Part shown: positions 1 through 40,772 of the stretch, piece by piece
Numbering within the stretch: the stretch's first letter is position 1
Layout of the letters: each line of letters opens with the position of its first letter
From: Methylobacter sp.
GTDB lineage: Bacteria > Pseudomonadota > Gammaproteobacteria > Methylococcales > Methylomonadaceae
Assembly (NCBI GenBank): GCA_030679035.1
Contig: JAUXTH010000194.1
Location: 1 to 40,772, forward strand
DNA: 40,772 nucleotides
Reading direction: 5' to 3'
Translations under genes and position numbers: made by a program
The notes under the pieces: generated by a model
Database searches by the model: none
Told to the model about the DNA's origin: nothing
What the model saw: the letters and a program-made list of their open reading frames with translations, nothing else

Positions 1-37
1 TGTTGTAGTGGTTGGATTGAACGGTTAATATACATGG

Positions 38-97
38 AAGCTGGCATTAAGATGGTTACGATGGTTTGGCGACTAAAGTTTTTCATCATGCCAGCTT
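38..97 (+). terminator. Hairpin with T-rich tail, possible terminator
   Basis: The 10-base arms AAGCTGGCAT (38-47) and ATGCCAGCTT (88-97) are perfect inverted repeats. An inner GATG/CATC pairing extends the stem, and a T-rich run follows. This could end transcription of a gene lying left of the window. The loop of about 40 bases is long for an intrinsic terminator, so confidence is moderate. Nothing else was recognised in 1-277. Confidence 0.4.
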
Positions 98-277
98 TTT
101 CTTTTTAATTCATTTGTTTATCGCTTAAGTAAGTGCCATTCGTAGCAGAGACCATATGTAACTTAAGGGTACAGAACAATTTTTAATTTTGTATTGGCAA
201 TTAATGATGACAGGAGTGTATTCTTAAGAAAACTAGATAATTATTTTTAGGTCGATTCTTAATCAACGAGTGAGTAT

Positions 278-841
278 ATGCCAGGAAACCAACATGATCC
301 GCTGAAAGGTAGTCCTAAATACTATCGCACGATAGTGATTTTACTATTAGTTGCTTTTTTAATAGAAGCGATGGTTATTCTGATTATGAACACCAGGCCA
401 GCCGAAAATGCATTAGTATCGCTGTTTGGCGAAAAAATAGCGTTTTTGCTACAGCTCTTTTTTTGGGCTTCTATAGGAGCTACGATCTCATCATCTATTT
501 TTCTAAGTAACGATAAAAACTTAAATGAGCTTGAGCGTGCGAAGGACAAGCCAGATCCTGCAATTCTTCGCTATCCAAATGAGATTGATGTTTGGCTTTA
601 TGCACAGCGTATTCTGACAAGTGGTTTTTTAGGTGTTATCGGTGCCAGTTTATTTATCGTCGGTTTATGGTACTTTGAACTACCGCTTGAGGAATTCAAA
701 TCGAAGCACAAGCTTTTTCTGGCAATCGTGTCCTTCATAATTGGGCTATACCAAAGTGATTTTTTGACGGCTTTGAATTCGTTCTCGAAAAAATTGTTTC
801 AGCAGAGAAGTGAAAAAGAAGGTAAAAGCGATAATAACTGA
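278..841 (+). CDS. Hypothetical membrane protein (187 aa)
   Basis: No family was recognised. The protein has four hydrophobic segments, at about residues 18-37, 50-70, 110-131 and 144-162, separated by short charged loops, and a charged lysine- and glutamate-rich C-terminus. An inner-membrane location is therefore likely. The central loop around residues 75-105 is hydrophilic and ends in a conserved-looking stretch with Pro, Asn and Trp. The gene is AT-rich compared with the polysaccharide genes further on and stands alone, which suggests acquired DNA. Its general plan resembles that of the membrane protein at 34751-35326 but no clear sequence match was seen by eye. The start is an ATG preceded by only weak purine-rich sequence. 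Confidence 0.6.
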   Translation: MPGNQHDPLKGSPKYYRTIVILLLVAFLIEAMVILIMNTRPAENALVSLFGEKIAFLLQLFFWASIGATISSSIFLSNDKNLNELERAKDKPDPAILRYPNEIDVWLYAQRILTSGFLGVIGASLFIVGLWYFELPLEEFKSKHKLFLAIVSFIIGLYQSDFLTALNSFSKKLFQQRSEKEGKSDNN

Positions 842-1190
842 GCTGTTAACGAGCCACCCCCACACCCTAGACAACCGCTTTAAAGCCGTCAATTTGCTTA
901 TTAGTTGGTAACGAAGTAGCCAATGTCTATACTTCGCATTGTTTCATAATAGAAAAGTGCTGAGGTATAAAATGAGATTGTACGACAGAGACTATATGAA
1001 AAGGGAAGGGCCTGAGAAAAATTAGCAGTCAGAAATTGGACAATTTGAGACATTCAATAGCTCCAAATGACCGACAAGTATCAATTAATAAGTAGACCTT
1101 CACATCGATCAGCAATTATTTTTTCAACTTCAACTAAACTTGTGTTAGTACCAAATAGATACCAGCAATATACAGCAGAAAAGTCGCCAC
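842..1190. other. Intergenic stretch left of the IS3 element
   Basis: No convincing gene was seen. A 17-codon open frame at 972-1025 begins with a Met-Arg-Leu-Tyr-Asp-Arg-Asp-Tyr string that looks like a real protein N-terminus, but it stops after 17 residues and could be a remnant. The stretch is AT-rich and has no obvious repeat. Confidence 0.3.
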
Positions 1191-1246
1191 TAAAGTGGAC
1201 CCCGAAGTCCAGACAAATATTCTGCTAGTTTAAGATAGAGGCCTGT

Positions 1247-2149
1247 TCACATTACAGCTGCATGGCGCTGTCCCAATTCTTCTGCACGGGGAGTTGATGT
1301 CTCCTTCGCACGATTAAATTTATCTACGATCATCGCACCACCGCCTTTGGCTTTCTGGTACACCTGGCTCGGTGTTTGGTAGTCCAGTGATTGATGCAGC
1401 CTTTCCTCGTTGTAAAACAGGAAGTAGCGCGTCAGTCCCATTAGCAAGTCCTTCAGGTTGTCATGCTTCTTCAAATAGATCTCTTCATATTTCACCGTCC
1501 GCCATAGCCGTTCGACAAAAATATTGTCCAGTGCGCGGCCCCGTCCATCCATGCTGATGGTGATGCCGCTATTGAGCAGAACGCCGGTAAAGATTTCGCT
1601 GGTAAACTGCGAGCCTTGATCAGTATTAAAGATCTCCGGCGCTCCATAGTCTTTGATAGCCGCTTCCAGGCAGTCCACACAGAAGCTGGCATCCATCGTG
1701 TTCGATAACCGCCATGCCAGCACTTTACGGCTGTACCCGTCAATGATCGCGACCAGATAGACAAAGCCGCGCGGCAGTCTAATGTAAGTGATGTCAGTGC
1801 TCCACACCTGATTGGGCCGGTTGATATCAACGCCTCTGAGCAGGTAGGGATAAATTTTGTGCTGCGGATGCGGCTTGCTGGTATGGGGGCCGGGTGCCAT
1901 ACCTGCCAAGCCCAATGTTTGCATCAAGCGACGAATCCGTTTGCGATTAACCGCGTGCCCACAACAGCCGTGCAGATATTTCGTCATGCGCCGGGAGCCA
2001 TAAAACGGGTGCCGGGTGTACTCTTCATCCAGCAGCTGCAACAACAAAAGATCAAGCTCGCTAAGGTCTTTGTGTAATCGCTTTCTCTGGGCATAGACAA
2101 CCGAGCGGGTGACCGCGAGCAGCTGGCATTGCCTGGATAACGCGAGCAC
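1247..2149 (-). CDS. IS3-family transposase OrfB (DDE integrase domain)
   Basis: This is the catalytic half of the IS3 transposase. An HTH_21-like segment (HPFYGSRRM) precedes an rve integrase core. The DDE residues are visible in WSTDITY, NTDQGSQF and the VERLWRTVKYEE segment, with the usual spacing of about 35 residues between the second Asp and the Glu. The GTG at 2147-2149 is probably not the main start. The same frame is open upstream, and the product is more likely made as an OrfAB fusion by -1 slippage at 2200-2208. The length of 300 residues is normal for the family. Confidence 0.9.
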   Translation of the reverse strand: MLALSRQCQLLAVTRSVVYAQRKRLHKDLSELDLLLLQLLDEEYTRHPFYGSRRMTKYLHGCCGHAVNRKRIRRLMQTLGLAGMAPGPHTSKPHPQHKIYPYLLRGVDINRPNQVWSTDITYIRLPRGFVYLVAIIDGYSRKVLAWRLSNTMDASFCVDCLEAAIKDYGAPEIFNTDQGSQFTSEIFTGVLLNSGITISMDGRGRALDNIFVERLWRTVKYEEIYLKKHDNLKDLLMGLTRYFLFYNEERLHQSLDYQTPSQVYQKAKGGGAMIVDKFNRAKETSTPRAEELGQRHAAVM

Positions 2150-2181
2150 TTCATCCGGTGCTACCCAGGCCTGCCGCTCCT

Positions 2182-2505
2182 CTACTGGCTGATCCCAGAC
2201 TTTTTTTTAAGCCAGTCCAATTCCATATTCAACTGTCCTATCTTGGCGTAAAGTCGGTCCGGGTCACTTTGGGCATCAACCGGTTTTGGCCCACGCTTGC
2301 CTTCGAACAAGCTACCCGCATTCGCCAGCAACTCTTTTTTCCATTGATTCACTTGGGTTGGATGCACACCAAATTCCTGAGCGATCTCATTGATGGTTTT
2401 AGTCCCTTTGACCGCTTCCAAAGCAACCTTGGCTTTTTGCGTGCCGGTAAAAATCTTACGCTTTTTTTCACTCACAACCTGCTCCTTTTTATCGCAGGCT
2501 ACCAT
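2182..2505 (-). CDS. IS3-family transposase OrfA (helix-turn-helix)
   Basis: OrfA is the 107-residue DNA-binding subunit. It has an HTH_Tnp_1 domain, with the recognisable stretch INEIAQEFGVHPTQVNQWKK at about residues 37-56, followed by a short leucine-zipper-like segment (IGQLNMELDWLKKK). It ends 33 bases upstream of the nominal OrfB start. A run of eight A followed by G near its end gives the slippery signal for producing the fused transposase. Its start lies close inside the right terminal repeat, as expected for IS3 elements. Confidence 0.88.
   Translation of the reverse strand: MVACDKKEQVVSEKKRKIFTGTQKAKVALEAVKGTKTINEIAQEFGVHPTQVNQWKKELLANAGSLFEGKRGPKPVDAQSDPDRLYAKIGQLNMELDWLKKKSGISQ
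2200..2208 (-). promoter_or_regulatory. Programmed -1 frameshift site (A8G) between orfA and orfB
   Basis: On the minus strand the sequence reads CTTAAAAAAAAGTC. OrfA decodes CTT AAA AAA AAG. After a one-base backward slip the next codons are GTC TGG GAT CAG CCA, which continue without a stop into OrfB. This is the standard IS3-family arrangement. The site is seen directly; its use is inferred from the family. Confidence 0.75.
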
Positions 2506-2628
2506 CTTAAATTATTGTCCGGATATTGGGGGCCACTTTAATCTTTTTCAAAGAGATGGGTTGTCCGGTTTTTTTACTGCTGACGGGGTTATCTGTTACT
2601 CCCCTTATTATTTATGTGTATTCTTGAT

Positions 2629-3345
2629 TTAAATAGGGATAAATACCCTAGCAACTGACTGAATGGCATTTTTGATCTGCCGGTGAGACCTGTCGGCCAT
2701 GATTTGTGCCATCATATCTTGAGCGTTAATTATTTTTCCGAACAGTCTTTCAAAGCTCAGGTTTAGTTCATCCCCTTCCCCCCCTTCACCTGTGCTTAAC
2801 AAAAACAGCTGATTATTACTATCGTGCTTGGTTCTGAGCAACCATGAAGCCAACTCGATATTGCGGGCACTATCATATAGTTTTTGTGCTTCCAGCATAT
2901 TATAGAAATATACAGATCTATGCCCATCATAAGAATCTAGAACCATGGTTTCCAGGCCCACGATTAGTGCTTTTACTCTGTCGCCCTCGTATTGCTGGTC
3001 AAATGCCAGACGAATCGCATCTATACTGGTTTTGTTATTTACCTTGGGAAACGGGTTGGTTGTGATAGGGGTAACGGACTCTTTAATTGAGGCATACCCT
3101 GCTTTTTTCCATTCCTTGGGATTGCGCTTGTAAAGTTTCACCGCTAGCTCCTTGAGCGCAGAAAAAACCATTTTCTGATGAGTTTCTGTCACCAGGTCAA
3201 CATCACTTTTAATCACAGAACTGAATTCAAATGTTCGCCCCTTGACACTTTGTTTACCGTTGGCACATCCGTTCAGCAGCCATAGACTTAATAGAGCAAG
3301 CACTATCAGCGCCTTTGTTTTTGATTGAATAACGAGTATCTTCAC
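2629..3345 (-). CDS. Putative lipoprotein, unknown function (238 aa)
   Basis: The N-terminus has a lysine-rich start, a hydrophobic stretch and a lipobox LLNGC at about residues 23-27, so the mature protein should be lipid-anchored in the envelope. The rest is mostly helical and charged. It carries a glycine- and glutamate-rich acidic loop (GEGGEGDE) at about residues 181-188, and the segment after it recalls proteins that act on cell-surface assembly, but no family can be named. The gene is isolated between the IS3 element and the IS6 remnant. It reads on the minus strand, the same as the signalling operon upstream, but the intervening 500 bases make cotranscription unlikely. Confidence 0.65.
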   Translation of the reverse strand: MKILVIQSKTKALIVLALLSLWLLNGCANGKQSVKGRTFEFSSVIKSDVDLVTETHQKMVFSALKELAVKLYKRNPKEWKKAGYASIKESVTPITTNPFPKVNNKTSIDAIRLAFDQQYEGDRVKALIVGLETMVLDSYDGHRSVYFYNMLEAQKLYDSARNIELASWLLRTKHDSNNQLFLLSTGEGGEGDELNLSFERLFGKIINAQDMMAQIMADRSHRQIKNAIQSVARVFIPI

Positions 3346-3430
3346 AAGCTGACGTTGAAAATTATTAAATTTTCAATTATATGTGAAACGAAGCAAAAAG
3401 TTACCATTTTTTTTGCCCCCAAAAACTGGC

Positions 3431-3854
3431 GGTTTTGTCGCAAAGTTTGTAAAACTGAGAGATATTTATTTTTTTAAGAATTGAATGACCGGTGATCAGT
3501 TTTAAAGGAGCTCACTTTCCAAAAGATATTATTTTTCACGCCGTTTTTTCTATGTCCGGTATGGTATGCCGTTTCCTATCGAGACCTTGAAGAAATTCTG
3601 GAAGAAAGGGGTGTTAAAGTGGATCACGCCACCCTCAATCGCTGGGTTGTTCGCCATTCATCTTCCTTAGCGATAGCTGCTAAAAATCGTAAGCGTACTG
3701 TTGCAACTTCGTGGCGGATGGATGAGCCCTATATCAAAATCAGAGGCGAATGGGTTTACCTGTATCGAGCTGTCGATGAATTTGGAGATACCATTGATTT
3801 TATGCTCTCCGAATGCCGTGATGGCGAGGCGGCTACAGCCTTCTTCAAACCGGC
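3431..3854 (+). mobile_element. IS6-family element, 5' remnant with broken transposase
   Basis: The left terminal repeat is visible at about 3431 (GGTTTTGTCGCAAAGTTT), close to the IS6-family consensus. The transposase starts near 3501 with the FKGAHFPKDII string in one frame. It then shifts frame near 3560, where SYRDLEEILEERGVKVDHAT begins, and runs through the first catalytic Asp (WRMDEPYIKIRGEWVYLYRAVD) before it stops resembling the family at about 3850. The second half of the transposase and the right end are missing. The remnant abuts the stop codon of the OmpR-family regulator on the opposite strand, so a deletion probably joined them. Non-functional. Confidence 0.8.
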
Positions 3855-4556
3855 TTATGAGGCATCCAACTTGTAACCGAATCCTCGCACAGTCTTGAGA
3901 AGTTTTAGCTCGTAATCGTCATCGATTTTTCGTCTCAACTGGCGAATATAGACATCCACCACATTGGTCAATGGGTCGCTGCTGTAGCCCCATACTTGTT
4001 CCAGTATTCGGGTACGGCTCAACACCTTTCCGGGCGTCCGCATAAGGCATTCCAGTAAGGAAAACTCCTTCGGCGTCAGCTCGATTAGAGTGTCTCCGCG
4101 CCTCACTTCATGTGTTTCCCCGTTCAATATGAGGTCGGCTATCTGTAATTCTTTGGTTTCCGGTTTGGTCTCGCCGCCAGCACCACGGCGGCGCATCAGA
4201 ACCTCGATTCGGGCAAGCAGTTCCTCAAATGCGAAAGGCTTGGTCATATAGTCATCGGCGCCCGAGCGCAAGCCGGTCACCTTGTCCTGCACGGTGTCTC
4301 TGGCCGTCAACATTAGAATCGGAGTGTGGATGCCACCGTTACGCAAGCGCTCGCAAACCTGTCGGCCATTGAGATCAGGCAAGCCCAGATCCAGGATGAT
4401 GACCTGAAACTTACCCTCGGCGCCCAGCGCTACGGCCTCCAGTCCGCTTCGGGCCACCTCGACGGCATAGCCTTCCGCCTTCAGTCCGCGCTGAACAAAA
4501 TTGACAATCCGTTCATCGTCTTCCACCAACAGAACTCGCATGTATCCGATACTCAT
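3855..4556 (-). CDS. OmpR/PhoB-family response regulator
   Basis: This is a two-domain DNA-binding regulator. The receiver domain spans about residues 6-120, with the acidic pair E12-D13-D14, phospho-acceptor Asp56 in ILDLGLPDL, the conserved Thr in MLTAR and Lys in TKPF. A winged-helix domain occupies about residues 135-231 (LTPKEFSLLECLM, DVYIRQLRRKID, VRGFGYKL). ATG at 4541 (MRVLLVEDD) is an equally good start and fits the usual N-terminus better. It is the last gene of the kinase operon, 18 bases after the canonical kinase, which is its probable partner. Its stop codon sits at the junction with the IS6 remnant, although the C-terminal motif is complete. Confidence 0.93.
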   Translation of the reverse strand: MSIGYMRVLLVEDDERIVNFVQRGLKAEGYAVEVARSGLEAVALGAEGKFQVIILDLGLPDLNGRQVCERLRNGGIHTPILMLTARDTVQDKVTGLRSGADDYMTKPFAFEELLARIEVLMRRRGAGGETKPETKELQIADLILNGETHEVRRGDTLIELTPKEFSLLECLMRTPGKVLSRTRILEQVWGYSSDPLTNVVDVYIRQLRRKIDDDYELKLLKTVRGFGYKLDAS

Positions 4557-4574
4557 AAGATTATTTTATGTAAG

Positions 4575-6176
4575 TTAGTTTTCATTTAGCTGGTTGTCAT
4601 CCTGTTCTATCGAAATCAGCGGAAGCGTTACCGTGAACGTCGAGCCTGAGTTTTCAATGCTGGTCACGGTGATGCGTCCGCCGTGCGCCTTCGTGATCGA
4701 CTTGGCCATCGGTAAGCCTAGGCCCTTGCCGTCGTCCCGAGAGCTCAGGGCATTCTGGCTGCGGAAATGGCGGTCGAAAATACGCTCCAAATCCTGGGCG
4801 GGTATGCCTATGCCTTGATCCGTGAGGCTGAAGCTTGCCTCTTTTCCGTTTACCCGTAAAGCGACCGCGATGTGTCCTTCTGGGGTTGAATATCGGCAGG
4901 CATTGTCGCCGAGAATGAATAGTACCTGTCGAAGCCGTTCTTTGTCACCGCGTACCCACACAGGATCGGCTACTGTATCCAGGGAAACCGATAGCGAGTG
5001 TTCCTCCGCCATTACTTGAAAATTCTCGACGGCGCCGGCCACCAGTTCTGCCAGGTCCAAGCTGTCCCATTCAAATTGGAGGTTGGCGGTTTCGGTGCGG
5101 GCTAAAAACAACAGGTCGTTGACGTATTTTCCCAATTGCATCGCCAGATCGACGATGCGGTGCAGCGCGTCCTTATATTCTTCGGCATCCCGATCCTGGC
5201 CTCGCAGAGTGACCTCCGCCTCCCCGCGGATGACGGTAATCGGGGTGCGCAGTTCATGGCTGATGTCGGCTAAAAACTCGCGCCGCTCGTTGTCCATGCG
5301 TTTTAATTCTGCATTTAACTGATGGAGTTCCAAAGTGCGTTCGGCCACCCTTTTCTCCAACGCGGCGCGTCCCTCGCGCAGTTTATTTTGCTGAACTTCC
5401 AGTTCCTGCGCCATTTGATTGAAGTGGCTGGCGAGGTAGCCGAATTCGTCGCGGCTATCGAGAGCAATGCGGTAATCCAAATTACCGGAGGCAATCTCGT
5501 CGGTACCCGTCATCAACGCATCGATAGGTTTCCTAAAGCCGCGCAGCAATAATATCCCGGCCGTCAGGCTAAATAGCGCCGCAGTCAATGACGCCAAGAT
5601 AGCGATCCAATGTGACTGAGCGACCAAATCCTCCAGTTCTTGCTTGGCCTGTCCGGCCTTTTCCCGTTCGGCGTTGATGGCTGTATCGATCAGAGGTTGG
5701 AATTTTCCGTCGATTTCTTCTTCGGAGAATTTCGACAACGCTTGCACCGCCATTTCGGTCTTACCCTGTTGACGCAAGCGCTCGACTTCGTCGAACCGAT
5801 ACTCGCTGGCATCCAGAAAAGCGGTGAAGTGGGCAACCCTTTCCAGCTCTGCGGGTTTATCAGGCCAATCATCACCATGATTCTCTGCGACCGCAGTATT
5901 TCTAAGTTCCTGCATCGCTTCGTAGAGGCGATACTTGGATGATTCTACACCGGCTTCCGCAGTGGGGCTGGCCGTTACCAGTCTATCCATCCGCTGTTTG
6001 AAGTGGCGATAGGCTTCCTGAGACAAGCGCTCGTAACGATCGAAAGCCTCATATGCCGCTTGGCTGCGCTGAAAATTCCGGGCAACCTGGTTTGAACCCC
6101 AATAGAGTGCGAATCCTAAAAATAAGACAAAGCCGAACGAAACAACGATGACTACTGCCAAGCGGAAACGAAACAT
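4575..6176 (-). CDS. Membrane sensor histidine kinase (canonical)
   Basis: The architecture is TM1 at about residues 8-28, an extracytoplasmic helical sensor of about 160 residues, TM2 at about 192-212, HAMP to about 265, a short coiled coil, HisKA and HATPase_c. Phospho-acceptor His307 is intact in ADISHELRTP. The N-box (LGDNACRYS), G1 (DQGIGIP), F-box (IFDRHF) and G2 (GKGLGLPMAK) are all present, so kinase activity is expected. The helical sensor resembles four-helix-bundle periplasmic domains. The gene follows the lipoprotein by 5 bases and precedes the regulator by 18, so the three genes are very likely one transcript. No ligand can be deduced. Confidence 0.92.
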   Translation of the reverse strand: MFRFRLAVVIVVSFGFVLFLGFALYWGSNQVARNFQRSQAAYEAFDRYERLSQEAYRHFKQRMDRLVTASPTAEAGVESSKYRLYEAMQELRNTAVAENHGDDWPDKPAELERVAHFTAFLDASEYRFDEVERLRQQGKTEMAVQALSKFSEEEIDGKFQPLIDTAINAEREKAGQAKQELEDLVAQSHWIAILASLTAALFSLTAGILLLRGFRKPIDALMTGTDEIASGNLDYRIALDSRDEFGYLASHFNQMAQELEVQQNKLREGRAALEKRVAERTLELHQLNAELKRMDNERREFLADISHELRTPITVIRGEAEVTLRGQDRDAEEYKDALHRIVDLAMQLGKYVNDLLFLARTETANLQFEWDSLDLAELVAGAVENFQVMAEEHSLSVSLDTVADPVWVRGDKERLRQVLFILGDNACRYSTPEGHIAVALRVNGKEASFSLTDQGIGIPAQDLERIFDRHFRSQNALSSRDDGKGLGLPMAKSITKAHGGRITVTSIENSGSTFTVTLPLISIEQDDNQLNEN

Positions 6177-6181
6177 ACGTT

Positions 6182-6748
6182 CTAATTGGTGTCGCCGGTC
6201 TCGTCCAGATGTTTTTCCATGGACCTGATGGCTTCCAGCTTTTCTCGTAGAAGCTGAGCTTCATTTTTCTTCGATCCATTGGTATCTTTCGATTCCAGAA
6301 CAGATTGGACGGTTTTTTGTTTGTGCTCCAGCGAACCGAGTTTTCTCGACACATTCTGTAGACGTTTTAAGGCTTCGGTATGAATAGCGACAAATCGCTG
6401 CATTCGTTCATCGGCCAGGCTTCCGGGGGGAATAGAGTTTACCCCGTTCAGAATTTTGGGGATGTCGCCACAGGCATCGGAAAGTAAGCGGCCCACCATC
6501 AGGTGCAAGTGTACTCCTGCTCCGGGAGGATTTTTTTGGCGCTTCAATAAGGTGTGACATACATCGGCGCGTGAGGAAGCGGGTATTTTGCTCATGTTGG
6601 CTCCGAAAGCCAGCAGTTCATCAAAGTCCGACTGCGCGTAGGGGTCGTTATAACGGTCTGGATAACCGGAATACATTTGAGCGCATCCTGTCAGCAACAA
6701 GAAGCTTAGCGCTAAACTGATGTTTCGAATAGAAGGTAATGACAGCAT
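6182..6748 (-). CDS. QseG-like outer-membrane lipoprotein of a kinase operon
   Basis: I place the start at ATG 6748, which gives a standard lipoprotein signal (21 residues ending LLLTG before Cys). The longer frame starts with GTG at 6781 inside the upstream kinase gene. The mature part has a Tyr/Asp-rich segment, two Cys that could pair (in DVCHTLL and SDACGDI), a predicted helical region, and a charged coiled-coil-like C-terminus. In E. coli the glrK-qseG-glrR operon encodes a lipoprotein between the kinase and the regulator, and QseG activates GlrK. By position and general character this protein looks like that type. The assignment is from context and weak resemblance, not a firm match. 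Confidence 0.6.
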   Translation of the reverse strand: MLSLPSIRNISLALSFLLLTGCAQMYSGYPDRYNDPYAQSDFDELLAFGANMSKIPASSRADVCHTLLKRQKNPPGAGVHLHLMVGRLLSDACGDIPKILNGVNSIPPGSLADERMQRFVAIHTEALKRLQNVSRKLGSLEHKQKTVQSVLESKDTNGSKKNEAQLLREKLEAIRSMEKHLDETGDTN

Positions 6749-6770
6749 AAATAGTGTTGTTCCAAATTTT

Positions 6771-8435
6771 TCAGGCTTCACCGGTTAACGGCAGTTGAAC
6801 GCGGATGCGGGCCCCATGTTGATCTTGTCTTGCGTCAATAATGTCGACTTTGCCCTGATGGTTGGTGACATACTCTTTCACAATAGCCAGCCCCAATCCT
6901 GGACCTTCGACATACTCGTCGCCTTGGGAGGTCTTGCCGCGGAAAAAGGGTTCGAACACATGCGAACGTTCATCCGGTTCAATGCCCGGACCCTCATCTT
7001 CGACTTCCAATTCCATCTGCGTGCCCGAATCGCGCAGCATAATGCGTATTTCGCCGCCCACCGGCGAATATTTCACCGCATTCGACATTAACTGCTCGAT
7101 AATGCTGCGCAATTGGTCGTGGATTCCGGCAATCTCGACCGGCCTGACCAACTTTTTCACGCTAATCGACTTGGTCTGTAGACGGCTTTGAAAATCCGCG
7201 ATGACTGACTCAAGCAAGTTTTTCATATTGACGGTTGCTTTGCGGTTCAGCTCCGGCTTCGAGTTGATCTGACTATAACGAACCAATTCTTCGGACACTG
7301 TTTTCAGCTTGTCGACATTGCTACAGAGTAGCTGTGCAAACTCCTGCCGTACACTGTCCTGTTCCTCATTCGCTTCGTTTACAAGCAGTTCGGCGGCCTC
7401 AAGGATACTCTCCAACGGCAGGTCGATCTCGCGGGCCACGTTGTGCATGAACTGCTGTTTGGAAACTTCCAGCTCCATCAAATGCGTACGCAGCCATTCC
7501 AGGCGATTGCCTAGATAGCGCATATCTGAAGGGCCTTCAACATCGATCGGTTCGTCGAGTTCTCCCGAACCGAGACGGCGGATGCTGGTATCCAACTGCC
7601 GCATTGAACGCGAGAGTATAACCAACAGTATCGCGATGAAGATAAACGAGATGGCCAACAGAACCGCACCCTTGATTAACAGTCCCTGCTCAAGCGATTC
7701 TGATTGTTGGCGCAATTCGTTGAATTCATGGTCAACGTGGTTCTCGAATTCACGCGAAAGGCTGGAGGAGGAATCACGCAGCCCTTGGAACGCTTCATCG
7801 ACCGGCAGTTTAAGATTATTCTCGCTCGCCGAACCAATGATCTGTTGATAAATCAGATTTTCCTTTTCCGATAACTCGTTAACCAGTAGAGCGATTTTGT
7901 TATCGACATGGAGTTTTAGTAATTCGCTCAAGGCTTGTTTGAACGATGCCCGCGTACTTTCATACGATTGCTGCTCATAAGGCTGACGTAGGGTTGGGTC
8001 TGACAGCAGAACGAATAGTCTGGCTTTTCGCTCAATATCGCCGGTCTTTTGCAAAACCGAGCGTATCGCCTTAGTTTGTTCGAAGACTTGGGAATTGATA
8101 GTCCTGCCCAATGCCGAGGTTTCGCGCATGCCAAAAGCAGCGTACATCACGGCGAAAAAAAGCGGAATAACGGCAATTACAAAGCCCAGGACGATAAGGG
8201 ACTTTAACGATAGAAGATTTTTGAACTTTATCCGGTTGAAAAGAGATGTAAGTCGTTCTCCTTGATTCGACCATGGCTTTGACAAAAGTTTCGATAAATC
8301 CGGTTTTTTGAACATATCCAGAACAAGGTTGGTAATGAATGCTTTCATTGATTTGTGTATTTGATTGTCAAAAGTAAGCCTCTCTACAATAAACCATTCG
8401 GGATGCCGCACTGCAAGGGAACCCGATTTGGGCAT
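6771..8435 (-). CDS. GlrK-like sensor kinase homologue lacking the phospho-acceptor His (pseudokinase)
   Basis: The protein has TM1 at about residues 79-101, a helical periplasmic sensor at about 102-250, TM2 at about 252-275, HAMP at about 276-328, an H-box segment, and a complete HATPase_c domain (N452 in the N-box, D480-E-G-P-G, FEPFF, GPGLGL at 511-516). In the H-box the string is FMHNVAREIDLP, so the position of the essential His is Arg335 (codon CGC, read from 7433 to 7431), and the usual Arg/Lys-Thr after the Glu is Asp-Leu. It should bind ATP but cannot autophosphorylate in the usual way. It is the first gene of the operon. The N-terminus before TM1 is long, and ATG 8348 is an alternative start. 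Confidence 0.88.
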   Translation of the reverse strand: MPKSGSLAVRHPEWFIVERLTFDNQIHKSMKAFITNLVLDMFKKPDLSKLLSKPWSNQGERLTSLFNRIKFKNLLSLKSLIVLGFVIAVIPLFFAVMYAAFGMRETSALGRTINSQVFEQTKAIRSVLQKTGDIERKARLFVLLSDPTLRQPYEQQSYESTRASFKQALSELLKLHVDNKIALLVNELSEKENLIYQQIIGSASENNLKLPVDEAFQGLRDSSSSLSREFENHVDHEFNELRQQSESLEQGLLIKGAVLLAISFIFIAILLVILSRSMRQLDTSIRRLGSGELDEPIDVEGPSDMRYLGNRLEWLRTHLMELEVSKQQFMHNVAREIDLPLESILEAAELLVNEANEEQDSVRQEFAQLLCSNVDKLKTVSEELVRYSQINSKPELNRKATVNMKNLLESVIADFQSRLQTKSISVKKLVRPVEIAGIHDQLRSIIEQLMSNAVKYSPVGGEIRIMLRDSGTQMELEVEDEGPGIEPDERSHVFEPFFRGKTSQGDEYVEGPGLGLAIVKEYVTNHQGKVDIIDARQDQHGARIRVQLPLTGEA

Positions 8436-8702
8436 TGAAAAGTCCCAGTATGCATCTGATACATTTGCTGACTAGCTCGACTTAATAGTCGTTATTATAC
8501 ACACAAGTGCCGCATTACTAGCTTGTCGGATATGATTAGGATTTGATTAAAAGTATTGTTTAAATTCAAAAAAATGTTCACTTTAGTAGATATTACGCAA
8601 ATTGTATCAACGTCACCCCGGCAGGGATGACGCATTGTATAGATACCTATGCACTCAAAGGGTAAGTTCGGCAGTTTATCCATAACCAAATTTTTATCAG
8701 CT
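8436..8702. promoter_or_regulatory. Divergent promoter region with a 22-base palindrome
   Basis: This gap separates the minus-strand kinase operon from the plus-strand glycosidase and must hold promoters for both. At 8611-8632 there is a near-perfect palindrome with arms CGTCACCCC and GGGATGACG around a four-base centre. It could be an operator, or another small dispersed repeat of the kind seen elsewhere in the window. No convincing -35/-10 pair could be assigned by eye. Confidence 0.4.
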
Positions 8703-11700
8703 ATGAAGTCATTGATTTTGTTTATTTTTATATTGCAAGCGGTGTTGGTTGCGCTGGCCGGGTTGCCCGTTGCCAAAGCCGATGTATTCGCTGGATTACC
8801 GGTACACGGCACCGCCGAGAGACCGACGGTGCTGCTCGAACTGGGCAATGCGCCGCCGTCGGTTGGCGTTGATGATAAGGCAACGCGGGTGTTTACAGGT
8901 GGAGTTTCCGCCCATGAAGGGGACGCTTCGATTCAGACCGATAAAGATGAAATCAGTTCCTTGCACCCCGGTTTCGGCAGCTGGAAGGTCAGTTTCCGCT
9001 TCAAGGTCAAACCCGGCCTCGCGGCCAAGCCGTATACCTTTTGGGCTCGTTGGCGGCAGGGTGGCGATCCCAATGTCTGCGTGCAATCCTTTGAAGTCTG
9101 GGCCGGACCCGATCCATCCAGGCTGGAGCTGCGCGCCACACTGTCCATGAAACCGAAGGGTTGGGAATATGCCTGGATAGCCGCCGAGTCGCCGGTAAGT
9201 CTCAAGGCCGACGATGCCGTCATCGAGGTGCGGGATAACGGTGCCGGTCATGACGCCAAGGTCTTCGACGCCTTCCTGCTCGCCCCGCCATTGTCCGCTC
9301 TGCCGACCAGCGGCACGGCAGACAGGCCGCTGGTGCTGCTGGACTTGGGCAATGCGCCTGCGCTTGCAGCAATGGAAAAAGATCCGGCCCTGCAAGTCCA
9401 GCTCGGCACGGCCACTGCCGGCCCTGGCGCCGAATCGGTGTTGACCGAAAAGGACGAAGTTCAGGTTTTTCATCAGGGTTTCGGCAGCTGGGGCGCAAAT
9501 TTCCGATTTGAACTCAATCCGGCGATTGCCCCGGGGCAGTACCGTGTTTATGCCCGCTACAAAAGCGGCGGCGAGGTTTCCCAAGTCAGCCAAAATTTCA
9601 CCGTCAAGGCCGGGGCAAAGCCGGATGAACTGGCGACGCGCGGCGATTTCGCTCTGACCAACACCACGCCTTGGGAATATCAATGGTTGCAGTCCGCAGC
9701 TTCCGTCACAGTGCTGCCGGGCGATCGCTGGCTGGAAATCAACAACACCGGCAAAGCGGACGGGAACAAGGTCTTCGACGCCTTCCTGCTGAAGATGGAA
9801 ACGCCGCTGGGCGACTGGATGAGTGCCGCCGAGGCCCAGGCCAGGAATCGCTTTCTGGCGCTGACCAAGGCAGTGCCGGCGGTGACCCAGCGTCTTTATG
9901 TGTTAGATGGCAAAGGCGACAAAAGTGAAATCCTGTTCCGCGGCTTGGCTTCCGAGGCCGCGCGGCCTCGTTATGAAAAGCTGTCGGTCTCCTATCTGGT
10001 AGGGCCGGAAGCCGAAGCCTTGGCCCGCAGCTTGAATATCTCGGCACTGCCTGCCGCATTGATGACCGACGATCATTACGGCATCCTAGGCGTGTTGGCC
10101 CAGCCCAACAATGAACAGGCCGTAACCGGATTTCTTGCCGACCCGGGCAAAGTCGGCATGATGCCTACGCCGCCTGCGGTCGCTGGAGAAACCTCCACGC
10201 CGCTTAAGGGCGGCATACCGGATGCCTGGCTGGTGGGCGGTTTGCAGGACGGCTTATCGGGCGTTTCGGTTTTCGGGCTGGATAGCGAAACCGTATTGCG
10301 TCCGAATCCCGGCCAGCCTTATCTCAGCCTGCAAATGATGGGCGGGGAAATGAGGGCTTGGCATGTCGCGGCGACGGAGGCCAGCGGCGTTATGGACATC
10401 GAGGCCAACACCCAGCATTCCTACGGCTGGTCGCGCGGCAGCGGCTATGCGCAGCTGTACCTGCATGTCGATCAGCCCACAAAGGCGTTACTGCATCTGA
10501 AACAATCCGGCATCAGAACCTTCGTCTGGCTGGATGGGCAGTCTTTTAAATTAGCCGACGATCCTAATCCTCCTGCCGGGTTTTCGTCATCTCCCGGCGA
10601 GCAGGTAAAAAAACTGCTGCATGGGCTGACTACCGAAGGGCTGGTGGCGACCGCGTTGTCGGCTCGTCCCGAAGCGCCGCAACTTGCGACGCTGAATCTG
10701 TCGCCGGGATGGCATAGCCTGCTGGTCAAGCTGGTGATGCAACATGACAAAAACCAACGGTTTTACTTCGCAGGCTTATTAACCGATCCGGCCGGTAAGC
10801 CTCTGGATTCGATCAAGACGCAACCGGCCGATCCCGGCGCCGATCTGGCGCTTAACGGCATCGCCGCCAAGCTGCGGCCTGTGATTTTCGTCGACGCGCC
10901 GGCCAACCTGCCGCATCCGGGCGACCCGCTTAAACTGCGGGTGGACATGCGCTGGCATCCGATTCTGGAGGAAACCGCTTTGCCTGCACCATTGCCGCGC
11001 TTTCCGGCAAAACTGCGGCTGCGTCTGGTTGATTACGGGGGCAACGAGATCGCGGTGCGGGAAATAAGCGGTCAGTTTCCCGGCCAAGTCGAAGCAGACT
11101 TCGGCAAGATCAGCGAGCCCGGCTACTACGCCGTTTACCCCTCGCTGCATACGCCTGACGGCAAGTTGATCATGAACTATCCCGCCGATGGCTTTTCTGT
11201 CGTGGGTGGATCGGCCGAGCAAAAGCATAGACTGGACAAGAAAAAGCTATGGAACAACGACTATTACGCCTTGGCCGACGGGGACAAGAGCTTCAAGCAG
11301 GAAGGTGGGTATTTTTCCTGGCTGGAACGGATGGGGATCTACAAAAGCTTTGGCAGCTATCCGGGCTTCGATCAGCAATATCGGGCGAAGTGGGGGCGAG
11401 CGAAACAACTCGGCTTGGTCTTGTTCGCCGACTCCTCGGGCGACAGCACTTGGCTGAATGACAATCAGGCAGACGGCCAAAACTTCATCAACACGGCTTC
11501 GGCATTTACCCGTTTCTTCAAATCGACCAATGAGATCGACATTCGCTCGGATGCCGAATGGCAAAAACTGCGCGAGCCTGCGCATTGGGTGCAACGCGCC
11601 AAGTGGGAATATGAACAGGCGCACAAGCAGCGCAGCGATGCCCATTACGTTGGCGGCAGTCTGGTGCGGCCGGGCGACAAGGAAGGGGCAGGGCAGTGGT

Positions 11701-12368
11701 TCAAACAGGTGTTGGAACTAGGTCTGGATCATTATCAGGACGCCTGGGATGTTCACGCCTATCCCCAGCAAGCGCCGCGTTTCGGCGGCCCGATCGGCAA
11801 CGGCGAAAACGAGGATGAACGTGGTGTGCTGGCCACATACGCCAGCCTGGGCCGGAAGAACAGCTTGCCTTTTTGGCTGGGCGAAACCGGCGCCAAAGCG
11901 ATGCATGGCTTGACAGGACGCCGCTGGCAGGCAGAACAGGCCGCGAAAATGATCGCCTGGGTTAACAGCCGCAGCGATTACTTAGGCATAGCTTTCTGCA
12001 TAGGCCATGAATACGACTTGGCCTATGGACGGATCTGGGATTACTCGATGGGTCACAAGCCCGGCGAGGCGGCACTGTATACCGCAGGCGCACTGATCGA
12101 CGGCCTGCCGTATAAAGCCTTCGATACCAAGGACGCCAATATCCAGGCGGCTTACTTCGGAGAAACCTTGATGATTTGGCGAACCGATGAGGCAGTCGGT
12201 AATTGGCGGCAGCAGCTTGTTCCCGGTAAATTCTGGGTGCTGGTGGATGTGGTAGGGCATATCCAAGAATTGACGGTTGATGCCTCGGGATACGCGGATA
12301 TCCCGATCTCCGCTAGCCCGGTTTATGTGTTGTCGCGAGCCGAATATGAACGATTGACCAGAAATTGA
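8703..12368 (+). CDS. Secreted multidomain glycoside hydrolase, clan GH-A-like
   Basis: I start at ATG 8703, where a signal peptide begins (MKSLILFIFILQ, cleavage near AKADV); an in-frame ATG lies at 8649. Numbering from 8649, two homologous domains follow at about residues 50-213 and 220-383. Each opens with GTA(E/D)RP..LL(E/D)LGNAP, contains GFGSW and ends KVFDAFLL, and each looks like a beta-sandwich or carbohydrate-binding unit. Further beta-rich segments run to about 860. The C-terminal part looks like a (beta/alpha)8 glycosidase: Glu962 in STNEID is the candidate acid/base and Glu1079 in WLGETGAK the candidate nucleophile, 117 residues apart, with DVHAYP between. Its place beside the polysaccharide locus suggests it acts on that polymer outside the cell. 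No exact GH family is assigned. Confidence 0.75.
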   Translation: MKSLILFIFILQAVLVALAGLPVAKADVFAGLPVHGTAERPTVLLELGNAPPSVGVDDKATRVFTGGVSAHEGDASIQTDKDEISSLHPGFGSWKVSFRFKVKPGLAAKPYTFWARWRQGGDPNVCVQSFEVWAGPDPSRLELRATLSMKPKGWEYAWIAAESPVSLKADDAVIEVRDNGAGHDAKVFDAFLLAPPLSALPTSGTADRPLVLLDLGNAPALAAMEKDPALQVQLGTATAGPGAESVLTEKDEVQVFHQGFGSWGANFRFELNPAIAPGQYRVYARYKSGGEVSQVSQNFTVKAGAKPDELATRGDFALTNTTPWEYQWLQSAASVTVLPGDRWLEINNTGKADGNKVFDAFLLKMETPLGDWMSAAEAQARNRFLALTKAVPAVTQRLYVLDGKGDKSEILFRGLASEAARPRYEKLSVSYLVGPEAEALARSLNISALPAALMTDDHYGILGVLAQPNNEQAVTGFLADPGKVGMMPTPPAVAGETSTPLKGGIPDAWLVGGLQDGLSGVSVFGLDSETVLRPNPGQPYLSLQMMGGEMRAWHVAATEASGVMDIEANTQHSYGWSRGSGYAQLYLHVDQPTKALLHLKQSGIRTFVWLDGQSFKLADDPNPPAGFSSSPGEQVKKLLHGLTTEGLVATALSARPEAPQLATLNLSPGWHSLLVKLVMQHDKNQRFYFAGLLTDPAGKPLDSIKTQPADPGADLALNGIAAKLRPVIFVDAPANLPHPGDPLKLRVDMRWHPILEETALPAPLPRFPAKLRLRLVDYGGNEIAVREISGQFPGQVEADFGKISEPGYYAVYPSLHTPDGKLIMNYPADGFSVVGGSAEQKHRLDKKKLWNNDYYALADGDKSFKQEGGYFSWLERMGIYKSFGSYPGFDQQYRAKWGRAKQLGLVLFADSSGDSTWLNDNQADGQNFINTASAFTRFFKSTNEIDIRSDAEWQKLREPAHWVQRAKWEYEQAHKQRSDAHYVGGSLVRPGDKEGAGQWFKQVLELGLDHYQDAWDVHAYPQQAPRFGGPIGNGENEDERGVLATYASLGRKNSLPFWLGETGAKAMHGLTGRRWQAEQAAKMIAWVNSRSDYLGIAFCIGHEYDLAYGRIWDYSMGHKPGEAALYTAGALIDGLPYKAFDTKDANIQAAYFGETLMIWRTDEAVGNWRQQLVPGKFWVLVDVVGHIQELTVDASGYADIPISASPVYVLSRAEYERLTRN

Positions 12369-12385
12369 GGCTGAGTATTCGCTAG

Positions 12386-12409
12386 TTCCCAAGCTCCAGC
12401 TTGGGAACC
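12386..12409. repeat. Palindromic repeat, family A (copy 1)
   Basis: This is a 24-base near-perfect palindrome with arms GTTCCCAAGC and GCTTGGGAAC around TCCA, preceded by CTA and followed by CAGC. It lies 18 bases after the glycosidase stop and just before the truncated higB. Other copies are at 21943, 24863, 24990 and a variant at 39136. It could act as a terminator hairpin. Confidence 0.8.
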
Positions 12410-12417
12410 AGCATAAA

Positions 12418-12663
12418 ATTTTTTTTGATACCGGCTCCGTAGAAGGTATCCAGCTTCACCATGCGAAACGCTTACGGATGCAGCTTGTGGCATTGGACAC
12501 CGCAACCACTATCGAAGATATGGAAATCCCCGGTTTCAAGCTGCACTCATTGAAGGGCTCAGACAACGACCGATGGTCGGTTTGGGTAAATGGCAACTGG
12601 CGTGTCACGTTTGAATTCCACGACGGTCATGCTTTCATTCTCGATTATGAGGATTACCACTAA
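12418..12663 (+). pseudogene. higB: HigB-type toxin, 5' end missing
   Basis: The frame reads NFFDTGSVEGIQLHHAKRLR, then MQLVALDTATTIEDMEIPG, and ends GNWRVTFEFHDGHAFILDYEDYH. This is the RelE-superfamily HigB toxin, which is normally about 92 residues. The first dozen or so residues and the start codon are gone: a stop codon lies at 12415 and the family A repeat sits directly upstream. The only in-frame ATG (12478) would give 61 residues without the N-terminal helix. Catalytic-region residues toward the C-terminus look preserved, but activity is doubtful. The stop codon overlaps the antitoxin start by one base. Confidence 0.8.
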
Positions 12664-12956
12664 TGGCTATGCACAATCCACCTCATCCAGGAGAGTTCAT
12701 TCGGGACGTCTACCTGGAACCGTTCGGTATCACGGGCAGGCAACTTTCCTCGAAACTTGGCGTTTCGCCTTCTACGCTGAACCGTATTTTAAAAGGCAAC
12801 AGCGGCGTAAGCTCGGAAATGGCGCTTCGACTTTCAAAAGCCTTGGGCCGCTCCCCAGAAAGCTGGCTGATTATGCAGGACAATTACGATCTTTGGCATG
12901 CCAGGCAAACAGTTAATCTTGATGCTGTTGAAAAGATTGAATTTAGGGCTGCATAG
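12663..12956 (+). CDS. higA: HigA-type antitoxin (HTH_3)
   Basis: This 97-residue XRE/HTH protein is of the VapI/HigA type. It starts with the family signature HPGEFIRDVYLEPFGITGRQLS, then the helix-turn-helix (SKLGVSPSTLNRILKGN), then the SSEMALRLSKALGRSPESWL segment. In intact modules HigA binds HigB and represses its own operon. Here the toxin upstream has lost its 5' end, so HigA is probably an orphan antitoxin. It could still neutralise a related toxin elsewhere or act as a regulator. The start overlaps the toxin stop (TAATG). Confidence 0.92.
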   Translation: MAMHNPPHPGEFIRDVYLEPFGITGRQLSSKLGVSPSTLNRILKGNSGVSSEMALRLSKALGRSPESWLIMQDNYDLWHARQTVNLDAVEKIEFRAA

Positions 12957-12963
12957 CTGACGT

Positions 12964-12990
12964 GTTGGGCTTCGCGGTGCTCTGCCCAAC
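12964..12990. repeat. Dispersed hairpin repeat, family B (copy 1)
   Basis: The arms GTTGGGC and GCCCAAC are followed by CTACG. The same pattern occurs at 34693-34720 and 37688-37717. It lies just after higA and may act as a terminator. Confidence 0.55.
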
Positions 12991-13026
12991 CTACGGCCTC
13001 CGTTAAAATTTTTCTGTCGAATGATC

Positions 13027-13060
13027 TACTAACCATTAGTGTTAGTACTAATGGTTAGTA
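13027..13060. repeat. Perfect 14-base inverted repeat
   Basis: The arms TACTAACCATTAGT (13027-13040) and ACTAATGGTTAGTA (13047-13060) are exact reverse complements around the six-base loop GTTAGT. It lies about 105 bases upstream of the membrane protein at 13166. AT-rich arms without a T tail fit a protein-binding operator better than a terminator. No copy was seen elsewhere in the window. Confidence 0.6.
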
Positions 13061-13165
13061 ATGCGTAGGTCACCTAATATGTCACAGAACTTACACTAAA
13101 AGCATTAACGTCTTATCATCATCGACACCTAAAAGTATTGCATTTTTAGAAGCAAGGAGAACGAA

Positions 13166-13888
13166 ATGAGAAATTATTGGTATACAGCATGTTTTGCAGT
13201 ATATATGGCATTTGGATTCAGCATCTTCTTCATCTTTAACGAGTCAACCATTAATTCCTTATGTAAGGACGGCAATTTATACGAGAATCTTGGTGCAATA
13301 TTGTTTTTGTTATCGTCGATAGTGTTTTTTATAACTTATATTAAAACTGAAGGGATTGTGTTAGGTTTTTTGCGAACAAAACACAATATTTTCTTTTTGT
13401 TTGCAGCAATCATATTTTTTATCGGTTTCGGCGAAGAAATAAATTGGGGGCAACGAATGATAGGTTTTGAGACACCCGCATGGCTAAAGGCCATAAATGT
13501 ACAAGGAGAATTTAATTTTCATAACACCTTATCAGATAAACGTAGCCCCATATCGCCTAACAAACCTGTCATCGATATGCTTTTTAACCTTTTTTGGTTT
13601 TGCTACGGCGTTGTGATCCCGGTTTTGAATAAATTTAGCAACACGGGTAAGCGATTTATTGAAAAGTTAAAGTTCCCTGTGATCCCCTTGTATTTTGGGT
13701 GTTTTTTTCTTATAAACTACCTAGCAGGAAAATTAATAACATTAATGTACTCCACAAACCTATTAATCAATAACAAAGCGATAAATGAAATCAAAGAAGG
13801 AGTATATGCTTTTATCTTTTTCCAGATAAGCATATATCTATACCTTAGTTTCGCCAGCTCTAAAAATAAAAATGGTGATACCCGATAA
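13166..13888 (+). CDS. Hypothetical polytopic membrane protein (240 aa)
   Basis: The start is well supported by AAGGAGAACGAA just upstream. The protein has about six hydrophobic segments (about residues 5-25, 42-60, 72-92, 136-156, 170-190, 210-228). A conserved-looking hydrophilic loop at about residues 94-125 contains FGEEINWGQRMIGFETPAWL followed by QGEFNFHN, with a Glu-Glu pair, Trp, Gln, Arg and His-Asn. I have the impression that this loop recurs in uncharacterised bacterial membrane proteins, but no function is known to me. The Glu/His set could be an active or metal site. The gene is strongly AT-rich and stands alone between the higBA remnant and the polysaccharide locus, which suggests transfer. 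Confidence 0.7.
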   Translation: MRNYWYTACFAVYMAFGFSIFFIFNESTINSLCKDGNLYENLGAILFLLSSIVFFITYIKTEGIVLGFLRTKHNIFFLFAAIIFFIGFGEEINWGQRMIGFETPAWLKAINVQGEFNFHNTLSDKRSPISPNKPVIDMLFNLFWFCYGVVIPVLNKFSNTGKRFIEKLKFPVIPLYFGCFFLINYLAGKLITLMYSTNLLINNKAINEIKEGVYAFIFFQISIYLYLSFASSKNKNGDTR

Positions 13889-14209
13889 GCATCTCAAATA
13901 AAAGCAATTAACATTCTAAAGTATTTTTTAGGGTGCAAGAACAGGTTCGGCTAGTGTCGACACGCTATCAATCCCCGATCTGAAAGAGCAATGGTTTCGG
14001 GAAAGATTTTTTCTAATTCCTACTCCCTTCCTGAAGTTACTCCGATCTTCATCTAATTTTAATTAAACCCACAGGTTTCCTCTCATCTTGTCTCTGTAGT
14101 CTATGTCCCATCGTAGCGATTGGTGAATAACGCCGGTCGCAATTACTTTGGGGATGGACGGTTGTTACCGTTCATCATTGAATGCAGACAGAATAGGGAG
14201 TTAACGAAT

Positions 14210-15631
14210 ATGCCACTCGCTTTAGGCAACATCTTCAACGGGCTCTTTAAGCAATATGGACACACCGTGATCCTATTGCTGCGGTTTATCGATATAGCCA
14301 TGCTCATCGGCGCCGCTTGGGTTTCCCATTATTTCTGGCTTCGCCAGTTCGTCGTCGATCAGGATTACCGCATAGTGGTCTCCCTGGGTATTTTGGCGGC
14401 CATCATCTTTTTCGAAATCGGCCAAGTTTACCGTCCCTGGTCGAATGACACCATGCGCGGGGAAGTCGCGCGTGTCGTCAGGGCTTGGGTATCCGCGATC
14501 GTGTCGGTTATTTCCATTGTTGCATTGGTTCGTATGCATTTCTGGTTCGGCTCCAGTTATCGCTGGATCGTTACATGGTGGGTGCTGGGATTGTTATTCG
14601 TCCTCGCCGCCCGTAGTTTGCTGTCCCATGCGTTGCAATGGTTGCGCTCCCGTGGCTGGTCTCAGGGGCGTATCGTTTTGGTCGGATTGAACCAGATGGC
14701 GGTTGCGGTTAGCCGACAGTTGAGCCATTCATCCTGGGCAGGCTTGGAAGTCGTCGGTTATGTCGATGACCCATCCGAAAATCAGCGTACGGTGGGCGAT
14801 TTATCGCTGCCGCGACTCGGAGATTTGGAAGACCTCACTGCCATCGTCACCAAGGAAGCCATTGACGAAGTATGGATTGCGTTCCCCGGCGAATCGTTGG
14901 CCGAACGTGCACAGTATCAACTGCGGCATCTGCCGGTCAGTATCCGGCTGGTTATCGACTGCTTTGATTTCAAACAGAGCAAATTCCTCAGCCTGAACAC
15001 GGTGGCCGGTATTCCGACATTGGATTTTTCGGTTTCCCCGTTGCATGGCGTTAACCGCTATATCAAGGAGGTCATGGATAGATTCTTTGCACTTATCCTG
15101 TTGATTCTGATCAGTCCGTTGCTGCTGCTGATCTCTATCGGCGTCAAGCTGAGTTCGCCAGGCCCGGTGTTTTACCGGCAAGAGCGGATTGGTTGGAACA
15201 ACCGTTCGTTCACGATGATGAAGTTCCGCTCGATGCCGGTGGACGCCGAAGCCAAAACCGGAGCGGTGTGGGCAAAGCCTGGCGAACAACGGGCGACGCG
15301 ATTCGGCGCTTTTTTGCGCAAAACCAGCCTGGACGAACTGCCGCAACTGATCAATGTGCTTAAGGGCGACATGTCCCTGGTCGGACCTCGTCCTGAACGC
15401 CCGGATTTTGTCGAAGTCTTCAAGGATCAGGTGCCTAATTACATGAAAAAGCACATGGTCAAGGCCGGCATCACCGGCTGGGCGCAAGTCAACGGCTGGC
15501 GAGGTGACACTGACTTGAACCGGCGCATCGAACACGATTTGTATTACATCCAGCATTGGTCGGTTTGGTTCGATCTGGAAATTGCACTGCGCACTGTACT
15601 AACCGGTTTTATCAATAAAAATGCTTATTGA
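14210..15631 (+). CDS. wcaJ: Undecaprenyl-phosphate sugar phosphotransferase (WcaJ/EpsE type)
   Basis: This enzyme begins the repeat unit by moving a sugar-1-phosphate, typically glucose, from the UDP-sugar to undecaprenyl phosphate at the inner membrane. The start at ATG 14210 is chosen because AGGGAG lies about 10 bases upstream; the frame is open to 14120. The N-terminal half has four membrane segments and a CoA-binding-like Rossmann part (RIVLVGLNQMAVAV). A fifth segment (FFALILLILISPLLLLI) leads into the catalytic domain with KLSSPGPVFYRQERIGWNN, FRSM, LDELPQLINVLKGDMSLVGPRPE and ITGWAQVNGWRGDT. The length of 473 residues is normal. First gene of the polysaccharide locus. Confidence 0.94.
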   Translation: MPLALGNIFNGLFKQYGHTVILLLRFIDIAMLIGAAWVSHYFWLRQFVVDQDYRIVVSLGILAAIIFFEIGQVYRPWSNDTMRGEVARVVRAWVSAIVSVISIVALVRMHFWFGSSYRWIVTWWVLGLLFVLAARSLLSHALQWLRSRGWSQGRIVLVGLNQMAVAVSRQLSHSSWAGLEVVGYVDDPSENQRTVGDLSLPRLGDLEDLTAIVTKEAIDEVWIAFPGESLAERAQYQLRHLPVSIRLVIDCFDFKQSKFLSLNTVAGIPTLDFSVSPLHGVNRYIKEVMDRFFALILLILISPLLLLISIGVKLSSPGPVFYRQERIGWNNRSFTMMKFRSMPVDAEAKTGAVWAKPGEQRATRFGAFLRKTSLDELPQLINVLKGDMSLVGPRPERPDFVEVFKDQVPNYMKKHMVKAGITGWAQVNGWRGDTDLNRRIEHDLYYIQHWSVWFDLEIALRTVLTGFINKNAY

Positions 15632-15713
15632 GGCGAAAGACTAAGGGCTAAGGGCGAGAGGTGGATACGTTGAAATTCAGGTTTTTTAGCCTTGAGCCTT
15701 TCGTCTTTCGCCT
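15631..15713. repeat. Imperfect inverted repeat between wcaJ and wza
   Basis: The left arm begins AGGCGAAAGAC at 15631 and the right arm, ending at 15713, is its reverse complement (GTCTTTCGCCT). Pairing continues imperfectly inward for about 25 bases (GGGCTAAGG against CCTTGAGCC). It starts on the last base of the wcaJ stop codon. It could form a hairpin that weakens readthrough into wza. Confidence 0.6.
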
Positions 15714-15770
15714 GCTCTTAAAACCATCGCTTTCATAAATATGCTGCATGACTATAGGAATACATTTGCC

Positions 15771-16898
15771 ATGATTAGATTAACGTTTAGATCAATGCCC
15801 CTGATACCGGCTTTGCTGCTGCAAGCCTGCTCTTTAACGCCCGGCATGGAGATGGAGACCAACAGCCCGTCATCGAATATAGAGGTTCCGATGATGGTAG
15901 ACGGCAAGTTAATCAAGGAAAAGGCGAAGATTTCTCAGATTACCGCAGACCTGATTATCGACCGGGAAAATTCGAAACGACGGGAGATCAACGAACTACC
16001 GTCTCAGGTTGTCCCGATGACCGCATATAAGATCGGACCGCATGACAGGCTTCAAATCACGGTGTGGGAACATCCAGAATTGAACGATCCGGGCGGCGAG
16101 AAAATCGACCCCGAGTTGGCGGGCAAGATGGTCCAAGATGACGGCATGCTTTATTACCCCTACGTGGGCAACATCCAGGTGAAAGGCAAAACCGCCAACG
16201 AGGTTCGGGAGTTATTGAGCCAAGGGCTTTCCAAATACTTCAAGAAAGTCAAACTCGATGTCCGGGTGCTGTCTTTCCAGAGTCATCGGACAGCCGTGGT
16301 CGGTCAGGTCAAAACGCCGGGGATCCAGGCGATGACCGAGACGCCATTGACGATTACCGAAGCCATCAGCCGTGCTGGCGGCGTGACCGAGGATGCCGAT
16401 ATGAGCAACGTGACCTTGGCCCGCGATGGCAAGCTCTATAAAATCGATGTTCTGAGGTTATACGAAAAGGGCGGCGCTGAGCAAAACCTGCTGCTCAAGG
16501 ACGGCGACGTGCTGAATGTCTCCGACCGCAAGGACAACGAGGTGTTCGTAATGGGCGAAGTCGGCAAGCAGCAGGCTCTGCAAATCAACAAGGGCAAATT
16601 GACGCTCGCACAGGCGCTGGCGAAAGCCTATGGGATTGATTTCAATACTTCGCTGGCGGAAGAGGTTTATGTGATTCGGACAGGAGAGCTAAAGACGGGA
16701 GAGCTAAAGCCGGAAATTTTCCAGTTGAATGCGAAATCGCCTGACGCGCTGATTCTAGCGGATCAGTTCCACTTGCAAGCTCACGATACCGTTTTCGTAA
16801 GTACCGCAGGCGTGACCCAGTGGTCCCGAGTCCTGAACCAAATCCTGCCGTCATCTTTCACGTCGGTTATGTCGAAAGCCGCCACCATGGGCTTGTAA
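15771..16898 (+). CDS. wza: Polysaccharide export lipoprotein, Wza family
   Basis: The start at ATG 15771 gives a lipoprotein signal with lipobox LLLQAC. Wza-type proteins form the outer-membrane export channel for group 1-like capsules and exopolysaccharides. The Poly_export domain begins at YKIGPHDRLQITVWEHPEL, followed by SLBB-like domains (VVGQVKTPGIQAMTETPLTITEAISRAGG; then VFVMGEVGKQ.ALQINKGKLTLAQALAKAYG). The C-terminal amphipathic stretch (WSRVLNQILPSSFTSVMSKA) fits the helix that crosses the outer membrane. A 15-base tandem duplication at 16680-16709 adds the residues TGELK twice. The gene lies 52 bases upstream of wzc. Confidence 0.92.
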   Translation: MIRLTFRSMPLIPALLLQACSLTPGMEMETNSPSSNIEVPMMVDGKLIKEKAKISQITADLIIDRENSKRREINELPSQVVPMTAYKIGPHDRLQITVWEHPELNDPGGEKIDPELAGKMVQDDGMLYYPYVGNIQVKGKTANEVRELLSQGLSKYFKKVKLDVRVLSFQSHRTAVVGQVKTPGIQAMTETPLTITEAISRAGGVTEDADMSNVTLARDGKLYKIDVLRLYEKGGAEQNLLLKDGDVLNVSDRKDNEVFVMGEVGKQQALQINKGKLTLAQALAKAYGIDFNTSLAEEVYVIRTGELKTGELKPEIFQLNAKSPDALILADQFHLQAHDTVFVSTAGVTQWSRVLNQILPSSFTSVMSKAATMGL

Positions 16899-16949
16899 CG
16901 GTGTGCAAGGCTCGGATTTTCTTTTCACATGATTGGGATATGAAAAACT

Positions 16950-19322
16950 ATGTATTCACAAAATGAAGCTACTCTACAGTTACCGCCGCTGAATCCGTCC
17001 CGGATCGAAGAGCAGGGCGTCAGTATCCGCGATTATGTCGATCTGCTGATCGAAGGCAGAAAGATCGTTCTGATTACGTTGCTGTCGGTTCTGCTGGTGA
17101 CGGTGGTCTATTTGGTGTTTGCACCACGCACCTACAAGGCTGACGCGTTGTTACGGATCGACAAGAACAAGGCGCTGCTTGCCGCACCGCTCCGTAGCGA
17201 GGCGAACACAGCCTCGACTGAAGCCGATAATCCACGGGCGCAGCGTGAGGTGGAAATTCTCCGCTCGCGTTCAGTGCTCGGCAAAGTCGTGGAGGATCTG
17301 AACTTGATGGTGGAATATACACCCGATTATTTCCCCGTTATCGGAGAGATGTTGGCGCGCCGACATGACGCTCATGACGGGGTCGCAGGTTCATGGTGGG
17401 GATTCGGCCGTTGGGCTTGGGGCGGAGAAAAGCTGAAGATCGCAACCTTCAATGTGCCGGATCGTTATCTGGAAAAAGCGTTTACCCTGATCGCGCTGGA
17501 GGAAGGCCGGTTCCAGTTGCTGGACCCCAAGGATGAAGTCCTGGCCGAAGGGCAGATAGGCGAAACGCTGATAGCCGACATCGGCGAGACTGCGCCTGTG
17601 GTTTTTAAGCTCGCAGAGCTTGCGGCCCATCCCGGTACTCATTTTGAGATGACCCGGAAAACCTCGTTGGCAGCCATCGAAACCTTGCAAAAGGCTTTTT
17701 CGGTCAAGGAAGTTTCCAAGGACACGGATATTCTGAGTGTCGAGCTAAAGGGCAGTGAACCGGAGCAACTCGCTAAATCCGTCAACGACATCGCTAATAT
17801 TTATGTCAACGCGACAGTCAATTGGGAGTCTGCGGAAGCCTCGCAAAAACTGGGCTTTTTGGAAAGCCAGCTGCCTGTTGTTAAAGAACGCCTGGAAAAG
17901 GCGGAGCAGGGCTTGAGCGCCTACAGGCAAGAACATGGCGCGGTCGACATATCCGCCGAGGCCGAAATACTGCTCAAGCAGGCCTCCGAAATGGAGACTA
18001 TGAACATTCAACTCAAGCAAAAGTACGAAGAGCAGAATCAACGCCTGGAGGCCGCTCATCCGGATATGATCGCCACCAAGGCGCAAATCAAACGCATCGA
18101 CCAAAAGCTGGCGAATTTGGATAAACGGATTAAAGATTTGCCGCGCACTCAGCAGAACGTAGTGAGCCTGTCGCGGGATGTGCAGGTCAATACCGAGCTT
18201 TACACTTCGCTGTTGAATAGCGCCCAGGAACAGCGCATTGCCGCTGCCGGTTCGTTGGGTAACTCCCGCATCGTCGATTTTGCGGTGACCCCGGAAAAAC
18301 CGTATTGGCCGAAACCAAGCCTGTTGTTAGCCATCGCCACCTTGCTGGGCTTGAGTGCGGGATCGGCGCTGGTGTTCATGAGACACTCCTTGCAGCGTCA
18401 CGACAATTATCCGGCCTTGCTGGAATATCAGGTGGGCTTGCCGCTATTTGCCGCGATTCCGCATAGCAAAAAGCAGCGTCGGTTGGCGCGGCTTATGGAC
18501 CAGGGCAGGGAGCGTGAACCCGGCATTCTGGTCAGCCAGGATCCGCTCGATATTTCCGTGGAGTCGCTGCGCGGCCTGCGGACAACGCTGGAAGCGACTC
18601 TGGCCAGCGATGCAAGCAAAGTCATCATGGTCAGCAGTCCTGCGCCGAGCATGGGTAAATCCTTTGTCAGCACCAATCTTTCCGCATTGTTGGCGAGCAT
18701 TAAGAAACGCGTGTTGATCATCGATGCCGACATGCGCAACGGTCGGCTGCACGAAACGTTTTCCGTCGCCAAGGGACCGGGGCTTTCCGACCTGTTGGCA
18801 GGCACGGCCACGCTGGGCGAGGTTATCGTCAGCCTGCCCGATGTCGGCGTGGACTTGATACCTCGTGGAAGCATGGTGCTGAATCCTGCGGAATTGCTGG
18901 TTCTCGGCAATCTGGAGGAGACGCTTGAACAGTTGAAGAGCTTTTACAACCATATCGTGATCGATTCGCCGCCGATTTTGGGGGCCACGGACGCCGCCAT
19001 TATGGGCAAGTATGCCGACGCCACTTTCCTGGTGGTCAAGGAAGGCCGCTACACGGCGCAGGAATTGGAGGTCAGTTTCAGGCGTTTCCAACAGGTCGGT
19101 GTTAAACCGAATGGCTTCATTATCAACGATATGAAAGAAGGCTCGTCGTATTACCCTTATTACGGTTACGCCTACCACCGTAGCGATATGGAGTCCAATA
19201 TCCCGTCTGCATTTATGGCCGGATATCAGGCGGTGGGCGACTGGTTAGGAAAGCGCCAGGATCGCGACTATGTGCTTGCAGCAGAAGCTGTGGAACAGGT
19301 AGACGACCAGGTTCAGTTATAA
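16950..19322 (+). CDS. wzc: Tyrosine autokinase and chain-length regulator, Wzc/EpsB family
   Basis: This is a bacterial tyrosine kinase fused to a Wzz-type co-polymerase. It has a cytoplasmic lead, TM1 at about residues 35-56, a periplasmic Wzz/GNVR region with coiled coil, TM2 at about 450-470, and a cytoplasmic BY-kinase domain. Walker A is SSPAPSMGKSF (Lys570), Walker A' is VLIIDADMRNGR and Walker B is HIVIDSPP. The C-terminal region has a tyrosine cluster (Tyr734, 735, 737, 738, 740, 742), the usual autophosphorylation sites. It controls polymer length and export together with Wza. No partner Wzb phosphatase gene is visible in the window. Its stop is one base before the next start. Confidence 0.94.
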   Translation: MYSQNEATLQLPPLNPSRIEEQGVSIRDYVDLLIEGRKIVLITLLSVLLVTVVYLVFAPRTYKADALLRIDKNKALLAAPLRSEANTASTEADNPRAQREVEILRSRSVLGKVVEDLNLMVEYTPDYFPVIGEMLARRHDAHDGVAGSWWGFGRWAWGGEKLKIATFNVPDRYLEKAFTLIALEEGRFQLLDPKDEVLAEGQIGETLIADIGETAPVVFKLAELAAHPGTHFEMTRKTSLAAIETLQKAFSVKEVSKDTDILSVELKGSEPEQLAKSVNDIANIYVNATVNWESAEASQKLGFLESQLPVVKERLEKAEQGLSAYRQEHGAVDISAEAEILLKQASEMETMNIQLKQKYEEQNQRLEAAHPDMIATKAQIKRIDQKLANLDKRIKDLPRTQQNVVSLSRDVQVNTELYTSLLNSAQEQRIAAAGSLGNSRIVDFAVTPEKPYWPKPSLLLAIATLLGLSAGSALVFMRHSLQRHDNYPALLEYQVGLPLFAAIPHSKKQRRLARLMDQGREREPGILVSQDPLDISVESLRGLRTTLEATLASDASKVIMVSSPAPSMGKSFVSTNLSALLASIKKRVLIIDADMRNGRLHETFSVAKGPGLSDLLAGTATLGEVIVSLPDVGVDLIPRGSMVLNPAELLVLGNLEETLEQLKSFYNHIVIDSPPILGATDAAIMGKYADATFLVVKEGRYTAQELEVSFRRFQQVGVKPNGFIINDMKEGSSYYPYYGYAYHRSDMESNIPSAFMAGYQAVGDWLGKRQDRDYVLAAEAVEQVDDQVQL

Positions 19323-19323
19323 G

Positions 19324-20574
19324 ATGAAAATTCGTTTCGAAAAAGACTTGCCGGTTCTGTTGTTCGCGCTGGTCAGTGTGTCGACGCTGGCTTCTTTGCC
19401 TCAGGTCGAGTCGGCCTGGACAGGGGTGAAGGAGGTTTACGGCGAGCAGGATTTCGGTTTGCGTATCCTGCGCGAGGCGATGCTGGTGGTGCTGGTGGCT
19501 TACGCGTTTTTTGAACCGCGCTTGCGGAACGGGGCATTGTCCAGCACGGTGTTAGCTTTTTTGGGCGTTGTCGCCACCTATGTGTTGTTTGAGATTGGCT
19601 ATGCGCTGTATCTGGATCTGCCGTTGGTGGTGCCGATGGCGGGCCTGCGCGTTTTCGAATACCTGCCGCTGGCATTGATCGGGTTCGTGACCAGCCGGTT
19701 GGGCGCGGGCGAATATATTATCAATCGGTTCGCGCATTATCTTCGCTATTACATCGCTCTCCAGGCCGTGTTGGCGATAGCGCAGGCGTTGTGGGCGCCG
19801 CCTTTGTTCGGGGTGTCATTCTTTGGCGGCGGACGGCCGTTCGGAACCTTTGTCAGTCCCAACCTGTTTGGTGCAACCATGGCGACTTGCGCACTGTTGT
19901 TCTCGCTGGTTCCGGCGATGGGCAAGTGGGTGGCTGTCAGCGTATTTTTGGCTTTGCTGAGCGGCTCGCGGACTGCGTTCATCAGTTCTTTGCTGGTGGT
20001 TTATTTCCAGGTTTATGCGGTGCTCCGTCCCCGCGATCGTTGGGCTTTGGTCATGCCGGCGCCGATACTTGCGGTGGGTGCGCTGTTGCTGGCGTCAAGC
20101 CCTTTGCTCAGCGGACGCGACGACGCCGATCCAACCCAAGACGGCCGTATAGACTTGTGGCAGCGGGTGTTTTCAGAGCAAGTACACGGCCCTGCGGATT
20201 TGCTGTTCGGCTGGGGCCTGGGGCTGAGCTCCAATACGATCAATATTCTCTATGGCGCCGAACATTTTAAGGGGCAATTCGATTCCGACAGCCTTTATTT
20301 ATATCTGCTGAACGGTTATGGCCTGATCGGCTTGCTGGCGTATTTATTCCTTTTATGGTCAACGACAAGGACGTCTGTCCATCCCAGCAAGGGAGTGGTG
20401 GTGATGTTCATCTTCGTTGCCGGGCTGACATTCAATATGTGGGAGTATTTTCCGCAAAACGCGATGTTGATGTATCTCTGGGGAATGGTATTAGGCAGTG
20501 GGTATCAGTTGGTTTCGTCCTCACCGCAGGCTAGCCCGGCAGTATCGGGTTCGTATTACCGTCGCCCGTCCTGA
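19324..20574 (+). CDS. wzy: O-antigen ligase/Wzy-like polymerase
   Basis: This 416-residue inner-membrane protein has about 10-11 hydrophobic segments and a large loop with the superfamily features SGSRTAF and DGRIDLWQRVFSE followed by GWGLG and a GLIGLLAY segment. It fits the Wzy_C/O-antigen ligase superfamily. In this setting, between wzc and wzx, it is most likely the polymerase that joins repeat units on the periplasmic side. It follows wzc with a one-base gap, so translation is probably coupled. Sequence conservation in this family is low and the choice of polymerase over ligase is from context. Confidence 0.85.
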   Translation: MKIRFEKDLPVLLFALVSVSTLASLPQVESAWTGVKEVYGEQDFGLRILREAMLVVLVAYAFFEPRLRNGALSSTVLAFLGVVATYVLFEIGYALYLDLPLVVPMAGLRVFEYLPLALIGFVTSRLGAGEYIINRFAHYLRYYIALQAVLAIAQALWAPPLFGVSFFGGGRPFGTFVSPNLFGATMATCALLFSLVPAMGKWVAVSVFLALLSGSRTAFISSLLVVYFQVYAVLRPRDRWALVMPAPILAVGALLLASSPLLSGRDDADPTQDGRIDLWQRVFSEQVHGPADLLFGWGLGLSSNTINILYGAEHFKGQFDSDSLYLYLLNGYGLIGLLAYLFLLWSTTRTSVHPSKGVVVMFIFVAGLTFNMWEYFPQNAMLMYLWGMVLGSGYQLVSSSPQASPAVSGSYYRRPS

Positions 20575-20591
20575 CAAAAAGGAAAAGAGCC

Positions 20592-21911
20592 ATGTTCGGA
20601 CTATTGAAAGAAAGACGATTATTCGGTGACGCGTTTTGGGCGCTGTTTGGGCAACTGGCGTCTGCCATTGCATTGTTGGCGGGTACTCGAGTCCTGACCG
20701 AACTGGTAACGCCGGGCATTTACGGCCAAGCCGCTTTGTTGAATGGTTTTGTGGCGCTGGGCGTTACGCTGTTTTCCTATCCTTTTATTTGCGCCGGCAT
20801 GAGGATCTTGCCGGAGTGCCTGAATAAAGGGGAGCGTGCAGCTTTATACGGCGTTGTGACCAGACTGACTGTTCGAGCAACGGCGTTGGCGATAGCGCTG
20901 CTAGTGTTGGGCGGCGTTGGCTATAGCTATTTTTCGCACAGCGATGTTGGGCTGTTTATGCTGGCAGGCGTCCTTCTGGTCGTAACAGTCCGGCGCGAAC
21001 TGGGTATACAGCTACTGATCGGTGAGCGTAAGCATCGCGGCGCAAGTTTGTGGCAGACCACTGACAGCATCCTGCGTCCATTGTTGGCGATCGCATTGGT
21101 ATGGTGGGGAGGTCAAAAGGCTGAGTGGCTGTTACTGGGTTACATCTTGGCAATCATGGTCTCGAATACGGCGTGGTCGTTAGCGTTGGGCGCTAAGCCT
21201 GACAAAAACAAGCGTCCCATCATCACCCGTGATTTCAGGGTTGATGTGTGGGCCTATGCCTTGCCGCTAATCCCAGTGGAATTGATATTTTGGGTGAATG
21301 GTTTGGGGGATCGGTATGTGATCGGCTATTTGATGACGGCTGCGGAGGTGGGTTTATATGCGGCGACTTACATGATCATCAACGAGGCGTTTAACCGCAG
21401 CGCAATGGTCTTGTTGCGCACCTTTCAGCCGGTTTATTTCCAGTCCTGTTCCGAAAACCGGATCAAGGAAAGATTTAAGATTTTATGGATATGGATAGGG
21501 TGTGTTGTTGCGTTAGGGATTATCGGCGTATCGCTAGTGCTTATGACCAAGGACTGGGTCGCATCGGTGCTGCTCGCAAAATCCTATCATTCGGCGGTTG
21601 AGTTGATGCCCGCCATCGCTGTCGGCTGTGCGCTGCATGCCTTTGGAACCGTGGTGTCTCAACCGCTGCTGGCTAACAAACGGACACGGTTGTTATTGCT
21701 GGGGCGCATATGCGGGGCGGTGACCGCTGCCATCAGCATTCCGCTGATGGTGAAAAATTACGGTTTGCCCGGCGCTGCGATGGCCAATCCGGTCTATTTC
21801 GGTGTTGAGGCGTTGGTTTTGGCAATGCTGGCCAAACCCTGGCGGAGCGTCGGCGCAGTTTATGACGGGCAGCCGGAACAGGAGAGCTCAAGTCGCGAGG
21901 TTACGGTTTGA
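20592..21911 (+). CDS. wzx: Wzx-type lipid-linked repeat-unit flippase
   Basis: This 439-residue protein has 12 or so membrane segments and the polysaccharide-transporter (MOP) plan: an N-terminal FGQLASAIALLAGTRVLTELVTPGIYGQAALL segment, charged residues within helices, and the repeated GLYAATYMIINEAFNRSAM type of motif at about residue 250. It would flip undecaprenyl-linked repeat units across the inner membrane for Wzy. A purine-rich AAAAGGAAAAG lies just upstream of the start. It follows wzy by 17 bases in the same apparent operon. Confidence 0.9.
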   Translation: MFGLLKERRLFGDAFWALFGQLASAIALLAGTRVLTELVTPGIYGQAALLNGFVALGVTLFSYPFICAGMRILPECLNKGERAALYGVVTRLTVRATALAIALLVLGGVGYSYFSHSDVGLFMLAGVLLVVTVRRELGIQLLIGERKHRGASLWQTTDSILRPLLAIALVWWGGQKAEWLLLGYILAIMVSNTAWSLALGAKPDKNKRPIITRDFRVDVWAYALPLIPVELIFWVNGLGDRYVIGYLMTAAEVGLYAATYMIINEAFNRSAMVLLRTFQPVYFQSCSENRIKERFKILWIWIGCVVALGIIGVSLVLMTKDWVASVLLAKSYHSAVELMPAIAVGCALHAFGTVVSQPLLANKRTRLLLLGRICGAVTAAISIPLMVKNYGLPGAAMANPVYFGVEALVLAMLAKPWRSVGAVYDGQPEQESSSREVTV

Positions 21912-21942
21912 GGGTGCAGCTATCCAGAAAAGTGCGTTGCTA

Positions 21943-21966
21943 GTTCCCAAGCTGGAGCTTGGGAAC
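21943..21966. repeat. Palindromic repeat, family A (copy 2)
   Basis: This has the same arms as the copy at 12386, with centre TGGA in place of TCCA, which is the same palindrome read from the other strand. It lies between wzx and the methyltransferase and could attenuate transcription there. Confidence 0.8.
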
Positions 21967-22041
21967 CAGCGCAACTTTTAATTTTGTTTCCGGCTTGTCC
22001 GCTTAGGCGATTTACCAAAGAGAAATATAAAGAGGAATACT

Positions 22042-22986
22042 ATGACATATGCAACAGCAGTTTCAGGAATCTATGGCGATATTTTACGCGAATGCGTGGC
22101 CTGTAGGGCTGAGAAAATAAGATTTTGGCGCCAGAAAAACTTCCACTATACCCAAAGCGCCAGCCACAAGGAGTTTCACATATACCGCTGCGAAAGCTGT
22201 GGAACCGGGTTCTTAAACCGGCCTCCGCATGTGCAATGGCTGCAATCCATTTATCAATACTCAGGCCAAGCGTTGACCCAAGAGATAACGCTGGAGGAGG
22301 TGTTGGCTAGAGAGGTCGAGCTGCCCAATTGCAAGGTGGACGCCGAGCGCATGAGTCAGCAAGCCCATCTGTTCAACAACTCGGGCAATGATCGGGCATT
22401 GGATATTGGCTCGGGCTTCGGTTTTTACACGCAGGCGCTTAGAAAAGCGGGCTATCGGACGGTCAGCATCAATCCGGGCAAATACGAAAACGAAGTGTTC
22501 AGGAAAATGAACGGCGATGAGCCGCTTGCGGTGATGTTTGAAGATTACCCAGTATCCGAATCATTTGGCGTGGTGATGATGTCGCAGGTATTGGAGCATC
22601 TGCTCGAACCGGATAACGCGATAAGCAAGGTGGCAGGTCTGTTGGCTTCGGGCGGCGTTTTGGCTTGCGCGGTACCTAATTACGATTCGTTTTTAGTCAA
22701 GTTGTTGGGCACCAAGGATAACGCTTGTTTATGGGTGCCGGAGCATGTCAATTATTTTACCGAGAATGGCTTAAAAGCGTTGATGGAGAGAAATGGCTTC
22801 CGGGTCGTTAAGGTGGAGCAGATAACCCGAATCCCATTCAACGCGCTATCCAAAAGGCTGCGACTGACAGGAAAACCGGCCGCTGTAGCTGACGGGTTGG
22901 TAAATTTTTTACAGGCCCCGTTTGCCGGATTGATGCATTATTTCGGGCTGGGCATCTACATCAATTTATATGCGGTGAAGAAATAA
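22042..22986 (+). CDS. SAM-dependent methyltransferase with zinc ribbon
   Basis: The start has AAAGAGGAAT upstream. A zinc-ribbon-like set of four Cys (18, 21, 50 and 53) opens the protein. A class I SAM-binding fold follows with motif I ALDIGSGFGFY at about residues 119-129, motif II/III VVMMSQVLEHLLEPD, and a later LWVPEHVNYFTENGLKALMERNGF segment typical of Methyltransf_11/23 proteins. This domain pair is found in sugar C-methyltransferases and related enzymes of polysaccharide loci. It likely methylates a sugar nucleotide or the growing lipid-linked glycan. The exact substrate cannot be read from the sequence. Confidence 0.82.
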   Translation: MTYATAVSGIYGDILRECVACRAEKIRFWRQKNFHYTQSASHKEFHIYRCESCGTGFLNRPPHVQWLQSIYQYSGQALTQEITLEEVLAREVELPNCKVDAERMSQQAHLFNNSGNDRALDIGSGFGFYTQALRKAGYRTVSINPGKYENEVFRKMNGDEPLAVMFEDYPVSESFGVVMMSQVLEHLLEPDNAISKVAGLLASGGVLACAVPNYDSFLVKLLGTKDNACLWVPEHVNYFTENGLKALMERNGFRVVKVEQITRIPFNALSKRLRLTGKPAAVADGLVNFLQAPFAGLMHYFGLGIYINLYAVKK

Positions 22987-22998
22987 AAAAGCGTTAGA

Positions 22999-23145
22999 TA
23001 AATGGAACACGGATGCCAACAGTAGGTGCCTCTAGGCGACACGGATTAAACGGATAAACACTGATTTAAAAGCTTAAACAAACTTGCTCGGACTAAAAAT
23101 CCGTTTAAATCCGTCCTATCTGTGTCATCCGTGTTCTATCGAATA
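22999..23145. repeat. MITE-like element with inverted ends
   Basis: Outer arms GAACACGGATG and CATCCGTGTTC are reverse complements. Inside, a second imperfect pair follows (GACACGGATTAAACGG against CCGTTTAAATCCG and CTGTGTC). The whole intergenic space between the methyltransferase and the next glycosyltransferase consists of this structure. It looks like a small non-coding mobile or repeat element. No second copy is present in the window. Confidence 0.5.
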
Positions 23146-23177
23146 CATAGTCACCAATAAATTTTAAACGAGTCATT

Positions 23178-23960
23178 ATGTTAACCATTGTTATTTTGAC
23201 CAAGAACGAGCAAGTCAACCTTCCTGGTTGTCTGGCGGCTATCCCCGAGCGCTATCCGATTGTGATTGTGGACTCGGGAAGTACCGATAATACGGTTGCG
23301 ATCGCCAATAGCCGAGGTTGCAGAGTTTATACGAATCCATGGCCCGGCTTTGCCGAGCAACGCAACTTTGCGATCAAGCAATGCGATATAAATACGCCCT
23401 GGATATTGTTCGTCGATGCTGACGAAATCTACCCTCAGTCATTTTACGACTGGTTTGAATCCGGGATGGCGGTCGCTGATTCTTTTGATGTGCTGATGGT
23501 GCCGTCGATACTTTATCTTCGCGGCAAGCGTCTGAGCCATGCGCCCGGCTATCCCATTTATCACCCAAGACTGGTGCGCAGGGAAACGGTCAGCTTTGTC
23601 CGCAACCACACCGGGCATGGCGAAGCCGTGATTAATACCTGCCGGATCGGCTATTCGGCTATTCCGTATGAACACTATTTCTATCATGGCGAGATCATCG
23701 AATGGATGCATAAACATGTCGATAAGGCCGCGCAGGAAGTGCAGCTCCAGCCTACAACGGGTGCAGTGATGACGACACGCGGGCGGCTAAGCGTGTTATT
23801 GGGGCGGTCCTGGGTCAGGGTTATTGCCCGTTTTTTATACCACTTCGTATTCCGAGGCGGGTTTTTGGATGGCGCTGCGGGCCTGGAATTTGCGCTGATG
23901 TTTACTTGGTATGAAGCAACGATCTATTTACAAGCAAAAGCCGGTATTCAGGCAAGGTGA
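23178..23960 (+). CDS. Family 2 glycosyltransferase (WaaE-like)
   Basis: The GT-A fold opens with LTIVILTKNEQVNLPGCLAAI and VIVDSGSTDNTVAIA. The metal-binding DxD-type motif is FVDADEIYP at about residues 75-83. The later HPRLVRR..VSFVRNHTGHGEAVI region and the C-terminal helix with a membrane-proximal hydrophobic segment (LDGAAGLEFALMFTWYEATIYLQ) resemble LPS-core type WaaE/KdtX glycosyltransferases. The enzyme probably adds one sugar to the undecaprenyl-linked repeat unit on the cytoplasmic face. It overlaps or abuts the next gene. Confidence 0.88.
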   Translation: MLTIVILTKNEQVNLPGCLAAIPERYPIVIVDSGSTDNTVAIANSRGCRVYTNPWPGFAEQRNFAIKQCDINTPWILFVDADEIYPQSFYDWFESGMAVADSFDVLMVPSILYLRGKRLSHAPGYPIYHPRLVRRETVSFVRNHTGHGEAVINTCRIGYSAIPYEHYFYHGEIIEWMHKHVDKAAQEVQLQPTTGAVMTTRGRLSVLLGRSWVRVIARFLYHFVFRGGFLDGAAGLEFALMFTWYEATIYLQAKAGIQAR

Positions 23961-23965
23961 TTAAT

Positions 23966-24820
23966 ATGAAAGTTTCGTTGGTTTTAGCAACGCTGGGAAG
24001 AGACTGGGAATTGGCTGTTTTGTTGAAGTCCCTGATGAACCAAACCTATAAAGATTTTGAGTTGATCATCATTGATCAAAACAAGGACGGTAGAATCGAC
24101 GCCCTCGTCGAACCGGTCATCAGCAGCCTTAATGTGAAGCATGTGAAAGTGGATTTTACCGGTAACGCCAGGGCCAGGGACTACGGAATAGGTTTGGCCC
24201 AGGGCAGAATAGTTGCGTTTCCCGATGACGATTGTGCCTATGATAAGGATGTCCTGAAAAAAGTAGTCGCCGAGTTTAAAAGGCGCCCGAATCTATCGAT
24301 CCTGGTGGCGGGTTCGTATGATTTTTCCTCCAGCCGATTCAGCATCGGTGTGAACAGTAACAATGCCCAGTATTTTTCGCGTTTTAAGATGATGGGGGTG
24401 GAGTTCACGCACTTCTTTGATCGGAAAAAAATTGACAGCAAGCTCTTCCACCTGGATCACGACTTCGGGATCGGTTCCAAATATTCTGGGGGAGAAGGTT
24501 TTGAACTTTTGTATCGTTTGCTTCGGGCCGGTAGTACTGCATTTTATACCCCGGAAATAAAGATTTATCACCCGGATAAAGATCACTACAAGCTGGGAAC
24601 CGGAAGAATGCTGATGTATTCCACGGGGATTGGCGCTTACATCAGAAAATTCGCCAATCAGCAGGATGTGTTCATGCTGTATTACATCGTTCGCAAGATG
24701 TTTGTCGCGCCCATCCTGAAAATGATTCTTGCTTTGGTTTTATTGAACCCGAAAAAGCTGGCTTATTCCTTTTACAACCTCGTCGGTATCTGGCGCGGGT
24801 TCTTGGCGTATGGAAGGTAA
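23966..24820 (+). CDS. Family 2 glycosyltransferase
   Basis: I use ATG 23966. A GTG at 23957 inside the previous gene is also in frame. The GT-A core is visible as VSLVLATLGRDWELAVLLKSLMNQTYKDFELIIIDQ, with the metal-binding motif FPDDDCAYD at about residue 90 (numbered from the GTG) and a later acidic site GGEGFELLYRLLRAG. A hydrophobic C-terminal segment (FVAPILKMILALVLL) suggests membrane association. The gene is somewhat richer in A and T than its neighbours. The product adds a sugar to the repeat unit; donor and acceptor are unknown. Confidence 0.88.
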   Translation: MKVSLVLATLGRDWELAVLLKSLMNQTYKDFELIIIDQNKDGRIDALVEPVISSLNVKHVKVDFTGNARARDYGIGLAQGRIVAFPDDDCAYDKDVLKKVVAEFKRRPNLSILVAGSYDFSSSRFSIGVNSNNAQYFSRFKMMGVEFTHFFDRKKIDSKLFHLDHDFGIGSKYSGGEGFELLYRLLRAGSTAFYTPEIKIYHPDKDHYKLGTGRMLMYSTGIGAYIRKFANQQDVFMLYYIVRKMFVAPILKMILALVLLNPKKLAYSFYNLVGIWRGFLAYGR

Positions 24821-24862
24821 CTATGATGAGAACAAAACTGTCGACAACACGGGTCTGTGCTA

Positions 24863-25013
24863 GTTCCCAAGCTCCAGCTTGGGAATTCGGTGTGGGAAGC
24901 TCCAGCTTCCCGTCTCGCGAAGCTGCGACTGCATGGATGCAGGAGGTAGAGCAACGCAGGGAGCAGTTGCCGAGAGCTTCGACTTCTGGGTTCCCAAGCT
25001 GGAGCTTGGGAAC
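24863..25013. repeat. Compound repeat block: family A copies 3 and 4 plus a shorter hairpin
   Basis: Two family A palindromes lie at 24863-24886 and 24990-25013. A third, shorter palindrome GGGAAGCTCCAGCTTCCC is at 24894-24911. The pair brackets about 100 bases, and the whole sits in the 220-base gap between two glycosyltransferase genes. A short open frame starting at 24823 runs through the block but reads repeat sequence only, so it is not called as a gene. Confidence 0.75.
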
Positions 25014-25040
25014 CAGCGTAAGTGATTCAGGAGAAATACT

Positions 25041-26240
25041 ATGAATGTAGGTATCGTTACCACACATATACCGCCGGCTAAAGGTTACGGCGGGGTGTCC
25101 GTCACCGCCGGCGTTTTGACCAAAGCCTGGGCGGAACGGGGACACAAGATGGCGCTGGTCGCGTCCGACGAGTCGATAGCAGCTCGCTTACGGCCCGAGC
25201 AGGTGCGTCTTGGCGAACAGGTGGATGTCAGGCTCTATCATTGCTATGGATTCAGGCGCTGGGGCTTTGGGCTGGGCGCTATTTCCGAGCTGTTTAAATT
25301 ATGCCTGCAAGCGCCGGTGGTCTATATCCACGGCATTGCAACCTGGCCGTCTACGCTGGCGGCTGTTTTTTGCACCCTGTTGCGTCGCCCGTTCATGGTG
25401 GCCGTGCATGGAGGATTGATGCCTGAGCATGTTGATCTGATACGGCGGGAGAAACCGCATAAATGGCTGTTCTATAAATTGCTGACCTTTCCGACCCTGC
25501 GCCGGGCCATCGCCGTGCATTGCACCAGCGACACCGAGGCCGAAGGCGTACGCAACGTGCTCGGCGAAGACGCCCGCATCCTGCTGGTTCCGAACGGCAT
25601 CGACAGCCGTGATATTAAGGTAGCTAAATATCCAGCTGGCGAAGGCATGAAGCTTTGCTTCCTGGGGCACGTTCAGCAGGAAAAAGGCATCAATGCCTTT
25701 ATCAGGGCATGGCTGAAAGTTCGGAATCCTGAGGATAGGCTGGTGATTGCAGGCCGTAGCGTGGACGGCGATTATTTCGAAGAGTTTCAGACACTGGTCG
25801 AACAGGCCCAAGGCGCTATCAGTTATCGCGGCTACCTGGAGCGCGGCGAAGTCATGGACTTGTTAGCGTCCAGCCATTTCCTGGTGTTGCCTTCGGGCTT
25901 GGAAGAGGCTGGCGGAATGCGAGAGAACTTCGGCAATGTGGTGGCCGAAGCCATGGCCGCGGGACGCCCGGTATTGGTTGCAAGAGGCTTGGCATGGGAC
26001 CATCTGGGATCGATTGGGGCCGGTTTCGTTTTCGATAGAACCGAGGCTTCCGTGTGCGAGGTGCTGCGTAAAGCTCAATCGCTGGAGTACTGGGAGTGGG
26101 GGCGGATGTCGTGGAATGCCCGGCACTACGTCGAACAACAGCTTGACCCGATCAAACTGGGAGATCAGGTCTGGCAGGTGTTGAAGAGACCTGACCAAGC
26201 CAATCTGTCGCAGTCACTGGTCGCGGGGTCTTCACTATGA
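25041..26240 (+). CDS. Family 4 glycosyltransferase (GT-B)
   Basis: The start has CAGGAGAAAT upstream. The N-terminal GT-B half begins with MNVGIVTTHIPPAKGYGGVSVTAGVLTKAWAERGH. The C-terminal donor domain has LVPNGIDSRDI, LCFLGHVQQEKGINAFIRAW and the EX7E motif region LEEAGGMRENFGNVVAEAMAAGRPVLV. It is a retaining nucleotide-sugar transferase of the GT4 type, acting on the cytoplasmic side on the lipid-linked intermediate. Its last four bases overlap the next start (ATGA), so the two are coupled. Confidence 0.92.
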   Translation: MNVGIVTTHIPPAKGYGGVSVTAGVLTKAWAERGHKMALVASDESIAARLRPEQVRLGEQVDVRLYHCYGFRRWGFGLGAISELFKLCLQAPVVYIHGIATWPSTLAAVFCTLLRRPFMVAVHGGLMPEHVDLIRREKPHKWLFYKLLTFPTLRRAIAVHCTSDTEAEGVRNVLGEDARILLVPNGIDSRDIKVAKYPAGEGMKLCFLGHVQQEKGINAFIRAWLKVRNPEDRLVIAGRSVDGDYFEEFQTLVEQAQGAISYRGYLERGEVMDLLASSHFLVLPSGLEEAGGMRENFGNVVAEAMAAGRPVLVARGLAWDHLGSIGAGFVFDRTEASVCEVLRKAQSLEYWEWGRMSWNARHYVEQQLDPIKLGDQVWQVLKRPDQANLSQSLVAGSSL

Positions 26241-27160
26241 GTAAGGTCGGTCTTATCGTCCCCACTTTAAACGCCGGCAGGCTTTGGGAATCCTGGCTCA
26301 AAGCCTTCGAACAGCAGACCCGGAAACCTGATTGTCTTTTGCTGATCGACTCTTCGTCCAGCGACGAAACCGTTGCCATGGCGCGCGCCCACGGCTTTGA
26401 TGCGCAAGTGATTCCCAAGTCGGAATTTAATCACGGCGGCACTCGCCAGTTCGGCGTGAATAGGCTGGCGGAGGTGGATATCATAGTCTTCCTGACTCAG
26501 GATGCGTTATTGGCCAGTCCCGATGCCATCGAACGGCTGTTAGCGTCATTCGCAGATCAGCGGGTCGGTGCGATTTACGGCCGCCAGCTTCCGCATCGGA
26601 ACGCCGGACCGATTGCCACCCACGCCCGTCTGTTCAATTATCCGGACGAAAGCCAGTTACGCGGCCTGGCAGATAGAGCGCGCTATGGCATCAAAACGGT
26701 GTTTATATCCAATTCTTTTGCCGCCTATCGGCGAAATGCACTGATGCAGGTAGGCGGCTTCCCGGTCGATACCATCATGAACGAAGACACCTATGTGGCC
26801 GGAAAGATGCTGGTATCCGGCTGGAAAATCGCTTATTGCGCCGAGGCCCAAGTGTTCCATTCTCATGACTACGGTTTTCTGGACGAATTTAAGCGCTACT
26901 TCGATATCGGTGTTTTCCACACCCATACTGCGTGGCTGCAACAGACATTTGGCGGAGCGTCCGGCGAAGGCTTGCGCTTTGTGATCTCGGAAATGCGCTA
27001 TCTGATCAAACATGCCCCCTGGCTGATTCCCTCCGCAGCGTTGCGGACAGGGTTGAAATGGTTCGGATTCAAGCTGGGCGCATTACATAAGGGCTTGCCG
27101 CCAGCAATTCGCAGAGGCTTTAGCCTGCATAAAACGTACTGGCTTAACGCCATGTCATAA
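26237..27160 (+). CDS. Family 2 glycosyltransferase, rhamnosyltransferase-like
   Basis: The GT-A core is VGLIVPTLNAGRLWESWLKAFEQQT and LLIDSSSSDETVAMARAHGF, with FLTQDALLASPDAIERLL in place of a classical DxD. The stretch VGAIYGRQLPHRNAGPIATHARLFNYP and the acidic site FPVDTIMNEDTYVAGKML match what I know of GT2 proteins commonly annotated as rhamnosyltransferases. The fossils of rmlD and rmlA at 29216-29640 make a former or current rhamnose donor plausible. Overlaps the previous gene by four bases. Confidence 0.86.
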   Translation: MSKVGLIVPTLNAGRLWESWLKAFEQQTRKPDCLLLIDSSSSDETVAMARAHGFDAQVIPKSEFNHGGTRQFGVNRLAEVDIIVFLTQDALLASPDAIERLLASFADQRVGAIYGRQLPHRNAGPIATHARLFNYPDESQLRGLADRARYGIKTVFISNSFAAYRRNALMQVGGFPVDTIMNEDTYVAGKMLVSGWKIAYCAEAQVFHSHDYGFLDEFKRYFDIGVFHTHTAWLQQTFGGASGEGLRFVISEMRYLIKHAPWLIPSAALRTGLKWFGFKLGALHKGLPPAIRRGFSLHKTYWLNAMS

Positions 27161-27229
27161 ACCTCTTCGGCAGAACCGTTCGAAGTAATTTGTAGTTTTT
27201 TAGTAATAACATTGAAAAAGGAAAGCAAT

Positions 27230-27487
27230 ATGAAAAAAGTAATAAAGGTATCAGTAATCGTTCTGGCTGTAAGTCTGGGGGCCGGTTGTGCAACTAATGA
27301 AGATGTTGAAAAATTACAGTCTCAAGTTAATGGCGTGGATGCTTCCGTTAAACAAGCATCAGCCGACGCAGCCAGCGCACAAGCTAAAGCCGCAGCAGCA
27401 GAAGCTTCTGCCAATAGAGCAACTGAATTATCTCAAGAAGCCAACAGCAAGTTGGATAGGAATTTCAAAAGATCAATGAGGAAGTAA
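27230..27487 (+). CDS. Lpp/OprI-like alanine-zipper lipoprotein
   Basis: ATG 27230, preceded by AAAGGAAAGC, is the probable start; the frame opens at 27212. The signal ends in lipobox LGAGC. The mature part is a short heptad-repeat coiled coil (EDVEKLQSQVNGVDASVKQ) followed by an alanine-rich zipper and a basic C-terminus ending RSMRK. This resembles small outer-membrane lipoproteins such as Lpp and OprI. The C-terminal Lys could be the peptidoglycan-linkage residue as in Lpp, which is an inference. Its presence directly after the glycosyltransferases suggests an envelope role in the same region, not necessarily in polymer synthesis. Confidence 0.82.
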   Translation: MKKVIKVSVIVLAVSLGAGCATNEDVEKLQSQVNGVDASVKQASADAASAQAKAAAAEASANRATELSQEANSKLDRNFKRSMRK

Positions 27488-27497
27488 ATAAGCTTGG

Positions 27498-27543
27498 CAA
27501 GAACGGCTTTAGTCGCCGATGAGTATGGCTAAAGCCGTTCTTG
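27498..27543 (+). terminator. Perfect 15-base stem hairpin after the lipoprotein
   Basis: The arms CAAGAACGGCTTTAG (27498-27512) and CTAAAGCCGTTCTTG (27529-27543) are exact reverse complements around a 16-base loop. It lies 10 bases after the stop of the alanine-zipper lipoprotein. There is no U-run, so it may protect the 3' end of the transcript instead of ending transcription. Confidence 0.6.
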
Positions 27544-27643
27544 AACGGGCATATAGCTTGAATATAAAAACAGGGTATTACTTATTATGGTCTGGACAGG
27601 CGGATAGTTGAGTCTTTCAGGCAAGTTTAAAAGCGAGGAATAA

Positions 27644-28744
27644 ATGAAAGTATTGGTGGTTGGCGGAGCCGGCTATATTGGCTCGCACATGGTGAAGATG
27701 CTCCTCGCCGAAGGGCATGAGGTTATGACCTTCGACAATCTTTCCAGCGGGCATCGTGACGCTGTGCTGGGGGGTGAGTTTTTCTTGGGTGATTTGGCAG
27801 ATCAGGCGGAGCTGGATGCGGCTTTCGTAAAGCACCGGCCGGATGCTGTCATGCATTTTGCCTCGTTTATTCAGGTCGGTGAGTCGGTGCGCCGTCCAGA
27901 CATGTATTATCGCAACAACTTATCGAACACACTTAATTTGCTGGATGCCATGGTGGCTCATGATGTGAAACATTTTATTTTCTCATCGACCGCGGCGGTG
28001 TTTGGCGAGCCGGACTATGTACCCATCGACGAAGCGCATCCGAACCGGCCGGTCAATCCTTACGGCCGTTCGAAGTGGATGGTGGAGCAAATCCTTGCCG
28101 ATTATGAGCATGCGTTCGGATTGAAATCCGTTTGCCTGCGCTATTTCAATGCGGCCGGCGCTGATCCGGATGGTCTGCTGGGCGAGCGCCATGATCCCGA
28201 AACGCACCTGATCCCGTTGATCCTGCAGGCAGCATCAGGCCGCAGGCCTGAGATTCAGGTGTTTGGCCGCGATTACGATACGCCTGATGGTACCTGTATT
28301 CGCGATTACATCCATATCGCTGACCTTTGTTCTGCGCATTTACTTGCACTGAAGCACCTGGTAGGCGGTGGTGCCAGCGAGCGCTTTAACCTCGGCAATG
28401 GCTCAGGATTTTCTGTGCAACAGGTAATCGATACCGTGGAAAAAGTGACCGGCAGTAAGGTGACAGTCGTGGATGGTCCGCGCCGTGCCGGCGATCCGGC
28501 TCGTTTGGTTGCTGATTCAACCCGTGCTCGTGCTCAACTGGGATGGAAACCGATGTTTGCCGATCTGGAAGCGATCGTTGCGCATGCATGGACTTGGGAA
28601 CGTAAGTTTAGTGGGGACTGTTTATTTCGGAGCGTCAATTCGCAACATAAGAGACCTACAAAATATGATGAAAGCTGGAATGTGACCAATCAACTAAAAG
28701 GAGTGATCATAGCCGCAAGACAGGATACCGGTGTGAGGTTGTAG
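27644..28744 (+). CDS. galE: UDP-glucose 4-epimerase
   Basis: This extended SDR enzyme interconverts UDP-glucose and UDP-galactose and would supply UDP-galactose to the glycosyltransferases. The NAD-binding motif GGAGYIGSH is at residues 7-15. The catalytic set is Ser/Thr in SSTAAVFG (114-121), Tyr140 and Lys144 (NPYGRSK). CLRYFNAAGAD and RAGDPARLVADS follow as in GalE. GAGGAATAA precedes the start. The recognisable enzyme ends near HAWTWERKF, and about 45 extra residues run on to the stop. That tail does not look like GalE and may be translated former intergenic DNA after loss of the original stop. Confidence 0.94.
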   Translation: MKVLVVGGAGYIGSHMVKMLLAEGHEVMTFDNLSSGHRDAVLGGEFFLGDLADQAELDAAFVKHRPDAVMHFASFIQVGESVRRPDMYYRNNLSNTLNLLDAMVAHDVKHFIFSSTAAVFGEPDYVPIDEAHPNRPVNPYGRSKWMVEQILADYEHAFGLKSVCLRYFNAAGADPDGLLGERHDPETHLIPLILQAASGRRPEIQVFGRDYDTPDGTCIRDYIHIADLCSAHLLALKHLVGGGASERFNLGNGSGFSVQQVIDTVEKVTGSKVTVVDGPRRAGDPARLVADSTRARAQLGWKPMFADLEAIVAHAWTWERKFSGDCLFRSVNSQHKRPTKYDESWNVTNQLKGVIIAARQDTGVRL

Positions 28745-28847
28745 ATCAGCGTTTTGTCCAATCCGATGATTCTTATTCGGTCATGACGTATCTGATTGGG
28801 CATCTTAAGATTGTGGGTACAGGGTGCTATTAATTGAGGAAATAAGC

Positions 28848-29219
28848 GTGTTTTTTAAGTGGTTGTTATTGATTTATCTTATTATTTTAGGATTTTTAAG
28901 TTTAAATCCTTGGCTGCTCCCTGATTCTAAACTGGCAATGGGCTTTATTGCCTGGGATTTGCTCGATCATGCAGCCGCTTATGGCTTGTTGTCGGTTTTG
29001 ATGACGATTGCTTTCAGGCAGCAGTGCCGACCATTGATGATGACAAGCATCGTGATTCTGACCTCAAGCCTGATCGGCGTTTTGTTCGAATATGGTCAAT
29101 ATTGGTTTACATCAACGCGGCAGTTTTCATTTTACGATGCTGTCGCTAACGTTCTTGGTGCTGTCTTGGGTATGGCTGTGCTTTGGTTTTTTTTGCTTTA
29201 CCGTAAGCGCTGGACATAA
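28848..29219 (+). CDS. VanZ-like membrane protein
   Basis: I start at GTG 28848 because GAGGAAATAAGC lies immediately upstream; the frame is open to 28824. The product is about 123 residues with four hydrophobic segments. It shows the VanZ-family plan: Asp and His in the second segment (WDLLDHAAAYGLL), and FEYGQYWFTSTRQFSFYDAVANVLGAVLGM later. VanZ-like proteins are often found at the ends of polysaccharide loci, where their role is unknown. The last codons run into the rmlD remnant. Confidence 0.85.
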   Translation: MFFKWLLLIYLIILGFLSLNPWLLPDSKLAMGFIAWDLLDHAAAYGLLSVLMTIAFRQQCRPLMMTSIVILTSSLIGVLFEYGQYWFTSTRQFSFYDAVANVLGAVLGMAVLWFFLLYRKRWT

Positions 29220-29534
29220 CGGCGCAGGTGGTGGGGCGGGCGCAGCGCGAGGGTTTGCAGGGCTTCCCGTTCGGTCTCTACCACCTCGTGGCGGGGGGGC
29301 GAAACGACTTGGTACGACTATGCTCGCTTCGTCATTAATCAGGCCGTCGCAGTCGGCAAGATCATGAAAGTGGCCCCGAACAACATACATCCCATTACCA
29401 CCGACGACTACCCATTACCCGCCAAGCGCCCGGCCAATTCGCGGCTTGATACCAGCCTGATACGCAACACTTTCAATCTCGAACTGCCGGACTGGCAGCA
29501 TGGGGTTAATCACGTTCTCCAACCAATCCTATGA
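29216..29534 (+). pseudogene. rmlD: rmlD remnant (dTDP-4-dehydrorhamnose reductase, C-terminal third)
   Basis: Translation gives ITAQVVGRAQREGLQGFPFG then LYHLVAGG in one frame. After a run of seven G near 29293-29299 the match continues one base off, as ETTWYDYARFVINQAVAV, then HPITTDDYPLPAKRPANSRL, then ELPDWQHGVNHVLQPIL and a stop at 29532-29534. These are the conserved C-terminal motifs of RmlD. The first two-thirds of the gene are missing and one base is in excess in the G run, so the gene is dead. It overlaps the stop of the VanZ-like gene. Confidence 0.88.
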
Positions 29535-29538
29535 CATT

Positions 29539-29640
29539 ATGACTACACGTAAAGAGGAGGGTTCTGGCACCAGATGTATCCAACAACACAGGCAGTTTCG
29601 AAGCCGCTCCTGCCGGTATATGACAACTCCATGGCTGCCT
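29539..29640 (+). pseudogene. rmlA: rmlA remnant (glucose-1-phosphate thymidylyltransferase N-terminus)
   Basis: Starting at ATG 29539 the frame reads MTTRK. A short deletion removes the GIILA part of the nucleotide-binding loop, then GGSGTR follows. After a one-base loss the match resumes as MYPTTQAVSKPLLPVYD near 29574-29626. This is the highly conserved first 30 residues of RmlA. The remainder of the gene is absent. It begins 4 bases after the rmlD stop, so the two were once adjacent genes of a dTDP-rhamnose operon. Confidence 0.8.
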
Positions 29641-29919
29641 CATGTTTTCCATGTACACACTCCGACTATTAACATTTATATAGCGTTGTTTACAGCCCTG
29701 TTTTATACTCAATTCCAGAGGTAAACGCGCTTTGGACGTAAGGTGGCAATACTGAGCATCAAGCCGTTGCCTGCTTATATTTTAATTACCCTCAACCAAT
29801 TGTCCTGCACCACTTCATTCAGCAGCCCATACACCAAATTTTCATTGGTTTAATATAGACGCTGTTTTACGCTCGAAACCGCTGGCTCAATATCCAACTA
29901 ATCCAAATGGCACAACCCC
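29641..29919. other. Intergenic stretch upstream of the phosphorylase gene
   Basis: No gene was seen. It follows the rmlA fossil and is AT-rich with no recognisable repeat. A promoter for the phosphorylase gene presumably lies here but could not be assigned by eye. Confidence 0.3.
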
Positions 29920-32900
29920 ATGAACCAGACCCACTATGCCTTAGACGGCGATAATCGCTTCGTCATTGAACAGTACAACGACCTTGCCCCTTTCGCCAGT
30001 TTTTTGCCCGGTATCGCCGGTAGCCTAGGTCGCCCGGCCTGGGCATTTTATGTTAACCGAGGGCAGGCCGTAGCCAGTTTTGGGGTGCGCAATAAAGACG
30101 GGGCCTTTTTGGAGTTTTTTCCTGCCGACAAGGCTTATCAACTGACATCGTCCCGAGGTTTTAGGACTTTCCTCAAGATTGCGGATGGCGATCAAATCCT
30201 GACCCACGAGCCTTTCCAGCGCGGGGCGGGGCCGGAGGTCAAACAACGCCTTTACGTCACGCCCCATGAGGTCGGCGTGGAAGAGATCAATCCGCACTTG
30301 GGATTTTGCATTCGGGCCGATATGTTCACCTTGCCCGAAGCGCCAGTGGCCGGTTTGCTGCGGCGGGTCGAGATCATCAATACGTCCGGGCAGGCCAGAA
30401 AGATAGAGATCGTCGACGGTTTGCCGCAAGTGCTTCCCTTTGGCATGAATCAATGGATACTCAAGTTCATGAGCCGAACCTCGGAAGCCTTCATGCGGGT
30501 CGAGGGTGTGGAGGAAAATTTGCCTTTTTATCGGCTGAAAGTATGGCCTACCGACTCCCCGCAAGTGGAGCCGGTGATAGCCTGCAATTTCTTCGCCGGT
30601 TTTTTGAGCGGCGGACGCACCCGCGTGGTCGTGGACGCGGAAAGGATTTTCGGTTTGGCCGGGGATTTTTCCAGGCCGGAACGGTTTTTTTGCAGTGAGA
30701 GTATGGATTTCGCTAATCAGGTGGCTGGCAATCAAACGCCATCGGCTTTCCAGGCGTTGACCGTCGAACTCCAGCCGGGACAAAGCCAGGTCTTTTACGG
30801 CTTTTACGGCCATGCAGAATCGCAGCAAGTGTTTGAGCAATTCATAGAGGAGGCAGACAAAAAAGATTATTTCGAGATCAAACGGGAAGTAAACCGCCGC
30901 TTGATCGAAGGCATCACCCAACGAATCTTTACCGCGACGGCCAAGCCGCTGTTCGATGCCCATGCCCGGCAGTGTTATCTGGACAACGGTTTGCGCGGCG
31001 GTTTTCCCAGGGAAGTGCCGGGAGGTGCGCAACTGTATTTGTTCGGCCGCAAGCACGGCGATCTGGAAAGGGATTACAACGACTTTTTGTTGCAGGACAC
31101 GCCGTTTTCCGAAGGCAACGGCGACTTCCGCGACGTGCTGCAAAACCGCCGGATGGACTTGTTCTTCGATCCTACGCTGGATGCCAAAAACATCCGCTAT
31201 TTCTTCAACCTGATTCAGACGGACGGCTGCAATCCCTGCTCTTTGCGGAACTCACGTTTTACTGTTGACTTAATTAGCATAAAGCCCTCTCCAGAGGGAG
31301 AGGGTTGGGTGAGGGGAAGTTCAAATATGGAAGAGAGTTTATTTAATCCCCCTCATCCCAGCCTTCTCCCTCAGGGAGAAGGAGCACCCGCTCTTAAATC
31401 AACAGTATTACCCCAAAACCTTGCGCATCATTTCGCCCGGTTTGCAGGCCTCGAACAACTGCTGTCCCGCGAGTTTAAATACGCGGAACTATGGCAGGTG
31501 CTTCAAGGCGCGGAAAACCCGGAGCCGATCATCAAGGAAATTCTGGCACAAGCACAGGAAGTGGAGGATGCCGAATTCGACCGGGGCTATTGGTCGGATC
31601 ACTGGACTTATCTGGTGGATTTGCTGATCAGCTACCAAGCAATTTTCCCGGATCGATTGCCCGGCTTGTTCAAGGAGAAGACCTACACCTTCTTCGATTC
31701 CACCCATTTTGTCGTCCCGCGCGCCCAAAAATACGTGGTGACGCCCAACGGCGTTCGCCAATACGGCGCGGTGCAGGGCAGCCCTGAGAAAGAATCCCTG
31801 ATCAACTCCCGTAGCCGGCGACGCCACCAAGTCCGCGCGCAAGGCGGTCACGGCGAGATCGTTTACACCACGCTGCTCGGAAAAATCCTGACCCTGGTAG
31901 CCAACAAGCTGGCCACACTGGACCCGTTCGGCGTAGGCATAGAAATGGAAGCCGACCGCCCAGGCTGGTGCGATGCGTTGAACGGCCTGCCCGGCATTTT
32001 CGGGTCTTCGGTCAATGAAACCATTGAGCTCAAGCGCCTGACGGACTTTACCTTGAAAATACTCGCCGATATCGATGGAACATTTTCCCTGCCGGCGGAA
32101 CTGGCGTACTTTATATCCGGATTGGAAGTATTGTTAAATCGCCCAAATCTGACGCCCGAATTATTCTGGCAGGAAAGCGGAGCCCAAAAGGAAGCCTATC
32201 GGAAAAAGGTGTTCATGGGCTTTGAAGGTGCCGAGCAAGCCCTCTCCGTTGCAGCGGTGCAAAACTTCCTGGCGACGGTTTCGGACTACCTGGATGCTGC
32301 GATCGACAAAGCCCGGACGCCGGAAGGCATCGTCACCTATTTTTCCTATGAGGCCGAGCAGTATCAGACAATCGCGGACGGCAAGGCGGCTGTAACCCGC
32401 TTCAAGCAAAAACCGATACCGCTGTTTCTGGAAGGTTTCGTCCATGCCCTGCGCATCGCCGAACCGGCGGAAGTCCGGCGGCTTTATGACGCCGCGCGCA
32501 ACTCCGAACTGTTCGACAAGAAGCTGGGCATGTACCGCGTCAATGAACCGCTCGGCGAAAATGCGCTGGAACTGGGACGGATCGGGGTTTTCAACTACGG
32601 CTGGCTGGAGAACGGCTCCATCTTCCTGCACATGCATTACAAGTTCGTGCTGGAAATGGTTCGGGCCGGGTTAATCGAGGAGTTTTACGGTCAAATCGAA
32701 CAGCTGCTGGTGGCTTTTCGCGATCCTGCGGAATATGGACGCAACCCGGTCGAAAACTCCAGCTTCCTGGTCAGCAGTGGTTTCGCCGTCGATCCACGGC
32801 AACACGGACGGGGCTGCGTAGCCCGTCTTTCCGGTTCCACGGTAGAGTTTTTGCACCTTTGGACGCATCTTTTCTTGGGGGCGACGCCCTTTGTGTTCGA

Positions 32901-33228
32901 GGAAGGCAAGTTGCTGTTCAGGCCCGCGCCGGTGTTGTCGAAGACGTTTTTCTCAACGAACGAGCAATGCGTTAATCCGTTCGGTTTTGAAGAAACATTG
33001 CCGGTGGGCAGTGCGGCCTGCGCTTTATTGGGAACAACTTTGCTGGTCTATATTAACCCCGAGCGCCAAGACACCTTCGGCGACGCCGCCATAATGCCCT
33101 GCCGCTATCTGTTACATGGACGGGACGGCAGCATGCAGACTGTGGAAGGTTTGTATTTGGAGGGGCAAGTTGCGGAGGAGTTGCGGTTTGGGCTGTTTCG
33201 GCGGGTGGATGTGCTGCTTGCGCGATGA
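29920..33228 (+). CDS. Cellobiose-phosphorylase-like protein (clan GH-Q type), with repeat insertion
   Basis: This is a 1102-residue cytoplasmic protein without a signal peptide. The N-terminal beta-sandwich half and an (alpha/alpha)-type catalytic half fit phosphorylases that split beta-glucosides with phosphate. Recognisable blocks are DNGLRGGFPREV, FGRKHGDLERDYNDFLL, GNGDFRDVLQNRRMDLFF, YWSDHWTYLVD, WCDALNGLPG, NYGWLENGSIFLHMHYKF and GGTTF-like C-terminal motifs. GH94, GH149 and GH161 are all possible. Residues about 447-497 are encoded by an inserted inverted-repeat element, so the region just after NPCSLRNSR departs from the family. A decayed copy of the last 130 or so codons lies at 36708-37132. 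Likely works with the GH30 enzyme at 39171-40544. Confidence 0.75.
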   Translation: MNQTHYALDGDNRFVIEQYNDLAPFASFLPGIAGSLGRPAWAFYVNRGQAVASFGVRNKDGAFLEFFPADKAYQLTSSRGFRTFLKIADGDQILTHEPFQRGAGPEVKQRLYVTPHEVGVEEINPHLGFCIRADMFTLPEAPVAGLLRRVEIINTSGQARKIEIVDGLPQVLPFGMNQWILKFMSRTSEAFMRVEGVEENLPFYRLKVWPTDSPQVEPVIACNFFAGFLSGGRTRVVVDAERIFGLAGDFSRPERFFCSESMDFANQVAGNQTPSAFQALTVELQPGQSQVFYGFYGHAESQQVFEQFIEEADKKDYFEIKREVNRRLIEGITQRIFTATAKPLFDAHARQCYLDNGLRGGFPREVPGGAQLYLFGRKHGDLERDYNDFLLQDTPFSEGNGDFRDVLQNRRMDLFFDPTLDAKNIRYFFNLIQTDGCNPCSLRNSRFTVDLISIKPSPEGEGWVRGSSNMEESLFNPPHPSLLPQGEGAPALKSTVLPQNLAHHFARFAGLEQLLSREFKYAELWQVLQGAENPEPIIKEILAQAQEVEDAEFDRGYWSDHWTYLVDLLISYQAIFPDRLPGLFKEKTYTFFDSTHFVVPRAQKYVVTPNGVRQYGAVQGSPEKESLINSRSRRRHQVRAQGGHGEIVYTTLLGKILTLVANKLATLDPFGVGIEMEADRPGWCDALNGLPGIFGSSVNETIELKRLTDFTLKILADIDGTFSLPAELAYFISGLEVLLNRPNLTPELFWQESGAQKEAYRKKVFMGFEGAEQALSVAAVQNFLATVSDYLDAAIDKARTPEGIVTYFSYEAEQYQTIADGKAAVTRFKQKPIPLFLEGFVHALRIAEPAEVRRLYDAARNSELFDKKLGMYRVNEPLGENALELGRIGVFNYGWLENGSIFLHMHYKFVLEMVRAGLIEEFYGQIEQLLVAFRDPAEYGRNPVENSSFLVSSGFAVDPRQHGRGCVARLSGSTVEFLHLWTHLFLGATPFVFEEGKLLFRPAPVLSKTFFSTNEQCVNPFGFEETLPVGSAACALLGTTLLVYINPERQDTFGDAAIMPCRYLLHGRDGSMQTVEGLYLEGQVAEELRFGLFRRVDVLLAR
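31260..31407. repeat. MITE/REP-like element inserted in frame in the phosphorylase gene
   Basis: The 14-base ends TACTGTTGACTTAA (31260-31273) and TTAAATCAACAGTA (31394-31407) are inverted repeats with one mismatch. Inside lie two converging blocks, CCCTCTCC...GGGAGAGGG and CTTCTCCC...GGGAGAAGG, with GTTGGGTGAGGGG and CCCCTCATCCCAG. This motif family is common as a dispersed intergenic repeat in proteobacteria. The element is 148 bases. With a two-base TT duplication the insertion would total 150 bases, which keeps the frame. Confidence 0.7.
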
Positions 33229-33384
33229 ATCTTCTTTATAAGAACTTTAACTGAATGCTTGTTTATCACGATGCAAGGTAGTTTGAGGGGTAAGTATTTT
33301 TGCGTAGTCTAGTATTTAGGATTATTATCTTTTTGAGAGGTGTTATTAAAATTTAAATTAAAATCGAGATGGAGTGGCTAATTT

Positions 33385-34632
33385 TTGAATATCACAAGAG
33401 AGCATAATGAGATTAAAATTATAGGTGACTTCGATAATTTTCCTATACTCCTTTCTTATATTTATACCGCTGTTAATAAAGCTGAATTTTCTGAAATTAT
33501 ACTCAATTTTAGCGAGTGCAGCTCAGCTTTTCAGAATGCGATGCTTTCTATATGTGCGCAAATTTCAGCATATAGAAAGGCGGGGATATATTTCACATTT
33601 ATACCTCCTAAAGACGTCAAGCTATTAAATCTATTTAAAAATACAGGTTGGGCTTATTTCATTGACCCTAGAATGTTTGAACCCCCTATTTATAGAAGCT
33701 ATTCTTCAAGAATACCTGTAACACAATATCAAAGTCCAAAGGAACAATTAGACGCCGTTAATAAAATTGTCAACGTAATTCTTGGTGCAATTCCAGAAAT
33801 GCAACGTTCTGATTTTGCGGCATTTGAGTGGGCTATAAATGAAATAACGGATAATGTATTAGTACATTCTGAATCACCAGTTGGTGGATTTATTCAACTT
33901 TCTACATTTCAAAAAAATAAAAAACAAGTTCAATTTGTCGTTGCAGACGCTGGAATTGGTATTCCTAAAACTCTTAAACAGGGTCATCCTGAAATTGGGT
34001 CAGATACGGACGCCTTGGATAAAGCGATTAGGGAAGGAGTTACTAGAGATAAAACAGTTGGTCAAGGTAACGGATTATTTGGGAGCTATCAAATTTGTAG
34101 TAAATCTGGTGGTTATTTCGGTGTTCATTCTGGACACGCTTGTTTAGAGTTTTCTAATAGAAAAGGATTATCTATAGCCAATGAAAACATCCCTTATGAT
34201 GGAACACTTGTTATAGCAACAATAGATTTTTCAAATCCCAAGCTTCTTGAAGAAGCACTGAGCTTTGGTGGTAAAAAGCATATTCCAGTCGACTATGTTG
34301 AAACAAATTATGAGATGTCAGAAGACGGGTTGATTCATTTTATATTAAAAGTAGAATCAGATTCATTTGGAAGTCGTGTTGCTGGGAAGCCAGTGCGTAA
34401 CAAATTGGCCAATTTACTTAGAATGGGTGGAAGCCAAAAAATTATCATTGATTTAGCTGATATAGCCCTGATTTCTAGTAGTTTTGCTGATGAAGCATTT
34501 GGGAAATTATTTCTTGAAGTTGGAGCCGTATCATTTATGCAAAAATTTGAATTTATTAACGTAATGGATACGGTTAGACAGCTAATTGATAAGGCTATAA
34601 CTCAACGACTATCTGCTGGTGTTTCTGATTAA
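33385..34632 (+). CDS. STAS-GHKL ATPase-DUF4325 single-chain protein
   Basis: The start is a TTG at 33385 with GGAG about 10 bases upstream. Residues about 1-95 look like a STAS domain (EIILNFSECSSAFQNAMLSICAQI). Residues about 120-285 are a GHKL ATPase of the anti-sigma-kinase type with N-box EITDN (Asn157), G1 DAGIGIP (Asp188) and G2 GQGNGLFG (226-233). Residues about 325-400 match DUF4325, a STAS-like domain (SRVAGKPVRNKL; IIIDLADIALISSSFADEAF). STAS domains are the usual substrates of such kinases, so kinase and possible substrates sit in one chain. The gene is strongly AT-rich and clearly foreign to its neighbours. It is followed 118 bases later by a membrane protein. Confidence 0.82.
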   Translation: MNITREHNEIKIIGDFDNFPILLSYIYTAVNKAEFSEIILNFSECSSAFQNAMLSICAQISAYRKAGIYFTFIPPKDVKLLNLFKNTGWAYFIDPRMFEPPIYRSYSSRIPVTQYQSPKEQLDAVNKIVNVILGAIPEMQRSDFAAFEWAINEITDNVLVHSESPVGGFIQLSTFQKNKKQVQFVVADAGIGIPKTLKQGHPEIGSDTDALDKAIREGVTRDKTVGQGNGLFGSYQICSKSGGYFGVHSGHACLEFSNRKGLSIANENIPYDGTLVIATIDFSNPKLLEEALSFGGKKHIPVDYVETNYEMSEDGLIHFILKVESDSFGSRVAGKPVRNKLANLLRMGGSQKIIIDLADIALISSSFADEAFGKLFLEVGAVSFMQKFEFINVMDTVRQLIDKAITQRLSAGVSD

Positions 34633-34650
34633 TATATTAAAGCCCAGTAG

Positions 34651-34720
34651 GTCGGGCATGCTGTTTATGCCCGACATCAATTCGCACAAAACGTTGGGCA
34701 ACGAAAAGATGTTGCCCAAC
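34651..34720. repeat. Two hairpins after the ATPase gene, including family B copy 2
   Basis: The first hairpin has arms GTCGGGCAT (34651-34659) and ATGCCCGAC (34667-34675). The second has arms GTTGGGCAAC (34693-34702) and GTTGCCCAAC (34711-34720) followed by CTAC. They separate the ATPase gene from the membrane-protein gene and may partly terminate transcription. Confidence 0.6.
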
Positions 34721-34750
34721 CTACTTAAATTTACCGCTCAAGGAAATTTT

Positions 34751-35326
34751 ATGTCCGAAAATAACGATAAACCTCAGCCTAAAACGGAGCAAATAGAGCT
34801 TGATGCACATAGAGCTATCGTGATGTGGTTATTTATCGCCACCTTTTTATTAACTATTTCCGTAGCAGCTGCACTAATCTATTCTGACACAACAGGTAAA
34901 AAAGTATTGACGATTTTGCCAGTAGTTATTCTGGCTGGTGTATTAGGCGCATTCGTAAGTGCATTAAACCGTATTTATTCAGCATCAGAAGTATTTCCAA
35001 TTGGAAAATATACAGAGCTATTAAAAGAGGTTAATGGTTACTTAATAGCATATTCATCCATTCCGCCTTTAGTTGGAGCTATATCAGCGGCCATACTATA
35101 TGTTGCGTTTGCTGCTGAAATAGCGACTGGTCCATTCTTTCCTGCTTTTAGTTGTGGAGAGGGTGGAAATGCATGTAATGAATTTCAAACTTTCCTCCAG
35201 TATTGGAGTCCTGACAAAGCAGCTGACTACGCAAAATCGATTGTTTGGGGATTTATTGCTGGTTTTAGCGAGCGATTTGTACCTGACATCCTAAATCGCG
35301 TAGCCAAAAGTTCGAATGAAAAATAG
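34751..35326 (+). CDS. Membrane protein downstream of the STAS-GHKL gene (191 aa)
   Basis: The start at ATG 34751 (MSENNDKP) is chosen because AAGGAA lies upstream and the longer frame (from 34619) begins inside the previous gene and runs through repeats. There are two N-terminal membrane segments (about residues 20-42 and 50-72), a hydrophilic stretch, a third segment at about 99-125, and a loop with two Cys. The C-terminal segment GFIAGFSERFVPDILNRVAK (about residues 164-183) is a motif I have seen at the end of uncharacterised bacterial membrane proteins. No function is assigned. Position and composition link it to the AT-rich ATPase gene. Confidence 0.7.
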   Translation: MSENNDKPQPKTEQIELDAHRAIVMWLFIATFLLTISVAAALIYSDTTGKKVLTILPVVILAGVLGAFVSALNRIYSASEVFPIGKYTELLKEVNGYLIAYSSIPPLVGAISAAILYVAFAAEIATGPFFPAFSCGEGGNACNEFQTFLQYWSPDKAADYAKSIVWGFIAGFSERFVPDILNRVAKSSNEK

Positions 35327-35333
35327 CAAGTAG

Positions 35334-35368
35334 CCCGTATGTAGCGTAGCGGAATACAGGCTACACAA
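35334..35368. repeat. REP-like sequence, family C (left copy)
   Basis: GTAGCCCGTATGTAGCGTAG followed by CGGAATACAGGCTAC can fold through TAGCC and GGCTA. A related copy lies at 35745-35775 on the other side of the transposase remnant. This is the usual REP/RAYT layout. Confidence 0.65.
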
Positions 35369-35393
35369 TTTTTCAAACTTATGATGGTGCGGC

Positions 35394-35744
35394 ATGGTGT
35401 TATATCGGCGGAACCTGGTTGCGAGGGACGTATTTCTTTACGGTGACGTTGCGGGATCGTTGTTCCGATGTGCTGGTGCGACACGTCGGGCTACTGCGAA
35501 ACGCATTTCGCACCACGGTGCGGACGGAACGGCCTTTCACCATCGACGCCATTGTTATTCTGCCGGATCACTTGCATGCTGTTTGGACGTTGCCTGACGG
35601 CGATGCCGATTACTCGGGACGCTGGCGGGCGATCAAATCCAACTTTACCCACGAACTGCGGCTATCGGGAATGCCGTTAACTCCTGACAAACGCGATGAA
35701 TATCTGCTTTAGCAACGGCGATATTCCTTCGGCACGCTCAGCAA
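35394..35744 (+). pseudogene. REP-associated tyrosine transposase (RAYT), degraded
   Basis: The frame begins MVLYRRNLV at 35394. A frameshift near 35418 changes frame, after which RGTYFFTVTLRDRCSDVLVR is read. The catalytic HUH-type block appears as IDAIVILPDHLHAVWTLPDG, and the conserved WRAIKSNFTHELR segment follows. A TAG at 35710-35712 interrupts the reading right after DKRDEYLL, where the family has Trp. QRRYSFGTLSK continues for about 10 codons and then the sequence becomes REP. The remaining third of a Y1_Tnp/RAYT protein is missing. Non-functional. Confidence 0.82.
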
Positions 35745-35776
35745 GTAGCCTGGATGAAGCGTAGCGGAATCCGGGG
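35745..35776. repeat. REP-like sequence, family C (right copy)
   Basis: GTAGCCTGGATGAAGCGTAG followed by CGGAATCCGGGG is related to the left copy at 35334. It sits directly after the broken end of the transposase remnant. Confidence 0.65.
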
Positions 35777-35816
35777 CTTCGAAGCTACGATCTGTTGTCA
35801 TCACATCCATGAACTC

Positions 35817-35975
35817 TATCGGCAGCAAGTCGCCGTGTTGATTTTGCATCCAAATAGGGTTAAAACCGACCTGGGCGAATACAATGTGCCACGCCCAGTT
35901 GAAAAGGATGCGGAACTTAATGAAAGTTTTGATTTGGAAAACAGCGGCAGTTCTCTTAATTTTAAAGGCCAATAA
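35817..35975 (+). pseudogene. Short-chain dehydrogenase remnant (C-terminal part)
   Basis: The frame reads YRQQVAVLILHPNRVKTDLG and ends ESFDLENSGSSLNFKGQ at a TAA (35973-35975). This resembles the C-terminal end of SDR-family oxidoreductases (V.ALHPGWVKTDMG and ..L..ENSG.FLN.DG). The part between the two matches is shorter than normal, which suggests an internal deletion. The Rossmann fold and catalytic Tyr-Lys are absent. The match is by eye only. Confidence 0.5.
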
Positions 35976-36140
35976 TTGCCGTGACGTAGTACCGCTCCTA
36001 GCGGACAGGTCATCATCGTTAGCCACTAGTCAGTTTGGGCAGGTGATCATGAAAAAATCCTTATACCCAAAGGGCATAAGTTTCGTTTGAGCAGACAAGC
36101 TGCTCAATTCAGCTTTAATATTGAAGCAAGGGAAACCACT

Positions 36141-36569
36141 ATGAAAGATAAAAATGCCGAATCCAAAGCGTTTGTTATTCCACGCAGTAAAGATTTGCAA
36201 GAGCCTGTGTTTCACAAGAAGGTTGTGTTGCACAAACAGTTGTTTTTTACTTTGGCAGTCGCCGTTGGATTGTTTTTCTCCGCATCTGTTGCCGCCAACA
36301 GCGCGGAGGTGGAAGCCGCCATTGATTTGATGAAGCAATCGCACATGGATCAATGCGAAAAAATAAAAATCAAGAAGGAACTTCTGATAGCCCATCAGCA
36401 TCACGATCAAGCCAAATTACAAGCCTTAGGCCCCGAACTTGATGCCATTAACAAACGCCTCAAACCGACGGAAGACAAATTAACAATTTTAAAATCCGCC
36501 ATGATGAAAAACCCCGATGACGAAAGCGACTTTGCAACCGCCATGCTTTACTTGGACGCATGCAATTGA
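36141..36569 (+). CDS. Hypothetical exported or membrane-anchored protein (142 aa)
   Basis: I start at ATG 36141 (MKDKNAESK); a longer frame from TTG 36087 exists. The first 35 residues are hydrophilic and precede one hydrophobic segment (QLFFTLAVAVGLFFSASVAA) that ends like a signal-peptidase site. The rest is a helical, charged domain with an MDQCEKIKIKKELLIAHQHHD stretch and a final Cys, so two Cys could pair. No family was recognised. The N-terminal extension before the signal is unusual; it may be a type II membrane anchor. Confidence 0.6.
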   Translation: MKDKNAESKAFVIPRSKDLQEPVFHKKVVLHKQLFFTLAVAVGLFFSASVAANSAEVEAAIDLMKQSHMDQCEKIKIKKELLIAHQHHDQAKLQALGPELDAINKRLKPTEDKLTILKSAMMKNPDDESDFATAMLYLDACN

Positions 36570-36707
36570 ACCTTCAACACGATTAGATGCACTTAACGCT
36601 GATCGGGTGGAGATGACGGGATTGCCGAGCGGGACGTGGTTTGCAACCCCGCCCCTAACGTTTCTACAATGTCCGAGCTAAGCAACCATATTTAATAGCC
36701 ACAAAAC
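36570..36707. other. Intergenic stretch with a dispersed-repeat-like segment
   Basis: No gene was seen. The part GCGGGACGTGGTTTGCAACC with CCGCCCCTAACGTTTCTACA looks like a dispersed repeat, but no second copy is present in the window. Confidence 0.3.
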
Positions 36708-37132
36708 GTTTCGAACGGGGCAACATGCCCCGTCCGGCTGGTTCCACGGTAGAATTCCTGCACCTTTGGACGCATCTTTTTCTGGGGGCGGCTCCGTTTG
36801 TGTTCGAGGAAGGAAAGTTGCTGTTCAGGCCCGCGCCGGTCTTGTCGAAGTCATTTTTCTCGACGAACGAGCAATGCGCCAATTCCTTCGGTTTTGAGGA
36901 AACATTGCCGGCCGGCAGCGCGGCCTGCGCTTTATTGGGGGCAACCTTGCTGGTCTACATCAACCCCACGCGCCAAGATACTTTCGGTGACGCCGCCGTA
37001 AGGCCCGGCCGCTACCAGTTGCATGGGCGGGACGGCAGCATGCAGACCGTGGAAGGCCCTCATCTGGAGGGGCAAGCCGCCGAAGCGCTACGCCAAGGGA
37101 TATTCCGACGAGTGGATGTGTTGCTTGCGTGA
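36708..37132 (+). pseudogene. Second, decayed copy of the phosphorylase 3' end
   Basis: From GSTVEFLHLWTHLFLGAAPF to GIFRRVDVLLA this matches the last 130 or so residues of the phosphorylase gene (29920-33228), with roughly 85 percent identity by eye (for example FSTNEQCANSFGFEETLP against FSTNEQCVNPFGFEETLP). Nucleotide similarity starts near 36708. The upstream 2.9 kb of the gene is missing. An ATG at 36725 opens a 135-codon frame, but it encodes only the C-terminal domain. The frame is uninterrupted, so decay is limited to loss of the 5' part. The divergence argues against a very recent duplication. Confidence 0.85.
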
Positions 37133-37160
37133 TCTAGGTTTATAAGTTAGCCATCTTCCG

Positions 37161-37413
37161 ATGGGAAAATACGATAAATTAATCGATAAGATTCTTCGTG
37201 GGTCTTCGGATGCGAATATTCCATTCGATGATCTTCAGGGCTTATTGATTCGTTTAGGCTTCGATGAGCGGATACGCGGAAGCCATCATGTTTATCGAAA
37301 AGAAGGCATCGAAGAAGCTAAACCTTCAGCAGGATGACAGTAAAGCGAAGCCATATCAGGTTCGACAAGTCAGATTCATAATCATCAAATACCATTTGGC
37401 GGAGGAAATATGA
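37161..37413 (+). pseudogene. hicA: HicA-type toxin, frameshifted
   Basis: From ATG 37161 the frame reads MGKYDKLIDKILRGSSDANI and continues through LIRLGFDERIRGSHHVYRKE, the HicA domain with the catalytic His in GSHH. At about 37311-37317 the match leaves this frame, which stops at 37335-37337. One base off, the match resumes as KLNLQQDDSKAKPYQVRQVR and ends at TGA 37411-37413, overlapping the antitoxin start as ATGA. A one-base gain or two-base loss has thus broken the toxin near residue 51. The truncated product keeps the His but lacks the C-terminal strand and helix. Confidence 0.85.
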
Positions 37414-37625
37414 CATACAAATATGAAACCATTTTATATTGGAGCAAGGAAGATAACGCTTTTATCGCCGAAGTCCCGGAACTTCCCGGCTGCATGGCGC
37501 ATGGCAACTCCCAAGAAGAAGCGCTGGCGAATGCAAATGAGGCTATTGGGCTTTGGCTGGATACGGCAAAAGAGTTCGGCGACCCAATTCCTGAACCAAA
37601 GGGGCGTCGCCTTATGTATGCTTAA
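37410..37625 (+). CDS. hicB: HicB-type antitoxin
   Basis: This 71-residue HicB-like domain protein has the conserved pattern YW..EDNAFIAEVPELPGCMAHG, then EEALANANEAIGLWLDTAKE and PIPEPKGR. It lacks a separate DNA-binding tail, as many short HicB proteins do. GGAGGAAAT precedes the start strongly. The upstream hicA is frameshifted, so this is likely an orphan antitoxin. It may still bind HicA-like toxins encoded elsewhere. Confidence 0.93.
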   Translation: MTYKYETILYWSKEDNAFIAEVPELPGCMAHGNSQEEALANANEAIGLWLDTAKEFGDPIPEPKGRRLMYA

Positions 37626-37687
37626 AATAATTGGATCCAGAGTCTGTAGCATAAAACCTAGTTATGCTCGGCATCAATACGTTTATA

Positions 37688-37717
37688 GGTTGGGCTTCCT
37701 CGCGTCAGCTCAACCTA
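37688..37717. repeat. Dispersed hairpin repeat, family B (copy 3)
   Basis: GGTTGGGCT and AGCTCAACC, followed by TACG, form an imperfect hairpin of the same family as 12964-12990 and 34693-34720. It lies after hicB in an otherwise empty 230-base gap. Confidence 0.5.
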
Positions 37718-37857
37718 CGCACTATAGAACGGTTGCGGACCACATCCATTTTCGATATCCAACCACACTGAGATAGTGACAAACAGAGATGATGTGTTTT
37801 TGAAAACATAGCAAATAATGGGATTCGCAACAACAAAAAAACTTTTGGAGAAATTTC

Positions 37858-38622
37858 ATGAAAACAATGACGGCACTAACGGCTATTTCAAAAGACAAAC
37901 CGACCCCTCTTAAAGAATTGAATGAGGCGCAAATTACCGAGTTACAAACTGTACTGGTCAAACTCGGTTATCCGGCGGGGGATATTGATGGTGATTATGG
38001 ACATAATACCCGCAATGCCTGGGCAGAATTCATGGATGATGCCAATATTGACAATGAGATTGAGTCGATCAGTTCGAATTCGCTCAACACACTGCAACAA
38101 ATGCTGAATGATTTAAACAGTAATCAAGACTACGATTTTTCTACACCAGCAGGGACTATCGAGGCTATAAAAAAAGAATGTATCCGTCAAGGCATCGGTT
38201 TAAAAACACAAATCGCCTATGTATTAGCAACAGCCGACCATGAAACTAATCATACATTCAAACCTGTCACTGAAGCCTATTGGCTCTCAGATCCTGATGC
38301 ATATTTAAAGAAACACCATGCAAACTACTATCCTTATTATGGGCGCGGCTATGTCCAGCTGACTTGGGATTATAATTATAAAAAATACAGCAAATTGGTC
38401 TGTGAAGATTTACTTAAACATCCTGAATTAGCCTTAGAACCGGAAATCGCTCTGTTCGTGTTGGTGCATGGTTTTAAAACCGGTGCATTCACTGGGCGTA
38501 AAATATCTGATTTTATTAATGACCATGTAACAGATTTCGTAAAAGCGCGTTACTGTATTAATGGAAAAGATAAGGCCCAGGAAATTGCTGCACTGGCTCA
38601 AGACCATCTAGCCACTATCTAA
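37858..38622 (+). CDS. GH19-like lysozyme/endolysin with peptidoglycan-binding domain
   Basis: Residues about 20-85 form a PG_binding_1-like domain (ELQTVLVKLGYPAGDIDGDYGHNTRNAWAEF). Residues about 95-250 resemble the GH19 chitinase/lysozyme fold, with the candidate catalytic Glu in ADHETNHTFKPVTEAYWL and the substrate-site block YYGRGYVQLTWDYNYKKY, then GFKTGAFTGRKISDFI. Such proteins cut the glycan chains of peptidoglycan. There is no signal peptide, as in many phage endolysins and effectors. TTTTGGAG lies just before the start. The stop overlaps the next start (TAATG), so the next gene is probably its partner. The gene is AT-rich. Confidence 0.82.
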   Translation: MKTMTALTAISKDKPTPLKELNEAQITELQTVLVKLGYPAGDIDGDYGHNTRNAWAEFMDDANIDNEIESISSNSLNTLQQMLNDLNSNQDYDFSTPAGTIEAIKKECIRQGIGLKTQIAYVLATADHETNHTFKPVTEAYWLSDPDAYLKKHHANYYPYYGRGYVQLTWDYNYKKYSKLVCEDLLKHPELALEPEIALFVLVHGFKTGAFTGRKISDFINDHVTDFVKARYCINGKDKAQEIAALAQDHLATI

Positions 38623-39011
38623 TGCAAAAATATTTTTTGCCCATAACAATTTACTTATTTACGGCGAGCTGTGGAATATCCTACGCGCAGGATATTCATG
38701 CAACACCGCCTGTTTTGTCATCTCAAACAAGCAGTGTGACCTCCGAATTTGAAGGGCTTTACAAAGTCGGCAATACCAGCTGCACCGTCTCTCCCATAAA
38801 AATGGCTTTTGAAGTCAAATGGACAAAGGGAAATGGAGTTATGATTTTTTTCTTTGATAAAAAAACATCTGATGGCAAGGTCATTTTTGTTTCTGAACAG
38901 TTAGTCAAAGGCAGAGATAAATTTGTTTTCGAAGATGACCGTTATAACGTGGGCGTATTTATTAGGGCTGATGGCAAGGTGTTTGCCGTCGAAAAATCAC
39001 GAAATCAATAA
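38622..39011 (+). CDS. Small exported protein, translationally coupled to the lysozyme gene
   Basis: This 129-residue protein has a signal peptide (MQKYFLPITIYLFTASCGIS, cleavage near SYAQ). The mature part is beta-rich with one remaining Cys pair candidate (TSCTV) and ends near KSRNQ. It shares one base with the lysozyme stop codon. Exported proteins in this position can be immunity or inhibitor proteins for the hydrolase, by analogy with effector/immunity pairs. That is an inference from the coupling and from the exported state. No family was recognised. Confidence 0.6.
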   Translation: MQKYFLPITIYLFTASCGISYAQDIHATPPVLSSQTSSVTSEFEGLYKVGNTSCTVSPIKMAFEVKWTKGNGVMIFFFDKKTSDGKVIFVSEQLVKGRDKFVFEDDRYNVGVFIRADGKVFAVEKSRNQ

Positions 39012-39135
39012 ATATGATAAAGCGTAATTCTTTTGCGCCGTATGTGTCCCATGCGCTAATCGGTTATTTTGTTAGGTGGTATTTGGCTCTGGCTGTGGTT
39101 TAGTGGAACGGGACACTGGAGCGTCCTTCACTGCA

Positions 39136-39157
39136 TTCCCACGCTGGAGCGTGGGAA
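39136..39157. repeat. Palindromic repeat, family A variant (copy 5)
   Basis: Arms TTCCCACGC and GCGTGGGAA around TGGA. It differs from the other copies by compensating changes in both arms (AAGC to ACGC and GCTT to GCGT), so the stem is preserved. It lies between convergent genes and could terminate either. Confidence 0.7.
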
Positions 39158-39170
39158 CGATATATAAACT

Positions 39171-40544
39171 TTACGCCGCCCGCCAGACATAAGTAGCCAC
39201 AGCGCTTGCAGGCAGAGTGGCTACGGCATTTTTGCCTTGAAACTGGATAGTAAAGGATAGTGATTCGGCTCCGTCATTGAGCGCAATCAGAACGATGTAG
39301 CCCGCAGGCGTCAAAAAAGCCACATTCGGCAAGGACGCTTGTTCATCGGAATAAATCCTTACCGAACCGGGGCGGACGAATTTCGCGGCATGGGCGATCA
39401 CGTAGTAGGCGACGTTGCGGGTAACCCCTTCGCCTAGGGTCAAAGCGCCGACGCAACGGGCCTCACCGCCGGGGGTATGGGGACAGCAAAACGGGTCGGA
39501 GGCCAGGTTCCATTCGAGCACGATTCGGCTCCAGTTGCGTATCGAGCCTATCAGCACATTTTTCATGTGCCACATTAAATCCCCACCGAACTGCCCGTCT
39601 ATCCCCACCCACTGTTCGGTGAAATACAGTTTCATCTCCGGGTAAAGTTGGTGCACCTTGGAAAGGGCAGAAATATCGCCCCCGTATAGATGCCAAGCCG
39701 ATCCGGTCAGATAACGACGCGCTTCGGCATCGGCGAAAACTTCCAAAGGGTACTCCTTGACGTCGCAATTGTGGTCCCAGCAAAACAGTTCCACATCGGC
39801 CAGCCCGGCTGCCGACAAAGCTGGCCCCAGATGGTTTTTGATGAACTCGGCCTGTTCGCCCGCTTCCATGATCATGCTGGGTTCGTTTTTCTGATTCAAG
39901 GGTTCGTTCTGCGGGGTGATCGCATGGACGGTGATGCCTCGCTCCCGCATGGCTTGCAGGTATTTGATCAGGTAAGCGGCGTAAACCCCGTAGCAATCCG
40001 GCCTGAGTTTGCCGCCGACGAAACTTTGGTTGGTCTTCATCCAAGTCGGCGCCGACCAAGCCGTGGACATGATCTTGATCTCGGGGTTGATAGCCAAAAT
40101 TTCCCGCAACAGGGGAATGACTTCAAGATCCCCGGCCTCGATGTCGAAATGGGCAAGCTCGGGATCCGATTGTCCCTCCGGCAAGTCGTTATAGGTAAAG
40201 CAGCGCTCGCTCAGATCCGACGCGCCTATGCTCAAGCGCAGAAAACTAATGCCGATGCCGTCGCCATAGGGCAAGAACAATTCCCGCAACAATGCGCGCC
40301 TGTCAGCGGCTGCTAAGCGACTGATCAACATCGCGCTGCCTCCGGTCAAGGAAAACCCGAAGCCATCGATGACCTGATACTTCTGTTCCGCATCCACCGT
40401 TATCACAGGAAAATCATTGTTGTCGGCAAAGCGAAGGTCATTCGGCTGCCGTTGTAGCAAAGAGGTTTTGTCGGCGGTGGTTAGCCATGCAGCCAGAGAA
40501 GAAAAATCTGGAATTGGATCATAAGGATTGGATTGTTCAGGCAT
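39171..40544 (-). CDS. GH30-family beta-glucosidase/glucanase, cytoplasmic
   Basis: This 457-residue retaining glycosidase is of the glucosylceramidase family. The N-terminal part QVIDGFGFSLTGGSAMLI and FLRLSIGASDLS lead to the acid/base Glu214 in ITPQNEP. The nucleophile is Glu310 in LYFTEQW. GVTRNVAYYVIAHAAKFVRPGS and the C-terminal beta domain (FLTPAGYIVLIALNDG) match GH30. Many GH30_3 members cut beta-1,6-glucan, although the exact substrate here is unknown. There is no signal peptide, so it acts inside the cell. It probably feeds oligosaccharides to the phosphorylase encoded at 29920-33228, whose decayed second copy lies between them. Confidence 0.9.
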   Translation of the reverse strand: MPEQSNPYDPIPDFSSLAAWLTTADKTSLLQRQPNDLRFADNNDFPVITVDAEQKYQVIDGFGFSLTGGSAMLISRLAAADRRALLRELFLPYGDGIGISFLRLSIGASDLSERCFTYNDLPEGQSDPELAHFDIEAGDLEVIPLLREILAINPEIKIMSTAWSAPTWMKTNQSFVGGKLRPDCYGVYAAYLIKYLQAMRERGITVHAITPQNEPLNQKNEPSMIMEAGEQAEFIKNHLGPALSAAGLADVELFCWDHNCDVKEYPLEVFADAEARRYLTGSAWHLYGGDISALSKVHQLYPEMKLYFTEQWVGIDGQFGGDLMWHMKNVLIGSIRNWSRIVLEWNLASDPFCCPHTPGGEARCVGALTLGEGVTRNVAYYVIAHAAKFVRPGSVRIYSDEQASLPNVAFLTPAGYIVLIALNDGAESLSFTIQFQGKNAVATLPASAVATYVWRAA

Positions 40545-40713
40545 GGAAGTCCCCTTGGCGAAACGACTTTACATTATACATTATGAGCTAATATGAAAAC
40601 TTCACAGCCTATATAATCGGCAGGGCAATCGCGCTTAAATAAGCTTGGATTTTATAATCACTGGCTGATCAATTGCGTATAAATGTGGTTATTTTAAATT
40701 TCAGGTTATTGGA

Positions 40714-40733
40714 GCCGCGACTTTAGTCGCGGC
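40714..40733. repeat. Perfect 20-base palindrome
   Basis: GCCGCGACT and AGTCGCGGC are exact reverse complements around TT. It lies at the right edge of the window in the 230-base gap after the GH30 gene start, in which nothing else was recognised. It looks like a dispersed repeat hairpin. Confidence 0.55.
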
Positions 40734-40772
40734 AGTAGTTATATTTCCTTCACAACTGGCGTTATGACTCGT

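Follow-up and report, generated by a model that had tools for sequence, protein, structure and literature searches.

A QseE/GlrK paralogue without the phospho-acceptor histidine as a candidate receptor subunit for a second sensor kinase in methanotrophs of the order Methylococcales

The 40,772-nucleotide stretch of Methylobacter sp. contig JAUXTH010000194.1 that was analysed here (the window) encodes a membrane histidine kinase homologue with arginine at the site of the phospho-acceptor histidine, and this protein (PK) is probably a QseE/GlrK paralogue that has lost its catalytic activity and serves as a receptor subunit, passing the signal of a QseG-type lipoprotein (LIPO) to another, intact kinase (HK2). 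PK is followed on the same strand by LIPO, HK2 and an OmpR-type response regulator, in that order (Table 1). We further propose, with a confidence that falls a little short of even, that comparison of these genes across genomes reveals a four-part envelope system (lipoprotein, dead receptor kinase, live kinase and regulator) in which the QseE-QseG sensing unit would have been cut from its own output and re-plugged, the signal travelling between two sensor kinases via their periplasmic and membrane parts.

Table 1. Features of the window discussed in the text
Feature	Position	Strand	Remarks
PK	6771..8435	-	membrane histidine kinase homologue, derived from QseE/GlrK as judged from Pfam, PDB profile match and orthologue alignment
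Arg335 codon of PK	7431..7433 (read 7433-7431)	-	CGC at the phospho-acceptor His position
PK DHp region	7251..7475	-	residues 321-395; domain least conserved within the PK clade
PK CA/ATPase region	6786..7250	-	residues 396-550; every ATP box present
Counterpart in PK of the QseG-binding face of QseE	7992..8033	-	E135-R136...R139...L143-L144..D146, for QseE E69, R70, R73, V77, L78, D80
LIPO	6182..6781	-	QseG-type lipoprotein with lipobox LLLTGC; the starts of orthologues place its likely start at 6748
HK2	4575..6176	-	canonical HisKA kinase, SHELRTP, His307; proposed partner of PK
Response regulator	3855..4556	-	OmpR type, Asp56
Extended -10-like element	8493..8508	-	TGTGTATAATA; lies upstream of PK, and relatives have the identical 16-mer
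Large divergent protein	8649..12368	+	1239 aa; often adjoins PK
Start of exopolysaccharide cluster	14120..16898	+	WcaJ-type sugar transferase 14120-15631, Wza-type export protein 15741-16898

The H-box region of PK reads ...KQQFMHNVAREIDLPLES..., in which residue 335 is Arg and Asp-Leu-Pro stands at the usual place of Lys-Thr-Pro, the Lys-Thr of the H-box being lost; this Thr is the usual phosphatase residue of HisKA kinases. The ATP boxes are intact (N, SNAVKYSP; G1, DEGPGIE; F, FEPFFRG; G2, EGPGLGLA), and the Pfam score of the HATPase_c domain is high (1.6e-24, 86.9 bits) while that of HisKA (21.1 bits) lies below the cut-off of 26.9. A first-pass annotation of this DNA, which gave no strand, had reported the Arg (CGC) for His at 335 with the ATPase boxes kept, the loss of the Lys-Thr-Pro part and a canonical kinase two genes downstream, and all of these are found on the minus strand, the kinase with its SHELRTP. 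The real start of PK is probably Met30 (position 8348), because the open frames of five close orthologues (L043-L047) begin at the equivalent place in a DNA alignment; from there PK has 525 aa and Arg335 becomes residue 306.

We compared neighbourhoods in 114 stretches (73 PK rows, 39 canonical rows and 2 third paralogues). His was absent from the acceptor site in 67 of the 72 PK rows in this count, which leaves L151 outside; the residues were Arg in 51, Leu in 6, His in 5, Glu in 3, Thr in 2, and Lys, Cys, Ile, Asn and Tyr in one each. The acceptor was His in 39/39 canonical GlrK-type rows of Methylococcales, and among further QseE-like loci the best 28, from a class sample with a match in 65 of 303 genomes, all read HELKTP. 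A strain-specific mutation as the origin of Arg335 is ruled out by these orthologues, His being far from general among close relatives when this earlier suggested check was run; the Arg itself, whose conservation had also been in question, is not what the clade conserves, with nine other residues in its place elsewhere in the clade. The codons of the 51 Arg rows are CGC in 34, CGT in 6, CGA in 5, CGG in 4 and AGA in 2, and all ten pairs compared have a dN/dS of 0.05-0.15 for PK residues 66-550; these low ratios and an Arg kept through five synonymous codons make the PK pattern more than chance, and the clade fits a long-lived pseudokinase under purifying selection, much as the earlier claim of selection on a non-catalytic role supposed. 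That Arg is selected as such is doubtful, site 335 coming 29th when the 75 DHp positions are ordered by their conservation in 57 f1 rows. In three PK rows (L126, L140 and L142) the His is lost and KTP is kept, and in the five rows that bear His (L052, L122, L123, L124 and L054) EIEAP or EINRP replaces ELKTP, without Lys-Thr; these five could be active.

The best solved match to PK in a PDB profile search was 9m08 (E 4.5e-35, aligned over residues 76-550), an entry titled 'histidine kinase' that we infer to be Salmonella QseE of the QseG-QseE complex, its sister entries 9M06 and 9M07 belonging to PMC12691602 as far as the accessible text of that paper goes. E. coli GlrK aligns with PK over 464 columns (4e-54), and the homology to QseE/GlrK is full-length, sensor included. 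Nearly all named carriers belong to the methanotrophs, 39 of 41 loci being labelled Methylococcales or Methylococcaceae or with the name of such a genus, with one uncultured proteobacterium and one weak Limisphaerales match besides; the named relatives include Methylobacter, Methylomonas, Methylovulum and Methyloglobulus. The QseE residues that touch QseG are known, in the portion of the account available, from PMC12691602, and their counterparts are largely kept: in the 75 rows that are not GlrR-type, a set that includes the two third paralogues, the E69 counterpart is Glu in 72, that of R70 is Arg in 72 (the other three being gaps) and that of R73 is Arg or Lys in 71, and those of L78 and D80 are largely retained. 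At 30-45% overall identity, 285 PK pairs share 0.52 of their sensor and 0.25 of their DHp residues, whereas 446 canonical pairs share 0.23 and 0.47, respectively; constraint is thus inverted in PK, with the sensor the most conserved domain and DHp the least. The first-pass annotation had missed both the QseE/GlrK descent and the retention of a QseG-type lipoprotein, which suggest that the sensor is the working part under conservation.

QseG is an outer-membrane lipoprotein that activates QseE by binding its sensor, according to the parts available of PMC12691602 and PMC6075780. In the window LIPO is encoded directly after PK and has a lipobox, and the gene in this place was called a lipoprotein in 70 of the 73 PK rows. 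Its identity to the LIPOs of GlrR cassettes is 20-32% (BLAST), and against E. coli QseG a 25-column tail alone aligns (hhalign, P 0.056, not significant by itself); a profile search of the PDB with LIPO gave no QseG match. At this P of 0.056 the C-terminal KLEAIRSMEK of LIPO, which holds two of its five invariant columns, lines up with KLENLTDIER of QseG, which by position carries L209, E213 and R214. The window's LIPO has Ile, Glu and Lys at the counterparts of 209, 213 and 214 and differs from QseG in lacking an Arg at 219, which is essential there.

PK resembles QseE/GlrK in its full-length homology, in the order of kinase then lipoprotein and in the counterparts of E69, R70, R73, L78 and D80; it differs in having neither the phospho-acceptor His nor the KT of HELKTP, and its locus differs from QseEGF in having another histidine kinase and an OmpR-type regulator in place of the NtrC-type GlrR (QseF). 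The two cassettes are sharply separated. GlrR lies downstream in 36 of the 39 canonical rows (35 at a stricter score, the L161 stretch being short) and was not seen beside L072, L156 and L166 within the stretches examined; HK2 lies downstream in 64 of the 73 PK rows; and there was no GlrR in the 73 PK rows and no HK2 in the 39 canonical rows of this comparison. Seven PK rows of f4 have LIPO without an adjoining HK2, and L136 and L151 end at contig edges. In nine PK-only genomes the best long match to GlrR had 40-44% identity (pieces of the AAA domain reached 51%) and in G000 it had 44%, and two canonical-cassette genomes gave 100% and 56% (the latter G057). H-E-x-R-T-P is present in HK2 at 81/81 loci and the Asp of the regulator at 74/74, a few genomes being counted twice. 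Third paralogues of PK in two f4 genomes, at 5823-7193 of L148 (G279) and 5957-7441 of L157 (G285), carry Asn or Asp where the acceptor His would be, and no lipoprotein was called beside them.

PK and HK2 also occur together across genomes. In a sample of 301 genomes of the order, PK was present in some form in 78 and HK2 in 75, with both in 74, PK only in 4 and HK2 only in 1 (thresholds of 1e-60 for HK2, 1e-90 for PK and 1e-10 for the PK sensor); divergent PKs were sought partly through HK2, and part of these data come from a 281-genome sample taken as lying within the 301, the membership of G160 being unproved. In the four PK-only genomes (G068, G160, G263 and G309) PK is at a contig end, and the HK2-only genome, G310, is 72% complete. 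The tie to the downstream canonical kinase supposed earlier thus stands, both in the adjoining genes and in the wider sample. In f1 the genes are linked, so that co-occurrence there may reflect joint transfer or loss; in seven f4 genomes (G057, G266, G279, G285, G294, G306 and G307), PK and HK2 are at separate loci. WcaJ-like genes lie no more than about 4 kb from the HK2-regulator pair in G294, G307, G266 and G306, and none were found near it in G057, G279 and G285 within the stretch examined. A very divergent PK in L227 (G289, 5643-7130) is on the opposite strand to an HK2-regulator pair; scored by eye, its His site is lost and its ATP boxes are mostly kept.

A tree built from 111 rows has a branch with a support of 100 that separates the canonical kinases from the PKs, the tree being a quick search with SH-aLRT only and several long branches (L054, L072, L136 and L151 were left out). 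At least two changes between His and non-His are needed on this tree, and with the canonical side taken as root we read them as one loss of His at the base and one regain in four nested rows (L052 and L122-L124, genus g12); the fifth His row, L054, is a fragment outside the tree. In family f1 PK is found in 65 of 237 genomes and canonical GlrK in 16 (assigned by score, and all but G072 inspected at the H-site), with both in none, and the two occur together in seven f4 genomes (G057, G266, G279, G285, G294, G301 and G307).

In a further seven genomes the kinase core of PK is gone and the sensor is kept. The PK open frames of G293, G297 and G299 (263, 248 and 300 codons) encode the sensor and membrane helices only, so that HAMP is missing in these three as well, and are followed directly by LIPO and then HK2, with the regulator next in G293 and G297 and beyond the contig in G299; PK of G295, G304, G263 and G309 ends after HAMP, with no DHp or CA in the tail by alignment, and HK2 and the regulator follow in G295, the contig ending earlier in the other three. 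Overall LIPO directly follows the coreless PK in six genomes, HK2 comes next in four and the regulator is visible in three. The counterparts of the QseG face are present in the coreless PKs too, and in a sensor-only tree all seven are on the PK side (canonical side 96), in two groups; a single origin may nonetheless underlie them. An individual case might reflect an assembly error; agreement is seen among three genomes of one genus. Possible steps are seen in living genomes: loss of His with retention of KTP, loss of KT, loss of the ATP boxes, and shedding of the core, which leaves a bare receptor.

We propose that LIPO would bind the periplasmic sensor of PK as QseG does that of QseE. PK, having no acceptor His, would be unable to autophosphorylate, and a conformational signal would hence go sideways to HK2; as HK2 is the partner that stays intact throughout and some lineages do without the core, the signal would most simply cross through sensor, transmembrane or HAMP contacts, and the intact HK2 would phosphorylate the OmpR-type regulator. 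Binding of LIPO, physical contact between PK and HK2, the sign of regulation and the target genes are all parts that we infer. A core held by nucleotide may provide a second layer in the main f1 clade, and Arg335 beside the nucleotide could, speculatively, lock it.

Action through the cytoplasmic core, on the model of RetS-GacS (and also DivL-like), is the best of the alternatives, though we think it unlikely: the ATP-bound dead core would heterodimerise with HK2 or bind the regulator, Arg335 fixing the state of CA. It would account for the invariance of N452, D480, G482, G484, F494 and G515 in 57 of 57 main f1 rows (G513 in 56, with one gap) and of E336, I337, P340, L341 and N332 in the same rows, counts that leave out five fast f1 rows (L141, L144, L145, L146 and L149), and for an Arg that dominates over synonymous codons; the invariant ATP-box residues mean that the core does something in this clade which a sensor-only model does not explain. 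Rates of divergence speak on both sides. With regulator and HK2 CA controlled for, and with pairs that are not independent, the divergence of the HK2 sensor correlated with that of the PK sensor at 0.47, LIPO at 0.53, PK CA at 0.50, PK DHp at 0.42 and PK HAMP at 0.28, and that of HK2 DHp with the PK sensor at 0.32, LIPO at 0.24 and PK CA at 0.12. Since PK CA tracks the HK2 sensor as well as the PK sensor does, the covariation supports partnership with the input half of HK2 and not a given contact, and we rejected it as proof of sensor-sensor contact. Against the core as the route stand the seven coreless genomes with their LIPO, HK2 and regulator genes, the low conservation of DHp, and L144/L145 (G137/G138), which have an intact cassette but have lost the N box, the G2 box and the second glycine of G1. 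These losses indicate that ATP binding is not essential to the role of the family; as a universal reason for keeping PK it is rejected, and it may still apply to the window's own clade. Across the family neither Arg nor the ATP site is universal, and the sensor and its partners come close to being so. Decayed ATP boxes in relatives, which the first-pass annotation had named as evidence against its view, are found in some lineages, while the main f1 clade has kept its boxes.

That PK merely tethers or titrates the lipoprotein, HK2 sensing by itself, is improbable; retention of the QseG face even in coreless forms and the absence of HAMP from three of these would suit it, but full-length PKs have a conserved HAMP (mean distance 0.29 vs 0.47 for DHp), which suggests signal transfer past the membrane, and the near-exact co-occurrence with HK2 would be left unexplained. 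We give very little weight to PK still being an enzyme, with another acceptor such as His331 or as a phosphatase only: His331 sits one helical turn upstream of site 335 and Glu336 is kept in 68 of 71 rows (N-box Asn in 69; L136 and L151 are outside these box counts), but about 8 of 27.6 weighted f1 sequences have Gln instead of this His, the phosphatase-motif Thr of the H-box is kept in only 6 of the 71, and coreless PKs exist. Least credible of all is that PK is the decaying remnant of a GlrK duplication and hitchhikes in the operon, which could explain why His, Lys-Thr, ATP boxes and the whole core were lost in different lineages but not the low dN/dS in every pair, the spread of PK through family f1 with its sensor most conserved, or co-occurrence with HK2 even when unlinked.

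To our knowledge, the histidine-kinase pseudokinases known so far are mostly single cases. Such proteins are already known in DivL, RocA and a form of ChrS. RocA of group A Streptococcus, in the sections available of PMC7028121, is a membrane pseudokinase acting on the separate intact kinase CovS; a form without the CA domain complements when overexpressed, and contact with CovS, seen by co-immunoprecipitation and not by two-hybrid, is proposed to run via membrane-spanning regions. It resembles PK in the role proposed here, as a dead kinase homologue that would act on an intact kinase, and differs in keeping a dispensable His (H246) and in its six putative transmembrane segments; no lipoprotein is mentioned in those sections (PMC7028121). 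DivL of Caulobacter (4q20, among the PDB matches of PK at 1.1e-11) has likewise had its acceptor His replaced, by Tyr, and been reused non-catalytically, acting towards CckA; unlike PK, it binds ATP weakly, reads DivK~P through the regulator-docking face with the help of PAS domains, and has no QseE-type sensor, as far as the available text of PMC4211667 describes. ChrS of Corynebacterium glutamicum likewise has a pseudokinase version of a sensor kinase, and differs in that this version promotes high heme tolerance (PMC9491836, available in part). What appears to be new, from the comparison of genomes, is a QseE-QseG unit that has moved to another kinase-regulator pair and persists in several methanotroph genera, together with forms intermediate between kinase and bare receptor; we found no report in the open literature of QseE in Methylococcales, of a QseEF pseudokinase or of the PK cassette. 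One bacterial order would thus offer a natural series that runs from an active kinase to a bare receptor and in which the active paralogue, the lipoprotein and the new kinase are identified. This series makes two questions testable: how a sensor is unplugged from one two-component output and replugged elsewhere, and what purpose the ATP site serves in a dead kinase.

The likely output of the PK-HK2 system would be the neighbouring exopolysaccharide genes, a cluster in the window with WcaJ, Wza, Wzc- and Wzy-type domains and glycosyltransferases. The PK-LIPO-HK2 cassette would then be a candidate regulator of exopolysaccharide in methanotrophs, and PK is carried by Methylomonas LW13 (L195), cultures of which form polysaccharide bands at a methane-oxygen counter gradient (PMC11072679, as far as available). 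Near the end of the cluster, at 33385-34632, is a protein with HATPase_c and a STAS-like DUF4325 domain. The exact 16-mer of the -10-like element upstream of PK was found in 21 of the 264 loci examined, several of these being the same place twice. The 1239-aa protein had no Pfam, NCBIfam or PDB sequence match, and a stretch of it resembles, by eye, a glycoside hydrolase region. Its gene adjoins PK in G279, G266, G285, G294 and G307 and not in G057 and G306; as an obligate partner of PK it was rejected, being present in 47 of 65 f1 PK genomes and occurring without PK in 2 genomes. Two minus-strand ORFs at 1247-2505, which lie past the regulator side of the cassette towards the left end of the contig, resemble, by eye, an IS3-type transposase pair.
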